DNA of 64,000 nt from Myxacorys californica WJT36-NPBG1 (GTDB taxonomy: Bacteria > Cyanobacteriota > Cyanobacteriia > Leptolyngbyales > Leptolyngbyaceae). The stretch is from positions 1 to 64,000 of the forward strand of contig JAHHHO010000012.1 in NCBI GenBank assembly GCA_019359315.1, read 5' to 3'. Positions within the stretch are counted from its first letter, which is position 1. Each line of letters starts with the position of its first letter. Positions 1-64,000 of this stretch are shown piece after piece. The notes under the pieces were generated by a model. It searched no databases. It was not told where the DNA came from and saw only the letters and a list, made by a program, of their open reading frames with translations. The position numbers and the translations under genes are program-made.

Positions 1-96
1 CCCACAGTCCACGCAGATATGATTTTGCTTGTCTTTGCGTTTTCCATTCTTCCGAATGTGAGTAGACTGGCATTCCGGGCACTGCAGAGAATCACC
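1..96 (-). mobile_element. IS1-like transposase, N-terminal zinc-ribbon end (truncated by window edge)
   Basis: Read leftward from about position 87, the frame gives QCPECQSTHIRKNGKRKDKQ and then NHICVDCG. This is the CxxC...CxxC zinc-ribbon start of IS1-family InsA proteins common in cyanobacteria. No ATG precedes it in frame: a TAA lies at 97-99 and the codon in the usual Met position is CTG (85-87). The copy may therefore have lost its start, or it may begin at CTG. The rest lies outside the window, so intactness cannot be judged. Confidence 0.75.
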
Positions 97-198
97 TTAT
101 TCATCTCTCCATTATGCAACGCCGAAAGTTTTAACGCCTCATTTTCCCGAGCGAATGGGCTACAGTAGAAATAGAAGACACCGTTTAACTCGTAGGTA

Positions 199-855
199 AT
201 GACTTCCTTCTCATCGATCGCAGTCCGCGAACTTCCAATATTTCCATTGCCTGAAGTTGTCCTGTTTCCTGGGAGACCGTTACCCCTTCACATCTTTGAA
301 TTTCGCTATCGCATCATGATGAATACGATTCTAGAAGCGGATCGGCGCTTTGGTGTGTTGATGTGGGATCCAGTGAAAGGTGAGCCTGCAACTGTAGGAT
401 GTTGCGCCGAAATTGTGCAGTTTCATCGGTTGCCGGACGATCGAATGAAGGTTTTGACTCTTGGGCAGCAACGCTTTAGAGTTTTGGAGTACGTGCGTGA
501 GAAGCCTTACCGAGTTGGGCTAGTTGAATGGATTGAAGATGAGGCTCCAAGCCAAGATCTTAGACCTATGGCAAATGATGTTAGTCAGTTGCTGCAAGAT
601 GTAGTGCGGCTCTCTGCAAAACTGACGGGTCAGGAAATTGAGTTGCCAGAGCAGATTCCTGATTTGCCAACGGAGCTCTCTTACTGGATTGCTAGCAATT
701 TATATGGAGTTGCGGATGAGCAGCAGGCGCTTCTGCAACTTCAAGATACTGCCGCTCGACTTGAGCGCGAATCTGAAATTTTAATGTCTACTCGCAATCA
801 TCTTGCTGCTCGAACTGTCTTAAAGGATACATTGGGCGATGTGATTGAAGAGTAG
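199..855 (+). CDS. LON substrate-binding-domain protein
   Basis: This 218-aa protein consists essentially of the N-terminal substrate-recognition domain of Lon protease (LON/PUA-like fold). The typical opening is seen at residues 12-38 (LPIFPLPEVVLFPG, then PLHIFEFRYR). No AAA+ or protease domain follows, so it is a stand-alone domain protein as found widely in cyanobacteria; its client is unknown. The C-terminal part (about 110-218) is mostly helical, as in Lon. The gene converges on pheA with only two bases between the stop codons. Function as a protease adaptor or substrate binder is inference from the domain only. Confidence 0.88.
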   Translation: MTSFSSIAVRELPIFPLPEVVLFPGRPLPLHIFEFRYRIMMNTILEADRRFGVLMWDPVKGEPATVGCCAEIVQFHRLPDDRMKVLTLGQQRFRVLEYVREKPYRVGLVEWIEDEAPSQDLRPMANDVSQLLQDVVRLSAKLTGQEIELPEQIPDLPTELSYWIASNLYGVADEQQALLQLQDTAARLERESEILMSTRNHLAARTVLKDTLGDVIEE

Positions 856-857
856 CG

Positions 858-1697
858 CTATTGAGGCAGAAAATCGTAGCTGCCAAAAATTTTGAGCGTC
901 TCGGTACACGTTAGTAGTTCTCTCAAAGCACCTTGAGTTGCAACCTGTCTCACGTCTGCTTCTAAATCTACAAAAAATAGGTAATCGCCTAGCGATCGCT
1001 TACTGGGGCGTGATTCAATTCGGCTCATGTTAATGTTGCGCTCTGCAAACACCTGGAGAGGCTTAAGCAGCATTCCAGGGTGATTTGCGCTGAGACTAAA
1101 TGCTAATGAAGTGTGGGTCCCACCGGAAGAAGGAGCTAAACTTAGTAATAGGAAACGAGTGCAATTATCTGGGTAGTCATTAATAGGACATGCCAGAACC
1201 GAAAGATTATAGAGTTCAGCGGCACGTTGAGACGCGATCGCAGCACTTGTCGCATCTTCATCCAGATGTTGCAATGCTTCTGTTGTCGAATTTGCGGCAA
1301 TGCGCTGAGCCTTTGGAACGTACTTGTCTAACCATTGTTGACATTGAGCAAGGGCTTGAGGGTGAGAATACACAACTTGAATTGTATCTAGGTGCGTTGA
1401 TTGGGTAATCAGGGCGTGATTGATCGGCAACACGAGTGCTTGTTGAATTTGTAGTCGATCCAGTCGCCAAAGGGCATCCATCGTCATGGTAACGCTGCCT
1501 TCGATTGAATTCTCAATCGGAACGACTGCCAATTGAGCGTTACCATGGGCTACTGCTTCTAGCGTCTGAGCAATACTAGGATAAGGACACAAATCCGCCT
1601 CTTGCCCGGTTTGCACTTGAAACCAATTTAGAAAAATTAGAGCGGCAGCTTCAGCATACGTGCCATTAGGTCCTAGGTGAGCGATCGCGGTTGTCAT
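858..1697 (-). CDS. pheA: Prephenate dehydratase
   Basis: Converts prephenate to phenylpyruvate in phenylalanine synthesis. The 279-aa protein has the periplasmic-binding-like PDT domain (about 4-185), with the opening LGPNGTYAEAA and the catalytic TRF motif at residues 180-182. A regulatory ACT domain follows (about 195-275) with ESRP at 228-231, the phenylalanine-binding motif. There is no chorismate mutase domain, so this is the monofunctional form usual in cyanobacteria. It starts at ATG 1697, whose first codons contain a HIP1-like site. Feedback inhibition by phenylalanine is expected from the ACT domain, not shown here. Confidence 0.95.
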   Translation of the reverse strand: MTTAIAHLGPNGTYAEAAALIFLNWFQVQTGQEADLCPYPSIAQTLEAVAHGNAQLAVVPIENSIEGSVTMTMDALWRLDRLQIQQALVLPINHALITQSTHLDTIQVVYSHPQALAQCQQWLDKYVPKAQRIAANSTTEALQHLDEDATSAAIASQRAAELYNLSVLACPINDYPDNCTRFLLLSLAPSSGGTHTSLAFSLSANHPGMLLKPLQVFAERNINMSRIESRPSKRSLGDYLFFVDLEADVRQVATQGALRELLTCTETLKIFGSYDFLPQ

Positions 1698-1893
1698 TAT
1701 GGTTAATCTGCGTCAAGCAAAGATATCAAGAGCTTGTGACATAAAAGTATGTGCTTTAACAAAGTTTCTCAGGTTTCTCCAACCGTAAGATCAACTATTT
1801 ATGTTTATATTTCAAAAGATTGACTTGAAATCATAAGAGGACCTTTAAGATTGATGAATGGCTTCGAGAATCTTTATCTCTTAACAAATCTAA

Positions 1894-2475
1894 ATGCATA
1901 TCCGGTTTACTGCATCCCAAGCGGTTGAACTCCTTGTTCCAGAGCAACCCATCCACATTGCAAACTATCTCAGTCAACCGCAAAGAGTGGTTAATGCATT
2001 AGCGGCATCTAGCCAAATTGAAAAAGTGGCGGAAGGTTGCTACCGCTTGACGATGCGACCGCTCAAATTCATGTCACTTAGCATTAAGCCTGCCGTTGAT
2101 CTACAGGTATGGGCAGATAATGACGCAAGAGTGAATGTTCAATCTGTGAACTGCGAATTGCAAGGTATGGAATACATTAATGAGCGATTTATGCTTGACC
2201 TGAAGGGACAGCTTTATCCCCTTCAAAAACATGGATCTACTTACTTAACTGGACAGGCGAATTTAGCTGTAGAAGTCGATTTACCACCGCCATTTTCCTT
2301 GACGCCGCGATCGCTGCTCGAAGCGGCTGGCAATGGTCTTCTTGCTAGTGTTTTAGGAGGGTTCAAGCAGCGTCTGCTGCGCCAATTAATTTTAGATTAT
2401 CGGCAGTGGGTAGATTCTCAAGTCAACTCAGTTCAGAAAACGAACGCATCTGTCTCTACCAAACTTTCTTATTAA
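1894..2475 (+). CDS. DUF1997 family protein
   Basis: A 193-aa protein matching the cyanobacterial and plastid DUF1997 family: an N-terminal segment (about 5-60) on membrane-like positioning phrases (PIHIANYLSQPQRVVNAL), then a beta-rich middle and a C-terminal helix ending around LILDYRQWVDSQ. The family has no established biochemical role. It is preceded by about 200 bp of non-coding DNA and followed by the acetyltransferase on the same strand, 98 bp downstream. No signal peptide or membrane span is visible. Confidence 0.8.
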   Translation: MHIRFTASQAVELLVPEQPIHIANYLSQPQRVVNALAASSQIEKVAEGCYRLTMRPLKFMSLSIKPAVDLQVWADNDARVNVQSVNCELQGMEYINERFMLDLKGQLYPLQKHGSTYLTGQANLAVEVDLPPPFSLTPRSLLEAAGNGLLASVLGGFKQRLLRQLILDYRQWVDSQVNSVQKTNASVSTKLSY

Positions 2476-2573
2476 TGAAAATAATGTGATGAATTGAGTG
2501 ATCAGAGTTAGCGTTCTAGTCTCTACAACCAGTAATTGGCTATACTTTTGACCAATAAAAATGGTGGAAAGTG

Positions 2574-3506
2574 ATGAACGTTTACTCCTGTGAAGGTTTT
2601 GCTGAGGCATTTCGTGCCGCCTACTACTCGGATACAGATACCAAACCTGCACTATTCAGTTTGGGGAATCAAGTCTGGCAACTACCTGCTGTAAACTCAA
2701 CTCGACCTATCGTTCTTGATTCTTTTTCGACCTCTTTTATTGACTTTTACGAACCTTATCCCTCTTTAGAGGTGCCTGAAGGGGCTAACCTGCGCCAAAT
2801 AACCTATTTGCCGGCAGTATCTCATGGCCTGGTCACTACAGCAGAGTGGCATGAGAGGCAGCTAGAGCAGACTTATACGGCAGCGCCTACAGTTTTGTGG
2901 AAGAACTTTCAGACATGGGGTAATTTTGTTGACCACGTCCAGCAAAATCGTTCTAATGCTTTTGCTGATTCCCGTCGGCGGCATCGCAAGCTAGAAAAAC
3001 AGGTGGGAAATTTAACTTTCCTGTTTGACGATCGCAGACCAGAAACTATGGCAACTTGCATGAAATTAAAGTCTGCACAATATCAAAGATCAAAATGCAC
3101 AGATCACTTCCTTCATCAGCAGCACATTCATTTTTTTAAGGAGTTAGCGGATAGAAACCTGCTGCTAGTCTCTAGCTTAAGTTCAAACGACCAAGTGATT
3201 GCAGCACATATGGGATTGCTTGCCGATGGACGGGTATATTATTGGATTCCAACCTACGATGTAGCCTTCGCCTCCTATTCGCCAGGACGCCTGCTTCTCG
3301 AAATGCTTCTGGAGGAGAGCTTTAAACAGGGACACACAGAATTTGATTTCCTTATTGGCGGTGAGTCCTACAAGTGGCACTACGCGACCCATACACGACT
3401 AATTGCAGAGTTAGGCTCTCGCCCGCTTTCGCTAAGGGCAAGCTTAACAGCGCAGAGCTTTAAGCAGAGTGTAAAGCGATCGCTGAAAACTTTAATTTGG
3501 GCTTAA
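2574..3506 (+). CDS. GNAT acetyltransferase, BioF2/CelD-like
   Basis: A protein of about 310 aa with the acetyltransferase_6 (BioF2-like) layout. The C-terminal GNAT half (about 150-290) contains YYWIPTYDVAFASYSPGRLL and then a segment ending FDFLIGGESYKWHY, typical of CelD-like enzymes that acylate polysaccharide or cell-wall precursors. GTG 2571 and ATG 2574 are adjacent possible starts; I prefer ATG. The 3' end overlaps the 3' end of rnhB by 15 bp on the opposite strand. The substrate is unknown. Confidence 0.75.
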   Translation: MNVYSCEGFAEAFRAAYYSDTDTKPALFSLGNQVWQLPAVNSTRPIVLDSFSTSFIDFYEPYPSLEVPEGANLRQITYLPAVSHGLVTTAEWHERQLEQTYTAAPTVLWKNFQTWGNFVDHVQQNRSNAFADSRRRHRKLEKQVGNLTFLFDDRRPETMATCMKLKSAQYQRSKCTDHFLHQQHIHFFKELADRNLLLVSSLSSNDQVIAAHMGLLADGRVYYWIPTYDVAFASYSPGRLLLEMLLEESFKQGHTEFDFLIGGESYKWHYATHTRLIAELGSRPLSLRASLTAQSFKQSVKRSLKTLIWA

Positions 3507-4169
3507 CTTGCTGTTTAGATTTGCTTCGGCTGTTCGATCTAGTAGCTCTAGCTGCTGAATGACCTGCTGCACAGGCGCATACGTTCGACGATGGTAAGAA
3601 GTAATTCCCAGGCTTTGCATTGCTCGAATGTGCTGCTTTGTACCGTATCCAGCGTTCTTCTCCCAGCCATAGCCTGGATAGCGCTTGGCTAATCGCTGCA
3701 TGAAGCGATCGCGCCTAACTTTCGCCACAATCGAAGCACAAGCGATCGCATAAGACGTTGCATCGCCATCGATAATTGCCGTATGCGCTCCGAGATCGGC
3801 TTGTTTAATAGTGCGTCCGTCAATTAGGGCATGATCGTAAGGCACAACGCGGGAGAGAGATCGCTGCATCGCTAAATAGGACGCTCGAAGCACGTTAATT
3901 TGCTCGATTTCTCGAACAGTGGCAATTCCAATCCCAACAGCGATCGCTTGGTCAAGAATCTGAGCAAATAACCGTTCTCGCTGCTTTAAAGAAAGCAACT
4001 TTGAGTCTTTAACACCCTCAAGCGGCGTGCAGAACGCAGGGATGGCGACAGCGGCAGCCACAACTGGACCCGCAAGGCAGCCCAAACCCACCTCATCCAC
4101 ACCCACAAGGCGGAGTATTCCTTCTTGCCAAAGGATAGACTCCGCATCAAGGTTTGGTGCTTGGCTCAC
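3492..4169 (-). CDS. rnhB: Ribonuclease HII
   Basis: Removes ribonucleotides from DNA and RNA from RNA-DNA hybrids. The 225-aa protein carries the catalytic carboxylates D25-E26, D117 (ALIDGRT) and the D134-D136 region, plus the DSKLLS motif at 55-60. The residues normally reading Gly-Arg-Gly after the first acidic pair are G28-L29-G30 here; in the family that Arg helps recognise the RNA-DNA junction. It starts 3 bp after the stop of rne on the same strand, the usual cyanobacterial rne-rnhB operon, so the two are probably co-transcribed. Confidence 0.93.
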   Translation of the reverse strand: MSQAPNLDAESILWQEGILRLVGVDEVGLGCLAGPVVAAAVAIPAFCTPLEGVKDSKLLSLKQRERLFAQILDQAIAVGIGIATVREIEQINVLRASYLAMQRSLSRVVPYDHALIDGRTIKQADLGAHTAIIDGDATSYAIACASIVAKVRRDRFMQRLAKRYPGYGWEKNAGYGTKQHIRAMQSLGITSYHRRTYAPVQQVIQQLELLDRTAEANLNSKLSPN

Positions 4170-4172
4170 GCG

Positions 4173-6320
4173 CTATTCGGCTACCGCCGCAGATGAACGA
4201 CGGCGACGACGGCGGGGCGGTTCCTTCTCATCAGATACCGCTGGCTCTAATTCGGGTTGTTCAGGTTGATCATCGACTTCGGAAGATGTTGCGTTGGACT
4301 CAAGATCATCAGATGTAACCGGACTGGACTCAATTAGATCAGGTGCGACACGAACCGCAACATCCTCTTCCTCATCCTCCACGTCGGCTTCAGGCTCAAC
4401 CGGAGATACGATGGAGACTGGAGGAGCTTCGCCTGGAAGAGTAACCGCGACGATCGCAGACTTAGGATTCTTCACTTCTTTGTCGGTCAAGATGAGTGGA
4501 GAAATTCCCATCCACGCATACACGTCTTGTTCCTCCGGCGTCATCTCAACGTGAATGACTTCGGGTGGATCGAGAACAGGCTTCATGCTACCCCGCCGCG
4601 ATCGCCCACGCCGTTCTTCAGAAAATCGAGGCTCTCGCTCTCGTGGCGTAAAGGTCTCCTCGACTGGAGCCGACTCTTCTAGTTCCAAATCATATTCTGC
4701 ACGGGCTGGATACTCTGCTCTCATTGGAGCGTCTGTACGAGTTGGGTATTCTGCTCTCGTTGGGGCAGGAGTGGGAGTGTAACGATTCGGCTCCTCCCAT
4801 GGAGTTGCTTTTGAAGGCACCTCGCGAGTAAACCCTTCACGCCGATTACCGGCACCATTGCGGCGACGACGACTTTGATTAGAACGATTCCGTTCTTGAT
4901 AGCTGGGATGATGCAGAATGTCTAATTCTTGGTCATTGCCTTCAAGCTCTGGCTCTTCACCTCCATCCCAAAATGCTTCAGCTGCAACAGGCTCTCGATC
5001 GCGGCGAGGTTCTACCCGACGAGGTTCCCGCTCTCGCAAAGCCACTGCAGAACGCTCTATGCTCTCTCCCTCTTCATCATGGGTTTCTCCAGGAAGATGT
5101 ACCAACTGCCCCAAACCGGCACAGGTCGGACACGGTCGCCCAAACATCTCATAGATATTCTTCCCTTGACGCTTTCGAGTCAGCTCAATCAGTCCAAGTT
5201 CCGTCAGTTGGGAAATTTGGGGTTTTGCTTTATCGCTGCGGAGGGCTTTATTGAAGTGCTCAAGCACTTGCAACTGATCGCGACGCGCATCCATATCAAT
5301 GAAATCGACAATGATGATGCCCGCAATGTTTCGGAGCCTCAGTTGACGCGCAATCTCAGTAGCAGCTTCACAGTTTGTCCACAGCACTGTCTCTCGTGCG
5401 GTGGCAGAACGAGTAAAGGAACCAGAGTTAACGTCAATCACGGTCAGAGCTTCGGTTCGCTCGATAATGACATAGCCACCTGAAGGTAAGTCTACTCTAG
5501 GTTTCAGAGCTTCGCGGATGGCAGCATTTACGCGGAAGTATTCCAAAATAGGAACACGATCGCGGTGATGATCAATCAATACGCCTTGGGGTAGCTTTCC
5601 GCCGCCCCAATTCATCAACTGCTGCTTGACGCGCTTTAGCCCTGTGTGGGAATCCACGACAATTCGGTTAACATCAGCGTTGTAAACATCACGCAACACG
5701 CGTTGAATAAAATCATCATCCCGGTTCAGCAAGGCGGGGGCACGAGTTGAATTTGCTTCTTGAAGGATCGATTCCCACTGGCGCTGGAGATTTTCTAAGT
5801 CCTCCATGATGGCTTCTTCGGGCATTCCTTCAGCTTCTGTGCGGATGACAATGCCCATTCCCGCAGGTTTTACCAGAATCGCCAAGGCTCTTAAGCGATT
5901 GCGTTCATTTTCATTGCGGATTCTGCGAGACAAATTCACGCCACGACCGAATGGCATTAAGACTAAATAGCGCCCAGGCATCGATATGTTGCCGGTCAAG
6001 CGAGGTCCCTTGTTACCAGTCGGCTCTTTCATCACCTGAACCAATACCTTCTGCTGCGGAGCCAACAGTTCAGTAATGGAACCTGCCGAGCGCTTTAATC
6101 GTAGTGGTCCTAAGTCAGAAACATGAATAAATCCATTGCGCTCAGAATCACCAATATTAACAAAAGCGGCATCAATGCCGGGTAAGACGTTTTCTACGAC
6201 ACCTAAATAGATATCACTAACCTGGTGGCTACCGGTTGCAACAATTAGTTCTTGAGTTTGGTCTTCTGAAAAAACGGCAGCAATTCGATGCTGCTCCGCG
6301 ATAACAATCTGCTTTGGCAT
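4173..6320 (-). CDS. rne: Ribonuclease E (Rne/Rng family)
   Basis: The main endoribonuclease for mRNA decay and RNA maturation. The 715-aa protein has an S1 domain (about 35-125), an RNase H-like/5'-sensor region and the DNase I-like catalytic core, with D296, N298 (VIDVNSGSF) and D339 (IIIVDFIDMD). The Zn-link CPTC is at 397-400 and is followed by GLG. The tail from about 430 is unstructured, rich in Arg, Pro and Glu. It ends in RRRRRRSSA plus AVAE, the cyanobacterial nonapeptide known to bind PNPase. A GAGGA ribosome site sits 7-8 nt before ATG 6320. It heads an operon with rnhB. Confidence 0.96.
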   Translation of the reverse strand: MPKQIVIAEQHRIAAVFSEDQTQELIVATGSHQVSDIYLGVVENVLPGIDAAFVNIGDSERNGFIHVSDLGPLRLKRSAGSITELLAPQQKVLVQVMKEPTGNKGPRLTGNISMPGRYLVLMPFGRGVNLSRRIRNENERNRLRALAILVKPAGMGIVIRTEAEGMPEEAIMEDLENLQRQWESILQEANSTRAPALLNRDDDFIQRVLRDVYNADVNRIVVDSHTGLKRVKQQLMNWGGGKLPQGVLIDHHRDRVPILEYFRVNAAIREALKPRVDLPSGGYVIIERTEALTVIDVNSGSFTRSATARETVLWTNCEAATEIARQLRLRNIAGIIIVDFIDMDARRDQLQVLEHFNKALRSDKAKPQISQLTELGLIELTRKRQGKNIYEMFGRPCPTCAGLGQLVHLPGETHDEEGESIERSAVALREREPRRVEPRRDREPVAAEAFWDGGEEPELEGNDQELDILHHPSYQERNRSNQSRRRRNGAGNRREGFTREVPSKATPWEEPNRYTPTPAPTRAEYPTRTDAPMRAEYPARAEYDLELEESAPVEETFTPREREPRFSEERRGRSRRGSMKPVLDPPEVIHVEMTPEEQDVYAWMGISPLILTDKEVKNPKSAIVAVTLPGEAPPVSIVSPVEPEADVEDEEEDVAVRVAPDLIESSPVTSDDLESNATSSEVDDQPEQPELEPAVSDEKEPPRRRRRRSSAAVAE

Positions 6321-6733
6321 TCAATTTCCTCAAAGTTTGGTTGCGATCAAGCCATTACTGAAGTTTTGCTCTTCTCGCAGAGAATTAGGTGGAATTAGGT
6401 GTGAGATTATTCAGCTAAACCCCGACTACCATCTAAAACTGGGCGACTCATCGCTTGAGATGCTTAAGACGCTACCATCAAGGAAGCTACTACCGTAACA
6501 GACGAGTCAATTCGTGAGCTTCGGCTAGTAGAACAGTGAACTCCTACCCAGAAGCAACCACTGTACGTTATGAAGAATGCGCGAAAAGTCTAGCAAGAAA
6601 GCTGAGGAGTCTAAAGACGGATCTTCCGGCGGCGACCACGGAGAACGTTTAGCCTATATTCAGCCTCTGATGCATTGCATTATAGCGTGCAGACCTACAT
6701 ATGCACAAACTTTACAGATTTTATAGCAATAGA
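6321..6733 (-). other. Long non-coding leader region upstream of rne
   Basis: These 413 bases separate the radical SAM gene from rne, both leftward. No ORF with coding character is present. In cyanobacteria rne has a long 5' UTR through which RNase E limits its own synthesis, so part of this stretch is probably the rne leader and promoter. That assignment is from family knowledge; I see no defined terminator or conserved RNA structure. Confidence 0.4.
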
Positions 6734-9412
6734 CTAGGCGATCGCATCCTCTATCTGACCGATTGCTGCTAGAAAAAGTTGGCAGCGATGAATTGAGAGG
6801 AGACAGAATTCCTGCTCAGCAACCTGTTCTAACATCCTCACAACTTGCTCTGGACGAAGCATTGTGCCGTCATTACGGCAGCTTCCAATGTAGCGAAGCA
6901 CAGCTTTGGATGAGTTGGGCGAGATATTGATCAGGGAAAGTGAAAATAAGCGATCGCGCCCATTAATTTGATGCACTTTGCCAGATTTCGTTTTTTGCTC
7001 TAACCACACTTCGGCCTGCGATAGAACCGACTCAACCCAAGTTTGCCAGTTTGAGAATGCAGACTGAGCGGCAACATCTACCGTAATTTCATATTCTGCT
7101 TTTTCTAATATTTGAGTTGCAGCAGGGGTTTTGAGACTGACCTCTTCAACAGCATACACAGGTAAGTTAGCCGGAAGATGAGTACTTAGCTTATGGCGGA
7201 AGTCTTCGAGGTCTAGTGATCGCGTCAACTCAAAATCAACGATTTCACCCGAACTTGTAACACCGAGCGGCAATGCATTTGCGGCAACAATTCGAGGACT
7301 GGGATGAAATCCTTGCGTAAATGCAATCGGAATCGCCGCACGTCGTACGACCCGATCAAATAAGCGCATCATATCTAAATGACTTAATAGCGCCATGTCT
7401 CCTACCTTGCCCAGCCGCACCCGGATGCGCTGCACGCGATCGGGAACCGGCTTGAAATGTCCATTGAACTGAGGAACTGGTAGAGGCGGAACAATCACAT
7501 TGTGGCCGAAATCATTACTACACACCCCGCAGTGAGAACACCCGTCAAAGGAGCAGTCTGGCACGATTGCCGCTTCTAAAGCTTTTTGGAGGTCATCTTT
7601 CAACCACTGCTTATCGATTCCAGTATTGAGATAATCCCACGGCAACGGAGTATCCAGCGAAGCTGCACCTGCCGCCTGTTCAAAAACATTCCATTCTCCG
7701 CTTTCAACCTGGCGATATTTCCAGCCAACACCCGATTCTTCGATGGCTTGCGTCCACGCGTCATACGCACGATCGAGGCTTTCCCACCAGGCATCCATGC
7801 CCGCACCTAGCTCCCACGCCCGTCGAACGACGGGTGCTAACCTGCGATCGCCCCGACCGACAAAATCTTCCATTGCAGAAATCCGGACATCGGTAAAGTT
7901 AATTTTGACGCCCCGAATCGAACGAAAAGCGTCTTTGAGAAGATTCTGTTTGCGCTTAAACTCTGTGGTCGAGACAGAATGCCATTGAAAAGGCGTGTGG
8001 GGTTTAGGTGTGAAGTTAGAAATTGTCACATTAAAATCCAACCGTCGTCTGCCCTGCTGGCTGCATTCGCGGCGCAGCCAGCGCAGGGTGTCTGCGATTC
8101 CTAGCACATCTTCATCTGTCTCACCCGGCAACCCAATCATGAAGTAAAGCTTGACCTTATCCCAACCTTGCTCATGGGCTGTTTTGATGCCGCGAAGCAG
8201 TTCTTCATTCGTCAAGCCCTTGTTAATGATGTCTCGCATCCGTTGAGTCCCTGCTTCCGGGGCAAAGGTGATGCCAATCGGGCGAGTTCCACCAATAATG
8301 TGAGCAATGTTTTCGTCAAAGCGATCGACACGCTGACTTGGCAGAGACAGCGAGATATTCTCGTCTTTGAGACGGTTTTTGATTTCAACTCCAACCGCAG
8401 GCAGCGCGAGATAATCTGAACAGCTGAGCGACAAGAGCGAGAATTCGTTATACCCCGTTGCTTGCATTCCCTGCTCAATCGCATCAATGACCTTTTCTGG
8501 CTCTACATCCCGCGCTGGGCGAGTCAGCATTCCGGGCTGACAAAACCGACAGCCGCGAGTACAGCCGCGTCGAATCTCGATTGTGAGGCGATCGTGAACC
8601 GTTTCCACATAGGGAACTAAGCCAATTGAATAAGCCGGGATCGGATCGGCAACCCGACGCAGAATTCGAGCTGGAACATCTGGATGATTTGGATGGATCG
8701 AACCATCAGCCGCCATGTCATAGAACTGTGGCACATAGACGCCTGGAACCTGTGCCAAATCGAGCAAGATCTCTTCACGACTCAGTTTTGCTGCTTTGCC
8801 TTCCTCAAGCACTAGCCCAATTTCAGGCAACAGTTCTTCACCATCACCAAGGGCAACAAAATCGAAGAAGTCGGCGTAGGGTTCAGGGTTAGAAGTTGCC
8901 GTCTGTCCACCTGCAAAGATTAAGGGGTAATCAGTCCCCGATCGCTCTCGCCAAGTTAACGGGATGCCTGCTAGGTCGAGCATCTCTAAAATATTAGTTG
9001 CCCCTAGCTCGTAGCTTAGACTAAACCCTAGAATATCGAAATCAATTAGTGGACGGCGGGATTCGACCGCAAACAACGGAGTGCCCGTAGCGCGAAGCTT
9101 GGCAGCAAAGTCGGAAGCAGGGAGGTAGGCACGATCGCACAATTGCCGGGGTTGGGTGTTCAGAATGCTGTAGAGAATGATGTGTCCCAAATTAGACGCA
9201 CCCACTTCATACACTTCTGGGTACGTTAAGACCCAGCGGATGGTGCTGTCTTGCCACGGCTTATGCACTGCGCCTAGCTCATTTCCCAAATACCGAGCCG
9301 GACGAAGAATATCCGAGGTGAGGAGTTCTTCGACAGCAACAGTTTGGTCGCGCTTCTTAGGGGGAGCATCCGTTGGAATTACCACGATGACTTTGCCTAG
9401 CAGAGAGGACAT
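6734..9412 (-). CDS. B12-binding radical SAM protein with C-terminal DUF2344 (TIGR03960 type)
   Basis: An 892-aa protein with three parts. The N-terminal cobalamin-binding-like region (about 55-210) includes VYEVGASNLGHIILYSIL. The radical SAM core has the 4Fe-4S motif C284-x3-C288-x2-C291 (RRGCTRGCRFCQPG) and GLPGETDEDV further on. The C-terminal DUF2344 domain (about 675-890) begins RIRVRLGKVGDMALLSHLD and has the GFHPSPR motif. A cluster of Cys (SFDGCSHCGVCSNDFG) just before DUF2344 could hold a further metal site. In many bacteria this family sits beside rne/rng and is suspected of RNA or translation-linked modification, but its reaction is unknown. Confidence 0.9.
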   Translation of the reverse strand: MSSLLGKVIVVIPTDAPPKKRDQTVAVEELLTSDILRPARYLGNELGAVHKPWQDSTIRWVLTYPEVYEVGASNLGHIILYSILNTQPRQLCDRAYLPASDFAAKLRATGTPLFAVESRRPLIDFDILGFSLSYELGATNILEMLDLAGIPLTWRERSGTDYPLIFAGGQTATSNPEPYADFFDFVALGDGEELLPEIGLVLEEGKAAKLSREEILLDLAQVPGVYVPQFYDMAADGSIHPNHPDVPARILRRVADPIPAYSIGLVPYVETVHDRLTIEIRRGCTRGCRFCQPGMLTRPARDVEPEKVIDAIEQGMQATGYNEFSLLSLSCSDYLALPAVGVEIKNRLKDENISLSLPSQRVDRFDENIAHIIGGTRPIGITFAPEAGTQRMRDIINKGLTNEELLRGIKTAHEQGWDKVKLYFMIGLPGETDEDVLGIADTLRWLRRECSQQGRRRLDFNVTISNFTPKPHTPFQWHSVSTTEFKRKQNLLKDAFRSIRGVKINFTDVRISAMEDFVGRGDRRLAPVVRRAWELGAGMDAWWESLDRAYDAWTQAIEESGVGWKYRQVESGEWNVFEQAAGAASLDTPLPWDYLNTGIDKQWLKDDLQKALEAAIVPDCSFDGCSHCGVCSNDFGHNVIVPPLPVPQFNGHFKPVPDRVQRIRVRLGKVGDMALLSHLDMMRLFDRVVRRAAIPIAFTQGFHPSPRIVAANALPLGVTSSGEIVDFELTRSLDLEDFRHKLSTHLPANLPVYAVEEVSLKTPAATQILEKAEYEITVDVAAQSAFSNWQTWVESVLSQAEVWLEQKTKSGKVHQINGRDRLFSLSLINISPNSSKAVLRYIGSCRNDGTMLRPEQVVRMLEQVAEQEFCLLSIHRCQLFLAAIGQIEDAIA

Positions 9413-9478
9413 AGACTATCAGTATACTGACTCACCTACTCTGTTGCGGACGATTGTCACGCGATTCAACCGATGGAA

Positions 9479-9814
9479 CTAAGCGGTGACTAATTCAAAA
9501 GCAGTAAAGCTCTCGAAGATGTCAAAGACGCGATCGAGTTGAGTCATCTCAAAAATGATACGAGTTGAGGCAGAAACAGAACATAGACTCAGGCGCTTGC
9601 TTCTGCGTTGCGCTAGCCGGAGAGCAGCGACCAAGACCATCAAGCCTGCACTATCAAGCGCTTCAGCTTGGCTCAGATCTACTAACACTGTGGAATGATG
9701 CTCAGATAGGATAGCGGCTGTTAACTGAGTTTGAAACTGGGGTGCGCTGGCGGCATTTAGGCAACCGCAAGGACGAACAATAGCAGTTTGAGGACGGACA
9801 AGCACACTCTGCAT
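9479..9814 (-). CDS. STAS-domain protein (anti-sigma-factor antagonist type)
   Basis: About 111 aa when started at the ATG at 9814, which has AAGGTAA upstream at good spacing; an in-frame ATG at 9859 would add 15 residues. A single STAS domain contains VLVDLSQAEALDSAGLMVL, whose DSxG serine is the usual phosphorylation site in SpoIIAA/RsbV-like proteins. Partner anti-sigma factor or kinase genes are not adjacent. In cyanobacteria such proteins act in partner-switching; this role is inferred. Confidence 0.82.
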   Translation of the reverse strand: MQSVLVRPQTAIVRPCGCLNAASAPQFQTQLTAAILSEHHSTVLVDLSQAEALDSAGLMVLVAALRLAQRRSKRLSLCSVSASTRIIFEMTQLDRVFDIFESFTAFELVTA

Positions 9815-10107
9815 AACGTTACCTTTAATAAAGTCCAAAACCAAGAATTTTGATGCCAATGCCCCTGACGATAGCTAGGTATCCTTGACATTGCCTAGAG
9901 CGGTTGTCGAGTTTGGCAGAATCTTTATTAGATGATGGCTATTTTATAAACTTTTCAGTAAGAGGTTGAATTTAAACTGTAAAAAAATACACATTCCATG
10001 CGACTCACAATCTAGTCTTGTCAAAGCTGCTGAGATGAGGCAGATAAGGCAAACTCAATTGCATTTCTATGCAGATCTTTCTCGATAAATTCCCGGATCT
10101 GTTCTTG

Positions 10108-10557
10108 CTAGTTCCGACTGATAAAGGGACAGTTCGTGTGAGAGCGGGTAGGTGCAGGAGAAGGACTGGGTAGTTTGGTGCGCGACAAGATTAGTGGAAT
10201 ACTGAGCGTTCCTAGAATCATGACAACCGCTGTTATTACCCAGATGGAGAGAGGACTGGGACGGTAATTGCCCTGTTCAATTTGCCATAACACCTGGTTA
10301 TATCGCCATGCCGCAAATGCAACCATCGTAATGCCGAACACAACCAAGCTAACGCCCAAATTTTCCGAGTTAAAGAGTGAATCTGCTTGATACTCTTGCT
10401 GAGTTAGAGCGAGATGTAGTTGGCGGAGAAATAAACCAAAGCGAGCGATCGCAAATCCAAAACCAATCAATGCGATCGAGGTCCGTAGCCACGCCAAAAA
10501 GGTGCGTTCGTTCGCCTGATGTTCTCGTTGACGGTCGATCTTTGGCTCTTTTGTCAT
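10108..10557 (-). CDS. DUF202 (YidH-like) membrane protein
   Basis: 149 aa. The start HQANERTFLAWLRTSIALIG is the DUF202 signature. Three hydrophobic segments follow, at about 25-45, 65-85 and 105-125. The tail is short and Pro/Ser-rich. Members are small inner-membrane proteins of unknown role. It stands alone between the STAS gene and the next leftward unknown gene. Confidence 0.82.
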   Translation of the reverse strand: MTKEPKIDRQREHQANERTFLAWLRTSIALIGFGFAIARFGLFLRQLHLALTQQEYQADSLFNSENLGVSLVVFGITMVAFAAWRYNQVLWQIEQGNYRPSPLSIWVITAVVMILGTLSIPLILSRTKLPSPSPAPTRSHTNCPFISRN

Positions 10558-10608
10558 GAAAATGTCATACAGAAAATATCATGCAGGCGAATAACTGGAT
10601 GTCACAAT

Positions 10609-11046
10609 CTATTTGGAACGATCGCTTGAGAATACCTCAGGGTAAGCTTGCCAAATCTTTTGAATAAACTGGTGCAGTTGATGAGATGCAGGTTTGGTTT
10701 GTACTTTAAGTTCAGGATTAGCATCTAAGCTGCAGAGCCAGGACAGGAGCGGAATGACGTCAGTATCTAATGCTTGTCGGAACAGAACGGCAGGACACAT
10801 TAGATCGGAACCGTCCCGTAAGTCTTGTAGAGCTAAGGAGTTGCAATCTGTCCAGTCTATGGCAGCATCTGACTGAGATGCTAACGCCAATGGACGCACC
10901 CAGCATTGGCGTCTCGATTCCACAAACTGGACTACTTCTGCATAAAGCCGAGTTGAATCGTGTTCTAGGTAAACGATTTGAGAGGGATGAAAGATGAGCG
11001 CTTTGTCTTTCCCTGCCTGAAATGCAGCAGAGTTCATGGGTATCAA
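10609..11046 (-). CDS. Conserved-looking hypothetical protein
   Basis: 145 aa, unrecognised. It reads as a soluble alpha/beta protein, with QIVYLEHDSTRLYAEVVQFV near the N-terminus, a Trp-containing strand pattern and LCSLDANPELKVQTKPASHQ near the C-terminus. Codon use and HIP1 content match neighbouring genes, supporting a real gene. An alternative start is the second Met (codon 4). No function is proposed. Confidence 0.65.
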   Translation of the reverse strand: MIPMNSAAFQAGKDKALIFHPSQIVYLEHDSTRLYAEVVQFVESRRQCWVRPLALASQSDAAIDWTDCNSLALQDLRDGSDLMCPAVLFRQALDTDVIPLLSWLCSLDANPELKVQTKPASHQLHQFIQKIWQAYPEVFSSDRSK

Positions 11047-11360
11047 TTGAGTTTTATGAACGGTATCTTACATTTTAATTTTAAGAGATTGAGTTAGCAG
11101 ATCATCACTTGCGATCGCAACATTCGCTCTCTGACACTACAGCATTTGCTCTCTAGCACTACAAAATCTATAGAGGTATACCAATTGCTGAGTTCAAATT
11201 TTTCTGAGCGCAGGAAACAGAAGCAATGAATAGAATTAGGAACGAACAAGCGGCTGACCAATAGTTGGCTGAAGCTTAAAGGATTTCTAGTGAAAGATGA
11301 AGAAGTTCTGATCAGCAGTATCTATTACAGTAGAGAGGATGGGAAAAGGAGCGATCGTAG
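11047..11360. other. Intergenic region upstream of ndhN with a 22-bp tandem duplication
   Basis: A 314-bp divergent spacer that should hold the promoters of ndhN (rightward) and the 145-aa gene (leftward). At 11121-11142 and 11143-11164 lie two adjacent 22-bp copies differing at four positions (CATTCGCTCTCTGACACTAC versus CATTTGCTCTCTAGCACTAC). No RNA gene is seen. Confidence 0.4.
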
Positions 11361-11834
11361 ATGGCACTTATTACAACAGGTGGACAACTGATTAAAGATG
11401 TTGAAAAACACGGCGCAATTGCCGCGTACGTTCCTTTAGAAGGGGGCTTTGAGGGACGCTATCGCCGTCGGATACGCGCTGCTGGATACACCTCAGTCAG
11501 TATCACCGCACGGGGATTAGGGGACGTTGCCGCTTATTTAACGGGCGTTCACGGCGTTCGTCCAGCTCACTTGGGTAAGAAGAGTACAGGGGCTGGAGCG
11601 GCTGTCGGATATCGATATTTTGCTCCTCCTATTGTCACCACTTACGTTGACAACCTTCCTCCCAAATCCAAAGGGCTGTTGCTCTGGATTATTGAAGGAC
11701 ACATTCTCTCTAGCCAAGAACTTGAATACTTGGCAAACCTTCCGAAACTAGAGCCTCGTGTCAAGCTTGTGGTTGAAGTGGGTGGAGAACGCTATTTTCG
11801 GTGGACGCCGCTGACTGATGCGATCGCGGCGTAA
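11361..11834 (+). CDS. ndhN: NAD(P)H-quinone oxidoreductase subunit N
   Basis: A 157-aa subunit of the cyanobacterial NDH-1 complex (respiratory and cyclic electron flow, thylakoid membrane, peripheral arm). It aligns end to end with the family from memory: MALITTGGQLIKDVEKHGAI at the start, SITARGLGDVAAYLTGVHGV in the middle, and ERYFRWTPL at the end. An AGGAG-type ribosome site precedes ATG 11361. ldpA follows 167 bp downstream in the same direction, an arrangement seen in other cyanobacteria. Confidence 0.96.
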   Translation: MALITTGGQLIKDVEKHGAIAAYVPLEGGFEGRYRRRIRAAGYTSVSITARGLGDVAAYLTGVHGVRPAHLGKKSTGAGAAVGYRYFAPPIVTTYVDNLPPKSKGLLLWIIEGHILSSQELEYLANLPKLEPRVKLVVEVGGERYFRWTPLTDAIAA

Positions 11835-12001
11835 GAGTTGGATGAAGGATGAGGGATGGAAGTAGAAACATGGAACAGAACTCTGGACTGTTGAAAGTTG
11901 ATCAGCCTTTTCCGCCTCATCCCTCGTCCCTACCTATGTCCTAGGAGTCAATTTTTCTTAAAAATCAGCTTTATTTGCGATTTGCACATTAGCATAAAGG
12001 G

Positions 12002-13144
12002 GTGACTGAATATCTTCACCCTCTACACTCCCTTAAGGAAGGTCACTGGTTTAAACTCATTTGCGGAGCCAGCTTTCAGCATCTTCCTGCCATTCGCACA
12101 CTCGCCCTCACATATGCCCTTGCTGGTGCGGATTGTATTGATGTCGCTGCTGATCCAGCGATCGTCGCTACAGCACGAGAAGGTTTTGCGATCGCGCACA
12201 CTCTTTCTGATGAAGCCCGCCGTCGAGGATTTCACGCTTCATCACCTTGGCTCATGGTCAGCCTTAATGATGGAGAAGATCCACATTTCTGCAAAGCAGA
12301 ATTTATTGCATCAGACTGTCCAACGGATTGTCCGCAGCCTTGTGAGAAGGTTTGCCCAGCACAAGCGATCAGATTTAGCCACTACTCCGGTGTGATTGAT
12401 GAACTCTGTTATGGGTGCGGACGATGTATTCCTATTTGTCCTGATCAACAAATTTCAACGCGATCATATATCTACACGCCAGAAGTAATTTCGCCAATTT
12501 TACGGCAAGCCGCGGTGGACGCGATCGAGATTCATACCCAAGTAGGGCGATTTGAAGACTTTAAGCGATTGTGGAGTGCGATTGCACCGTGGGTACATCA
12601 ACTCAAACTTGTTGCCATTAGCTGTCCCGATGGTGAGGAGCTGATTGACTACCTGCAAGCACTACACGATTTGATATCGCCCCTGCCCTGCGCCTTGATT
12701 TGGCAAACCGATGGACGACCGATGAGCGGCGATATCGGCGACGGAGCCACAAGAGCTTGCTTAAAACTTGGTCAGAAAGTTCTTGCCGCTAATCTTCCAG
12801 GGTATGTGCAACTGGCAGGAGGAACGAATCAATCGACTGTTCCCAAGCTAGAAGCGTTAAATTTGTTGCACAATAGAAATAGTACGTTTGTATCTAGCTC
12901 TATTGCAGGAATTGCCTATGGAAGCTATGCCCGGAGTCTACTTTTACCCATTCTGAATCAGCTTGAGGTACTGGAAATGCAGCCATCAACATTACCACCA
13001 AATGCGATGAGAACGCCTTCCGACTCACAATTCCCCGTCCACATCGAGACAACTCCCGCTTTATTGTGGCAAGCCGTTGCGATCGCGGATGCACTCGTCA
13101 GCCAAATCAAACCTTCCCAGGTCCGTTCTTCTCCAATCTATTGA
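12002..13144 (+). CDS. ldpA: Circadian input iron-sulfur protein LdpA
   Basis: LdpA (light-dependent period) senses redox state and feeds it to the circadian clock. The 380-aa protein opens with EGHWFKLICGASFQHLPAIR, the family hallmark. It carries two Cys clusters for Fe-S centres: CPTDCPQPCEKVCP at about 110-125 and CYGCGRCIPICP at about 140-152. GTG 12002 is the longest start but its ribosome site (AAAGGG) is too close; the true start may lie a few codons later. Neighbours ndhN and the R3H ATPase form a conserved set. Confidence 0.92.
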   Translation: MTEYLHPLHSLKEGHWFKLICGASFQHLPAIRTLALTYALAGADCIDVAADPAIVATAREGFAIAHTLSDEARRRGFHASSPWLMVSLNDGEDPHFCKAEFIASDCPTDCPQPCEKVCPAQAIRFSHYSGVIDELCYGCGRCIPICPDQQISTRSYIYTPEVISPILRQAAVDAIEIHTQVGRFEDFKRLWSAIAPWVHQLKLVAISCPDGEELIDYLQALHDLISPLPCALIWQTDGRPMSGDIGDGATRACLKLGQKVLAANLPGYVQLAGGTNQSTVPKLEALNLLHNRNSTFVSSSIAGIAYGSYARSLLLPILNQLEVLEMQPSTLPPNAMRTPSDSQFPVHIETTPALLWQAVAIADALVSQIKPSQVRSSPIY

Positions 13145-13243
13145 TACAAGTGATTTAGCATACACCAGTGCTAGATTGCGATCCCGTACCCTACCCTCAA
13201 GGACTTCCGTTCCCCGTTCTTTTTGGAGCTTGTTGAACAACTT

Positions 13244-15166
13244 ATGGTGCAACCCAGCGAGATCAACGTTTCCTCAGTCCCCGATTCTGACTACGACCAG
13301 AACGACCGTCACACCGGACTCATCTCCTCACCTAAAAGAATGCAAGTGACCGACGACTTAACGAAATTATTAGATATTTTGCCGAATGCTCTGCGCGATC
13401 GCTTAAATCAACATCCGCAGCGAGACAGTTTAGTCGAAGTCGTCATGGATTTAGGACGGCGTCCTGAAGCCCGATTTCCAGGCAAAGCAGAGTACCTATC
13501 GGAAGATCCGATCACTCAAGACGAGTTAAATGAAAGCATCACCAAAGTTGGCGATTTTGGGGGAGACAACCGAGCTGGGATTGAGCGCACCTTGCACCGG
13601 ATTAGCGCCATTCGGAACCGACGTGGCGATGTAATCGGTTTAACCTGTCGCGTGGGTCGAGCCATCTTCGGAACGATTGGCATGATTCGCGACTTGGTAG
13701 AAAGTGGTCGCTCGATTTTGATGCTGGGTCGTCCTGGTGTTGGCAAAACGACGGCATTAAGAGAAATCGCTCGGGTGTTGGCAGACGAGTTGGATAAGCG
13801 CGTCGTCATCATTGACACGTCTAACGAAATTGCAGGAGACGGAGATGTGCCGCATCCCGCGATCGGGCGAGCGAGACGGATGCAGGTTGCCCGTCCTGAG
13901 TTGCAGCATCAGGTCATGATTGAGGCAGTGGAAAACCACATGCCTGAAGTCATCGTCATTGATGAAATTGGAACGGAGCTAGAAGCCCTAGCCGCCCGAA
14001 CGATCGCAGAACGGGGCGTCCAGCTTGTGGGAACAGCCCACGGCAACCAATTAGCAAATTTGATCAAAAATCCAACGCTATCTGATCTCATTGGTGGGAT
14101 TCAATCTGTCACCTTGGGAGACGACGAAGCAAGACGGCGCGGAACTCAAAAAAGCGTTTTAGAGCGCAAAGCACCACCGACGTTCGATATTGCGGTGGAA
14201 ATGCTAGAACGAGAAAAGTGGGTAGTCCACGAACAGGTCGCTGAAACCGTGGATAGCGTGTTGCGAGGGCGAGTTCCCAATCCTCAAGTCAGGACAGTTG
14301 ATGAAACGGGCAAAGTGGTTGTTAGCCATGAACCCGTTAGTGAACAGGCAACGGCACGGCTAGGATCTCGGAGTGAGTTGCGTTCTAACGTGGTTCATGG
14401 AGGGTTTCCCTCTCAAGAATCGAGCCAGTTTGCGGCACCACAGAGCCGGGGATGGCGATCGTCGGGTCGTATGAAAGCCGTCTCCAGTCAAAGCAGAGCG
14501 CCGCTTTCGCCCGAACAGCAAGCCTTTGAGCAGCTGCTTGACGAATCCTTAGGCAAGCAGTCTGATCCCTTTAGCGCAATGCGTAGCCCTAACGGAAGCG
14601 CCGCTTCTCCCTATCAAAGCGCAACTGAACAGCGCTACTTCCCCGGTCCCAATGGGGAAGAATTGCCCTTGCACGTTTACCCATATGGGGTGAGTCGGCA
14701 AAACCTCGATCAGGTGATCCGGACGCTGAACTTACCAATTGTTTTGACCAAAAATATCGAGGATGCTGACACAGTGTTGGCCCTGCGATCGCACGTCAAG
14801 AATCACTCTAAGCTCCGGCATCTCGCTCAAACACGACAGATTCCGATTCACACCGTCAAATCAAATAGCGTTCCTCAAATTGCTCTTTCCTTGCGTCATG
14901 CGCTCAACATAGATGATTTAGGAGCGCCCACCGATGCAGAATTAGATTTACTCGTGCGCGGCGACAGCACCGACGAAATCGAAGCGTTAGAAGAAGCAAG
15001 ATTAGCGGTTGAACAGATTGTCATTCCAAAAGGACAGCCTGTTGAGTTGTTGCCGCGATCGGCGATGGTTCGCAAGATGCAGCATGAGTTGGTCGAACAC
15101 TATCGTCTAAAATCGAACAGCTTTGGCGAGGAGCCAAATCGCCGTTTGCGAATCTATCCTGCCTAA
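13244..15166 (+). CDS. R3H-domain AAA ATPase (Ycf45-like, SpoIIIAA-related)
   Basis: About 640 aa. The AAA domain (roughly 130-320) has the Walker A GRPGVGKTT, the Walker B EVIVIDEIGTE and GTAHGNQLANLIKNP, matching Ycf45/SpoIIIAA ATPases. A Gln/Ser-rich linker follows, then a mixed region (about 470-580), and the R3H single-strand nucleic-acid-binding domain at the end (MQHELVEHYRLKSNSFGEEP, then RRLRIYP). Start is uncertain: TTG 13223, ATG 13244 and ATG 13340 are in frame. ATG 13340 begins just before the conserved block DDLTKLLDILP and is plausible. The role is unknown. Confidence 0.88.
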   Translation: MVQPSEINVSSVPDSDYDQNDRHTGLISSPKRMQVTDDLTKLLDILPNALRDRLNQHPQRDSLVEVVMDLGRRPEARFPGKAEYLSEDPITQDELNESITKVGDFGGDNRAGIERTLHRISAIRNRRGDVIGLTCRVGRAIFGTIGMIRDLVESGRSILMLGRPGVGKTTALREIARVLADELDKRVVIIDTSNEIAGDGDVPHPAIGRARRMQVARPELQHQVMIEAVENHMPEVIVIDEIGTELEALAARTIAERGVQLVGTAHGNQLANLIKNPTLSDLIGGIQSVTLGDDEARRRGTQKSVLERKAPPTFDIAVEMLEREKWVVHEQVAETVDSVLRGRVPNPQVRTVDETGKVVVSHEPVSEQATARLGSRSELRSNVVHGGFPSQESSQFAAPQSRGWRSSGRMKAVSSQSRAPLSPEQQAFEQLLDESLGKQSDPFSAMRSPNGSAASPYQSATEQRYFPGPNGEELPLHVYPYGVSRQNLDQVIRTLNLPIVLTKNIEDADTVLALRSHVKNHSKLRHLAQTRQIPIHTVKSNSVPQIALSLRHALNIDDLGAPTDAELDLLVRGDSTDEIEALEEARLAVEQIVIPKGQPVELLPRSAMVRKMQHELVEHYRLKSNSFGEEPNRRLRIYPA

Positions 15167-15170
15167 TGTG

Positions 15171-15208
15171 CAACACTAGCCAATTTCTTGAGAAATTGGC
15201 TAGTGTTG
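15171..15208. repeat. Perfect 18-bp inverted repeat after the R3H ATPase
   Basis: Arms CAACACTAGCCAATTTCT (15171-15188) and its exact complement (15191-15208) are separated by two bases. There is no T-run after it, so it is not a typical intrinsic terminator, though it lies 5 bp after a stop codon and could act in 3'-end formation or be a dispersed palindrome. Confidence 0.7.
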
Positions 15209-15235
15209 TAAACCTGTGGTCGGTCGCATTGCCCT

Positions 15236-15265
15236 TGTAAAGACGCGATGGATCGTGTCTTTACA
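15236..15265. repeat. Dispersed cyanobacterial palindrome
   Basis: TGTAAAGACGCGAT, two bases, then its complement with one mismatch (ATCGTGTCTTTACA). This resembles the GTAGAGACGCGAT-type palindromes scattered in intergenic DNA of many filamentous cyanobacteria. It lies 28 bp beyond the preceding perfect palindrome. Confidence 0.6.
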
Positions 15266-15442
15266 GACACACCATCGAAGCTAATCAACAGGTCTACACA
15301 TCACTAGAAATCGGAGATTTTGCGCCGTTTCTTAAGTCTCAAGTTTTAAGTCTTAAGGGCGCAAAGACAGCGTTCCTGACGGCAAAATTTGTGGAGTGCA
15401 GTTTAATGCACCTCTTCTCACTCAAAACCTATCGTTTCTGCC

Positions 15443-16561
15443 ATGCTCCAGTTTATTCGGTCAGATTTAGCGCAGCTCACTGCTTACAGTACTCACCATA
15501 CCGATAATTCAGCCGTGCATCTCGATCGCTTAGATGTGAACGAGAACCCTTACGATCTGCCCGAAGAACTGAAGGAAAAATTGGCCTGGACGTGGCAACA
15601 ACAGATCGAATCGAATCGTTATCCCGACGGAGGTTATCTTGCCTTGAAGGAGGCGATCGCAGATTACGCAACAGACTCCTCCAACGCCAACTTCGCGGCT
15701 GCAAATATCTCCGTTGGCAACGGTTCCGACGAATTGATTCGCTCTCTGCTGATTGCGACGTGCCTCAACGGAGAAGGCTCTATTCTCGTCGCAAATCCTA
15801 CATTCTCGATGTATGGCATTTTGGCAAAGACATTAGGAATTCCAGTGGTTACGATCGCGCGATCTCCGGACACCTTCGAGATAGATTTGACCGCTGCACA
15901 AGCCGCCATTATCGACACTCAACAGCCACCGATTCGAGTTGTATTTGTGGTGCATCCCAACTCGCCCACTGGAAACGCTCTAACTGAAGCTGAAATTACT
16001 TGGCTAAGGAGCCTTCCTCAGCACATCTTGATTGTCATTGATGAAGCTTATTTTGAATTTAGCCAGACAACATTAGCAGATGAACTGGTACAGCATCCCA
16101 ATTGGGTCGTGTTACGGACGTTCTCAAAGGCATTTCGCTTAGCGGCACATCGAGTGGGTTATGCGATCGCTCATCCCGATCTAATCACCACGCTAGAGAC
16201 CGTCCGATTGCCCTATAACTTGCCAAGCTTTACGATCTCCGCTGCACAATTTGCCCTATCGGAACGACAGCACCTCCTCGCGATCGTGGATGTCTTGCTA
16301 ACAGAACGTCGCAAACTCATTGCAGAACTCTCAAAACACAAACAGCTTCGCCTTTGGAATAGTGATGCCAACTTCATTCATATTCGGTTGCAGAATGTAA
16401 ATGAGGCTGACTCTAAACTTGAAGCAATTTATCGATCGCTCAAACAGCAAGGCACCCTGATTCGGTATACGGGTGGTGGGTTGCGGCTTACCGTAGGAAC
16501 TCCAGACGAAAATCAGCGCACCTGCGATCGAATGAAACAAGCTCTAGTCGAAATGCTCTAG
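15443..16561 (+). CDS. hisC: Histidinol-phosphate aminotransferase
   Basis: A PLP enzyme of histidine synthesis that transaminates imidazole-acetol phosphate. The 372-aa, fold-type I aminotransferase shows the N-terminal [11 protein letters not shown], the central [13 protein letters not shown], the aspartate strand [10 protein letters not shown] and the Schiff-base lysine in [20 protein letters not shown]. The C-terminal ends [16 protein letters not shown] 15443 is the likely start. The stop overlaps the stop of the next, leftward gene by 4 bp. Some members of this family also use other aromatic keto acids. Confidence 0.94.
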
Positions 16562-17001
16562 CCTGCGCCGCCCATATAAGACGTTTGGGAGTTTCGACGA
16601 ATCAGTTCAATCGTCTGAGGTAACACCCCAACGAGAAGCGCGAAGGCATCATCTGGCACTTGAGCTACGATTTCCGCACCAAAATAATTGTCAAACTGAT
16701 TCAGAATCATTTGTGCTCGCTGAGTTGGTAATGGATTGTCAGTCAACTGTTGAGTCAACCGAATCCACTGCCGGCGGATTAAATATGCCTTCTGGCGCTC
16801 TTCGGGGGACTTTGGGCAAACCAACGCCAAATCACCTATGGGTAACACTCGTTCACAATCCAAATCAAAGAAACTACCGACAGCGGCTCCAGGTCCAGCG
16901 AACTCAGCATGAAAGCGCTTATATAAGATTAAGCCGTTTCGTCTACGGCTATTGACGATCAGCAACTGTCCCTTACTAAGCTGAGTCAGAATATCAGCCA
17001 C
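16558..17001 (-). CDS. Conserved hypothetical protein ([10 protein letters not shown] family, copy 1)
   Basis: 147 aa, unrecognised. It shares a clear relationship with the 204-aa protein at 46117-46731: [18 protein letters not shown] near the N-terminus, an [10 protein letters not shown]...NP..TxRA helix, a phenylalanine-rich FxxxFG segment, and [16 protein letters not shown] near the end. This copy stops after that block, lacking the about 55-residue C-terminal extension of the other. Soluble, probably alpha/beta. No function is known to me. Confidence 0.72.
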
Positions 17002-17417
17002 TTTGCTTAAAGAATTACGATTTATGAAAATTGCCCCCCTATTCTATGGCATGGAACTAGAGAGCAAGAAGCTGTACGTGATGGAAATCAAAGCGACTGA
17101 TAATACACATTCGTAATTTGGAGCGCTAGCGGAAGTTATACATTCTCTCGCACTCATTCTTTCTGCCCTGTGAAGTGCCTGAGCATTTCTGCAAGAGGTC
17201 TCATTTTCAATTTGTTAGCATTCGCTCCCTTTATCTCCTAACTTCTAGAAAAGATAGACCTTAAACTGCCAGAAGTTAGGAGATGTGAAGAGTTTTTAGA
17301 ACCTCTCTTAGAAGAACGGGTAATTCACGATTCTCCTTTGCTAATTAAGTCTGTTAGCACAACTTTAAATCAGCCTATTGCGCGTTAGAAAAAACGCAGA
17401 AGCGATGACTTATGTTC
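17002..17417. other. Intergenic region with a 14-bp perfect inverted repeat
   Basis: 416 bp without a credible ORF. Arms ATCTCCTAACTTCT (17233-17246) and AGAAGTTAGGAGAT (17271-17284) are exact complements around a 24-nt loop. The flanks are AT-rich. It does not look like a terminator in either direction because no T-tract follows closely; rightward the sequence continues GTGAAGAGTTTTT. Confidence 0.5.
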
Positions 17418-18068
17418 TTAGTGGTCTTCCACATTGGATGGAATTCCTAACACCGGGCATGGGAGTCGCCCCAGTTGCTTGACCAATGAATGATGTTTAG
17501 ATTCACAGCCCAAAATCATCAGCGAGGCTGACTCAGACTTGACCACCGCTTTTAGCTCTTCGGCAACGGAGCCAAATCGCAAGTGAGTTTTGAGAGAACC
17601 TCGCCACTCCTCTGCAAGACAACGCGCGTGCCAAAGAATGCGATCGGCTTGCTCAAACACCTCCGCCATACTTGCTGGAGCTGCTTGTAAGTCTACCTCT
17701 TGACATTCAGCAACGGCAGTTCCACCAGTCGTGCTGTTTCCTCCTACAGAGCGCTCTAAATCGCAGTAGGGTCGGCTAGGCTGCAAATCGGCCAGTCTTT
17801 GCATCCATTCGTCGATCACATACACCACTTGCACAGTCACTTGTTTCCCCGTAGCTAAGCGGGTCTGATGGGCAATCCATAAGGTCAGATCCAGCGCCGT
17901 CTGACTGCGAGGCGAGTGAGAATAACCAACAACTAGATTAATTTCTGAGCTTGAAGCGTTGTGGGAACCTACAGGCGATTTTGCTTGCGGCAAGAGCAAC
18001 ATCTGGTTGACCAAATCAGTACAACCCAGCGTGTCCTGAAGCCGTGCCAACATTGACAAAATATTCAC
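17418..18068 (-). CDS. Universal stress protein family (UspA-like) protein
   Basis: 216 aa with a single Usp domain. The opening strand is INLVVGYSHSPRSQTALDLT (about 43-62) and the C-terminal block ASLMILGCESKHHSLVKQL, then PCPVLGIPS, corresponds to the nucleotide-binding end. The usual ATP motif GxxGx9GS is not intact, so ATP binding is uncertain. GTG 18068 is the start, with AGGAGAGG 9 nt upstream inside a small CTCTC/GAGAG hairpin. The transcript leader contains a ydaO/yuaA riboswitch, so expression is likely set by c-di-AMP and osmotic or stress state. Confidence 0.85.
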   Translation of the reverse strand: MNILSMLARLQDTLGCTDLVNQMLLLPQAKSPVGSHNASSSEINLVVGYSHSPRSQTALDLTLWIAHQTRLATGKQVTVQVVYVIDEWMQRLADLQPSRPYCDLERSVGGNSTTGGTAVAECQEVDLQAAPASMAEVFEQADRILWHARCLAEEWRGSLKTHLRFGSVAEELKAVVKSESASLMILGCESKHHSLVKQLGRLPCPVLGIPSNVEDH

Positions 18069-18194
18069 GATAACAAACCTCTCCTAACGACGGTGTGCGA
18101 GAGGTGGGTCGGGCAAAGTTACAGTTGTCAAACTTATACGCTGACACCTGTAACTCCCAGGAGACCACAACGACTACTGCACTGGGCAGCACAA

Positions 18195-18375
18195 GTCTTG
18201 GGCACTCCTCCCATTGCCGACGGAGTTAGCTGACGGGCTAAGACTGGAAGGTGTCTCTCTCAAACGCAGAGAGGTTTGACCTAAACCTCAAAACGCTTAA
18301 AATTCGCCCCAGAAACATTGGTTCCTCCGCTTGAATTTGAACCCGGAGCTTTACCCCGTTGCTCAATTCAGATTA
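18195..18375 (-). promoter_or_regulatory. ydaO/yuaA (cyclic di-AMP) riboswitch
   Basis: Read leftward, the conserved cores of this riboswitch class are present in order. GCGGAGGAACCAATG and TTTCTGGGGCGAAT (about 18303-18329) match the GGGGGACCCA...GGGGUGAAUC element. After a variable stem, AGCCCGTCAGCTAACTCCG (18221-18239) followed by TCGGCAAT matches the second core. CGGAG and CTCCG can pair, as in P2 of solved structures. Outer P1 pairing is weaker. It lies about 130 nt before the Usp start. A stem GTTACAG/CTGTAAC (about 18118-18154) between the aptamer and the start may be the expression platform. Confidence 0.88.
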
Positions 18376-18775
18376 GGCTACCCACATATGAGAAATTGAC
18401 GCTAAAACATTCCACTGTGAGAACGTATCAGATTTAAGAATTAAGAAGATGTGCCAGAATTTAAGCTCGACAATCTGATTCTAAATCCGTTAATAACCAA
18501 CTTATTACAGATTAAGGTGTGAGAACTGCTATCTGCAAAACAAAACCACTTCAGCTCATGAGTTTGCTCAATCGTGAGACACTCTGAATAGTATATCAGT
18601 GCATGCCAACTCTGCGATTCTTCATAAAGTGTGATTTCTCATAAATAAAAACAAGCAGTCATCTACACTAATTTTTAGCCTAGCAAAGACTACCGACAGA
18701 AAATTCTTAATATTTTTTACAAATAGATTCTTACAAGCTAGAAAAATTGGGGTTAGCTTACTGAAAAACCTTGTC
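18376..18775. other. Non-coding region upstream of the riboswitch
   Basis: AT-rich, 400 bp, between the aptamer and the end of the 93-aa membrane protein gene. It should contain the promoter for the riboswitch leader. No credible ORF or RNA gene is visible. Confidence 0.4.
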
Positions 18776-19057
18776 CTAGGCTGCTTGCTGAGAATTAGTT
18801 GTCTCAAGCATACGTTGGTAGAGACGTGCCGTTTTTGTGGAGCGCTTGAGCTTGCCCAAAAGTTCTAAGTAAGCGAAGGGAAGCACAATCGGCCAAAGCA
18901 TTGTTGCGATCGCAATGACAAACCAAGATGTTTTTCTTTCTTCATCAGACATTTCTTCATCGCGGCGGAAGAAAGTCATCCAAGCGGAAAACAAAATCGG
19001 CATTACTAGAAGGTAGAAGCCAACAGGGAGTAGGAACAGGGTTTGCATAACCAACAT
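18776..19057 (-). CDS. Small membrane protein, hypothetical
   Basis: 93 aa with two hydrophobic segments (about 4-27 and 43-66), separated by the charged loop FFRRDEEMSDEERKTS and followed by a basic tail. This resembles conserved small membrane proteins of cyanobacteria of unknown role. The start may be codon 1 or codon 4 (both Met). It is followed leftward by a long spacer. Confidence 0.65.
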   Translation of the reverse strand: MLVMQTLFLLPVGFYLLVMPILFSAWMTFFRRDEEMSDEERKTSWFVIAIATMLWPIVLPFAYLELLGKLKRSTKTARLYQRMLETTNSQQAA

Positions 19058-19272
19058 CTCAATGAAAGTCCAAAGTTCGATCCGAAGCTTTTGTGAGAGG
19101 CGTTTAGCTAATTCGCCTTGATGTACAAAATACTAAGTTATTCAGGTCTTTCTCATTGGCATAAATACCGAAGCATGAGACGGGAAGTTGCAAAAGCACG
19201 TGAATATACTAAATCGTTTTCTGTTTGTTTTATTACTCTTCGCACAGAACGTAATAGCTGTAGTCTTGTAAG

Positions 19273-20175
19273 TTACGCTCTACTAAACAATAAACTCACA
19301 CCTGCTAAAGCGATCAGGACACCAAACACTGATCGAATACTAACGCGATCGCCCAACATTCGAGCGAGCGGAATAACGAACAAAGGACTGGTGCTGGTGA
19401 GGGCTTGAGCGACTCCAGTAGGAGCAAATTTAAGCGAGATTTGCTGGAGCCAGACTCCCAAATAGGTGCTAACGAAAGCAGTTCCAGCAACAACGAAAAA
19501 GAGGCTTTGAGAGCGCAATGGTTTAACGATTTCGTGAGACTGCTTTTGCGCCACGCCCCAAACCAGTAGCACAATCGTTCCGCCAATTAAGCGAATTAAC
19601 GTACTCCACAGTGGGTCAACATCAGAGTCGATAAAGGCAAATCGAGAGAGGACAGCACCGATCGCTTGTCCTAAAGCGGCAAGCAACCCAAATAAAGCAC
19701 CGCGCCTGAGGTGATGAGACGGTTCTGTTGATTCAGGAAGGCGCTCAAGAACAACCCAAATTACTCCTGTTAAGATCATCACAATTCCAAACCAGGATTG
19801 TGATGAGAGTCTTTCTTGTAAAAAAAACAGCGCTAAAAGGGCGGCGATCGCAGGCGCGAGGGTTTCAAATAAGAGAGTGCGCCTCGCGCCAATCGAGTTG
19901 AGTGCATTGAAATAAGCCGTGTCGCCAAATCCGATGCCGATTGCACCACTGAGCAACAGCAGCATGACGCTCTTGAGATGGATCAATGGCACAGGTTGAC
20001 CGATTGCAAATAGAGTGAGACCGAGCATCGCGATCGCAATCCATCCTTTCGTCAAATTGAGCGCTAGAGGCGAGATTTGACGTCCGACTCCGGTGTAAAC
20101 CAGCGAGGCACAGGCCCAAATGAAGGCAGCGCTAAGAGCCGCAATTTCGCCTCGATAGTGAAGAACCTGGAACAT
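19273..20175 (-). CDS. EamA/DMT-superfamily transporter
   Basis: 300 aa with ten predicted membrane helices in two EamA halves. The first helix is GEIAALSAAFIWACASLVYT; the second half begins RRGALFGLLAALGQAIGAVL. Such proteins export metabolites, amino acids or drugs; the substrate is not predictable. The start codon lies 5 bp after the stop of the FAD oxidoreductase, so the two form an operon, hinting that the exporter or permease may serve a lipid- or pigment-related pathway (inference). Confidence 0.85.
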   Translation of the reverse strand: MFQVLHYRGEIAALSAAFIWACASLVYTGVGRQISPLALNLTKGWIAIAMLGLTLFAIGQPVPLIHLKSVMLLLLSGAIGIGFGDTAYFNALNSIGARRTLLFETLAPAIAALLALFFLQERLSSQSWFGIVMILTGVIWVVLERLPESTEPSHHLRRGALFGLLAALGQAIGAVLSRFAFIDSDVDPLWSTLIRLIGGTIVLLVWGVAQKQSHEIVKPLRSQSLFFVVAGTAFVSTYLGVWLQQISLKFAPTGVAQALTSTSPLFVIPLARMLGDRVSIRSVFGVLIALAGVSLLFSRA

Positions 20176-20180
20176 GAATT

Positions 20181-21686
20181 TTAGAGAAGTTTTAGCAGTT
20201 CTAAGGTCTGTTTGGGATGAACTAGCGTATTGGCACAGAGAATTCCAGAAGCGGCGACGGCAGGAACGCCGATACCGGGAGTCGTACTGTCACCAACACG
20301 ATAGAGTCCTGAAATCGGAGTGTGGCAACTGGGAAACAGTCCTGTTCCGGCAGCAATAGCGGCTCCATAAGTGCCTTGATGACGACGCAGATACCGAGCA
20401 TGAGTTAATGGCGTGCCAATGAGTTCTAGCACAATCCGTTGCCTGATATCTGGAATGACTCGCTCTAGGGCGCGAAAAAGGGAGTGCGATCGCGATCTCT
20501 TCTTCAACTCGTACTGCTCGTCGCGCATCCATCCCTCATACGGTTCGAGGGTATAGGCATGAACCCCATGATGTCCTGGAGGCGCAAGGCTTTTATCCCA
20601 CACCGAAGGAATAGAAATCATGCAGGTGTTCCCCGGCTCAGTGATGTCTTGATCAGCGTCATGCACGACGACATGATGCCCGGTCAACGCTTCTAATCCG
20701 TCGGCTCGAATGCCTAAATGCAAGTGCATAAAGCTATCGACCGTGGGAGTTGCTAGCGCGGATTGACGATATGCAGTAGGGACATCAGACGGCTGTAGCA
20801 GATGAGTATAGGTGTCCCAAATCGTGGCATTGGAGATGACAATCGGGGCGTTTAGGGTCTCCCCGTTTCGCAGTCGAACGCCTTTCACAATGGTTGCTTC
20901 CACCAATATCTGCTCGACATGCGTTCCCAAGCGAAGCTGTCCGCCCCACTTCTTGAAGCCTCGGATCAAGGCGTCCACGATCGCAGCACTGCCTCCAATC
21001 GGATAGTCAATGACGGATCGCGATCGCTCTCCAAACATAAACGCAACTTCGGGGGCGATCGTCCCGTGAGCCTTTAATCCTGACAAGAGAAAACACTCTA
21101 AATCGATCAACCGTCGTACCCAGGGATCACGAATCGTTTGATCCATCAACGCCCCGACCGAGCTTTGAATCAAACCCAGGTTTGGCAACAGCTTTAGCAA
21201 CGATGGAAAATAGCGGATCAGCGTGGGAATGAGGTTGAGATCCGATCGCAGTGCCAAAGTAGGAATAGCGCGTAAGCCCTCATACAAACTCAAGAAGCGT
21301 TTTTCTAGTTGAGCAAATTCTGTTGCGCCTTGAGGAGTGATAGCTGCGATCGCCGCTCGATATTTTTCAGAGTCACCATAGATCGGCAGCGTTGCATCAG
21401 GAAAATGATAGTGTCCAAACGGATCGTAGGGAATCGCGGGAATAGTTTCTCCCAAAACGGCTAAAACCTGTCGCAGAGGATTGAGCGAATTTGGGTCAGA
21501 TAGCCCGCAATAAAACGATGCGCCCGAATCGAAATGAAATCCTTGACGCGAGAATCCATGGACGGCTCCACCCGCGATCGTATGGCTTTCACAGAGGAGG
21601 ACTTGTTTGCCGTAGCGAGCGAGGAGCGCCCCTGCCACCAAGCCACCAATGCCGCTTCCAATCACAATCACATCGGCTTGCTGCAT
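20181..21686 (-). CDS. FAD-dependent carotenoid isomerase/phytoene desaturase-like oxidoreductase
   Basis: 501 aa. The N-terminal FAD fold DVIVIGSGIGGLVAGALLAR (about 4-23) has GxGxxG, and the C-terminal flavin motif GLYRVGDSTTPGIGVPA lies near 455-475. The middle resembles CrtISO (CrtH) and related desaturases. The true CrtH is often encoded elsewhere, so this could be a paralogue acting on other polyenes or retinoid-like substrates. It is upstream of the DMT transporter in the same operon. The exact reaction is not assignable. Confidence 0.8.
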   Translation of the reverse strand: MQQADVIVIGSGIGGLVAGALLARYGKQVLLCESHTIAGGAVHGFSRQGFHFDSGASFYCGLSDPNSLNPLRQVLAVLGETIPAIPYDPFGHYHFPDATLPIYGDSEKYRAAIAAITPQGATEFAQLEKRFLSLYEGLRAIPTLALRSDLNLIPTLIRYFPSLLKLLPNLGLIQSSVGALMDQTIRDPWVRRLIDLECFLLSGLKAHGTIAPEVAFMFGERSRSVIDYPIGGSAAIVDALIRGFKKWGGQLRLGTHVEQILVEATIVKGVRLRNGETLNAPIVISNATIWDTYTHLLQPSDVPTAYRQSALATPTVDSFMHLHLGIRADGLEALTGHHVVVHDADQDITEPGNTCMISIPSVWDKSLAPPGHHGVHAYTLEPYEGWMRDEQYELKKRSRSHSLFRALERVIPDIRQRIVLELIGTPLTHARYLRRHQGTYGAAIAAGTGLFPSCHTPISGLYRVGDSTTPGIGVPAVAASGILCANTLVHPKQTLELLKLL

Positions 21687-21786
21687 GAAAAATTTAGAAG
21701 ATTACATGAATATTTAGAAGTAAACCGTTTCCGACCATTCCCGCTAGAGTGAAAAGGATGAAATCAACCCTAGGAGAACTGCGCTT

Positions 21787-22224
21787 ATGGCTCAGGCAAA
21801 ACTTGGAGATATGGTCAAAGTCCACTATACGGGCAAGCTTGACGATGGAACCGTTTTTGATTCTTCCACCGATGGCTCTCCCTTAGAATTTACAATTGGC
21901 TCTGGACAAATTATTCCTGGATTTGAGCAGGCGGTAGTAGGCATGAGTCCGGGCGATTCAAAGACGGAACTCATTCCCGTCGATCAAGCTTATGGTCCTC
22001 ATCGCGAAGATATGGTCGTGATTGTCGATCGCGCTCAAATGCCAGGAGATCTAGAGCCAGAAATTGGTCAGCAGCTTCAAATTCAGCAGCCGACTGGACA
22101 GCCGATTCCTGTCGTTGTGACGGAAGTTTCAGAGGCAGACATTACGCTGGATGCAAATCATCCATTGGCTGGAGAAGACTTAACGTTTGACATTCAGCTA
22201 GTGGACATTGAGGCAGAAGGCTAA
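21787..22224 (+). CDS. FKBP-type peptidyl-prolyl isomerase (SlyD-like)
   Basis: 145 aa. The FKBP core is [20 protein letters not shown], then [20 protein letters not shown]. The insert-in-flap domain of SlyD-type enzymes follows (about 66-120), and the chain returns to the core with [17 protein letters not shown]. The His-rich metal tail of E. coli SlyD is missing. It speeds proline isomerisation and acts as a chaperone in the cytoplasm. AGGAG lies 10 nt before ATG 21787. A strong terminator follows the gene. Confidence 0.92.
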
Positions 22225-22279
22225 TCCAAAATTAGTGAATCGTACTTGGTACGTATCAGCATTTTTTGAACTTGTAGCA

Positions 22280-22330
22280 AAAAAATCTGGCTCCGCAGCG
22301 ACACAGTTCTGCCACGGAGCCAGATTTTTT
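22280..22330. terminator. Strong bidirectional intrinsic terminator
   Basis: AAAAAATCTGGCTCCG (22280-22295) pairs exactly with CGGAGCCAGATTTTTT (22315-22330), loop 19 nt. The T-run closes the stem for rightward transcription from the FKBP gene. Confidence 0.85.
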
Positions 22331-22597
22331 GTCAAGTTTCCGTAATGATTCGGGATGAAGATGAAGATTTCATCTAGTGACAACCATGGCGTTTCTTCCT
22401 TTCGGTAGAGAAATATTAAAGAAACTTGTTATATCTTTTGAGCAATCTTACCTACAGCGTCAAAGCTAGGGTGTGTTGCAGTTTCAGTGATTTTGACTAA
22501 GCCTTCCAGCCAACTCAACTGTCCATAAAGATTTGACAAGACTTGTTACACATGGTTTCTATCTATGAAGGACCCTTCTATTTTTTAACAAGTAGCT
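22331..22597. other. Promoter-containing spacer before the glycosyltransferase
   Basis: 267 bp without an ORF, between the FKBP terminator and the family-2 glycosyltransferase. No defined operator or RNA structure seen. Confidence 0.35.
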
Positions 22598-24088
22598 ATG
22601 CGAAAAGGACTGCCGCGCACCCCCATTAACGTCTTTGGTCCGATTCTTGACAAGATCATTTTGACTCACCTTGTCGTGATCGGCTTACCTACAGTCCTGT
22701 ACTACTACGTGATCAGTGGCGGTGGAAACCTGCTGCCGATGCATATTGTGATTCCGGTGCTGTACTTTGTCACTTCGCTGGTGGTAATTGGGGAAGCGGT
22801 TTCTACAGCGCTCACCTACGGGTATAGAAGATCTGGGTCTAAGACATTGCGTAAGCCAAAGTTTGGCTGGATTCAACGATTCTTAAGGACGCCGCGCACA
22901 TATGACAGCGATCGCAGGGAAGTCCCAGAACTTCAAAGTGGAACGCCCAGAAGCTCACTCATTGTGGCGGCATATCTGCCGAACGAACAGCATATTATTC
23001 TCAGCACTCTCAAGTACATTCTGGCAACGCTTAATCGCCCAAAGGATGGACTAGAGCTGATTCTGGCATACAACCGACCGGAGCGACTGGGGATCGAGGA
23101 TGAATTAGAAAAGCTCGCCGAGCGTTATCCCGATTTGAAGCTCCTGTGTGTCGAAGACAGCCACTCTAAAGCAGAGAACGTGAACGCCGCATTAGAAGTC
23201 GCGACTGGAGAAATCACGGGCATTTTAGACGCTGATCATTACCCCAATGCAGACTGCTTCGATCGAGCGTGGCGCTGGTTAGAGAGTTATCGCTATTCTG
23301 TCGTTCAAGGTCGGAATGTGATTCGCAATCACGATGTCAATTTTATGACTCGGATGATTGCGGTTGAGTTTGAGTGCATGTATGGAGTAAGCCACCCGGC
23401 TAAGTCGCTTCTGGCTGACACTGGCATGTTCTGTGGCTCTAACGGCTATTGGAGGACATCGGTTCTGAAGCGGGTACGGTTTTCGTCGACGATGTTGACG
23501 GAAGATATTGATGCGTCACTCAGAACACTGCTTAGTGGCTACAACATTGTTCACGATCCAACGATTCTGACGACAGAATTGGCTCCGGTTGATCTACGAT
23601 CGTTCTGGTTCCAACGAAAGCGATGGGCGCAAGGCTGGCTAGAGGTCACCCTGAGACACCAGTTTTCGCTGCTGCTTTCGACAAAGCTTGACCACTGGCA
23701 AAAACTCTACTGGTCGCTGTTGTTGGTCTACAGTGCAGGGTTTCACTTTGTTGCACTCCAGATGTTTCCAATGATGATCAGCCTGACCTTGACGGGCACA
23801 ACAGCACCCGAAGTTGCACCAGAGTATTTCTGGGCGACCACTGCATTGACGCTACTGAGTGGTCCGATTCAAACTTTAGCCGCTTGGCTGGTGCGAACCG
23901 ACCTCGTACATCAGCCCCGCAGGGATTATCTAGCGTTTTGCCTATTCATTCCGTTCTACTGCGTGTTAAAGAGCGTAATTGCCATTACTGCAATTTATGA
24001 TCATTTTGCAGGCAATACAGAATGGGTTGTCACGCGTCGAGGATTCATGGAGTCGCTGCCGACTGGATTCTTACGTAAAGCGGGATAG
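22598..24088 (+). CDS. Family 2 glycosyltransferase, processive type
   Basis: 496 aa, membrane-bound. Two N-terminal helices (about 15-40, 48-70) precede a cytoplasmic GT2 domain with the first Asp pair in GILDADHYPNADC, an acceptor-site ED (LTEDIDASLRTL) and QRKRWAQGW (the QxxRW motif of cellulose and hyaluronan synthases). Three or more C-terminal helices follow (about 375-470). It likely polymerises an extracellular polysaccharide from UDP-sugar. No PilZ domain or cellulose-operon partners are adjacent, so the product is unknown. Confidence 0.88.
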   Translation: MRKGLPRTPINVFGPILDKIILTHLVVIGLPTVLYYYVISGGGNLLPMHIVIPVLYFVTSLVVIGEAVSTALTYGYRRSGSKTLRKPKFGWIQRFLRTPRTYDSDRREVPELQSGTPRSSLIVAAYLPNEQHIILSTLKYILATLNRPKDGLELILAYNRPERLGIEDELEKLAERYPDLKLLCVEDSHSKAENVNAALEVATGEITGILDADHYPNADCFDRAWRWLESYRYSVVQGRNVIRNHDVNFMTRMIAVEFECMYGVSHPAKSLLADTGMFCGSNGYWRTSVLKRVRFSSTMLTEDIDASLRTLLSGYNIVHDPTILTTELAPVDLRSFWFQRKRWAQGWLEVTLRHQFSLLLSTKLDHWQKLYWSLLLVYSAGFHFVALQMFPMMISLTLTGTTAPEVAPEYFWATTALTLLSGPIQTLAAWLVRTDLVHQPRRDYLAFCLFIPFYCVLKSVIAITAIYDHFAGNTEWVVTRRGFMESLPTGFLRKAG

Positions 24089-24094
24089 AGGAGC

Positions 24095-26407
24095 TTATCC
24101 ATTTAGCGTTTGAACCGCGACGGCTTTAATCGTAGCAAGCGGCACTTGATAGAAATACTGGCGACGGAATTGTTCTTCGCGCACTGCATCTAGAAATTGC
24201 TCAACTCTGCCTCTTGCTTCGGCTTGAGGCTTTTTTTCTGCCCAAACGATGCTAAAACCTTGTTCGGTATAGGAGACGCTGAAGCCAAGCAGTTCTAACG
24301 CTTGAAAGCCCATTTTTAGAGGCAAATCACCAATTTCCAAACGATCGTAGAGTTGTCGGCGAGTGGCAGTTTGCTCAGTGCGGCTTAAGTATTTGGCAAT
24401 GCCGATCAGGGTTTGCCACGTGTCTTGCGGAGGAGTAAGGGTTGGGGCAGAGTAGGCGATCGCTAACAGCCTTTCTTCTCGTGCCGCTCGCCGAAACCAT
24501 ACTTGCAACTCCTGCCAGCTCGTTGGACAGGTTTGGACTTGAAGCGGTTTAACATCACTGGAAGAGGATTGAGTGCGCCAATCGAGAATCCAATCGAGGC
24601 GAGTCGTCTGAGTGACAGCATCCGCGCAGGGACGCAAGGCAATGAGGCGGACTTCGTAGCGTTTATGATAGGTGTTGTTTTCCAGTTCGACGATCGCGTC
24701 GCAGCGACCTGGAGGAATCTCATTAGCATAGTGCCCCCACCAAAGCCCAGGAAATCCGGTCGTCGCCGAGTCATCCCAAAGGGTAAAAGAGGTGCGAATG
24801 TATTCAACTTTTCGTCCCCGTAAGTCCTGAATTTTGCGGTTTTTGTCTGCTTCTAGCCAACAGTTTTGAACTAGCAATCGAGGAATCGGGTTGCCCATCC
24901 CACAAGGTTCGATCAAGCGCAATTCTTTGTATAGCTCTAGTCCAAGTTCTGAAACCGTGACGCAGAGATCGGCTCGCAGCGTGGGCGATGCGATGATACC
25001 TTGTTGCAGTAGCCGTTGATTGATTGCAGCTTTAAACAAGGGTAGGTTATCGACCGAAATACTGAGTCCCGCCGCGAAGGGATGGCCGCCAAAGCGATGA
25101 AGTAAGTGTTCTTGATGTTTGACGAGTTGATAGAGATCGACCTGATTGATAGAACGGGCAGACCCCCTTGCAAGTTGAGGTGTAGACGGTACGGCTGGCT
25201 CACTTGGTGCGCTGAGCAAAATAGTCGGACGACCGTATTCTTGAGCAATTTGACCTGCAACGAGACCCAAAACGCCTGGACTCCATTGTTCATCCCAAAG
25301 AACAATCACACTGGTTGTTGAGAGATCTAGCTGTGATAGTTTTGCTTGGACGTGCTGAGTCACATCTTTTTGCAGGGCTTTGCGACGCGAATTGGCGAGT
25401 TCTGTTTCTTCTGCTAAGTCTCGACACCATTGAGCATCTTGACTTGTGAGCAACTCAACGCAGAATCCAGCATCACCTTGAATTCGGCTCACGGCATTGA
25501 TTCGCGGACCTAAACCGAACGAAATATCGGTAGGCCGATCGCCCGATCGCTTGCAAAATTCTAAGAGCCGAGCAATGCCCGGACGAGTCATCGTCTTGGG
25601 ATTAGATTGCTTTTGGAGTTGCTGAATGCCCTGCTGGGCGAGGTATCGGCAATCACCCTTTAGTTCAACAAGATCTGCAATTAGCCCGATCGCAACGAGA
25701 TCCAACAATTCTTCTAGCGATCGCTCTGCCACGTCTGGAAGCTTCTGGTACAGTGCTTCGACGAGTTTGTAGGCAACGGCAACGCCGGAAAGCGTTGCTA
25801 GCGGATGCTCGGGTGCAAGGTAGCGCGGATTGACGATCGCAATCACGGGCGGGCGATCGTCGGGCAACGTGTGGTGATCTGTAACAATTACATCAATTCC
25901 TAACCGTTGAGCGTACTGAATTTCATCCAAATTTGTACTGCCCGTATCACACGTCACAATGAGCTGACAGCCTTGCGCTTTCAGTTGGTCGAGTCCTTGA
26001 TAGGACAAGCCATGAGACTCGGTCAAGCGATTGGGAATGTAGTAGAAAAGCTGATGATGTTTAGGAAAAAACTGTCCTAGTCCATCCCAAAGCACTGAGG
26101 TTGCGGTGACGCCATCGGCGTCGAAATCGCCCCAAATCCCGACTATTTCTCCAATTTCGTAAGCTCTGATCAGGCGTTTTGTGGCCCACTCCATTTCCTG
26201 GCCAAACTCAAATGGAGATTGAGGCTGATAGTGATCCACGTGCAGATAGGGCGCGATCGCAGCTTCATCTCGAATGCCTCGCTGCCACAAAAGCTGAGTA
26301 ATATAACGCCCGTCTACTTCTGGAGCGCACCGCCAAACCGCTTGAACAAACTTCTCTGGAAGTGCGATCGTCGATTCAACTTGCCACTGAAAGGATTGCT
26401 CAGGCAT
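24095..26407 (-). CDS. recJ: Single-stranded-DNA-specific exonuclease RecJ
   Basis: A 5'-3' ssDNA exonuclease of recombination and repair. The 770-aa protein has the DHH-family motifs IWGDFDADGVTATS (about 90-103), IVTCDTGSTN and VIVTDHHTLPDD, then the DHHA1 part with GGHPFAAGLSI. A C-terminal OB-fold and a cyanobacterial tail of about 180 residues follow. It is longer than E. coli RecJ (577 aa) because of that tail. The stop is 6 bp from the convergent glycosyltransferase stop. Confidence 0.93.
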   Translation of the reverse strand: MPEQSFQWQVESTIALPEKFVQAVWRCAPEVDGRYITQLLWQRGIRDEAAIAPYLHVDHYQPQSPFEFGQEMEWATKRLIRAYEIGEIVGIWGDFDADGVTATSVLWDGLGQFFPKHHQLFYYIPNRLTESHGLSYQGLDQLKAQGCQLIVTCDTGSTNLDEIQYAQRLGIDVIVTDHHTLPDDRPPVIAIVNPRYLAPEHPLATLSGVAVAYKLVEALYQKLPDVAERSLEELLDLVAIGLIADLVELKGDCRYLAQQGIQQLQKQSNPKTMTRPGIARLLEFCKRSGDRPTDISFGLGPRINAVSRIQGDAGFCVELLTSQDAQWCRDLAEETELANSRRKALQKDVTQHVQAKLSQLDLSTTSVIVLWDEQWSPGVLGLVAGQIAQEYGRPTILLSAPSEPAVPSTPQLARGSARSINQVDLYQLVKHQEHLLHRFGGHPFAAGLSISVDNLPLFKAAINQRLLQQGIIASPTLRADLCVTVSELGLELYKELRLIEPCGMGNPIPRLLVQNCWLEADKNRKIQDLRGRKVEYIRTSFTLWDDSATTGFPGLWWGHYANEIPPGRCDAIVELENNTYHKRYEVRLIALRPCADAVTQTTRLDWILDWRTQSSSSDVKPLQVQTCPTSWQELQVWFRRAAREERLLAIAYSAPTLTPPQDTWQTLIGIAKYLSRTEQTATRRQLYDRLEIGDLPLKMGFQALELLGFSVSYTEQGFSIVWAEKKPQAEARGRVEQFLDAVREEQFRRQYFYQVPLATIKAVAVQTLNG

Positions 26408-26467
26408 ATCGTTCGCAGAGAGTTAGAAGTATTAGAGTTAGAAGTATTTCTGTACCATAACCCGGGA

Positions 26468-27064
26468 TCACGTTTTTGGAGTTGGACGCAACCGAGGACG
26501 CTTCCAGACCTTGCGATCGGCTTTCTCGCGCTCATAGGCAATCAGTTTTCCGTAATATTCATGCTGACTTAAATCCATTGACAAGAAAATATGGCGGCGG
26601 GCATCGTGAAAGCCCTTGCGATCGAAAAATTTAACGGCGGGCGCATTTTCAGGGTCAGTATCTGCCATCATGAACCGCGCTCCATCGTTAATCAATCGTT
26701 CAACCAAGCGGTCTACAAGCTGGTCAGCAATGCCGCGCCGCTGAAAGCTAGGAGAAACGCCAAGCCAGGTGATATAGCCGTAGACCAACGTCCCTTTGCT
26801 AATAATCGTGCCCAAGATAAAGCCTGCAAGCTGTTCGTCTACCTCGGCAACCAAACAATAATCCGGCTCGGTATTGTAAGAGCCAATCACTTCCCATTCA
26901 TCCCAAGTGCGGTAAATGTAGGGATATAAGTCACTGGTGAAGAGCAATTCACCGAGATGAAATACTCCTGCAAGATCGTCAATCTCCATCTCCCGAACCG
27001 TTAATCCAGCGTCAGAGCGCTCATTGTCAAAACTGTTTTCAATACTCATAAAAATGTAAGTCAT
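26468..27064 (-). CDS. GNAT family N-acetyltransferase
   Basis: 198 aa. The acetyl-CoA loop is GVSPSFQRRGIADQLVDRLV (about 102-121), the Q/RxxGxG/A motif, followed by MADTDPENAPAVKFFDRKGF. The true start may be the internal Met at codon 6 (MSIENSF). The acceptor is unknown. It lies upstream of recJ in the same direction, 60 bp away. Confidence 0.85.
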   Translation of the reverse strand: MTYIFMSIENSFDNERSDAGLTVREMEIDDLAGVFHLGELLFTSDLYPYIYRTWDEWEVIGSYNTEPDYCLVAEVDEQLAGFILGTIISKGTLVYGYITWLGVSPSFQRRGIADQLVDRLVERLINDGARFMMADTDPENAPAVKFFDRKGFHDARRHIFLSMDLSQHEYYGKLIAYEREKADRKVWKRPRLRPTPKT

Positions 27065-27127
27065 CAGGACGGAGTAAACTGTGGCTGAGTAAAAGTAGCC
27101 TGATGCTTCTATGGTGTCACAGAGAAC

Positions 27128-27904
27128 TTACAGCGGAATTTCGGCGATCGCGCTGAGACTTGGAATCACCACGTCTTCTTGTCGGTGACACCGCACGGCA
27201 AAACCACAGCGATCGCACTCTCCCACCGCTTGAGAAACTTGAGGAAATGGCTCCCCCATTTCGTAGCGATCGAGCCATTCGGTTAACTGCTTTAGAAGCT
27301 GGATCAAGGTTTGCCAAGTCTGCTCGTGTTTCGTGCGATCGTACTTGAGGGTCAGACTTTGCGGTTCGGTCGCTTCTCCCTTTGCCTGAAAGAACCAGTA
27401 GATCATTGAAATCTGATCAGGTGTATATTGGCTCGTTTCGGCAAGAACAAAGGGGTAGAGGCGAGATTGCCAGTTTTGCGCCAATCGATCTGAGCGTCCT
27501 GGTTTGGGGTAGGTTTTCCAGTCAAGAATTTGAGCTTGGGTAGGAGACAGAATTAATAAATCATAGATGACGGTGAGGAGATGCCCTTCAACGGCGAGCG
27601 TGCGGAGGTGTTCACTTTGACGGTAAGCACTGTCATCCATTTGTGAGGCAATCGTGCCTAAAATTTTTGGCTCCGCTTCAACAAATGCCCCAAACCAGCG
27701 TCGCAACTGCTCGTCTTCTCTCAGCAGCGGGTCAATCGGCAGTCCCATCTCCCACTGCTGCATTAATAAGTGAAAGCGGCTCCCTGCTAACAATCGCTCT
27801 TGCTGCTCAAGATCGGTCGGAGAGCCGAGTTGTTCTAAATAGGTGTGCTGAAACTTGCGAGGACAAACTTCAAGCAGATTCAACTGACCTTGAGAGAGCC
27901 GCAT
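27128..27904 (-). CDS. PD-(D/E)XK nuclease (RecB-like) with predicted Fe-S cluster
   Basis: 258 aa. The core has VIYDLLIL and QAQILDWKTY (the D...DxK motif of RecB-family nucleases) preceded by SRFHLLMQQ, with His in the alpha helix. Cysteines C14 (LLEVCPRKF) and C230, C233, C239 (ECDRCGFAVRC) reproduce the split 4Fe-4S pattern of AddB- and Cas4-type nucleases. No helicase or Cas gene is nearby, so a general repair role is more likely than CRISPR adaptation. Confidence 0.82.
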   Translation of the reverse strand: MRLSQGQLNLLEVCPRKFQHTYLEQLGSPTDLEQQERLLAGSRFHLLMQQWEMGLPIDPLLREDEQLRRWFGAFVEAEPKILGTIASQMDDSAYRQSEHLRTLAVEGHLLTVIYDLLILSPTQAQILDWKTYPKPGRSDRLAQNWQSRLYPFVLAETSQYTPDQISMIYWFFQAKGEATEPQSLTLKYDRTKHEQTWQTLIQLLKQLTEWLDRYEMGEPFPQVSQAVGECDRCGFAVRCHRQEDVVIPSLSAIAEIPL

Positions 27905-27959
27905 AGATGTAAAGAGTTAGCAACCAATCAGCTTCATTTCAATGTTCATATTTTAATGT

Positions 27960-28544
27960 TCATCCTTTGGTTAAGACGAACACACTTCCTTCGTTGCCGC
28001 GTCCGATGCGTAAATCTTCGTCGAGATAGGTAATGTCGAGCCAGCCCTGTTGGTCACGATTTTCAATGCTGACATCGAGCGCGGCAAATTTTTGTCCCGC
28101 TTCAATTTGTTCAATAAAAGAGGCGGGCGATCGATAGTCTATTAATCGCTGGAGTCCAACAATTGAGCGCTCAAACTTCACCTCGACGCGCCGTTCCGAC
28201 ACGGGCTTAAACCGAGCCGCCACGCTGACAATTCCTTCTAAAAAAGGTACGCCGACTAGTTCAGCAATGTTGTAGACCTTGGCATCGGCAGTCCGAATCG
28301 ATTGATAGACCTGTCCAAGCTGCACGAGGGGAACGCGATCGATACCCAAAATTCCGCTACTGGTTGTGTAAATCAGCCGCCAATCTCCTTCGAGTAATGC
28401 CGTTGCTTCCACAGGGCGCGGTGTCGGATTCCGATCTTCGAGTTGGGCGATCGCGGCCAAGACGCCCTGACGATCCGCATCGGTCGTGAGCAAGCCTCGA
28501 TTTTTGCCTGCGATCGCTTCTAGTAATGTAGCTTTCCCGATCAT
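27960..28544 (-). CDS. PAP/fibrillin family protein
   Basis: 194 aa of the plastid-lipid-associated protein (plastoglobulin/fibrillin) family found in cyanobacteria and plastids. Seen: the N-terminal helix KATLLEAIAGKNRGLLTTDA, the family start TALLEGDWRLIYTTSSGIL, and the ending WLDITYLDEDLRIGRGNEGS, plus VFVL. It binds lipids at thylakoids and supports stress tolerance. ATG 28544 is preceded by GGAGG at good spacing. Confidence 0.92.
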   Translation of the reverse strand: MIGKATLLEAIAGKNRGLLTTDADRQGVLAAIAQLEDRNPTPRPVEATALLEGDWRLIYTTSSGILGIDRVPLVQLGQVYQSIRTADAKVYNIAELVGVPFLEGIVSVAARFKPVSERRVEVKFERSIVGLQRLIDYRSPASFIEQIEAGQKFAALDVSIENRDQQGWLDITYLDEDLRIGRGNEGSVFVLTKG

Positions 28545-28844
28545 GGGTTCCTCCTTGTGTAAACAGAATTACCCCCTCAGCAGAATAGTAATGGTTGGGC
28601 TCTAGAGCCGGGTGCCGATTGACACCTTTTTTAACCCCCTCAACGGGTGCGTCCCCCTGCGCAATTCCGAACCAACCGCGACCAATTATTTAGGCCGCAA
28701 AAAAATCTTGACATTTTCCTAACAAATATGCGATGGTTCGTGAACCAAATTCCTGACTCGGTGGTACACTCTGGGTGTTTCATTCGATCTAGAATCTGAA
28801 GTATCTGTGTTGTAACGATCCGACTCTGGAACATTTCTTTACTT
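28545..28844. other. Divergent intergenic spacer, no element recognised
   Basis: 300 bp between the fibrillin gene (leftward) and the DUF3134 gene (rightward). It should hold both promoters. No ORF or clear palindrome is seen. Confidence 0.35.
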
Positions 28845-29078
28845 ATGGTTCATAATCCCTCTTTACGTCAAGAACCCCGCGATGTGCGCGCGGCAATCAT
28901 TCCAATTGGGCGAGAAGCATCAATTCTCGACTGGCTGGAAAATTCGGGTCGTCTGCTCGCACGAGATACTTCAGACGTTGATTACCTTGAAGAAGAAGAG
29001 GAAATCAATGCATTGATGGCGGGCGATGACAATACGATTGACGATGATGACGATGATGACTTCGATTTAGAAGATTAA
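28845..29078 (+). CDS. DUF3134 family protein
   Basis: 77 aa. N-terminal NPSLRQEPRDVRAAIIPIGR, then EASILDWLENSGRLLAR, is the DUF3134 signature seen only in cyanobacteria. The tail is strongly acidic, ending in a run of aspartates (about 59-77), so the protein is highly charged and probably disordered there. Function unknown. It is followed by an imperfect stem-loop near 29090-29125 that may end transcription. Confidence 0.88.
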   Translation: MVHNPSLRQEPRDVRAAIIPIGREASILDWLENSGRLLARDTSDVDYLEEEEEINALMAGDDNTIDDDDDDDFDLED

Positions 29079-29204
29079 TGAAATTAGCTTAGGGGTGAGC
29101 AAATTAAAGCTCTAGCCCCTAACTAAGGTCAGAATTTTTGCTCTTTTTCCGAAGTTGGCTTCTCAGGTGTTGTGGTGTTATTGTGCGGAGTGAAGTAGAA
29201 GCTT

Positions 29205-30296
29205 GTGGATGCGAAGCTATTTAGCAATCGATCGGTTAGTCTCTCAGGAACCTTTTTGTTTCTGATCCTGAGTGTTGGCATGACGATCGCTGCCTTGATT
29301 TTAGATCGAGTTGGTGGGCGGAGTTGGAGCGAGGCGATTTCGTTAACCACGCCGCTTTGGATTAGTGGATTAGCGAGCGCTGGAGTTGGTTTTTGGGGGG
29401 TTCCCTTTCTAAAGGCACTGAAAGCAGGACAAATTATTCGAGAAGATGGTCCGCAATCTCACCTGAAGAAGGCTGGTACTCCGACGATGGGCGGAGCCTT
29501 TTTTGTTCCCGTTGCGCTCCTAATCGCGTTGGTGTTGACTGGCTTTTCGAGCGATGCGATGGCCGTTTCTCTGCTAACGCTTGGTTATGCAGCGATCGGC
29601 TTTGTAGACGACTGGCAGATCATTCGTCAGAAATCCAATAAAGGCATTTCTCCGCGCATGAAGCTGGGATTGCAGATCGGATTTGCGATCGCGTTCTGCC
29701 TCTGGTTAATCATGACGCACCCAACGCTCACAACCTTAGCGTTGCCGTTGGGAATCATGCTGCCACTGGGAAGCTTGTTTGCGCTGCTGGCGTGCTTTGT
29801 GTTGGTTGCAGAAAGTAATGCTACCAATCTAACGGACGGCATGGACGGACTAGCGGGAGGAACTGTTGCGATCGCATTTTTGGGGCTTGGCGCGATCGTC
29901 GCTCCCACCAATTCTGACCTAATGATTTTCTGCGCCTGCATGAGCGGCAGTTGTCTAGGATTCTTAGTCCATAATCGGAATCCCGCTCGCGTGTTTATGG
30001 GAGATACGGGCTCACTGGCGCTCGGTGGGGGCTTAGCAGCTGTAGGACTGCTCAGTAACTCGCTGTTTTCATTGCTGATCTTGAGTGGTCTTTTCTTCTG
30101 GGAAACCATTTCTGTGATTATTCAAGTGAGCTACTTCAAAGCCACGAAAAATAGTTCTGGAGTTGGGAAACGCTTTTTTAGAATGTCTCCGTTTCACAAT
30201 CATTTAGAACTGAGTGGCTGGACAGAAACGCAAGTCGTCGGTTGGTTTTATGCGATCGCAGCGGTCTTAGCCGCGATCGGTCTCGCGATTCGTTAA
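29205..30296 (+). CDS. mraY: Phospho-N-acetylmuramoyl-pentapeptide transferase
   Basis: Makes lipid I by moving phospho-MurNAc-pentapeptide to undecaprenyl phosphate at the cytoplasmic membrane. The 363-aa protein with about ten helices has the family motifs DGPQSHLKKAGTPTMGG (about 80-96), NATNLTDGMDGLAGG with the catalytic aspartates, FMGDTGSLALGG, and the loop FHNHLELSGW. It starts at GTG 29205; the N-terminal MDAKLF matches other cyanobacterial MraY, supporting this start. Confidence 0.95.
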   Translation: MDAKLFSNRSVSLSGTFLFLILSVGMTIAALILDRVGGRSWSEAISLTTPLWISGLASAGVGFWGVPFLKALKAGQIIREDGPQSHLKKAGTPTMGGAFFVPVALLIALVLTGFSSDAMAVSLLTLGYAAIGFVDDWQIIRQKSNKGISPRMKLGLQIGFAIAFCLWLIMTHPTLTTLALPLGIMLPLGSLFALLACFVLVAESNATNLTDGMDGLAGGTVAIAFLGLGAIVAPTNSDLMIFCACMSGSCLGFLVHNRNPARVFMGDTGSLALGGGLAAVGLLSNSLFSLLILSGLFFWETISVIIQVSYFKATKNSSGVGKRFFRMSPFHNHLELSGWTETQVVGWFYAIAAVLAAIGLAIR

Positions 30297-30367
30297 CAGG
30301 TTAACTCCGCACCTAAAAATTGAGATCGAGTCACTCAAATCTGTTATGATAGTGACTCGTTAGACCT

Positions 30368-30456
30368 GGAGAGATGGCTGAGTGGTCGAAAGCGGCAGAT
30401 TGCTAATCTGTTGATGGATTTAGGTCCATCCGAGGGTTCGAATCCCTCTCTCTCCG
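30368..30456 (+). tRNA. tRNA-Ser (GCU)
   Basis: 89 nt. Acceptor arms GGAGAGA (30368-30374) and TCTCTCC (30449-30455) pair, with discriminator G 30456; the CCA is not encoded. The anticodon stem-loop CAGATT-GCT-AATCTG gives anticodon GCU, reading AGC/AGU. The long variable arm TTGATGGATTTAGGTCCATC is typical for tRNA-Ser. The T arm GAGGG-TTCGAAT-CCCTC is perfect. Confidence 0.97.
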
Positions 30457-30639
30457 TTGAACAATTTGTAATAACAAAGGTTTGCTTGCACTTGTTGAAT
30501 GCAACCTTGGAGATTGAACATCAGTTTAGTCTCCGCTAAATCGATCTTGATGAGAACTAGTGGCGGGCGTATTCTTCCTTCAAACCTTCCTAAAAGCATT
30601 ATCATCTCCATCTGCGATCGCTTGATGTTGGCCGAAGCA

Positions 30640-30667
30640 ATTACAAATTACAAACTACAAATTACGC
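30640..30667. repeat. Heptanucleotide short tandem repeat
   Basis: ATTACAA ATTACAA ACTACAA ATTACGC: four 7-bp units, like the heptameric STRR sequences known in cyanobacterial intergenic DNA. It lies just before the ABC binding-protein gene. Confidence 0.5.
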
Positions 30668-30731
30668 ATTATCCTGCTCTTGGTTTAAGATGAGGCTCAT
30701 TTACAGCAAATCTACGGAGTCGCACTCTAAC

Positions 30732-32081
30732 ATGAGCAGATTGACATCGGCACATCGGGTTAGATTGAGCAGGGTTAAATTAAGTAGCGCAGTAGCACTT
30801 GCCGGAGTCACCCTCGCCGCCGGGTTATTGACTGCTGCCTGTCAAGAAGCAGAAGCTCCCACCGCTCAAGGAGGCGCACCTTCGGGTTCTAATACCGCCG
30901 CAACAGCAACGAAAGGCTTAAAAATTGGCTCCTTACTGCCATCTACAGGAGATTTGGCGTCCATTGGGCAGCAGATGGTGGCGACCGTACCGCTACTTAG
31001 GGATACCGTCAACCAATGCGGAGGTGTAAACGGTGAGCCGGTCACTCTAGTGGCGGTCGATGACCAGACCGAGCCATCGGCAGGCGCAGAAGGAATGACT
31101 CGCCTCGCCCAAGTCGAACGAGTGGCGGGAGTCGTTGGGTCATTTGCCAGTAGTGTCTCTACGGCAGCATTACCCATTGCGGTTCGCAACAAAGTTGTTC
31201 TCATTTCTCCAGGTAGTACTAGCCCCGTTTTCACGCAACAAGCAAAAGAAGGCAAGTATGATGGCTATTGGGCAAGAACGGCTCCACCCGACACTTATCA
31301 AGCCCAAGCGTTAGCAAAATTAGCCGCCGAAAAAGGTTTTAAGACCGCCGGTACAGTTGTGATTAACAACGACTATGGCGTGGGCTTTGAGAAGGAATTT
31401 GTAAAGTCATTTGATAAGCTGGGTGGGTCGATCACCAATCAGTCAAAGCCCACTCGGTACGATCCGAAAGCAACCACATTAGAAACTGAGGCAGCGGCGG
31501 CATTTTCAGGGAAACCAAATGCGGTGGCGGCAGTCTTGTACGCCGATACTGGAAGTTTGCTCGTCAAGTCTGCGTTTGAGCAAGGTCTAAGTAAGGGCGT
31601 CCAGCTTTTATTTACGGATGGCGTCTATTCTCAAGACTTTGTGAACAAAGTTGGTAAAACCTCAGATGGTAAATCAATTTTGGCAGGCGCGATCGGAACG
31701 GTTCCTGGAGCGAGTGGAAAAGGACTCGATCAATTCTCTAAACTTTGGCAACAGACGCAAAATCGCCCGCTTGCAGCTTATGCTCCTCACTCTTGGGATG
31801 CGGCTGCCATTTTAGTGTTAGCTGCGGAAGCCGCCAAGTCAAATACTGGAGAAGGTATCAAGAGCAAGCTTCGGGACGTAACCAATGCACCTGGCGAAGA
31901 AGTGACAGACGTGTGTAAAGGGCTAGAGTTGCTGAGACAGGGCAAAGAAATCAACTTCCAAGGCGCAAGCGGCGATGTTGATATTGACGCGAATGGAGAT
32001 GCGATCGGCAGCTACGATGTCTGGACGGTCAAAGAAGACGGGGCAATCCAGACGATTGGCAAGGTCAATCCTGCACAATAA
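30732..32081 (+). CDS. ABC transporter substrate-binding lipoprotein, branched-chain amino acid type
   Basis: About 449 aa from ATG 30732 (an earlier ATG at 30690 adds 14 residues). The lipoprotein signal has basic residues, a hydrophobic stretch and the lipobox LLTAAC, putting the Cys lipid anchor near residue 36 of the mature start. A periplasmic binding fold type I follows (GLKIGSLLPSTGDLASIGQQ, PGSTSPVFTQQ, VINNDYGVGF). Likely ligands are neutral or basic amino acids or related compounds (Liv/Nat family). No permease or ATPase genes are adjacent, so it works with components encoded elsewhere. Confidence 0.9.
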   Translation: MSRLTSAHRVRLSRVKLSSAVALAGVTLAAGLLTAACQEAEAPTAQGGAPSGSNTAATATKGLKIGSLLPSTGDLASIGQQMVATVPLLRDTVNQCGGVNGEPVTLVAVDDQTEPSAGAEGMTRLAQVERVAGVVGSFASSVSTAALPIAVRNKVVLISPGSTSPVFTQQAKEGKYDGYWARTAPPDTYQAQALAKLAAEKGFKTAGTVVINNDYGVGFEKEFVKSFDKLGGSITNQSKPTRYDPKATTLETEAAAAFSGKPNAVAAVLYADTGSLLVKSAFEQGLSKGVQLLFTDGVYSQDFVNKVGKTSDGKSILAGAIGTVPGASGKGLDQFSKLWQQTQNRPLAAYAPHSWDAAAILVLAAEAAKSNTGEGIKSKLRDVTNAPGEEVTDVCKGLELLRQGKEINFQGASGDVDIDANGDAIGSYDVWTVKEDGAIQTIGKVNPAQ

Positions 32082-32107
32082 CGTCAAGTACAGTCATTTC
32101 AAGTTCA

Positions 32108-32134
32108 GAAGGGCTGAGCTAAAATCAGCCCTTC
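32108..32134. terminator. Stem-loop between convergent genes
   Basis: GAAGGGCTGA and TCAGCCCTTC pair exactly around a 7-nt loop, after the binding-protein stop and overlapping the stop of the TPR gene. No T-run follows, so terminator function is tentative. Confidence 0.45.
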
Positions 32135-32922
32135 AGCGCTTCTATCCATCTTGTCACTTGAGTATAGAGGCGCTCTGACGCGCATTCAGATAAGCAATCG
32201 AGGGCACGGTTATAGTCTGCGATCGCATAATTCCAGTCACCGATAATGTGGTGGGTTCTGCCCCGTGCTGCGTAAATATGAGCATCGAGTACGCAAGAGT
32301 CCTCCGAGGTGCGAGTCAGCAGCTCGCTGATGTGGAGCGCCTGTTCAAAGTTTTCAATTGCTTGGGAATACATTTCTAAATCGCGAAAGGTGATGCCTTG
32401 ATTAAGCCACGCACGCACGTTGGTTGGATCGAGGTCGATCGCCATCTCGTAATCTGCGATCGCTTCGGCTAGCTGTCCTTGAATAGCGTAGTAATTGGCG
32501 CGATTATTGTAGGCATTCGCCAGTTTTGGGTTGAGTTGAATCGCTCGATTGTAATCCTCTAACGCTGCTTCTCGCTCACCCCACTGGAACTGCACCAAGC
32601 CGCGATTGTTATAGTCTGTTGCGTTTTCAGGATTGCGATCGATCAAAACACTCAATCCTTCAACAGCAAGCAGATAATTTCCTTGTTTCGCTTCTTCAAG
32701 CGATCGTTGGCGCAACAGCCGATCCTGCTCATGAGCGTCGAGCCACACGCCCTGATTTCGCATCAAACGCTCAGTAGATTCACGACGCTGAGGGCGGCGT
32801 TTTACACCCCGTGTTACTCCGAGGGAGCCACGACGAGGGGAAAAAGATTTTGTTATGCCAACTGTCTCAGGGCGGAGGTGATGAGTTGTATTGGCGCGAT
32901 TTAGAGAACTGTGAACGTTCAT
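32125..32922 (-). CDS. Tetratricopeptide repeat protein
   Basis: 265 aa. At least four consecutive TPR units are seen from about residue 78 to 255, e.g. DYNNRGLVQFQWGEREAALE, then AYNNRANYYAIQGQLAEAIA and AWLNQGITFRDLEMYSQAIE. The N-terminal 75 residues are basic and likely disordered. No signal peptide. A protein-protein scaffold of unknown partner. Start could also be at the internal Met near codon 54 (MRNQGVW), which directly precedes the folded part. Confidence 0.85.
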   Translation of the reverse strand: MNVHSSLNRANTTHHLRPETVGITKSFSPRRGSLGVTRGVKRRPQRRESTERLMRNQGVWLDAHEQDRLLRQRSLEEAKQGNYLLAVEGLSVLIDRNPENATDYNNRGLVQFQWGEREAALEDYNRAIQLNPKLANAYNNRANYYAIQGQLAEAIADYEMAIDLDPTNVRAWLNQGITFRDLEMYSQAIENFEQALHISELLTRTSEDSCVLDAHIYAARGRTHHIIGDWNYAIADYNRALDCLSECASERLYTQVTRWIEALKG

Positions 32923-33510
32923 ATCATCCTCACTCAGCGTGTGATCTTTACCTTACAGACTTACGAACCAAAGTTTTTCTGCCCAAGCGCTACATCATGA
33001 ATATGTCTTCAGTTAGATTTTGAATAATTAGGGCTGAAATGCCTAAGCACGATAAGACTTACGACTTACTTGAGAATTTTAGGAGCGAACTTTAACTACA
33101 AGGTGGAGCGATTCCATTTCTGAAACAGACCTTCCTTGAAAGATGAAGATTTGGTCAAGTGATATTCAATAAACTGAGACGCCATCGCAGGAATATTGGA
33201 TCACTCTTTAAACTAACTTTGCTATTTCTTCATATTGCTTCGCGTCAGCTTAACGTTCCCGCAACTGCTGAACTCTTAACAGTTGGAGAAAAAGGCTGAA
33301 GCTGCTCGATCAGTCTCTGTATCATTTAGGGGACTGCTCCGCAGAACAAGGCGCGATCGCTAGTCTTCAAATCTAGAAATTAGCCAATCATCGGGTGGTT
33401 CGCATTTCTATGCTCATTCCTCGATCCACTGATGATAGGTGGCTTTAGAAATCACGTTAAGTTACAAATCCCGAATAGGCGCAGGAAGAACTTGGTAAAA
33501 TGCGACGGAT
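32923..33510. other. Intergenic region, nothing recognised
   Basis: 588 bp between two divergent genes. ORFs here are short and lack coding character. One HIP1-like GCGCGATCGC is present near 33351. No tRNA, palindrome or repeat of note. Confidence 0.35.
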
Positions 33511-34047
33511 GTGAGGCAATTTGCATCCTTCCGCCCTAACGAAACACACCAGAGTTTAGTCTGGTTGATGACAAAACATCCTATGACAGCAGCCACTTCG
33601 TATCCCAATATTTCCGATGTCTCCGCAGATGATTATCTTGTCCTTGGCTTAGCCACTTGCTTTCTAAAAGACGAGGGAGAGATTCATGAAGTTAAAGTAG
33701 TGGAGCCGATTCCATCTGCGGCACTCGAAGCGATTCTGAAGGGCATCCCCACCTCGTATTCATTGGCGATCGCAACCCCGATCGGAGCCGTCTTGCCAGG
33801 CGAAACGCCTCAACTTCCATCTGATTTTCCGACCGACGCTCAGTTTTGCGACGACTTTGCCTATCGTGCCACTGCTGCTGCTCGGACTTACAAAGCCAAG
33901 ACCGCCGCACAGCAGCATATTCCTATGGGCACGTCCCGCGCTGACTTTAATTTTTCAACCGAACGCAGACGGATTCTCAACTCTCAGCGCATCGTGAAAA
34001 CAGAAGATAACGTTAAGCAGCACGAGTACACGCACAAAACTCTGTAG
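33511..34047 (+). CDS. Conserved hypothetical protein
   Basis: Up to 178 aa; the likely start is the internal ATG 33583 (MTAATSYPNISDVSADDYLV) or 33568. The core NISDVSADDYLVLGLATCFL, then DEGEIHEVKVVEPIPSAALE, looks like a conserved cyanobacterial family without a known role. The C-terminus is basic and probably disordered. The GST gene follows 24 bp downstream, so the two may be co-transcribed. Confidence 0.65.
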   Translation: MRQFASFRPNETHQSLVWLMTKHPMTAATSYPNISDVSADDYLVLGLATCFLKDEGEIHEVKVVEPIPSAALEAILKGIPTSYSLAIATPIGAVLPGETPQLPSDFPTDAQFCDDFAYRATAAARTYKAKTAAQQHIPMGTSRADFNFSTERRRILNSQRIVKTEDNVKQHEYTHKTL

Positions 34048-34071
34048 TTAATTATTGAAGGATTTGACCGA

Positions 34072-34623
34072 ATGTTGAAGCTCTACGCTGGTGTGCGGAG
34101 TCGCGCGTCTATTGTGCAGTGGTATTTAGAAGAGTTAAACGTTCCCTATGAGGTTGTAGTGCTAGATCTTCAGGCAGGAGAACAGCTGCAGCCAAGTTAC
34201 CGAGAGATCAACCCGTTTGGCAAAGTCCCAGGAATTGTAGATGGTACGGTCAAACTGTGGGAATCGGGGGCAATCTTGCTTTACCTGGAAGAGAAGTACG
34301 GAAAAGCTTCGTTTGAAGAACGAATGATTTCAATTCAGTGGGTTACTTTTGCCAATGCGACATTAGGGCCTGGCGTATTTGTTGAGGCTAATCGTGACCG
34401 AGAACTTCCGCGGTTGATGAAGCCACTGAACGAGTTGTTCGAGCGGCAACACTGTGTTAGCGGCGACCATTTTACAGTTGCAGATGTCGCCGTTGGCTCT
34501 TTGCTGGCATACATTCCACTGATGCTGCAATTGGATCTCAGCGAGTATCCTGCCGTGGTTGATTACACCAAACGGATGGCAGAACGTCCTTGCTTCCAAA
34601 AAGCGATCGGTGGGCGCAAGTAA
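34072..34623 (+). CDS. Glutathione S-transferase family protein
   Basis: 183 aa. The thioredoxin-like N-terminal domain (1-78) has LYAGVRSRASIVQWYLEELN and INPFGKVPGIVDGTVKLWES with the GSH-binding cis-Pro and ES. The helical C-terminal domain includes FTVADVAVGSLLAYI. The first-domain serine cluster (S11 region) may activate glutathione. Expected role: detoxification or redox chemistry in the cytoplasm. Shares a bidirectional terminator with psbK. Confidence 0.9.
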   Translation: MLKLYAGVRSRASIVQWYLEELNVPYEVVVLDLQAGEQLQPSYREINPFGKVPGIVDGTVKLWESGAILLYLEEKYGKASFEERMISIQWVTFANATLGPGVFVEANRDRELPRLMKPLNELFERQHCVSGDHFTVADVAVGSLLAYIPLMLQLDLSEYPAVVDYTKRMAERPCFQKAIGGRK

Positions 34624-34665
34624 TCTGCTGCCAAGTGAGGTTAACGGATCAAACACAATCCATAA

Positions 34666-34695
34666 AAAAGGGGCATGAATCATGCCCCTTTTGTT
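34666..34695. terminator. Bidirectional terminator between GST and psbK
   Basis: AAAAGGGGCATG (34666-34677) pairs exactly with CATGCCCCTTTT (34681-34692) around a 3-nt loop. T-runs lie on both strands, serving GST rightward and psbK leftward. Confidence 0.85.
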
Positions 34696-34720
34696 TTCTA
34701 TATTCGGTTTTATATGCAGA

Positions 34721-34858
34721 TTATCTGAAACCGATCGCGGCTTGCCAAACAAACGCCAGCAGCAAAAAGAAGACGGGAATAACTGGTAGAACGTCTACCA
34801 AGGGATCGAAAATGGAGTACGCTTCGGGCAGTTTGGCTAAAAGCAATGCTGCTTCCAT
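34721..34858 (-). CDS. psbK: Photosystem II protein K
   Basis: A 45-aa thylakoid membrane subunit of the photosystem II core. The translation [20 protein letters not shown], then [20 protein letters not shown] and AIGFR matches PsbK along its whole length. The N-terminal segment is expected to be cleaved before KLPEAY. One membrane helix spans about residues 23-41. It sits 78 bp downstream of tgt on the same strand, the tgt-psbK order seen in other cyanobacteria. Too short to appear among long ORFs, so it is easily missed. Confidence 0.96.
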
Positions 34859-34936
34859 GACTCGTTTACCTCTTCAACACAGATTCATAATTGCCATGAA
34901 TTTTAACATAATCGATAGGTCAACGGTAAGCAGGTT

Positions 34937-36046
34937 TCATTGAAGGGGGACTAACCAGGGAGCAAAGTCTTGGTGAAATGTACCGTTCAAAATAGAAACA
35001 CGAATCCGTTGAGTAAAGGAAATTAGCTCAGTAATGTTGTGAATGGAAAGGAGAGTGTAGCCGAGAAGTTCCTGCGATCGCAGCAGGTGACTGAGATAAG
35101 CTCGGCTAAAGGTCTGACAGGTGTAGCACGAACAGGATGAATCGAGGGGAGTAAAATCTTCACGAAACTTAGCATTTTTCAGATTCCACCGCTCTCCTTG
35201 CACGAGTGCCGCGCCATGCCGCGCCAAACGAGTTGGAATGACACAATCAAACAGATCAATTCCTGCCGCGATCGCGCGTGCCATTTCTCGATACGTTCCC
35301 ACTCCCATTAAATATCGCGGCTTATGCGATGGCAGGAGTGGTGCAGTGGCTTGAACGACTCGATCAATCACGTCAGGCGCTTCGCCAACGCTGACACCTC
35401 CGATCGCATAGCCTGGCAAATCTAAATCACTTAGCATCTGAACTGCCTGCGATCGCAGATCCAAAAATTCGCCCCCTTGAACAATCCCAAACAGTGCTTG
35501 ATCGGGTCGGCGATGGGCGGAAATACAGCGTTTTAGCCATTGGTAGGTACGTTCTGTTGCCGTCTCAGTTGCCTCGCGTCCCACACCGGGCGGTGGACAT
35601 TCATCGAACGCCATAATGACATCTGCACCGAGCGCATTCTGAATCTCAATTGAGCGTTCTGGAGTGAGATGAATCATTTGTCCGTCGCGGGGAGAGCGGA
35701 ACATCACCCCTTCATCCGAGAGCGATCGCATCTCGCTTAAACTAAACACCTGAAAGCCTCCAGAGTCCGTCAGCATCGGCTGCGACCAGCCCATAAACCG
35801 ATGCACGCCCCCTGCCCGTTCTACAATGTCTTCTCCTGGCTGCAAGTGGAGGTGATAGGTGTTGGCTAACACCATTTGCGCGCCCGTGGCTATTAGCTGA
35901 TCGGGCGTTACGGTTTTGACATTTGCCAGCGTACCAACTGGCATAAAGCGCGGGGTTTCAACGATTCCATGGGGCGTGTGAAAAACTCCCGCCCGTGCAT
36001 GAGTGTGGCGACAGGTCGTTTGGCAGTGAAAGGAAAACTGATTCAA
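34937..36046 (-). CDS. tgt: tRNA-guanine (queuine) transglycosylase
   Basis: Exchanges guanine 34 for preQ1 in GUN-anticodon tRNAs. The 369-aa protein has [15 protein letters not shown], the catalytic [23 protein letters not shown], the second catalytic Asp in [13 protein letters not shown], and the C-terminal zinc site [20 protein letters not shown] 36046 gives the standard start. psbK lies downstream on the same strand. Confidence 0.96.
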
Positions 36047-36289
36047 AGCGAGTTGATGTGCGATCGCAAAACAGACTATCCATTGTTGCAGATTCTAGAT
36101 AGAAAATTTTCCGCAGTAATTCGCGTCCACTCTACTGTCAGAAAGATTACTTCTAGACTGAATCTATTTTTTGAGAGCAAATTGTTTTCTATCTCTAGAC
36201 AGGTCGGTTTGGAAAGAAATGATTGCTAAATTGAACACATCAGGTTGAATCAGAGTTCACTTTAATATACAAATTTTTTGGAGATTTCA

Positions 36290-36559
36290 ATGAATATTCT
36301 TGCTTGGGCAATTTTAGGATTATTAGCAGGCGCGATCGCAAAGGCAATCTACCCTGGATATCAGAGCGGTGGCATCTTAGGCACAATGCTACTTGGCGTA
36401 ATTGGAGCTTTTGTAGGTGGATCGCTCGTGACCTTTTTTGAAACAGGAACGCTGGCTCTGACGGCTACGGCATTCAGTTTGACTGGTCTGTTTGTGGCTG
36501 TACTTGGTGCAGTTGTAGCCCTATTCTTCTACTACTTACTGACGCGTCGAGCTGTCTAA
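36290..36559 (+). CDS. GlsB/YeaQ/YmgE family stress-response membrane protein
   Basis: 89 aa from ATG 36290; TTG 36278 would overrun the GGAG ribosome site (36277-36286 area), which instead fits ATG 36290. Three hydrophobic segments rich in Gly (AWAILGLLAGAIAKAIYPGY, then GILGTMLLGVIGAFVGGS and a last helix) define this family. It is induced by stress in other bacteria; the molecular role is unknown. A clear terminator follows. Confidence 0.87.
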   Translation: MNILAWAILGLLAGAIAKAIYPGYQSGGILGTMLLGVIGAFVGGSLVTFFETGTLALTATAFSLTGLFVAVLGAVVALFFYYLLTRRAV

Positions 36560-36604
36560 TTTTTACGCTACTGCAAACGTTTTCCCTACTTGAGACACTC
36601 TCTT

Positions 36605-36632
36605 AAGCCTCTGCAAAAGCAGAGGCTTTTTC
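36605..36632 (+). terminator. Intrinsic terminator after the YeaQ-like gene
   Basis: AAGCCTCTGC and GCAGAGGCTT pair around AAAA, followed by TTTTC. Confidence 0.85.
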
Positions 36633-36771
36633 TGATTTGGTCTAAGCTTCTGCAATCAGCATAGCCTTCCTACATAATCTTCTCAGAGGACAGGCTACAT
36701 CTGATCCACGCCAACGGAGAATTGATCTCACACTCTGCCGACGTGGATCATATCTACTTAGAAGATCAAAT

Positions 36772-38397
36772 CTACTTAGAAATAAAATGTGCCCATACGT
36801 CGCCGTCTCCGCCGCAAACTTGCTGACAGTAGCTATACGGGTAAAGAACTTTTCGTCCTTCGGTGTAGGTGTACCCTGTCAATGCGTCTCCCCACGGATC
36901 GTTCACAATGAAACCATCTGGGGTAAAGCCAACGACGGTAACAATGTGCCCCCCATGGGTAAACAGCCCGCATAGAATAACAGGGTTACCATTGATCAGT
37001 TCTTCTTTGATGTCCCGCCACGATCGCTTTGTGTCAAAACTCGCTTTGAAGCCATAGGCTTGAATTAAGCTAACAAGGGTGTTGTGATCGGTTTGAGATC
37101 CTTGTCCGTCTTTGTTGAAGCACCACTGTAATAATTCGTCTTCTAGCTGTCCGTACTGAGATCGCACACCGTAGTAATAAAACACCATCGCGATCGACGT
37201 TACGTTACACGTTGACCAGTAATAGCGCGGATTATCTCGCTGAGAGAAATAAGGAACATTCATCTCAACACTCGGTAAAATTGGATTAAAGGCTTTCGTT
37301 CCCCGTTTCATCTGAGCAAAATCCGGGAAAACGTAGCCTGTATTTCCAAACCCTGGAATTTCTTCTGTCAGCGATACTTTGATATGTCCGCCCTGCACCA
37401 TGTAGCTCGAAATTCCGTAGAACGCATGTTTATTAAAATTAGTGCGCTCTTCGGGTTGCAGTTGCGACGAATCTACCGGACGCTTTTTAAACATCGTATC
37501 GGTTACAGCGGTAACCGTCAAAGCGCCAGAATCATACGGAACTTCTTTACCATTACGCTTAATTTGAGCGTATTGCCAATACACATATCCTCGATTTCCA
37601 AATCCTGGAATTGGCTCTGCCAAAGTCACCCGAAAGTGCCCACCTGTGCAAGCATATCCAATAATTTGGAGAGTTTGACCTTGCAGAACATCAGCTTTTT
37701 GGTGAGCCGCCAGCGTTGAAGAATCTGCCAGTTGCGCTTTGATCAGTGTTGTAGACGTGATTAGCAACTGAGCTGCCAAGGGAATATCAGGCACGTCATC
37801 AAGAGCGAAGCGAAGAATTTGAGTGCCTTTGCTGAGTTGAACGTGAGGCTCGTAAAAGAAGCCAAAATTCCCGATCGCATCAATGTTTCGTCCAATTTCT
37901 AACTTCAAATGCCCGTCAATCAGTCCATAGCGGTTGACGGGAAAGGTTTGTCCCGCTTTGACTAACACCTTTTGCTGACCATTTAATTGCGACGAGTCCG
38001 CTGGCGACGTTTTAAAGTAAGTGTCTTGCATCACTTTTAGCGTCAACGCTTGACCCACCGTGAGCGGATCGGTACTAACCGTGATGTAGAACACTTTGTT
38101 TTCGATCAGCTTCCCAACCGTGTCAAATCCTTTAAGGCGAATCCAACGTGATCCGGCTTGAGAAAATCCTTTTGGCAGCGAGACTTGCCAGGTTCCATTG
38201 CTGGTCGTGACTTGAAGCGGAAATTTATCTTCGGCTGCGATCGCAATCTTGGCAACCCGACTCGCATCATAGCTGCCTTTGAGATTGACAGGCTTATTCA
38301 CCAACACTTCTCTCGGACCTGAGTAAGTCGGCGGCGTCGCAACACCCATTGATGCATACGGGGTGTTAATTACGTCAGCGACAGCAGTAGTAGTCAT
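36772..38397 (-). CDS. C39-like cysteine peptidase with three N-terminal repeats
   Basis: 541 aa. After an N-terminal beta domain (about 20-108), three related segments of about 75 residues (about 115-188, 212-280, 293-364) each carry a DSSxL motif and a GxxGxFGxxGYV-like ending. The C-terminal Peptidase_C39_2 domain (about 376-541) has catalytic C397 (WSTCNVTS), H484 (THGGHIVTV) and D500 (IVNDPWG). No signal peptide is visible. Papain-like chemistry is expected; the substrate (peptidoglycan cross-links, a leader peptide or other) is unknown. It stands alone with no bacteriocin export genes. Confidence 0.85.
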   Translation of the reverse strand: MTTTAVADVINTPYASMGVATPPTYSGPREVLVNKPVNLKGSYDASRVAKIAIAAEDKFPLQVTTSNGTWQVSLPKGFSQAGSRWIRLKGFDTVGKLIENKVFYITVSTDPLTVGQALTLKVMQDTYFKTSPADSSQLNGQQKVLVKAGQTFPVNRYGLIDGHLKLEIGRNIDAIGNFGFFYEPHVQLSKGTQILRFALDDVPDIPLAAQLLITSTTLIKAQLADSSTLAAHQKADVLQGQTLQIIGYACTGGHFRVTLAEPIPGFGNRGYVYWQYAQIKRNGKEVPYDSGALTVTAVTDTMFKKRPVDSSQLQPEERTNFNKHAFYGISSYMVQGGHIKVSLTEEIPGFGNTGYVFPDFAQMKRGTKAFNPILPSVEMNVPYFSQRDNPRYYWSTCNVTSIAMVFYYYGVRSQYGQLEDELLQWCFNKDGQGSQTDHNTLVSLIQAYGFKASFDTKRSWRDIKEELINGNPVILCGLFTHGGHIVTVVGFTPDGFIVNDPWGDALTGYTYTEGRKVLYPYSYCQQVCGGDGDVWAHFISK

Positions 38398-38514
38398 GGT
38401 TGATATCCCTGAGATAAAAATGGTATGAGCGATGCTAAACAGGGAACTCAGTATTCTTAGAAAACAGGAGTTTCTTAGTTGAGAATGCCCAATCTTACTT
38501 CAGGAATTTGTGCT

Positions 38515-38549
38515 AAAAAAATGTCCCAATCTGGAAAGAGATTGGGACA
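38515..38549 (-). terminator. Intrinsic terminator of the peroxiredoxin gene
   Basis: For leftward transcription, TGTCCCAATCT pairs with AGATTGGGACA around a 6-nt loop, followed by a run of T (AAAAAA on the plus strand at 38515-38520). Confidence 0.85.
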
Positions 38550-38586
38550 CCTAAAGTGAAATAGTGGTAAGGCTTGAACTCAAAAG

Positions 38587-39021
38587 CTACGCGCCGATTC
38601 CTGCCAAAATATCGGATGCATGAGTATCGGTTTTAACAGATTCGTAAACCTGAGCGATCTTACCGTCATCAATTACATAAGTAACCCGCTTTGCATAACC
38701 GCCGCCATCGACATCATAGGCTTTGGTGATGGCACCGTCAGTATCGGCTAACAGGGGAAACGGCAAGTTGAACTTGTCTGTAAACTGTTGATGCGACGCT
38801 TCATCGTCCATGCTGACCCCAAGAACCGTAATCCCTTTGCTCAAGTACTGCTCGTAGTTGTCGCGGAAGCTACAGGCTTGTTTGGTGCATCCTGGTGTGT
38901 CATCTTTTGGGTAAAAGTACAGAACGACCTTCTTACCTGTGTAGTTTGCAAGTTTGATGGTCGTACCCGTCGTGTCTTTCACCGTAAAGTCTGGGGCTGT
39001 ATCGCCAACTGATAAAGGCAT
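38587..39021 (-). CDS. Thioredoxin-dependent peroxiredoxin, PrxQ/BCP type
   Basis: 144 aa, peroxide reductase fed by thioredoxin. The peroxidatic Cys and the resolving Cys five residues later are in PKDDTPGCTKQACSFRD (about 38-54), the PrxQ arrangement. The N-terminal VGDTAPDFTVKD and GVSMDDEASHQQF are family typical. No signal sequence, so cytoplasmic or stroma-side. A strong terminator follows. Confidence 0.94.
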   Translation of the reverse strand: MPLSVGDTAPDFTVKDTTGTTIKLANYTGKKVVLYFYPKDDTPGCTKQACSFRDNYEQYLSKGITVLGVSMDDEASHQQFTDKFNLPFPLLADTDGAITKAYDVDGGGYAKRVTYVIDDGKIAQVYESVKTDTHASDILAGIGA

Positions 39022-39198
39022 GATGAACGCTCCTTGACCTTCAAATTTCTTAATAATTGTAATACTTTAAGGACTAGGGATAGTGCGTTGCGTTAATAAA
39101 CCAAATTTTTGAACAAACCGAATTTTTCTGGTAAGTCAACGCAAACGAGTTACCGCCATTGTATTTTGAGAAAAAGATTGTCGAACTATCGATCTGCT

Positions 39199-39888
39199 AT
39201 GAAAAAGCTCCTCACACCGTTTTATCAACGTTGGCTGCTGCCATTTGCTCTAATTCTAATGTCTCTCGTTTGGGTTGCTCCAGCGTACGCAACTAGCTTG
39301 TATGAAGTGCCCGCGGCATCGGATGATACTCACGTTGTTGATTTAGCCGACATCATCAGTCGCATCAATGAAGGGAAACTCAATACGACGCTTAGCGAGT
39401 TGAAAGAAAAAACTGGGCAAACCGTTCGCTATGTGACGATTCGGCGTCTCGATTATGATGAGACGATTGACTCGTTTACCGAAAAGTTGTTCAAACAGTG
39501 GTTTCCCACTGCTGAAGCAGCGGAAAATCAAACCTTGATCGTGATCGATAGCCTGACGAATAATTCTGCGATCGCAACAGGCGACAAGGTAAAAGAATTG
39601 ATGCCCGATACGATCGCGCAAAGCGTGTCCCAAGAGACGATTCAAGTGCCGTTGCGCCAAGGCAATCGCTACAACCAAGCCTTTTTGGATGCCAGCGATC
39701 GCTTGGTTGCCGTCCTTTCAGGTGCGGCTGATCCAGGTCCGCCTGAGGTAATTGACAACGTTCAAGTCGAAGGAACCTTTGCGACACCTGAAGAAACGAA
39801 ACAGAGTAATGCAATTCCGTGGGTGATTGGCTTGCTGCTTGCCGCAACCGTGATTCCAATGGCGACGTATTACTGGTATGTTCGCTAA
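39199..39888 (+). CDS. psb32: Psb32-like photosystem II repair protein (TPM domain)
   Basis: 229 aa from ATG 39199. The signal peptide is basic KKLL, then a hydrophobic stretch LPFALILMSLVWVAPAYA with a cleavage site after AYA. The TPM domain (about 45-180) has VVDLADIISRINEGKLNTTL, then VRYVTIRRLDYDETIDSFTE and ending in RYNQAFLDASDRLVAVLSG. One C-terminal membrane helix anchors it (AIPWVIGLLLAATVIPMATY). Psb32 protects and speeds repair of photosystem II after photodamage. In-frame ATG 39109 is probably not the start as it places the signal 30 residues inside. Confidence 0.9.
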   Translation: MKKLLTPFYQRWLLPFALILMSLVWVAPAYATSLYEVPAASDDTHVVDLADIISRINEGKLNTTLSELKEKTGQTVRYVTIRRLDYDETIDSFTEKLFKQWFPTAEAAENQTLIVIDSLTNNSAIATGDKVKELMPDTIAQSVSQETIQVPLRQGNRYNQAFLDASDRLVAVLSGAADPGPPEVIDNVQVEGTFATPEETKQSNAIPWVIGLLLAATVIPMATYYWYVR

Positions 39889-39907
39889 CCCTTTTTCGCT
39901 AAAACTC

Positions 39908-39936
39908 TAAAGGGCGCAGGATGGCTACGCCCTTTA
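39908..39936. terminator. Stem-loop after psb32
   Basis: TAAAGGGCG and CGCCCTTTA pair exactly around an 11-nt loop between two convergent genes. No long T-run, so modest confidence. Confidence 0.5.
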
Positions 39937-40317
39937 ATCTTGGATATATTCCTCTCCGCTTAATAGCGCCTCTTCTGCCCGCACAAATTCTCGTCCCAAG
40001 TACGCAGCATGATCGAGACGACTCACTAAACACGTTTTAGGTTTTTCAAAAATTTCGATGCATAGTTCTTTAGCCGTTCTGCCCTTAAACAACGTACTGG
40101 CTTGACGCTTTAGGCTGCCATTGCAAGGAAGTGGCTCTCCGGTCTCAGGATCGCAAGCAAGTCCTTTGTCGTTAATTGTATTTGTGTAATGTTCTGCATA
40201 GATGAGGCGGGCATCGCGATCGAGGTAAATAATAAAATATCCGCTCGGATCAAGTTCGATAAATCGTTGGGAAAGCTTGTCGTCTAGCGCAGTTGGGTCA
40301 ACAACAGACTGAGCCAT
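39934..40317 (-). CDS. DUF4346 family protein
   Basis: 127 aa. LDPSGYFIIYLDRDARLIYA near the N-terminus and LVSRLDHAAYLGREFVRAEE near the C-terminus are DUF4346 features (also found fused to dihydropteroate synthase domains). The central part has GLACDPETGEPLPCNGSL, often proposed to bind a pterin-like ligand, but that is not established. Soluble, cyanobacteria-enriched. Confidence 0.85.
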   Translation of the reverse strand: MAQSVVDPTALDDKLSQRFIELDPSGYFIIYLDRDARLIYAEHYTNTINDKGLACDPETGEPLPCNGSLKRQASTLFKGRTAKELCIEIFEKPKTCLVSRLDHAAYLGREFVRAEEALLSGEEYIQD

Positions 40318-40380
40318 AGTTCAAAGTTCTAACGTGGGTTCTGATTAACATTTTAAGAGAATTTGATCTGCTTTTCAGCG

Positions 40381-41574
40381 CTAGATCTTAAATTGGATCG
40401 CCTCTTGTTTAAACGGTAAATCCTGATTAATTGCGTCTATTTCTTGCTGTTCTAAATCGTTGATTTGTTCGATGTGGCTTCGCAAAATTTGGGACAGGCG
40501 ACTGTTATAGAACCGATGCAGCGAATAGTTTGGCATTGCCGGAAATCCGCGCCGCTTTTTGTGGCGTCCGCCTGCTCCTGGATCAAAAAGTTGAATCCCG
40601 TTATTGATTGCCCACTCAATCGGCGTGTAATAACAGGCATCGAAGTGTAAGTTATCCAGTTCTTGAGTGCAGCCCCAGTAGCGACCGTATAAGCGATCGC
40701 CCTTCCTTAAACAAAACGACATGCCGATTGGATGGCGATCATCCCCGTGGGCATAAGCTGCAAAAAAGACGACTCGATGACAGTAATTCGGGTAAAGCTG
40801 CTCAAAAAATCTCTTCGTCAAATACTTGCTTCCCCACCAGCCAAACTTGTCGCAGGTGTCGGCGTAGAAGTTGTACATGATAGGAAACAGCGACTTGGGA
40901 ATTTGTTCACCTGTCAAAATCTTGAACTGGAGTCCAGCATTCGTCACCGCTTTTCGTTCACGCTTAATGTTGCGACGTTGATTTGAGTTAAACGCACCTA
41001 AATAGTCATCAAACGTCTCATAGTTCTGATTAGACCAGACAAAACTATGGTGCAGCCAACTGCTAAACCCATGACGCTCCATTGTCTGTCGCCATGCTGG
41101 ATCGACATAGAGAAAATTACAGCCCGAAATCCGGTTTCGGGTGCAAAAATGCTCGATCGCGTCCACCATCAATTCAGTCAGTTCGTCCTCATCTTCGCCC
41201 GGCGCAATCAAAAATCGATAGCCCTCAGCCGGCGTAAACGGCGACATGCCAAGCAGCTTTGGATAGTATTCAATACCCAAACGACTCGCTAGATCTGCCC
41301 ACTGGTGATCAAAGACAAATTCTCCGTAGCTGTGTCCCTTGACGTAGAGCGGAGCGATCGCAATTAAATGATGGTCACGCCATATCGTCAAGTGATTTGG
41401 CAACCAGCCTGATTTCGCCGTTGTACTGCCCGACGTTTCCATTGTGTGGAGCCAATCCCACTCAAAAAAAGGCGTCTTTAAAGGGAGCGCGAGGGCATCC
41501 CAGGCTGCTTGAGGGATTTCAGAAATTTTGTTAATCCAGGCAACCGAATAGCGAGGCTTAAGCTGTTCCACCAT
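40381..41574 (-). CDS. FemAB-like GNAT acyltransferase (DUF482 type)
   Basis: 397 aa. The N-terminal WINKISEIPQAAWDALALPL starts the FemAB_like domain (PF04339). RNIKRERKAVTNAGLQFKIL and GMSFCLRKGDRLYGRYWGC, then HFDACYYTPIEWAI are the family blocks. It likely moves an acyl or aminoacyl group to a peptidoglycan or other surface precursor; substrate unknown. Soluble. A long spacer of about 600 bp separates it from the sensor kinase. Confidence 0.87.
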   Translation of the reverse strand: MVEQLKPRYSVAWINKISEIPQAAWDALALPLKTPFFEWDWLHTMETSGSTTAKSGWLPNHLTIWRDHHLIAIAPLYVKGHSYGEFVFDHQWADLASRLGIEYYPKLLGMSPFTPAEGYRFLIAPGEDEDELTELMVDAIEHFCTRNRISGCNFLYVDPAWRQTMERHGFSSWLHHSFVWSNQNYETFDDYLGAFNSNQRRNIKRERKAVTNAGLQFKILTGEQIPKSLFPIMYNFYADTCDKFGWWGSKYLTKRFFEQLYPNYCHRVVFFAAYAHGDDRHPIGMSFCLRKGDRLYGRYWGCTQELDNLHFDACYYTPIEWAINNGIQLFDPGAGGRHKKRRGFPAMPNYSLHRFYNSRLSQILRSHIEQINDLEQQEIDAINQDLPFKQEAIQFKI

Positions 41575-42188
41575 ACCTAGACATCAACACTTCATACAGC
41601 TTAATCTAAATTTCTCAGTGCTGTTGCGTCCACAGATACGGCTGGCTAAACCGAATGTCTTAACCAAATCTCTTAAAGATTCTGAGGGAATGTTAGACCT
41701 TAACGTTAATGGCGAGAGAATTTCTTATATGGTTAGAAGAAGTGTGACGGCTAAAGCTAAAGTTTCGGGTGAGTTGAGTCATAGTTCCTATTGAAGCGAT
41801 TAATACCCAATATCGATACGCAGTATGACGGTTCCCAAAATGACGCGGTAAGAGTGAGCTTTCTCGACAAACTGCAGTTTTATCCAATGTCTTAGCCTTA
41901 CTGCTATCCTCGTGCTTGGCAGAACAAAGTCTAAGAATCGTGAAGGCTAAGAGTTGTGACTAGATTGACCTGTTATTTTTGTTGTTCGCAATCGTTTGTG
42001 TTCGCAATTGCCAACGCATATCCGTTACTCTAGAACCACCTAGAGCACTGACAAGTGTGAAATAGGCTCCTGACGAAATAAAATCTGATGGCGCTTAAGA
42101 TTCACCCCTTATTCAGCCGCCCGCTTGTGGTTTGTATCTTGGTTCGCATCTACTGTTCCGTGGTTCCAAGCCTTGAGTGTTTTGAGTA
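41575..42188. other. Intergenic region, nothing recognised
   Basis: 614 bp between divergent genes. A 64-codon leftward frame at 41693-41887 has no family likeness or ribosome site and is treated as chance. No RNA gene or repeat is seen. Confidence 0.35.
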
Positions 42189-42203
42189 TTGAGTAGAGTG
42201 GTT

Positions 42204-44186
42204 ATGACGAAGCCCCGTCAGTCCTCATTCCGTCGAGTTTTGCTGAGACGTCTGTTACTCCTCAGCATCCCGGTGTTGTTGACCGGAGAAGTTGTGGCAT
42301 ACAAAAAAGCGCGATCGGGATTTTTAGAAACCGCGCGACAGAATCTGACTGCGAGTGCGGTGCGAAAAGCCGATAGTTTACAGGGAACCATCAACGCCTT
42401 GCGATCGAACTTGGCTACCGCAACCAGCTCGGCTGCCCTCCGGTCGGGGTCTCCATCCCAAGCGTACGAATTTCTAGACCAGTTTCAGCAAGCCTCACCT
42501 GTTGCGTTGAGCTGCGTTCAGTTGACTGATTTACAGACTCAAAAAATCAAAGCGAGTACCTGCGGCAAAACTGCAATCATTCCCGTATCAGGCAGCAATT
42601 GGTCGTCGATAGGTGGACGAGAATTTGCTAAGCCCAACGCCGTGCGAATCTCTCTGGTTCGACCTCCAAGAACTCAAGCGCCTTTAAACAACCAGCTTAA
42701 TTTGGTTTTCAGTGCCCCTGTGCAGATCGGCTCCAATATCCGCTATGCCCTGAGCGCTAAGACGGCACTCTATCCGCAGCCCGAACCCGAATCGAACAGC
42801 ATTACTGGCTATACGGTGGTGATTGACCAAGACGGCGAAATCTTGGCCCATCCGATCGCAGAGCAGGTGGGGCGCAACGTCAACCAGGAAGTCGATGCAG
42901 AGCGGTTAAAGAGTTTAGTCGCAAATGCGATCGCTGGAAAACAAGATGCTCTCTCCCTCTTTGCATTTGAAGAACGAGGGGCTGAATGGCTCGCAGGCTA
43001 CAGCGCTGTCCCCATTGCCCTAAGTGCCACGGAAACCCGGAACTGGGCGGTGTTGGCAACCATCTCGCTGGATACGGCTCTCTATAGCCTAGAAGAGATT
43101 AAGCAAGTCCTAATTATTCTGACTCTGGGATTGCTGACGGCAATTCTGCTCTCGACCCTGTATCTCACGCGAGACCTAGCACGTCCGATCGAGCAGTTGA
43201 GCGATTATGCGATGCAAATTCGGCATCGGTATGCTGGCGATCGCGCCCCCAAAGATTTCAAAGTTCGAGAACTGAACCTCTTGGCAGAAGCTCTCGACAA
43301 TATGGTTGATCGGCTGGAGGATCGCGCTAAAGAACTTGAAGCAGCTTGGCAAGAGGCGCAGGAAGCCAATCAGATGAAGAGCGAGTTTTTAGCCACCACA
43401 TCTCACGAATTGCGGACGCCGCTAAACGCGATTATTGGCTGCGTTCGCTTGGTCAGAGACGGGTGCTGCGACGATCGAAACGAAGAATTGGAGTTTCTTC
43501 AGCAAGCGGACGATGCCGCCCTCCACTTGCTCAAAATCATCAATGATTTATTAGATATTGCCAAAGTCGAAGCCGGAAAAGTGGAACTGAATCTACAATC
43601 GGTTTCGATTCAAAACCTCTGCCATCAATGTCTCAAAATGGTTCAGCCAGGCGCAGAAATGAAGCGTTTGAAGTTGACGATCAACCTTGATGACCAGATT
43701 GAGCGCGTCTTGATGGATGAGCGGCGAGTGCGGCAAATGGTGATCAATTTGCTCTCCAACGCTGTGAAATTTACCCCTGAAGGGGGCCAAGTCAAACTCG
43801 GTGCATGGTTGGGCTATGGACGCCAGCTACAACTCGATCCGCGCCCCGATCGCAGCCCAATCAATCCTGAAACGCCCTACCTGTGTCTAGAAATCTCAGA
43901 TTCAGGCATCGGTATTCCTGAAGAACGGTGGCATCTGCTGTTCCGTCCCTTCCAGCAAATTGATTCTTCCCTGACTCGCAAGCATGAAGGAACCGGACTT
44001 GGACTTGCCCTCACGAAGCGATTGGCAGAGCTACACGGAGGAACCTTGTCCTTCAATTCCTTCCCCAATAATGGCAGCATCTTTCGGATTTGGTTGCCCT
44101 TAATTGAGCTAAGCAAGCCGGACTTACCTGCGATCGAGGAGGCTCACTCTGAGGTGAAACATCCGGTTAGTGTACCAAATAGCTGA
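42204..44186 (+). CDS. Sensor histidine kinase (periplasmic sensor, HAMP, HisKA, HATPase)
   Basis: About 660 aa from ATG 42204 (TTG 42189 is 5 codons upstream). Helix 1 lies at about 12-32, a periplasmic Cache-like sensor at about 35-295, and helix 2 at about 297-317. HAMP follows at about 318-370 (RPIEQLSDYAMQIRHRY). HisKA has the phospho-accepting His in SEFLATTSHELRTPLNAIIG. The ATPase N box is MVINLLSNAVKFTPEGG, and the G boxes are ISDSGIGIPEE and GTGLGLALTK. No response regulator is adjacent, so it is an orphan kinase. Ligand unknown. Confidence 0.93.
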   Translation: MTKPRQSSFRRVLLRRLLLLSIPVLLTGEVVAYKKARSGFLETARQNLTASAVRKADSLQGTINALRSNLATATSSAALRSGSPSQAYEFLDQFQQASPVALSCVQLTDLQTQKIKASTCGKTAIIPVSGSNWSSIGGREFAKPNAVRISLVRPPRTQAPLNNQLNLVFSAPVQIGSNIRYALSAKTALYPQPEPESNSITGYTVVIDQDGEILAHPIAEQVGRNVNQEVDAERLKSLVANAIAGKQDALSLFAFEERGAEWLAGYSAVPIALSATETRNWAVLATISLDTALYSLEEIKQVLIILTLGLLTAILLSTLYLTRDLARPIEQLSDYAMQIRHRYAGDRAPKDFKVRELNLLAEALDNMVDRLEDRAKELEAAWQEAQEANQMKSEFLATTSHELRTPLNAIIGCVRLVRDGCCDDRNEELEFLQQADDAALHLLKIINDLLDIAKVEAGKVELNLQSVSIQNLCHQCLKMVQPGAEMKRLKLTINLDDQIERVLMDERRVRQMVINLLSNAVKFTPEGGQVKLGAWLGYGRQLQLDPRPDRSPINPETPYLCLEISDSGIGIPEERWHLLFRPFQQIDSSLTRKHEGTGLGLALTKRLAELHGGTLSFNSFPNNGSIFRIWLPLIELSKPDLPAIEEAHSEVKHPVSVPNS

Positions 44187-44203
44187 AAGGCAACCCACGC
44201 AAT

Positions 44204-45250
44204 TTAGAGCTTGGCTAAGCCCATCACTCGTCCTCCCTGCTGCATCGACTCTGATAGGGCTACCAGGATTTGCACGAGTTCCGCCCCAAGCCAACCGGGA
44301 GAGATATCAGACGGTTGATTGCAACGCACGCAGGCTAGAAAATGCTCACAAACCTGATTTAGAGGCTCTCCAGAAGACAGTTTGATGGCTTCTTGGCGTT
44401 GATGAACGGGCCTAAACCGATTTCCTTGGCGCTCAAACTGTCCCCACTGAATCATCAACGGTTCTGCTGCTAGTTCATCAAAAATTAAACTTCCCTGCTC
44501 ACCAACCAGGCACATCCGGCGTTGCTTATCTGAATTGAGCCAACTGAGATGAAGCGTTGCCTGAAATCCACTCGGGTAAATTAACGTCGCCCAAACCGTA
44601 TCAGCAAGACCGTTAGGAAACAAATTAGATGATTCACAGGGCAGCGCGTTAGGCTGGAGCCAAACCTGACCTCTTGCCTGCACTTCACAAGGCGTTTGGG
44701 TTAACCAATAATTTAAAATTGCAATATCATGAATCGCTAAATCCCAAAGCGCATCAACATCTTGACGAACTGGACTGAGATGAGTTCGAGCAGCATAGGC
44801 ATAGCGCAAGTCTCCTAGCGACTCTACTAACCCCCTCCCCTGTAAAACGGCGGGGTGAAATAGGTAAGTATGATCCACGACAAGTTGACGGTGCTGCTCA
44901 GCCGCGAGACGGCAAAGTTGAACCGATTCTGCGGTGCTTAAGGTAAGCGGTTTCTCTGCTAGAACGTGCAGTCCTTGCTTAAGGGCGGCTGTAATCAAAG
45001 CATAGTGGGTCTTGGCAGGCGTGGCGATCGCGACTGCTTCTAAGCCGCTTAACTCTAGAGCATCCTGCCATTGTGTGGTGACAAACACTCGGTCATCAAG
45101 CTCGAACCGTTGGGCTGCGATCGCAAGCTGCTCAGCACATGGATCAACAACCGCCACAACCTCTGCCTCTGCATGTTCCAAAAAATTCCGCAGCAGGTGA
45201 GTGCCCCATCGCCCAACTCCGAAAACCGCGATTCTAGTAGGCTTCTTCAT
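44204..45250 (-). CDS. Gfo/Idh/MocA family oxidoreductase
   Basis: 348 aa. N-terminal Rossmann fold AVFGVGRWGTHLLRNFLEHA with GxGxxG, then AEKPLTLSTAES, the EKP motif of the family. The C-terminal alpha/beta domain includes WDLAIHDIAILNYWL with the catalytic-region DxxxHD. An NAD(P)-dependent sugar or inositol dehydrogenase is likely; substrate unknown. It starts 28 bp after rnc on the same strand and is probably co-transcribed. Confidence 0.88.
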   Translation of the reverse strand: MKKPTRIAVFGVGRWGTHLLRNFLEHAEAEVVAVVDPCAEQLAIAAQRFELDDRVFVTTQWQDALELSGLEAVAIATPAKTHYALITAALKQGLHVLAEKPLTLSTAESVQLCRLAAEQHRQLVVDHTYLFHPAVLQGRGLVESLGDLRYAYAARTHLSPVRQDVDALWDLAIHDIAILNYWLTQTPCEVQARGQVWLQPNALPCESSNLFPNGLADTVWATLIYPSGFQATLHLSWLNSDKQRRMCLVGEQGSLIFDELAAEPLMIQWGQFERQGNRFRPVHQRQEAIKLSSGEPLNQVCEHFLACVRCNQPSDISPGWLGAELVQILVALSESMQQGGRVMGLAKL

Positions 45251-45278
45251 CGAGCTTCCCTTGTTCCTCTACGTTCCT

Positions 45279-45992
45279 CTACAACTGACCACTCAGCGCT
45301 AAAAATGCAACTTGGGCGGCGGCTTGTTCGGCAGCTTTACGCGAGCGCCCGCTGCCCTGACCCATAGACCGCCCCCCAACTAACACTTCCGACACGAAGC
45401 GGTGGGGATCATTGTGAGTGTGCCCAGTTTCGATGGTGCGATACTCAGGCAATATCTTTTGGTGGGCTTGTGTCCAGTTTTGTAAGGCAGCTTTGTAATT
45501 TTGCCGAGCGGGGTCTGCTAGGATCTCTTTCGCTAACCGCTTAAAGTGTTCATCCAACCACGAGCGGATCAGCGATAAATTATGAGTGCTGAGATAGAGC
45601 GCGGCTAACACGGCTTCCAACGAATCTGCTAAGCGTGATTCTCGCCCTGCTTGGTCGAACTTAGCGCTTGATGCGACCAGAAGATATCGATCAAAGCCAT
45701 ACTGGTCTGCAATTTGAGAGAGAATATGATCGCTTACTAGCACCGATCTCAACGCTGTAAATTCTCCTACCTTTAGCTCAGGATAAACTTCTAGCAAAAA
45801 CTCTGCGGCGGCAAGCTTAACGACTGCATCGCCGACAAACTCTAACTGTTCATAGTTTTTGTCGGCTGAGAAGGTCGCGTGAGTCAGCGACAAATCTAAC
45901 AAGTCCCATCGGAGCGACGAATGTTGAGATAAGCCTAGTCTCTGCACTAGCGCCTCAAGTTCCTGCTGACGACGAGGATATGCAAGGGTCAT
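45279..45992 (-). CDS. rnc: Ribonuclease III
   Basis: A double-strand-specific endoribonuclease for rRNA and mRNA processing. The 237-aa protein has the catalytic signature YEQLEFVGDAVVKLAAAEFL (about 41-60), the downstream acidic DSLEAVLAALYL, and a C-terminal dsRNA-binding domain (about 162-235) ending SRKAAEQAAAQVAFLAL. Length fits. Cyanobacteria often carry two or three RNase III-like genes; this full-length form with dsRBD is the classical one. Head of a pair with the oxidoreductase. Confidence 0.94.
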   Translation of the reverse strand: MTLAYPRRQQELEALVQRLGLSQHSSLRWDLLDLSLTHATFSADKNYEQLEFVGDAVVKLAAAEFLLEVYPELKVGEFTALRSVLVSDHILSQIADQYGFDRYLLVASSAKFDQAGRESRLADSLEAVLAALYLSTHNLSLIRSWLDEHFKRLAKEILADPARQNYKAALQNWTQAHQKILPEYRTIETGHTHNDPHRFVSEVLVGGRSMGQGSGRSRKAAEQAAAQVAFLALSGQL

Positions 45993-46116
45993 GGGATCGT
46001 TTGGATCAGATTAGGGGAGGACTCTTCTCATCCTAAAGGGATTAGCCTACTGCGTATAGTCTAGTGCTTGACCTAACGATTTAGTTGACCTAACGATTCA
46101 CCACAATTGAGGACGA

Positions 46117-46731
46117 CTAGGCAGACCGAAGTACGGCGTAAGTTTGCTCAATTTCGCTGACTGTTGCTGTAGTAAGGAGCGGAACAGAAGTGACTTCTCG
46201 CTGCCCAGCTTCCAGAGAAATGGTCGTTACTTTGAGTTGATCTGAGCAGGATAAATAGACTGCGGCATCGAAGCGGTTTGTGCGCCAGTGCTGCGATCGC
46301 ACCATTTCAATGGTTCCTGGAAAGACACCTGCTAATAATGCCAAGACTTCACCTGGTAAACTCACGACAACTTGCCGCCCAAAAAACTCTTCAAAGCCCG
46401 CTAGCAGCTTCTCGGCTCTGATTGTAGGCTCCGGATTTTCTACAATTCTTTGCAGCCAGCGTCCCCACTGAATGCGCCGACCATAGGCTCTGCGGCGATC
46501 TTCTACAGTAAACATCGGAGCTAGGGTTGGTGACCCGATCGCAATGACAGCCCGATAAGCAGGCTCAACCGAGCAGTTAATAGCGGCTCCAGGACCTGCA
46601 AATTCAGCATGATAATCTTTGCAGAGAATGAGTCCGCTCTTTTTTTGCTCACTGATCGCTAATAGCGGACCAGTCGACGAAGAAACCTCTAGATATTCTG
46701 AGCTATTGAGCACGGGAAGTTGGCTGTTCAC
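46117..46731 (-). CDS. Conserved hypothetical protein ([10 protein letters not shown] family, copy 2)
   Basis: 204 aa, homologous to the 147-aa protein at 16558-17001: [18 protein letters not shown], then NPEPTIRAEKLLAGFEEFFG and LALLAGVFPGTIEMVRS. This copy carries an extra C-terminal region of about 55 residues (from DAAVYLSCSDQLKVTTISLE) that looks like a small beta domain. Function unknown. It is divergent from nothing obvious: upstream is a short palindrome-bearing spacer and then rnpB. Confidence 0.72.
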   Translation of the reverse strand: MNSQLPVLNSSEYLEVSSSTGPLLAISEQKKSGLILCKDYHAEFAGPGAAINCSVEPAYRAVIAIGSPTLAPMFTVEDRRRAYGRRIQWGRWLQRIVENPEPTIRAEKLLAGFEEFFGRQVVVSLPGEVLALLAGVFPGTIEMVRSQHWRTNRFDAAVYLSCSDQLKVTTISLEAGQREVTSVPLLTTATVSEIEQTYAVLRSA

Positions 46732-47004
46732 AGACCTATCCTACACTGCTGTAGGAACACAAGTTGTTTCGGAGCAGTCGCCTCAACCGGAGTCGGTTTA
46801 AGAACCATTAATTTAAGATTAATGGAACGCTTGGGCGCTTTATTTGAACCTTTCTTTTGTGAACCTTTATAGTAATTCAGGTTGAAAATGTCACTTTCGT
46901 TCATGAAGAGGACTTTGCCGAATCTACATATTGTGGGGTTCAGTTTAAAGAATGTTGAGAAACCGATTTGCTAGCGTGAGTTTCTCGATCGTTGAGTGAA
47001 GGGG

Positions 47005-47428
47005 TGGAGAAGAGGGAGACATAAGCCGGGTTCTGTTCTCTTGAGAGCAATGCTCCTAGAGGGCGATTATCTATCTGGGACACCTGTTACCAGATGCCTC
47101 AAGCGGCTCTTTGCTGGATATTTCACCAGCAACGCGGGACAGGAAAAAGACCAACCGTTGCCCCATCTGCCTTGCATCCAACCGGGGTTTACCGAGCCAG
47201 TACCTCTCGATACTGCTGGTGCGCTCTTACCGCACCTTTGCACCCTTACCGATAGGGAAGGAGGAAATAGGAAAACCTTTTCCTCCTTCCCTATCGGCGG
47301 TATGTTTCTGTGGCACTTTCCTCACGATCGCTCGCACTGGACGTTATCCAGCAGGTTCGGTCTTTCGGAAGCCCGGACTTTCCTCAAGCAAGTGGCTTGC
47401 TCGCAATCGCCTCGCTCCCTCTTCTCCA
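47005..47428 (-). ncRNA. rnpB: RNase P RNA (M1 RNA)
   Basis: Catalytic RNA of RNase P, maturing tRNA 5' ends. P1 arms pair exactly between 47415-47428 (5' end leftward) and 47005-47018. The conserved GAGGAAAGTCCGGGCTTCCG follows P1, then GTGAGGAAAGTGCCACAGAA (P4/P5 region) further on. The 3' end has ACCCGGCTTATGTCTCCC. The P12 stem is a 17-bp GC/AT hairpin (47249-47265 with 47281-47297), longer than the bacterial usual and without heptamer repeats. Type A. Confidence 0.96.
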
Positions 47429-47471
47429 TAGCTCAGTGTAGTCGGAGACAGCGAAGATTTGGAGGTGTTAA

Positions 47472-48167
47472 TTAGAACGGTTTTCGTTTGGGATTCCAGG
47501 GAAGTCCCGCCGTCCAATCGAGTTTAATCATTGTGAATTTGCAGACGATGCGGGCGCGATCGCCCGTCGGAGCGGTGTTTGCTCCTACCACTCGGAGGGC
47601 AAGGTGTAATTCAAATTCCAGTTTAATCTGACTTGCCACGAAGTCACGGTAGCGCTTTCGTTTGGCTTCGCTCGCTCGTTTAGGGTCGGGTTTGCTAAGG
47701 TCAATGACCGTCTTCGCGACTTCTAGAAATCCACTTTCGCCCTTACGCACTAGTTGGTCTTCGCCAGAGATGAGTTCTTGCAATGTTTGCTTCGGAGCAA
47801 TGATGCTGAAGACTTGATTTTGAAATGCATCTAACGTGCCGCCTGGTGAAAAGCGAGCAACGCGGCGCGATCGCCCGTCTAAATCTGTAAGGACGCAGTG
47901 ATCCCAATCGACATAAATTAGATAGTTCTCTGACTTGTTCTGAATTCGGATGGCGAGTTGCTTTAGTTTGTCGAACTCGTAGCGATTGTCAAACCTAAAG
48001 TTAACACCAACGATGTCTTTTAAATGATGGGCTTCAAGGTATTGGTTTAGGTCGTCCTGTTCGAGGCGGATGGTAAATTCATCGTTAAATGAGTTAACGA
48101 TTTGATAAAGCACATAGCTAACGCACAAGAAGTAAACGGTTAACAGTACAAAATCAAGTTCAGTCAT
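47472..48167 (-). CDS. Hypothetical membrane-anchored protein
   Basis: 231 aa, unrecognised. One N-terminal hydrophobic segment (about 5-23, LDFVLLTVYFLCVSYVLYQI) anchors a cytoplasmic domain of mixed secondary structure (VDWDHCVLTDLDGRSRRVAR, and the C-terminal RVVGANTAPTGDRARIVCKF). The codon use matches host genes. Directly upstream of rnpB on the same strand (43 bp), so read-through into rnpB is possible. Confidence 0.68.
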   Translation of the reverse strand: MTELDFVLLTVYFLCVSYVLYQIVNSFNDEFTIRLEQDDLNQYLEAHHLKDIVGVNFRFDNRYEFDKLKQLAIRIQNKSENYLIYVDWDHCVLTDLDGRSRRVARFSPGGTLDAFQNQVFSIIAPKQTLQELISGEDQLVRKGESGFLEVAKTVIDLSKPDPKRASEAKRKRYRDFVASQIKLEFELHLALRVVGANTAPTGDRARIVCKFTMIKLDWTAGLPWNPKRKPF

Positions 48168-48232
48168 CCTAGACCTTGTGCAAGCGGAGAAACAGCAGAA
48201 TCTCTAGTCCTTATACCATGCTTACTTTGTTC

Positions 48233-48275
48233 TGTAATTTCTAAGTCTTGTAATTTCTAAGTCTTGTAATTTTTA
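48233..48275. repeat. 16-bp tandem repeat, 2.7 copies
   Basis: TGTAATTTCTAAGTCT at 48233-48248 and 48249-48264, then a partial copy to 48275. Upstream of the membrane-anchored protein gene. Confidence 0.6.
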
Positions 48276-48293
48276 AGGTGGATTGAATGGGGT

Positions 48294-48551
48294 TTAGGAT
48301 GTGCGAAACTGAGCCGTGTACTCGCAGAAAACATTGATGCCGAGGTGAAGAACGTAGAGTACGAGAATTGTAGCGACGGCAGGACTAACCGCCAGTCCAG
48401 AGAGCTGTACAAGGTAAACGACTGCTCCGCTCAGCAAGGCAGCGCCTTCAGGATGCAACTGCGATTCGTTCAGAATTTTGCGTAAACTATTCCGATTCGT
48501 CTGGCAAAGATCCGAAGAATTGCTACCACAGACATCTGAATATAGTTGCTC
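48294..48551 (-). pseudogene. Open frame of a small membrane protein without a normal start
   Basis: Leftward, the frame from 48551 to the stop at 48294-48296 is open for about 85 codons. It reads NSLRKILNESQLHPEGAALL, then SGAVVYLVQLSGLAVSPAVA and a hydrophobic stretch, the look of a small two-helix membrane protein. There is no ATG or GTG; only a TTG near the Q-L-H position or other non-standard starts would serve. Either a short protein from TTG, or the decayed end of a longer one. Low certainty. Confidence 0.35.
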
Positions 48552-48629
48552 TTAAATATAGTTGCTCTAATAAAATCTCCCATATCGACTTTGGAGTGGC
48601 GAGTACAAGACTTTGCACTTCTCCTCCTG

Positions 48630-48767
48630 CTAATTCTTCAACGCTCGTTTTTGGGTTCCGCGATGCCTCTTTAGAACTTTAATTCCGGCTTGTGCTTCTG
48701 GGTAGTGTTCTAACAAATGGTAAGCATGGTTGAGTTCTTTCTCTGTAAGATAAGTCGTAGGATTCAT
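48630..48767 (-). CDS. Small hypothetical protein
   Basis: 45 aa from the internal ATG (MNPTTYLTEKELNHAYHLLE, then HYPEAQAGIKVLKRHRG and a basic tail). A longer 62-aa frame exists but its first 17 codons lack a ribosome site. It is a compact helical, Lys-rich protein; unrecognised. Plausible as a real small gene because of its balanced composition, but unproven. Confidence 0.4.
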   Translation of the reverse strand: MNPTTYLTEKELNHAYHLLEHYPEAQAGIKVLKRHRGTQKRALKN

Positions 48768-48883
48768 ATCAGCACTCTGACAACAAAAATTGGCGGAAGA
48801 ATTTGCGTCTTCTGCCAACTTTTAGCACAAGTTAGGAGATTGATTTAGTAGACCAAAAGAATTATTTGTGGCTCGTTTTTTGG

Positions 48884-49033
48884 CTAGTCCGAAGAATGCT
48901 TTTTGTCGTAAGGATCGCCGCTATAGGGCTGTACACCCGTGTTTGGGTAATGATCGTCATTGAGGGCGAAGATCCGACTGACTGCACCTGAAAAGTAAAC
49001 AATTACATCATCAATGACTTTAGGAACGCTCAT
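48884..49033 (-). CDS. Small conserved-looking protein, 49 aa
   Basis: MSVPKVIDDVIVYFSGAVSR, then IFALNDDHYPNTGVQPYSGD and a charged tail. AGAGG lies 8 nt before ATG 49033. The composition (a short amphipathic helix, then a Pro/Gly/Tyr/Asp-rich tail) is not random. I do not recognise the family with certainty; small proteins of this form occur in cyanobacteria. Confidence 0.55.
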   Translation of the reverse strand: MSVPKVIDDVIVYFSGAVSRIFALNDDHYPNTGVQPYSGDPYDKKHSSD

Positions 49034-49621
49034 AGGGGTAACCTCTGAATTTGAGTTTAAACTGAAGCGATTTTCAGATTTGATGTAGCGCGGCTATCTG
49101 AATACTTCAATTATGCAGAGTGGTCTGTTGATCTGCGAGCGATCGCATTAATTGTTTAGGTTAATCTCCTAACTTTTCATATTTCTTCAACGTTTGAAGT
49201 TTCTATTTGCTTTGCTTTAGAAAACAATGCAGAAAGTGAGTGTCGATATTGCCCGTTGCTACTAGCGCAGTTGCTCGATATGGCGCTGATGAATGGGCAA
49301 AGTTCTTCAGCAAAGTTCTTCAAATAGGGATAATAAAGTCGCTCGCTGCCATTTTAGAGCCTTGTGAAAGCGATAGACGCCTGCTTTCTCAAGAATATTT
49401 TATTAAAAAACACTATAACTGTATTTTGCGCCCAATCGCTTCTCTAAGGAGATGTAGCCCTTCTTACGCCTCTTTTGCACTCCCAGATTGAGCAAACCAT
49501 AATAGTTCATATCTTGACTTTTGGTTAAAATAACTATAATTTAGAAGTAAGGTGACAAAGGCGAGTCTCCCCAGCCCCTCAAGACTCCGTTGATAAAACC
49601 CTTGATATTTAGGAGAAACGG
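49034..49621. other. Intergenic region upstream of the NAD gene cluster
   Basis: 588 bp. A rightward 84-codon frame (49240-49491) has no family likeness and is taken as chance. The last 110 bp contain the candidate pncB promoter given separately. Confidence 0.35.
49514..49540 (+). promoter_or_regulatory. Candidate sigma-70 promoter for pncB
   Basis: TTGACT (49514-49519) and TATAAT (49535-49540) with a 15-bp spacer, slightly short. The start codon is 82 bp downstream. Sequence match only. Confidence 0.4.
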
Positions 49622-50983
49622 GTGGAAGACCTAGAATTAACCATAAAACCAGAAGATTACAGCCTGCTGACCGATTTATACCAACTTACAATGGGGGCTT
49701 GCTATGTTGGTGAGGGCTTGGATCAGCGCAGAGCAAGTTTTGAACTGACGGTACGGCGCTTGCCTAAGGGATTTGGCTATTTGATCGCCATGGGGCTCGC
49801 TCAAGCGTTGGATTATTTGAAAAAGCTGCACTTTAGCGCCGCGCAAATCGAGTTTCTTCAAACTAGCGGACTGTTTGACCATGCCCCCGCCGAATTTTGG
49901 ACGCTGCTGCAAGATGGACGCTTTACAGGCGATGTATGGGCCATGCCAGAAGGAACAGCAGTCTTTCCGAATGAGCCACTGCTAAGAATTGAGGCTCCAT
50001 TGTGGCAAGCCCAACTCGTGGAAACCTACCTGCTGAACACGGTAAACTATCAAACGCTAGTTGCCACCCGTGCAGCTCGGATGCGAGATGCAGCGGGTGC
50101 CGAGTCCACTTTGCTAGAGTTTGGAACTCGCCGCGCCTTTAGTCCTCAAGCCTCCGTTTGGGCGGCACGAGCTGCATTAGCGGCAGGGCTAGATGCGACC
50201 TCTAATGTTTTGGCTGCACAGAAATTAGGACGACAGCCAACTGGAACCATGGCCCACGCGCTCGTCATGGCATTAAGCGCGACTCAAGGAACAGAAGCAC
50301 AGGCGTTTACTGCATTTCATCGCCACTTTCCGGGTGCACCGCTGTTGATTGATACTTACGATACGATCGCGGCGGCTCGTGAGTTGTCGACTTACTTAAG
50401 AGATGGCAATCAATCTTTGGCTGGGGTTCGGATTGACTCGGGTGAATTGCTTTCTCTGTCTCAGCAAGTCCGTGACGTGTTGCCAGGAGTCCCAATTTTT
50501 GCGAGTGGTGACTTGGATGAGTATAAGATCGCTCAGCTAAAAGCGGCAGGTGCTCCTATTGATGGATATGGGTTAGGAACTCAGTTAGTGACAGGCTCTC
50601 CGGTAAATGGGGTCTATAAGTTAGTGGAAATCGATGGGATTCCGGTGATGAAAGAGTCTCCTGGAAAAATTACGTATCCCGGACGCAAGCAGGTGTTTCG
50701 TCAGATGGAACAGGGGGTTGTGACGCAAGATTGCTTGGGGCTGATTTCAGATTCCCTGTCAGCCACTCCACTTCTACAGCTTGTGTTTAAGCAGGGACAT
50801 CGTGTGCAAGAACCGGAATCCTTAAGCGCGATCGCAGAGCGCACCGCCAAGTCTATCCATAGTCTGCCGTCTTGGGTTCGTCAACTTGATGAGCCTACCT
50901 CAATTCCGGTTGAGCTTTCCTCTAGCCTGGCTGACCTAATCCAACACACTCACCAGCGATTTGTGCCAAGCGCAACTCCGTAG
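49622..50983 (+). CDS. pncB: Nicotinate phosphoribosyltransferase
   Basis: Makes nicotinate mononucleotide from nicotinate and PRPP in NAD salvage. The 453-aa protein has DYSLLTDLYQLTMGACYVGE at the start (TDxYQLTM motif) and the GTRRAFSPQASVWAARAAL block. It also carries GTMAHALVMAL with the phospho-accepting His, and VRIDSGELLSLS with the PRPP-binding region. Starts at GTG 49622 after AGGAG. First gene of an NAD cluster; 96 bp separate it from nadD. Confidence 0.95.
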   Translation: MEDLELTIKPEDYSLLTDLYQLTMGACYVGEGLDQRRASFELTVRRLPKGFGYLIAMGLAQALDYLKKLHFSAAQIEFLQTSGLFDHAPAEFWTLLQDGRFTGDVWAMPEGTAVFPNEPLLRIEAPLWQAQLVETYLLNTVNYQTLVATRAARMRDAAGAESTLLEFGTRRAFSPQASVWAARAALAAGLDATSNVLAAQKLGRQPTGTMAHALVMALSATQGTEAQAFTAFHRHFPGAPLLIDTYDTIAAARELSTYLRDGNQSLAGVRIDSGELLSLSQQVRDVLPGVPIFASGDLDEYKIAQLKAAGAPIDGYGLGTQLVTGSPVNGVYKLVEIDGIPVMKESPGKITYPGRKQVFRQMEQGVVTQDCLGLISDSLSATPLLQLVFKQGHRVQEPESLSAIAERTAKSIHSLPSWVRQLDEPTSIPVELSSSLADLIQHTHQRFVPSATP

Positions 50984-51079
50984 AAACCGCAGTAGACATT
51001 CGCCCCCGAAAGAGTTTGCCTGCCAGATGCGCTACTGTCAAAGTACTGATTCACAATCCTTCACGCGTCGTTCAAACCC

Positions 51080-51676
51080 ATGCTCAACATTGCCCTGTTT
51101 GGAACCAGTGCTGATCCACCAACGATTGGACATTTGACGATTTTGCGATCGCTCTCGGAGCAGTTTGACGAAATTGCAGTGTGGGCAGCCGATAACCCGT
51201 TCAAGGCTCATCAGACGCCGCTTCAGCATCGGACTCAAATGCTGCGACTGTTGATTCAAGATTTGCACCGTCCTCGGCAAAATGTCTGGGTTTATCCAGA
51301 ATTAAGCCATCCTCGTACCTTAATTACGGTTGAACGGGCGCAGCAGCGCTGGCAGGGAGCAGACTTTACGCTGGTGGTGGGGGTTGATGTGGCGCGGCAG
51401 CTTTCAAGCTGGTTTCGAGCCGAAGAACTGTTGCGGAAAGTCAAGGTGTTGATTGTGCCGCGATCGGGCTATTCCCTCAATTCAGGTGAGATCGCACGAT
51501 TGCGACAATTAGGGGCAACGGTTGCGATCGCGCCGATTGCCGTTCCAGATGTTTCCTCGACAGCGTACCGTCAGCACGAAGATTTAACGGGAGTCACCCA
51601 CCGAGTTCAAGAGTATATCGATCGGGAGCAACTTTACGGATGCGACGCACGTTTAAAAAAACAGCCAGTTCATTAA
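51080..51676 (+). CDS. nadD: Nicotinate-nucleotide adenylyltransferase
   Basis: Joins nicotinate mononucleotide and ATP into deamido-NAD. The 198-aa, nucleotidyltransferase alpha/beta fold has the phosphate site ALFGTSADPPTIGHLTILRS (about 5-24; the usual GxFDPxHxGH is GTSADPPTIGH here). The C-terminal ISSTxxR-like motif reads VPDVSSTAYRQHED. The 3' end overlaps the next gene by 37 bp. Good fit to the short cyanobacterial NadD. Confidence 0.92.
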   Translation: MLNIALFGTSADPPTIGHLTILRSLSEQFDEIAVWAADNPFKAHQTPLQHRTQMLRLLIQDLHRPRQNVWVYPELSHPRTLITVERAQQRWQGADFTLVVGVDVARQLSSWFRAEELLRKVKVLIVPRSGYSLNSGEIARLRQLGATVAIAPIAVPDVSSTAYRQHEDLTGVTHRVQEYIDREQLYGCDARLKKQPVH

Positions 51677-52395
51677 CCAGTTCACTGCCAGGAGAGAGTC
51701 TTGCAGATTTTAGAGTCGGCGTCGATAACGCGATCTTTTCGGTCGATACGGCTCAAAATCGGCTCCTCGTGCTGCTGGTGATGCGCCACGAGGAACCATT
51801 TTTGGGCCAGTGGAGCTTGCCCGGAACCTTAGTGCGCCAAGGCGAATCGCTAGAAGATGCCGCATATCGAATTTTGTCAGAGAAGATCCGAGTCCGCAAT
51901 CTGTATTTAGAGCAACTTTACACATTTGGCGGTCCCGATCGCGATCCGCGAGAGGCAGAAGATAGTTATGGGGTGCGCTATCTCTCGGTCAGCTATTTTG
52001 CGTTGGTACGATTTGCCGAAGCTGAACTGATTGCCGATGGTGTGAGCGGAATTGCTTGGTATCCGTTAGATCAGTTGCCCCAGTTAGCGTTTGATCACAA
52101 CAAGATTTTGGAATATGGGCATGGTCGCTTGAAAAACAAACTGGAGTATAGTCCAGTTGCGTTTGACGTGTTGCCCGAAGTCTTTACGTTGAGTGATTTG
52201 TATCAACTTTACGCCACGGTTCTAGGCGAGCATTTTTCCGATTATTCTAACTTTCGATCGCGCCTTCTAAAATTAGGATTTTTAGCCGATACGAAAGTCA
52301 AAGTATCGCGGGGTGCAGGTCGTCCAGCTAGTTTGTACCGATTCGACGCGGACGCATTTGCGCCATTTAAAGACAAGCCGTTGGTATTTATATAA
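51640..52395 (+). CDS. nrtR: NrtR-like Nudix regulator
   Basis: 251 aa. The N-terminal Nudix domain (about 18-150) has GQWSLPGTLVRQGESLEDAA, then YRILSEKIRV: the Nudix box REUxEE is changed to RILSEK, so hydrolysis is probably lost, as in NrtR regulators. The C-terminal winged helix (about 165-250) reads LPEVFTLSDLYQLYATVLGE, then FRSRLLKLGFL and GRPASLYRF. NrtR binds ADP-ribose and represses NAD genes. Here it overlaps nadD by 37 bp and sits in the NAD cluster, so self-regulation of that cluster is likely. Confidence 0.85.
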   Translation: MRRTFKKTASSLTSSLPGESLADFRVGVDNAIFSVDTAQNRLLVLLVMRHEEPFLGQWSLPGTLVRQGESLEDAAYRILSEKIRVRNLYLEQLYTFGGPDRDPREAEDSYGVRYLSVSYFALVRFAEAELIADGVSGIAWYPLDQLPQLAFDHNKILEYGHGRLKNKLEYSPVAFDVLPEVFTLSDLYQLYATVLGEHFSDYSNFRSRLLKLGFLADTKVKVSRGAGRPASLYRFDADAFAPFKDKPLVFI

Positions 52396-52441
52396 ACGTA
52401 TAGGAACACAACACATCGTGTCTCTCTTCGGAGAAATCAAT

Positions 52442-52732
52442 ATGGGAATCGACGAATTATTAGCCGACAAACGAGAGGAAATCTTAGCGATCGCAGCCCA
52501 ACACGGAGCCTACAACGTGCGGGTCTTCGGGTCTGTGGCACGCGGCGAAGCACGAGCCGATAGCGATGTCGATTTTCTAGTCGAGATTGAAGAAAGCAGA
52601 AGCCTATTAGACCGCATTGCTTTAATTCAGGATCTTCAGGATCTACTAGGACGCAAAGTGGATGTGGCGAAAATTCAAAACTTGCACCGATTGATTCGCG
52701 ATCGCGTCCTAGAAGAGGCAATTGCTCTATGA
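52442..52732 (+). CDS. MntA-type nucleotidyltransferase antitoxin
   Basis: 96 aa. GSVARGEARADSDVDFL gives the exact GSx10DxD signature (G30, S31, D42, D44) of minimal nucleotidyltransferases. In characterised MntA-HepT pairs the antitoxin adds AMP groups to the toxin to block it. Starts at ATG 52442, 46 bp after nrtR. The stop overlaps the toxin start by 4 bp. Confidence 0.9.
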   Translation: MGIDELLADKREEILAIAAQHGAYNVRVFGSVARGEARADSDVDFLVEIEESRSLLDRIALIQDLQDLLGRKVDVAKIQNLHRLIRDRVLEEAIAL

Positions 52733-53073
52733 GAGAAGATCGTCTTTATTTAGATGACATTCTAAACTGTATGACTCGCATTGAGTCTTACACTTCAAGC
52801 GGACGTGATGCCTTCATGCAGACTGAAATGATTCAAGATGCAGTCATCCGGAATTTTGAAATCATTGGAGAAGCAACAAAGCAAATGTCGCCTGTCCTGC
52901 GTCAGTCTTATCCTGACGTGCCGTGGAAACGAATCGCAGGGCTTCGAGATGTTTTGATTCATGATTATGTCCGCGTTGATTTAGATGAAGTTTGGCGCGT
53001 AATTAAGCAAGATGTACCAGAACTTAAAGCACGAATCACCGCTATTTTGCAGGAATTAAACCAAGGATCATGA
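52729..53073 (+). CDS. HepT-type HEPN ribonuclease toxin (DUF86)
   Basis: 114 aa, all-helical HEPN domain. The Rx4HxY motif is R73-DVLI-H78-D-Y80 (RDVLIHDY), where Arg and His form the RNase site and Tyr is the AMP acceptor in known pairs. Preceded by GEATKQMSPVLRQSYPDVPW. ATG overlaps the antitoxin stop (ATGA), and its own stop overlaps the nadE start. Confidence 0.92.
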   Translation: MREDRLYLDDILNCMTRIESYTSSGRDAFMQTEMIQDAVIRNFEIIGEATKQMSPVLRQSYPDVPWKRIAGLRDVLIHDYVRVDLDEVWRVIKQDVPELKARITAILQELNQGS

Positions 53074-54794
53074 TGAAAATTGCGATCGCACAACTCAATC
53101 CTACGATCGGAGATCTCGACGGCAATGCTCAAAAAATTCTCGCTGCCGCCAGTCGAGCGGCTCAAGAGGGAGTCCGGCTTTTGCTCACACCCGAATTGTC
53201 GCTCTGTGGTTATCCACCCCGCGACCTATTGCTCGATCCGAGTTTTGTGAGCGCAATGGCGACCAAACTGTTGGAATTAGCGCGATCGATTCCTGACGGA
53301 TTGGCCGTATTAGTCGGAACAGTGGAGGTGAATGCGCGATCGCGACAAGCGGGTGAAAAACCACTATTCAATAGCGTCGCTTTACTGGAGAACGGTCAGA
53401 TTCGCCACTTTCACAAGCGCTTACTGCCAACCTATGATGTGTTTGATGAGGAGCGTTATTTTGAAGCTGGCAATCAAGCGAATCATTTTATTCTTGACCT
53501 AAACTCTGCATCCGTTCACATTGGCGTTACCATCTGCGAAGACCTTTGGAACGATGAAGAATTTTGGGGAAAACGCACGTATGATCTAAACCCGCTTGCA
53601 GATCTTGCCAATGCTGGCGTTAACTTTACAGTGAATCTTTCTGCTTCGCCATTTACAGTCGGGAAACAACACTTAAGAGAACGGTTGCTGCAACATGGCG
53701 CAACACGGTTTGATCAACCGATGATGTATGTTAATCAAGCCGGTGGCAACGATGATTTGATTTTTGATGGACGCAGCATTGTCTGCGATCGCAGCGGAAC
53801 TCTTGTGGCTCGTGCCCGTGGCTTTGAAGAAGATTGGCTCGTGGTCGAATATAGTCTTGAGTCTCAAGATTTTTTACCCAGTTCCATCGTGCCCGATGTG
53901 GAGACTGAAGCCGCAGAACTCTACTCAGCCTTGGTGCTTGGCGTGCGCGATTATGCTTACAAATGCGGCTTCTCTAAAATCGTATTGGGCTTGAGTGGCG
54001 GAATTGACTCCTCGCTGATTGCCGCGATCGCCGCTTCAGCGGTCGGAGCAGAAAATGTGTTAGGCATTCTTATGCCGTCGCCCTACAGTTCCGATCATTC
54101 AATCGATGATGCGATCGCCTTGGCACAAAATCTTGGCATTCAAACCAAGACGCTGCCAATCGGAACGTTGATGGAATGCTATGACGACACATTAGACGAG
54201 CTATTTGCCGGAACGTCCTTTGGGCTCGCTGAAGAAAATCTTCAGTCCCGGATTCGCGGCACGCTTCTGATGGCAGTCTCGAATAAATTTGGTCATCTCC
54301 TCGTTTCGACGGGAAACAAATCAGAAGTGGCGGTGGGCTACTGCACCCTGTACGGTGACATGAACGGCGGACTTGCCGCGATCGCAGACGTTCCCAAAAC
54401 GAAAGTCTACGCCATCTGCGAATGGCTCAACCGTCAAGACAATCCTCCGATTCCACCCAACGTTCTGAGCAAACCGCCCAGCGCCGAACTGCGACCCGGA
54501 CAAAAAGACCAAGATTCCTTGCCAGCCTATGAAGTGCTAGACGATATTTTGGATCGCTTGATTCATCAGCGCTGTACGATCGCGCAGATTGTTCAAGCCG
54601 GGCACGATGCTGCGACCGTCGAGCGAGTCGCGAAACTCGTCAAAATTGCCGAATTCAAGCGCAAACAGTCTCCTCCCGGATTGAAAGTGTGCGATCGCGC
54701 CTTTGGCACCGGATGGAGAATGCCGATCGCCAGTCGATGGATTGCTCATCTAGAGGCTGAGCAATCGCCTGATCCAGCTAAACAATCTTCATAG
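53070..54794 (+). CDS. nadE: Glutamine-dependent NAD+ synthetase
   Basis: Final step of NAD synthesis; the N-terminal nitrilase domain releases ammonia from glutamine. 574 aa. Nitrilase part (about 1-260): LLTPELSLCGYPPRDLLLDP, catalytic Cys in GVTICEDLWND. Synthetase part: P-loop GLSGGIDSSLIAA (about 307-319), GTLLMAVSNKFGHLLVSTGN. Start ATG 53070 (in the overlap) or the next codon 53073. Translational coupling to hepT is likely. It converges on the GH65 gene with 12 bp between stops. Confidence 0.96.
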   Translation: MMKIAIAQLNPTIGDLDGNAQKILAAASRAAQEGVRLLLTPELSLCGYPPRDLLLDPSFVSAMATKLLELARSIPDGLAVLVGTVEVNARSRQAGEKPLFNSVALLENGQIRHFHKRLLPTYDVFDEERYFEAGNQANHFILDLNSASVHIGVTICEDLWNDEEFWGKRTYDLNPLADLANAGVNFTVNLSASPFTVGKQHLRERLLQHGATRFDQPMMYVNQAGGNDDLIFDGRSIVCDRSGTLVARARGFEEDWLVVEYSLESQDFLPSSIVPDVETEAAELYSALVLGVRDYAYKCGFSKIVLGLSGGIDSSLIAAIAASAVGAENVLGILMPSPYSSDHSIDDAIALAQNLGIQTKTLPIGTLMECYDDTLDELFAGTSFGLAEENLQSRIRGTLLMAVSNKFGHLLVSTGNKSEVAVGYCTLYGDMNGGLAAIADVPKTKVYAICEWLNRQDNPPIPPNVLSKPPSAELRPGQKDQDSLPAYEVLDDILDRLIHQRCTIAQIVQAGHDAATVERVAKLVKIAEFKRKQSPPGLKVCDRAFGTGWRMPIASRWIAHLEAEQSPDPAKQSS

Positions 54795-54806
54795 CGTAGA
54801 GGATAA

Positions 54807-57752
54807 CTATGAATTGGCGAATTCTTTTGTAGAGGCTTGCTGCAACTTTTCTTGCAAGTCACTCCAATGAACTCCGGCGAGACTAGGCAAGACGAGTTGT
54901 GCCGCTCCGACTCGTTCGACTGGACCTAAACCCAATGCCCACATGCCTGCGGCTAAAGCAGCTTCAACTCCTGCTGCCGCATCCTCAACCACAAGGCATT
55001 GGGCTGGCTCAATCTCAATGGCGTTTGCGGCGAACAAGAAGAGATCGGGGGCAGGTTTAGGACGCTCAACGCTGTAGCCATCTGCGATCGCATCGACGCG
55101 ATCGGCGATGCCCAATTTCTCCACCACAGGTCGCGCATTCTTACTGGCAGACCCGATCGCGGTTTTGATGCCCGCTTGCCGTAGTTCTTCTAATAGCGTT
55201 AACGCTCCCGGTAATAAGTCATCCGTGGAAACGTGTTCGATCGATTCGACGTAGTAACGATTCTTGCGATCCATCATCTCCTGCAATTGCGCTTCAGAAT
55301 AGGGGCGATCGCCCACAATCAGCATCAGCGATTCTCGCCGGGACACACCGCGCAGAGCTTCATTCGCGTCTCGATTAAACGGAATGCCTTCCTCATCGGC
55401 GAGGCGCTGCCAAGAACGATAGTGGTATTCTGCGGTGTCGGTGAGGACGCCATCGAGGTCAAAGATGACGCCGCGAACGGGGAGACTGGGCGTGGGATGG
55501 GGAAGTTTGGGTGTCGTCATAGCGTCTGATGGGGAGGGGATAGATTCTAGTGTAGGCTCGGGCCGGAGGTCGAAGTCGTGCCATTTGCCGCGCCAGTATA
55601 GACGAAACTTGAGGCGAGTCCAACCGGGGGGAAGATGACAATGAGCGATCGGGCTTTGATCTCCCAATTGAATGCCTCCAAATCCAAAGACCACAACCTG
55701 CCAAATGCCGCCTGCTGATGCTCCATGAATGCCATCTGCGGCATTGCCACGGGTATCTTCGAGATCGACTAAGGCCGCTTGCATAAAGCGATCGTATGCC
55801 TCAATAGATTTGCCTAAATCAGACGCGAGAATCGAATGAATGGCTGGACCGAGGGAAGAACCATAGGTAATATCGGTGCGGGGAGCATAGTAGTTCCAGT
55901 TTTTCTCGACCGTTTCTAGGCTGTAGGGAGGCTCTTGCGATTGGCGCATGAGATAAAGCAACATCAGCACATCCGGCTGTTTGAGCACCTGTCGCTGATT
56001 GCCTTCTTCGATGCCGATGAGCGCTTGAATTGATTTTGTTCGGGGTTCGTATTCGTCTAAATTGATGTCTTTAAGGTCGAAGAATCCCTCAAACTGTTCG
56101 ATCAAGCCAGATGGGCTTTGAAGAATCCAGAGGTTTGTGGCGATATCTTGCCACCGCGATCGCCGCTCTGGTGTAATTTTTAATTTCTGATTCAGTTCGC
56201 TTAATCGTTGTGGATGGCATTGCTGTAGCCAATCATAAACATAGGCCGCTTTCTCTAAATGCCATTGAGCTAAGCGATTGGTAAACACACTATTGTTAAC
56301 GTGTTCATGGTATTCATCTGCGCCGATCACTTCACGGATCTCGTAGCGTTCGTCGCGGTTGCTCCACTCCACGCGGCTCATCCAAAACACAGCCGTATCT
56401 AGAATAATCTCGGCTCCGTAATCGCGCATCCAATCATCGTCGCCTGTGGCTTGCCAATAATTCCAAGACGCATAGGCAATGTCAGCGCTAATGTGTATCT
56501 CGCGATCGCGACACCAAATCCGAATATCGTCGGCGTAAGGATCATTAGGCAACGCCCAACGCGGCGTCACTTCATCGCCCGTATCAGCGCTTTCCCACGA
56601 ATACATTGCGCCCTTAAACCCGTAGTGAGCTGCTTTCCGTCGTGCGCCTTCGATTGTGTGATAGCGGTAGGTGAGCAGGTTTCGGGCGAGAGCGGGCTGC
56701 GTATAGGTGAAGAACGGCAGAATGAAAATTTCGGTGTCCCAAAAGACGTGACCGCGATAGCCAAATCCAGACAGCGTTTTTGCGGGAATGCTGACGTGCT
56801 CATCGTGTTTGGGCGCAGCAATCAGGAGTTGGAACAGATTGTAGCGCACCGCAAGCTGTGACTTGACATCGCCTTCAATCACGATATCGCTGTTTCTCCA
56901 GGTTCCGTCCCAAGCGTCTTGGTGCTGCGATCGCAGGTCGTCATAGCTGGGTAATTCTGCTAACTTGGTCTGCGCCGCTTGTGTTGGTGCTTCTGCCTCG
57001 CGAGACGTATAAACCGTGATCAAGTTCTCAATTGTTACTGTTTGTCCTGCTGATGCTGTGAATGTAGTCAGTAGCGTTGGATATCCTGGAACATTTGCTG
57101 TTTGCGGCGATGTCTCCGCTCCCGACATCGTCATGCCCGATGCCATTGCCAGTTCAATCCGCGAGGTGCGCGTTCGCACCCGTAGCCACACGCCATGTTT
57201 GTTTGTGCCCTGACCAATCGATTCCCAGTGATTGAACCCTTGATTTTCGGGATAGCCGCTAATACTCGCTTGGACTTCAATCTCGCCCTCAAAATCGACG
57301 GGTGTAATCTGACAGCGCAACGCCAGCACATGCTGATCGGCTAGACTAGCAAACCGCTCAAAGTGTAAATCGATCGTTTTTCCAGTGGGACTGCGCCAGC
57401 GCACCGAACGGTTCAAAATGCCATGCTGCAAATTCAAGCTGCGCTGGTAGCTCAAAATCTCGCCTTGATCGAGCCGAAAGCGATCGCCCTCGATCGCAAT
57501 CACCAACGGTAACCAATCGGGGCAATTGACCAATTCGGTGTAAACCACTGGAACGTGATCATAGACTCCATGAATCAAGGTGGCAGGTGTCGCTTGCGGG
57601 TAGCCTTCCTCGAAGCTGCCGCGTGTGCCCAAATAGCCGTTTCCAATTGTGAATACAGTCTCTCTAGTCTGAAGGAGGGCTGGCTCAAACTTCGGCTCGA
57701 TCACCGTCCAGTCGCTGTAAATCAGGGATTGAGGGCGTTCGGTCATATTCAT
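54807..57752 (-). CDS. GH65 glycoside phosphorylase fused to beta-phosphoglucomutase
   Basis: About 981 aa from ATG 57752 (TTG 57758 and ATG 57746 are nearby starts). Residues about 1-750 are a GH65 phosphorylase: REVIGADEYHEHVNNSVFTN carries the catalytic-acid region, and GYRGHVFWDTEIFILPF is a typical block. Residues about 760-980 are a HAD hydrolase of PgmB type with RGVIFDLDGVLTDTAEYHYR (Asp nucleophile), ITAIGSASKNARP-like motif III and VVEDAAAGVEAALAAGM. Phosphorolysis gives beta-glucose-1-phosphate, which the second half turns into glucose-6-phosphate. The disaccharide (trehalose, kojibiose, maltose or other) is not assignable. Downstream of susA. Confidence 0.92.
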   Translation of the reverse strand: MNMTERPQSLIYSDWTVIEPKFEPALLQTRETVFTIGNGYLGTRGSFEEGYPQATPATLIHGVYDHVPVVYTELVNCPDWLPLVIAIEGDRFRLDQGEILSYQRSLNLQHGILNRSVRWRSPTGKTIDLHFERFASLADQHVLALRCQITPVDFEGEIEVQASISGYPENQGFNHWESIGQGTNKHGVWLRVRTRTSRIELAMASGMTMSGAETSPQTANVPGYPTLLTTFTASAGQTVTIENLITVYTSREAEAPTQAAQTKLAELPSYDDLRSQHQDAWDGTWRNSDIVIEGDVKSQLAVRYNLFQLLIAAPKHDEHVSIPAKTLSGFGYRGHVFWDTEIFILPFFTYTQPALARNLLTYRYHTIEGARRKAAHYGFKGAMYSWESADTGDEVTPRWALPNDPYADDIRIWCRDREIHISADIAYASWNYWQATGDDDWMRDYGAEIILDTAVFWMSRVEWSNRDERYEIREVIGADEYHEHVNNSVFTNRLAQWHLEKAAYVYDWLQQCHPQRLSELNQKLKITPERRSRWQDIATNLWILQSPSGLIEQFEGFFDLKDINLDEYEPRTKSIQALIGIEEGNQRQVLKQPDVLMLLYLMRQSQEPPYSLETVEKNWNYYAPRTDITYGSSLGPAIHSILASDLGKSIEAYDRFMQAALVDLEDTRGNAADGIHGASAGGIWQVVVFGFGGIQLGDQSPIAHCHLPPGWTRLKFRLYWRGKWHDFDLRPEPTLESIPSPSDAMTTPKLPHPTPSLPVRGVIFDLDGVLTDTAEYHYRSWQRLADEEGIPFNRDANEALRGVSRRESLMLIVGDRPYSEAQLQEMMDRKNRYYVESIEHVSTDDLLPGALTLLEELRQAGIKTAIGSASKNARPVVEKLGIADRVDAIADGYSVERPKPAPDLFLFAANAIEIEPAQCLVVEDAAAGVEAALAAGMWALGLGPVERVGAAQLVLPSLAGVHWSDLQEKLQQASTKEFANS

Positions 57753-57825
57753 GGGCAAGAGACTCCGGGTGAAAAGGACTGAGGGATGAGGGATGAGAAT
57801 GGGGAGGGGATCGATAGATTGGTGC

Positions 57826-60276
57826 TTATCGCTCTCTAGAGAGGTGGTTTTCTAAAATAGTGGTGGCTCTGGGTTTGAAAATGAGATGGAAGATCAGTTC
57901 TAAATAGCGGAGGAGGGAGTCGCGGTTGTTGCGACGCAGATAATTCCAGAAGCTGTAGAGCTTGGTTGATAGTAAAAGCTGCTTGCTGTGTAACTGCCAA
58001 TTGTAGTCGTCGTGAATGCGCTGAACGGCGCGATCGCTAATCATGCGCCAATAATCAGGATCTTCATCACAGCGATCGAGAAAACCTCTGATCTTATAGG
58101 TCGTTGCTTTAAAGTCGGTTGGATTAATTAAGAAGCCGTATTTATCATCTTGAATAATTTCCGAGGGTCCTCCAAATTCGGTGGCAAAGGTCGGTAACCC
58201 AGACACCATCGCTTCGAGAATGGTGCGCCCAAAGGCTTCAAACAGCGCAAAGTGAATGAAAATGCCATTGCGATCGGCAATCACTCGGTAGGTTTCACCC
58301 ATGTCACGACTACTCATGCGGATGCCAACCCACCGAATCTTGCCGTGAAGATTGTATCGATTAATCAGCATGTGAAGTTTGTCGATTTGCTCTGCCTCCT
58401 CTTCGCTAACGGCTTCGTCAACATAAAGTTTGTTCGTCACCAAGACCAAGTTACAGCGCTCTTGTAATTCTAAATGTTCTGCAAAACACTGGACTAATCC
58501 GGTCAAATTTTTGCTCACGCTCATCGGAGCCAGTGATAAGAGCGGTCGCTTGGTCGGATCGTCGAGTTTTCCTAAGATATGAGGGTCTTCTTGCGTAAAC
58601 AGTAGCTCAGCAATTCGGATGGTGCATTCGTTGGAGCGCCGTTGCTTGTCTGAATATGGAAAGAAGGTGGCTTCGTCCACTCCGGGCGGAATGCGGTTGA
58701 ATTTGGGGCTAAATAAATCAATGCCATCGACCACGTGGTAGAGTCCCGGCATGGTGAAGTGTTTGTACGATTCATACTGTCCCAAGGCATCGGGCGTGCC
58801 AACGATCTCTTGATACGACGAGGCGACAATAAAATCTGCCGCATTCATGCCGATCAGATCTGCTGTAAATTGAGCTGAAAAATGATATCGCGACTCGAGT
58901 TCGTGCCAATAGAGATTACTAAAGAGGTACTTGGGTTTTTCTAAGACGTGAGCAATATTGCAGTGCGTCACCTTGAGGCGTCGTGCCAGCAAGAAGGCGA
59001 CCAAATTGCCGTCGCTGTAGTTGCCAATGAGTAAGTTGGGACGCCCGCCCAAGTGTTTGACAAGCTCTGGTTCGGCGTCGATCGCAAAGGGTTCTAAGTA
59101 GGGTGAAATCTCGAATTTAGAAATCCAATTGTCAGTGACGGTGGGGTTAAATTCTCGAAATGGAACCCGTAAAATCCAGGCGTTCTGCGTTCCATCGACT
59201 GGCTCAACGCGCATCGCACACTGCGTGCCCTCGCAATTGGGAATCAGGCGCGTCAGAATCACGACATGGGGCTGAATGCCCAAAAACTCTAACCCCGCTA
59301 AGCGGATCTCTTCGTGCAAGGCTTTTTCTAAACTGCGGGCTTGTTCTAGCACATACACGACTTGCCCCATCGTTTCGGGGCGTCCCAGCACCACATTTTG
59401 TTGACCCACCCAGCCGTGAATCGACACCAGCGCCACGCGAAAAACGGACGGAAATCGAGCGACAAAGGCTTCTAAGATCGCTGGCTCTGGTGTGGAGATG
59501 AAATAGTCGAGTAGCTCCAGGGTTTCTTGTGCCCGCCCTGCGCTGTTGCCCCATCCCGGCTCAAAGCCGAGTTCTTGCATTTTGGGATGGGAGAGTTCGT
59601 AGGCTTCGTGGCGCGATCGCGTCCCCAGGAGTTTAATCGCCTCTTTAATCTTTTTCACCAGTTCGTCTGCTGAACCAATCCGCTCGTTGATCATGAGCGG
59701 AATGTCATCGTGAGCATGATAAAGCAGAACCTTGTAAATGGTTTGCAACCAATACTGGGGATTGTCGGAAACCTGATTTGCCAAGTAGCGATTGAGGAAT
59801 GCAACGCCCTGCCCAATGCTGCGTGAGTCGCTGATGCTGGGTTCGCTCTCGTAGAAGGAACTCAGATCGAGTTCGACTAGGCTAGGCTGATAGCGCCCGA
59901 CCAAGCGATCGCGGACATCGAGCAAGGCGCTGACGCTCATCCTTGTCGGAGGATCGCTTAACTCCCGACTAAGCCGCCAAATCTCTTGACTGCCAATCCA
60001 AGGACGCAGCACGAGCCAAACTTCGTTGTCTTCTACAATCAGTTCGTGGGTGGTGTGAACTAGTCGACCAATAAATGACGAATGATAGAAATGAGCAGGC
60101 TTTTTCTGTTGCCGACAATCTTCTTCAAAGGTCCGGAGAATCTTGCTGTGCAAAAAGTAACGCTTTTCTAATCCCTCGGCTGCTGATTCCCCTGAGGCGG
60201 AGAGGGCATCAATCAGCCGACGCAGGGCGAGGGTTTCTTCGCGATCGTGGAGTATCGATTGAATAAGCTGATACAT
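57826..60276 (-). CDS. susA: Sucrose synthase
   Basis: About 816 aa from ATG 60276. Reversibly cleaves sucrose with ADP or UDP to give NDP-glucose and fructose. The N-terminal regulatory part (about 1-270) is followed by a GT-B catalytic core. ALFEAFGRTILEAMVSGLPT contains the Ex7E of family GT4, and GVDEATFFPYSDKQRR is a family block. A GTG 6 codons upstream is open but MYQLIQSILHDR matches known SuSy starts. Upstream of the GH65-PGM gene by 73 bp on the same strand, probably one transcript for sugar breakdown. Confidence 0.94.
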   Translation of the reverse strand: MYQLIQSILHDREETLALRRLIDALSASGESAAEGLEKRYFLHSKILRTFEEDCRQQKKPAHFYHSSFIGRLVHTTHELIVEDNEVWLVLRPWIGSQEIWRLSRELSDPPTRMSVSALLDVRDRLVGRYQPSLVELDLSSFYESEPSISDSRSIGQGVAFLNRYLANQVSDNPQYWLQTIYKVLLYHAHDDIPLMINERIGSADELVKKIKEAIKLLGTRSRHEAYELSHPKMQELGFEPGWGNSAGRAQETLELLDYFISTPEPAILEAFVARFPSVFRVALVSIHGWVGQQNVVLGRPETMGQVVYVLEQARSLEKALHEEIRLAGLEFLGIQPHVVILTRLIPNCEGTQCAMRVEPVDGTQNAWILRVPFREFNPTVTDNWISKFEISPYLEPFAIDAEPELVKHLGGRPNLLIGNYSDGNLVAFLLARRLKVTHCNIAHVLEKPKYLFSNLYWHELESRYHFSAQFTADLIGMNAADFIVASSYQEIVGTPDALGQYESYKHFTMPGLYHVVDGIDLFSPKFNRIPPGVDEATFFPYSDKQRRSNECTIRIAELLFTQEDPHILGKLDDPTKRPLLSLAPMSVSKNLTGLVQCFAEHLELQERCNLVLVTNKLYVDEAVSEEEAEQIDKLHMLINRYNLHGKIRWVGIRMSSRDMGETYRVIADRNGIFIHFALFEAFGRTILEAMVSGLPTFATEFGGPSEIIQDDKYGFLINPTDFKATTYKIRGFLDRCDEDPDYWRMISDRAVQRIHDDYNWQLHSKQLLLSTKLYSFWNYLRRNNRDSLLRYLELIFHLIFKPRATTILENHLSRER

Positions 60277-60511
60277 GACGGTCAATCCCAGCACGAAAGG
60301 ATCTCAGGTTCGGTAGTGAGAAAGACACTAGGAGCCTAAATCTTGTGATACTGGGTAAGCCTGTAGAATTCACCTAGCCTTTGGCTGATCTCCTCAACGT
60401 TGTGCCAAAGCTTTTGCTGATGAATTGAACGTCTGGAGGTGGAGCGATGACGTTCTTGAAGGTTGAGTAGACGATCGCAGTGGATAAAGAATGCTTTAAT
60501 GACACACGTTA

Positions 60512-60889
60512 AAGGTTCAACGGTGCAAGTTTAAGGTGAGCTGATGCAGGTCTGAGGTTCGGCGTTGAACCTCAGAGGTGGGCTGACGCAGATCTGAGGT
60601 TCGGCGTTGAACCTCAGAGGTGGGCTGACGTAGGTTGAACATTCAAGCGCGAATGTCTGAGGTGGGTTGATGCAGGTCTGAGGTGGGCTGATGCAGGTCT
60701 AAGGTTCGTCGGTGAATATCAGAGGTGGGCTGATGCAGGTCTGAGGTTCGTCGGTGAATATCAGAGGTGGGCTGGCGTAAGTCTGAGGTTCAACGATGTA
60801 GGTCAGAGATGAGTTGACGTAGGTTGAACATTTAAGCGCGAATGTCTGAGGTTCAAGCGCTGTTGCAGCCGCATCAACACCGAACCTCA
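60512..60889. repeat. Tandem array of 18 units of 21 bp
   Basis: Units begin exactly every 21 bp: 60512, 60533, 60554, 60575, 60596 and so on to 60869. Two main types alternate, GAGGTGGGCTGATGCAGGTC(T) and GAGGTTCGGCGTTGAACCTC(A); a third is AACATTCAAGCGCGAATGTC(T). Together A+B gives a 42-bp period. The B units contain a perfect 8-bp-arm hairpin (TGAGGTTC...GAACCTCA at 60553-60574 and 60595-60616). On the minus strand the array reads open in 14-residue repeats with one TAG. Confidence 0.9.
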
Positions 60890-60902
60890 ACACATTGGAA
60901 CG

Positions 60903-61395
60903 TTAGTTAGAAGCTGAAGCCATTTCAGGCGTTGCTTTAACTGACTTACCGCGAATTGCTTTGAACAAGCTGCCGAGTTGCTCTGCGATCGCTTTTAATC
61001 CGGGAGTCTTTTTAGAAGCGGTCTTCACATAGTCGTAGACGGTGAGGCTGTTGCTCATCGCGTCGCTGCCGACTGCCATGAGAGTATCGTCTACCTGCTC
61101 ACTCAGTTGGGTGAACAGCATCAGCAGTTCGGTGAGGTCGGTTGCGAGGTCATATTCCTTGGCAAAACGAGGGAGGTCAAAACTTGGCAGGAAGAATGTT
61201 GGGGTTGCTTTGCGCGGCGGTGAGGCTGTTTTGCACGAAGGCAAGGCGTTTGTCACCAAGCTTATAGAGGCGTTTGCGATCGTCGGCGCTCAGTGTGATC
61301 AGGAAGGGAAGCTTTTGTTGAATGAGGGCGATCGCTTGCTTGATTTCTTGCAGATCGGCATCGGAAAGGATTGCGTTAGGGTCGCGATAAGACAT
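60903..61395 (-). pseudogene. Conserved hypothetical protein broken by a frameshift
   Basis: Two overlapping leftward frames make one protein: MSYRDPNAILSDADLQEIKQ starts at 61395 and runs to ...NPNILPAKF, then stops; the next frame continues with FDLPRFAKEYDLATDLTELL to MASASN. Removing one base of an A-run (61179-61182) joins them into about 163 aa. The joined sequence resembles a conserved hypothetical family with an Asp/Leu-rich helical fold (...LxELxxLxxxLxxxxDDTLxxxGSxA...). Could be a true mutation, programmed frameshift or sequencing error. Confidence 0.75.
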
Positions 61396-61527
61396 GGTAG
61401 AAGCGCTCAATAAAAATGTAAGGAATGAGTGAAGGGAACGATCGTAGAATTCCCGAACAATAAAAGATAGGAACATTACAGGTAAGTTCGGGTACAACGG
61501 TAGAGGCTGACCAGAACGGGATGGAAA

Positions 61528-61869
61528 ATGAACGACAGCGATCGCGTCAGAATCGAAGCTTTTATTAACAACTGGACAGGCTCAAGCGGCAACGAGCGAG
61601 CCAACAGCCAGTCGTTCTTTGTGGATCTCTGCGATGCGTTAGGGGTCAAGCGTCCTAACGCGAAGGGGAGTATTCTGGGTGATCCGTACTGCTTTGAGAA
61701 AGACGTTAAATTCTTTTCGCTTAATGGCCCAGTCACGAGCAAATTCATCGATTTCTACAAAGTCGATCACTTCATTATCGAAGCTAAGCTGGGAGGGCAC
61801 TACACGCCACGATCGTATGTCGAGCGCTTAGTGCTTCAGGTAATGATGAAGCCGTTGAGCGAGAAATGA
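61528..61869 (+). pseudogene. N-terminal fragment of an MmeI-like restriction-modification methyltransferase
   Basis: 113 aa. FINNWTGSSGNERANSQSFF, then VDLCDALGVKRPN, YCFEKDVKFF and IDFYKVDHFIIEAKLG match the N-terminal nuclease-like domain (PD-(D/E)XK: D...ExK in IDFY...EAK) of type IIL MmeI/YeeA-like proteins, which are usually about 900 aa or more. The similarity ends after EAKLG; a short unrelated tail and a stop follow. The methyltransferase and target-recognition parts are missing. Confidence 0.78.
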
Positions 61870-61947
61870 ATGAATATAGCCGCTGAGGCGAAGTAAAACC
61901 TCTTAGATAAAAATGATCATCTTGTAACTTTAGAGTCTTATCAAACA

Positions 61948-63366
61948 ATGCATTTTTCTGAGAAAGACATACAGAACTACATTTGGGAAAATCGTGCAGA
62001 CTGGGAAGCCCTCGTTGAGCCTCTTGAACTTCCTGACGTATACCAATTTTCTGATGACCTCTCAGATCTAACACCAGAACTTCTACTGCACAACCAGACT
62101 CTAGAGAGAGTAGAAGCAGTATATGATTCTATTTCAGAATTAGAGCTTTTTGGATGTGAAGTTCCGTTAGAGAAAGCCTCTAATTCAACTATAAGAGCTG
62201 ACTTTCTAACCTTATCTTCCCATGAAACTAGCGTAGTAGTAATAGAGCTAAAAAAAAGCTTTCAAACTGAAAGACAAGCATTCACAGAACTTCTAGCGTA
62301 CTCGAACCACCTAACGAATCTTTTTCCGGGTATGTGTAGAGAAGACATAACTTATGTTCTTATCTCACCGATGAATACAAGAATAGTGAGGGAAGCTTTC
62401 ATTCAGACCCTTATCTTTGATAAACGTCCTATTTGCGCATTAGTTCCAAAGTTGTCCGATGAAAGTGATATATCAACCCTCAAACTTTGCCCCTGGATAC
62501 CATCTTTAGAAGAGATGGTTAATTTCACCCAGGCAGCTTTTCATCCATGTAATCTCGATGTTTGCAAAGTTGTATGGGAGTATTCTGAAAGAGTTTGGGA
62601 TCCGCCAGTAAATGAGCCAATAAACGATCAGTTAATCAACCAGCTTGACTCTGTGGCTTCAATGGCTGCTCAACTTATGGAGCAACAAGGAATTCACGGT
62701 TTTGCGTATTGTTCTCAGTTATGGTCCGAATTATCTCAATCCTTACCTTTTACTAATTCTTTAGTAATCGTAGGGTTAAACCCTTATGCAATTGCAAGTA
62801 GCATATATTCAAAGGAGAACGAGCGAGAAGAGGAAGAGCCAGAATTTTACACGCGTTACATTCCAGAGATCTCAGAGATTATTTTAGGCTTGTCAAAGTC
62901 AAAAAATACAAATAGCTATTCTGATGATCCCTTGAGCCGACTTCACCATGGGTGGCGTTCACATCTCTTTAATATTGCGTTCAAAGCTGTAAGGCTTGCA
63001 ACTAAGACAACAGACGGATGTCTTCATATTGATTACGGCTCGATGACTTGGGCAGAATATCAGATGTTACCTATGGAGGACATTCACTGTACAAATTGTG
63101 CTGTGCGTGCCACTGGTATTGTTAGGGATCTATTCTGGAAAGTTGTGAATCTGGATTATGATGTTGCGGCGAAAGTAGGTATAAGAAATCATCCAGTTCA
63201 TGAAGATATGTTTTACAGTGCAATCGAAGCTCTTAACAATAACTGGGATTTCCGTGATTTTATTAAACGTATGTTTGGTGAGAGCACAGACATAAATCTT
63301 CGTCCAATTATTAGCAATTTTCGTTCTTATGACGAAAACGATTCTTGTCTAGAGCCGCCATTCTAA
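61948..63366 (+). CDS. Uncharacterised protein with PD-(D/E)XK-like core
   Basis: 472 aa, unrecognised as a named family. The N-terminus FSEKDIQNYIWENRADWEAL resembles the opening helix of nuclease-like proteins. A PD-(D/E)XK arrangement is visible: R83-A-D85, E100-L-K102 (VVVIELKKSF), then Q110...Y118 (RQAFTELLAYSNHL). The C-terminal half has CTNC near residue 390 and many aromatic residues but no motif I know. Codons are AT-rich and there is not a single HIP1 site, unlike the neighbours, pointing to recent transfer. It abuts a possible methyltransferase C-terminus in the same frame. Restriction or anti-phage function is inference. Confidence 0.7.
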   Translation: MHFSEKDIQNYIWENRADWEALVEPLELPDVYQFSDDLSDLTPELLLHNQTLERVEAVYDSISELELFGCEVPLEKASNSTIRADFLTLSSHETSVVVIELKKSFQTERQAFTELLAYSNHLTNLFPGMCREDITYVLISPMNTRIVREAFIQTLIFDKRPICALVPKLSDESDISTLKLCPWIPSLEEMVNFTQAAFHPCNLDVCKVVWEYSERVWDPPVNEPINDQLINQLDSVASMAAQLMEQQGIHGFAYCSQLWSELSQSLPFTNSLVIVGLNPYAIASSIYSKENEREEEEPEFYTRYIPEISEIILGLSKSKNTNSYSDDPLSRLHHGWRSHLFNIAFKAVRLATKTTDGCLHIDYGSMTWAEYQMLPMEDIHCTNCAVRATGIVRDLFWKVVNLDYDVAAKVGIRNHPVHEDMFYSAIEALNNNWDFRDFIKRMFGESTDINLRPIISNFRSYDENDSCLEPPF

Positions 63367-63567
63367 TCAATAGAATTTATTAACTTTCTCCTCTTCGCCA
63401 TCCGCGATCGCCGTCCCACCCACGGTGGCGAGTGTCCATTTGCCCAAGTCACCGCCCAGTTCAAAAACGCCACCCGTCAAAAACAAGCAATACTCGACAG
63501 CCTTGAAAGCCTAGAAGAGTTAGGCATTCTCGCTAGTCACGAAGACGAGAACCACATTCGCCACTGA
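63367..63567 (+). pseudogene. C-terminal protein fragment, possibly from a methyltransferase
   Basis: In the same frame as the preceding gene and directly after its stop, the frame is open for 66 codons without a start: ...RRPTHGGECPFAQVTAQFKN, then ATRQKQAILDSLESLEELGI and a short tail. It looks like a winged-helix end, similar in form to the C-terminal piece of MmeI-like methyltransferases. Composition turns GC-rich with a HIP1-like site at about 63402, marking the border of the AT-rich segment. Confidence 0.5.
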
Positions 63568-63606
63568 TATCTCGCAGACCTTCTCAAAGCGAGTTAAAAG
63601 CTAAAC

Positions 63607-63672
63607 AAATCTCAAGTTGACGCTTGAGATTTGAATTAGAATCTCGACAAACCTAAATCTCAAGTTGACGCT
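63607..63672. promoter_or_regulatory. Palindrome and direct repeat upstream of the vapBC-like pair
   Basis: AAATCTCAAG-TTGACG-CTTGAGATTT (63607-63632) is a perfect 10-bp-arm palindrome. The same 18 nt AAATCTCAAGTTGACGCT recurs at 63655-63672. Placed 60-125 bp before the antitoxin start, it may be the autorepression operator, or a terminator for the upstream fragment. Confidence 0.5.
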
Positions 63673-63731
63673 CGATTATGATGGAGCTACTCGCTTGACA
63701 CCGAAACTATTGCAATTCCTCCCCAGACCTT

Positions 63732-63968
63732 ATGAGTCGATCGCTAACCATTTCCGACGAGCTTTACCAGCATCTAGAAACCACTGCCAAAGCACGTGGA
63801 CTAGACAGCATTGAAAATTTGATTGCAGAACTCATTCAGAGAGAAACCGTTCTAATTCAGCATCGAGAAGCCATTGATCGGATCAATCAACGGCGTGAAC
63901 AATTATTTGAGAGATATGGTGAGATGCTAGACAGCACAGACCTCATTCGAGAAGACCGAGACCGTTAA
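63732..63968 (+). CDS. VapB-like antitoxin
   Basis: 78 aa. N-terminal ribbon-helix-helix-like DNA-binding start MSRSLTISDELYQHLETTAK, a helical linker with NLIAELIQRE and a charged C-terminus EQLFERYGEMLDSTDLIRED. The stop overlaps the next start (TAATG), so toxin and antitoxin are coupled. Confidence 0.75.
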   Translation: MSRSLTISDELYQHLETTAKARGLDSIENLIAELIQRETVLIQHREAIDRINQRREQLFERYGEMLDSTDLIREDRDR

Positions 63969-64000
63969 TGACCCAACTCGTCGTTGATAGCAGCGTTGCG
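63968..64000 (+). CDS. VapC-like PIN-domain toxin, truncated by window end
   Basis: MTQLVVDSSVA: the LVVDSSVA start with the first acidic residue is typical of PIN-domain ribonuclease toxins. Only 11 codons are inside the window, so the rest is unseen. Confidence 0.65.
   Translation, partial: MTQLVVDSSVA

Follow-up and report, generated by a model that had tools for sequence, protein, structure and literature searches.

What kind of gene lies within a broken restriction gene of Myxacorys californica, and how did it come to be there? The window analysed here, a stretch of 64,000 nucleotides from one contig of the draft assembly, includes a region for which a model reading only the letters (hereafter, the original prediction) had proposed that an old restriction gene was replaced by a new defence-type gene. 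Our analysis supports this interpretation, which was right in outline. We favour, with moderate confidence, the reading that a decayed MmeI-like gene now houses a horizontally acquired, single-gene nuclease with a predicted anti-phage function. Two features had not been foreseen: the nuclease belongs to a broad, unnamed protein family, and the remnant of the restriction gene bears lesions of its own.

The identity of the flanking fragments was established by comparison with intact genes. The 113-aa ORF at 61528-61869 matched the Pfam model MmeI_N above its curated cut-off (E 7.9e-9), across the first half of the profile only (positions 5-71 of 181), as well as the PADLOC model of type IIG REase_MTase proteins (E 1.7e-29), which bears out its description as an MmeI-like N-terminal fragment. 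Searches of relatives' whole genomes placed this fragment at the beginning of ORFs that are 1146-1497 codons long. Meanwhile, the fragment at 63367-63567, which had been called a possible methyltransferase C-terminus, matched the C-terminus of those same intact MmeI-like ORFs in five genomes (best E 5e-16, 60% identity). Each of these five cyanobacterial ORFs matches the N-terminal, middle and C-terminal pieces in order within a single open frame, and the two that were scanned against Pfam contained MmeI_N, MmeI_hel, MmeI_Mtase and MmeI_TRD. Because both fragments match the same intact ORFs in order, they represent opposite ends of a single MmeI-type IIG gene, and this common origin is far beyond chance. 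The suggestion that they might derive from unrelated families thus failed.

The remnant was read through its stops by blastp, with residues numbered after an intact homologue (G018). The N-terminal piece (61528..61785, + strand) covers residues ~9-93 at 50-57% identity to intact relatives, accounts for the Pfam and PADLOC matches, and retains the D...EAK part of the MmeI-like nuclease motif. It is followed by a second piece (61783..61908, + strand) that corresponds to residues ~339-380 (HYTPRSYVERLV..., 43-59% identity) and contains a TGA at 61867-61869 and one more stop further downstream. The C-terminal remnant (63391..63594, + strand; residues ~1085-1148, the end of the protein) is 48-61% identical to intact C-termini and is interrupted by one in-frame TGA at 63565-63567, past which similarity extends to 63594. 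Altogether, the remnant has three in-frame stops. The N-terminal fragment is itself the product of an internal deletion of ~245 aa, in which residues ~9-93 became fused to ~339 onward near 61783-61791. The two MmeI stretches resemble each other at this point (EAKQGG / SKLGAHYT), so the loss may represent a short-homology deletion. A further ~705 aa, comprising the methyltransferase (MTase) and target recognition (TRD) regions, are gone between the second and C-terminal pieces, where the foreign segment now stands. Missing from the remnant are therefore the remainder of the N-terminal domain, the helical spacer and the bulk of the nuclease/spacer region, along with the entire MTase and TRD.

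With the MTase and TRD missing and stops in frame, the window copy cannot function as a restriction-modification enzyme; no functional MTase and TRD in one frame are left in it, and it is a pseudogene. Fragmented MmeI-like genes also occur in another genome of the host's family (G024), indicating that the decay is not peculiar to a gene with an insert. Since the remnant has its own deletion and stops, the loss of restriction function may have preceded the arrival of the nuclease gene. The replacement proposed originally is accordingly sound in the physical sense, while a functional replacement of one defence gene by another is less certain, as the older gene may already have been dead.

The foreign segment spans 61909..63390 (+ strand), with borders precise to ~20 bases, and has no similarity to MmeI. 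It contains the 472-aa ORF (61948..63366, + strand), which encodes a predicted PD-(D/E)XK nuclease of the phrog_30092 family. The ORF is AT-rich, as had been noted: its G+C content is 39.4%, against 48.4% for the window, and just one of 626 intervals of ORF size is as AT-rich. Its GC3 is 33%, compared with 54-56% in two neighbouring genes. HIP1 sites, also said to be missing, are indeed absent from 61538 to 63404, but this adds little to the case for foreignness since 7.7% of insert-length intervals are likewise HIP1-free. No convincing terminal repeats or transposase were seen to border the insert, and no match to a sigma-70-like promoter was found upstream of the ORF on its own strand. In the sole genome available from the same genus, the downstream 2OG oxygenase gene is syntenic and nothing 5′ of it matches, so the pre-insertion state is not directly readable.

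The surroundings of the remnant held further observations. A VapB-like and PIN/VapC-like toxin-antitoxin pair, absent from the four relatives tested, lies directly 3′ of the dead MmeI gene (63732-64000, continuing to contig position 64397), suggesting that the locus gathers defence and toxin-antitoxin genes. On the other side, at 60903-61497 (- strand), a conserved cyanobacterial gene that appears DUF1641-like by eye is split into overlapping ORFs (61177-61497 and 60903-61259). This gene forms one frame of 166-221 codons in four other genomes, and the split may reflect a frameshift, a pseudogene or an assembly error. A 42-base unit is repeated in tandem (~3.6 copies, with nested 21-base repeats) at 60534-60824, between a glycosyltransferase gene and the broken genes. 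Among the MmeI-like methyltransferases of other genomes, two that are otherwise intact carry a DUF559 nuclease domain inserted in frame immediately ahead of the catalytic NPPF motif (L049 in G033, residues ~571-757, and L050 in G032). It is flanked by the repeats LPSPLAPLPEGEG / RRVGDEG and looks like a mobile unit inside a restriction enzyme.

The first relatives of the 472-aa protein came from a plasmid collection and were distant, mostly 24-28% identical. A profile built on them retrieved 37 loci from a species-genome collection and 13 from IMG/VR, while a single-sequence search of genome contigs and one viral-contig profile gave no match. The best homologues, from Pectobacterium versatile and three viral contigs, are 47-50% identical over nearly the full length. 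In all, ~50 members were recovered, from Proteobacteria, Bacteroidota and Cyanobacteria as well as from P2-like prophages, plasmids, one integrase-primase element and one contig of a filamentous phage. Six residues are invariant in the 43 aligned homologues (E5, D85, E100, K102, W368 and G390). Among these are the three catalytic candidates that the original prediction had placed at D85, E100 and K102, positions that lie outside the search pattern by which members were gathered. R109, A111, E114, A117 and Y118 do not vary either, but these five fall inside that pattern, so their invariance was selected for by the search. The motif, or a near variant of it, is also retained in plasmid members that tblastn had detected independently of the pattern.

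The family corresponds to phrog_30092 of PHROGs v4, annotated there as of unknown function, whose profile matches 41 of the 43 aligned members. The window protein is a divergent member that matches it at E 1.7e-17 over residues 2-275 only. No named family in Pfam, NCBIfam or PADLOC covers the 472-aa protein; PADLOC returned just weak matches to the candidate families PDC-S11 and PDC-S02. The E. coli members are annotated as hypothetical proteins, a literature search on the family name found nothing, and a collection of 50,697 named phage records contained no family match. There are also long relatives of 718-744 aa (L041, L046, and L063 at 5430-7664 in G012), which share the nuclease half and have a much longer C-terminal part; the 744-aa protein matched no Pfam model.

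Structure prediction provided insights into the likely activity of the protein. An AlphaFold2 model computed with the 43-sequence alignment (pLDDT 86, pTM 0.85) separates a nuclease domain (~1-195, with D85, E100 and K102) from a C-terminal domain (~197-447, with H250, N278-P279, W368 and G390). D85 lies within strand 83-90, and E100 sits at the end of strand 96-101, next to K102, as expected for the PD-(D/E)XK superfamily. Foldseek matched the model with high probability to NucS (2vld, E 9.8e-4), EndoMS (5gke, E 2e-3), XisH (2okf, 2inb) and Nt.BspD6I, and weakly to Can2/Card1; named matches in its viral library were MmcB-like and PD-(D/E)XK proteins. The N-terminal half is therefore a predicted member of the PD-(D/E)XK superfamily, nearest to NucS/EndoMS, in agreement with the core recognised from sequence, and the absence of a nuclease fold can be set aside. 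The C-terminal half, folded alone, reached a pLDDT of 84. Its Foldseek matches in the PDB were at chance level (best Thg1, E 0.024), and neither the Pfam scan nor the fold search found a modified-base reader domain, although a novel reader is possible.

Beyond the PD-(D/E)XK superfamily, the 472-aa protein is unrelated to the MmeI protein whose gene surrounds its own. NucS/EndoMS offers the closest solved nuclease fold, with a match confined to ~120-136 alignment columns, and the family adds a C-terminal domain unrelated to these enzymes, so it is not an orthologue. Four family members have weak matches to Pfam NucS_C; the NCBIfam NucS model matched weakly in two of the 43 and not in the window protein. 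As only the core aligns, we rejected membership in NucS/EndoMS. The D/ExK region also gave sub-threshold matches to HSDR_N of type I restriction enzymes in 13 of the 43 members (best 3e-4; window protein E 0.016), but the family differs from these enzymes in having no helicase/translocase and no HsdM/HsdS partner. The lack of a methyltransferase partner argues against a classic restriction-modification system.

The best working analogy for the 472-aa protein is Shedu. Shedu (SduA) is likewise a single protein with a PD-(D/E)XK nuclease and a second domain, encoded by mobile elements and among other defence genes, and its N-terminal clamp binds DNA ends (PMC12904381). However, the nuclease domain is N-terminal here (motif at 85-102) and C-terminal in the Shedu protein examined. 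The family profile aligned with the Shedu protein of R. gallicum along the ExK strand alone (-3.6 bits), and PADLOC returned no Shedu match for the window protein. Membership in Shedu was thus rejected.

The distribution of the family points to horizontal transfer. Among 42 genomes of the same order, a full-length copy occurs in the host only, and one other genome has a distant match, in a frame of 745 codons. Matches are present in eight of 386 cyanobacterial genomes, four of which, including the host, cover nearly the whole profile, and in 25 of 5426 E. coli genomes. In a maximum-likelihood tree, the window protein clusters with members from Pectobacterium, viral contigs and Bacteroidota (support 89/93, slightly short of the customary threshold), and the remaining cyanobacterial members fall in a different, supported clade (97/87); the window copy thus has a transfer history of its own. 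At 49 of 50 loci the homologue has a lower G+C content than the adjoining sequence. Distant homologues (~30% identity) in other cyanobacteria lie between genes, where nothing has been disrupted. An undisrupted context in relatives had been named as grounds for doubting the original prediction, and such contexts do exist, but they show only that the gene is wandering cargo and do not overturn the reading. In two cyanobacteria (L073, and L122 in G132), the same arrangement recurs, with a distant homologue directly 3′ of the 6-phosphogluconate dehydrogenase gene, suggesting that some copies were vertically inherited for a while.

The genomic contexts of the homologues are those of mobile and defence genes. 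The Pectobacterium copy lies beside the tyrosine integrase gene of an element that also encodes a Toprim/D5 primase; another lies on a Zot-bearing contig, as in filamentous phages, and a third adjoins a terminase gene. Seven P2-like contigs share the order CI repressor, integrase, homologue, with spacing from a 4-base overlap to 20 bases; the repressor and integrase were confirmed by Pfam for one contig (L106) and assigned through BLAST clustering for the others. Since the homologue shares the strand of the repressor and integrase genes and follows them immediately, it may be expressed in the lysogen. At some loci the neighbours are defence genes, as seen case by case: Gabija (both GajA and GajB), a type I R gene, a type IIG RM gene, a PD-T4-6-like kinase, Shedu plus an ATPase/UvrD pair in R. 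gallicum, AbiGi on E. coli plasmids of ~111 kb, and a retron-type HNH/ATPase pair in Gluconobacter. Apart from the P2-like phage genes, no partner gene recurs across loci, and in 35 of the 50 copies there is no tight packing against a gene on the same strand.

Excerpts of a study on P2 and P4 describe the P4 psu-int and P2 cos-proximal regions as defence hotspots (PMC9122126). The homologues found by an integrase in a Toprim/D5-primase element and in P2-like prophages resemble this prophage and satellite cargo. The P2 hotspot in those excerpts is cos-proximal (old/tin), whereas in the P2-like contigs the homologue lies after the CI repressor and int, and the family is not named in those excerpts.

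Based on these findings, we postulate the following course of events. A once intact MmeI-like gene broke down as it suffered an internal deletion, acquired stops and lost both MTase and TRD, and its middle is now occupied by a phrog_30092 nuclease gene acquired horizontally, from a family that travels on prophages, integrative elements, plasmids and islands. The 472-aa gene is probably a defence gene, still unnamed; we infer this role from neighbourhood and fold, and the activity and recognition target of the protein in the same conditional sense. The N-terminal domain (D85-E100-K102) would cut invading phage or plasmid DNA, and the C-terminal domain (H250, N278-P279, W368, G390) would provide recognition or activation, making a methyltransferase partner unnecessary. 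Because prophages and integrative elements carry the gene, something other than methylation should protect self-DNA, for example a rule based on DNA ends, branches or modified bases. The cue would more likely be a DNA state (ends or branched structures, with modified bases as the rival) than a methylation-protected sequence. More tentatively, the family may represent a widespread immune nuclease without a name, combining a PD-(D/E)XK domain with a C-terminal sensor of undescribed fold that responds to a new phage-DNA cue, and spreading across phyla on phages, integrative elements and plasmids to settle in dead restriction loci, among other places.

Several alternatives deserve consideration, two of which would leave the gene a role in immunity. 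A type IV-like, modification-dependent enzyme, whose C-terminal domain reads modified bases and whose N-terminal domain cuts, would still be a defence protein with another rule for self and non-self. A single protein without a methyltransferase partner, a nuclease followed by a conserved second domain, and prophage carriers that must spare their own DNA would all suit such an enzyme, but Pfam and Foldseek found no known reader domain and the nearest nuclease folds, NucS/EndoMS, are structure-specific enzymes; we regard it as a minority possibility to be taken seriously. PD-(D/E)XK abortive-infection effectors exist, and the C-terminal domain might sense a phage protein or signal so that the nuclease destroys host DNA or RNA. 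This would fit a solitary cargo gene of prophages and islands, the abortive-infection genes that neighbour some copies, and the weak Can2/Card1 matches; as no specific sensor domain was recognised, we consider it unlikely, if plausible. A role in the recombination, replication or maintenance of mobile elements, rather than in defence, is quite improbable. Such housekeeping or repair would be compatible with how often prophages, integrative elements and plasmids carry the gene and with the NucS-like core, yet copies also stand alone between cyanobacterial chromosomal genes or beside Gabija, Shedu and RM genes, most related elements lack the gene, as the low E. coli count illustrates, and the named phage records lack it altogether.

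The remaining alternatives concern how the segment came to lie where it does. PD-(D/E)XK homing enzymes exist in cyanobacteria, and a nuclease ORF within another gene is what one would expect if a homing or selfish endonuclease had invaded the MmeI gene. However, the insertion is not clean, given the ~705 missing residues of the host gene; the sites of the homologues are unrelated, with no common target gene, and no intron or intein signature was seen. We thus disfavour this origin as very unlikely. The junctions could also be an artefact, as the assembly is a draft of 128 contigs and the segment is foreign in composition, but this is extremely unlikely: the flanks are both ends of one gene in correct order and orientation on one 110-kb contig, the 472-aa ORF is intact, a nearest relative only ~51% identical leaves no obvious contaminant source, and the G+C deficit is shared by the family as a whole. 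We therefore retain the reading of a decayed MmeI-like gene that houses an acquired, putatively anti-phage nuclease.

These findings have implications for the understanding of bacterial immunity. At this locus the turnover of defence genes can be followed base by base: in physical terms, a foreign nuclease gene has taken the place of a dead type IIG gene. The locus is one instance of this process, and the protein family is the more interesting part. The P2-like prophages that carry the gene behind repressor and integrase offer a ready system for the study of superinfection immunity. If our reading is confirmed, a compact, one-gene nuclease family would join the immune systems of bacteria, bringing with it a conserved C-terminal domain without a structural relative in the PDB search.
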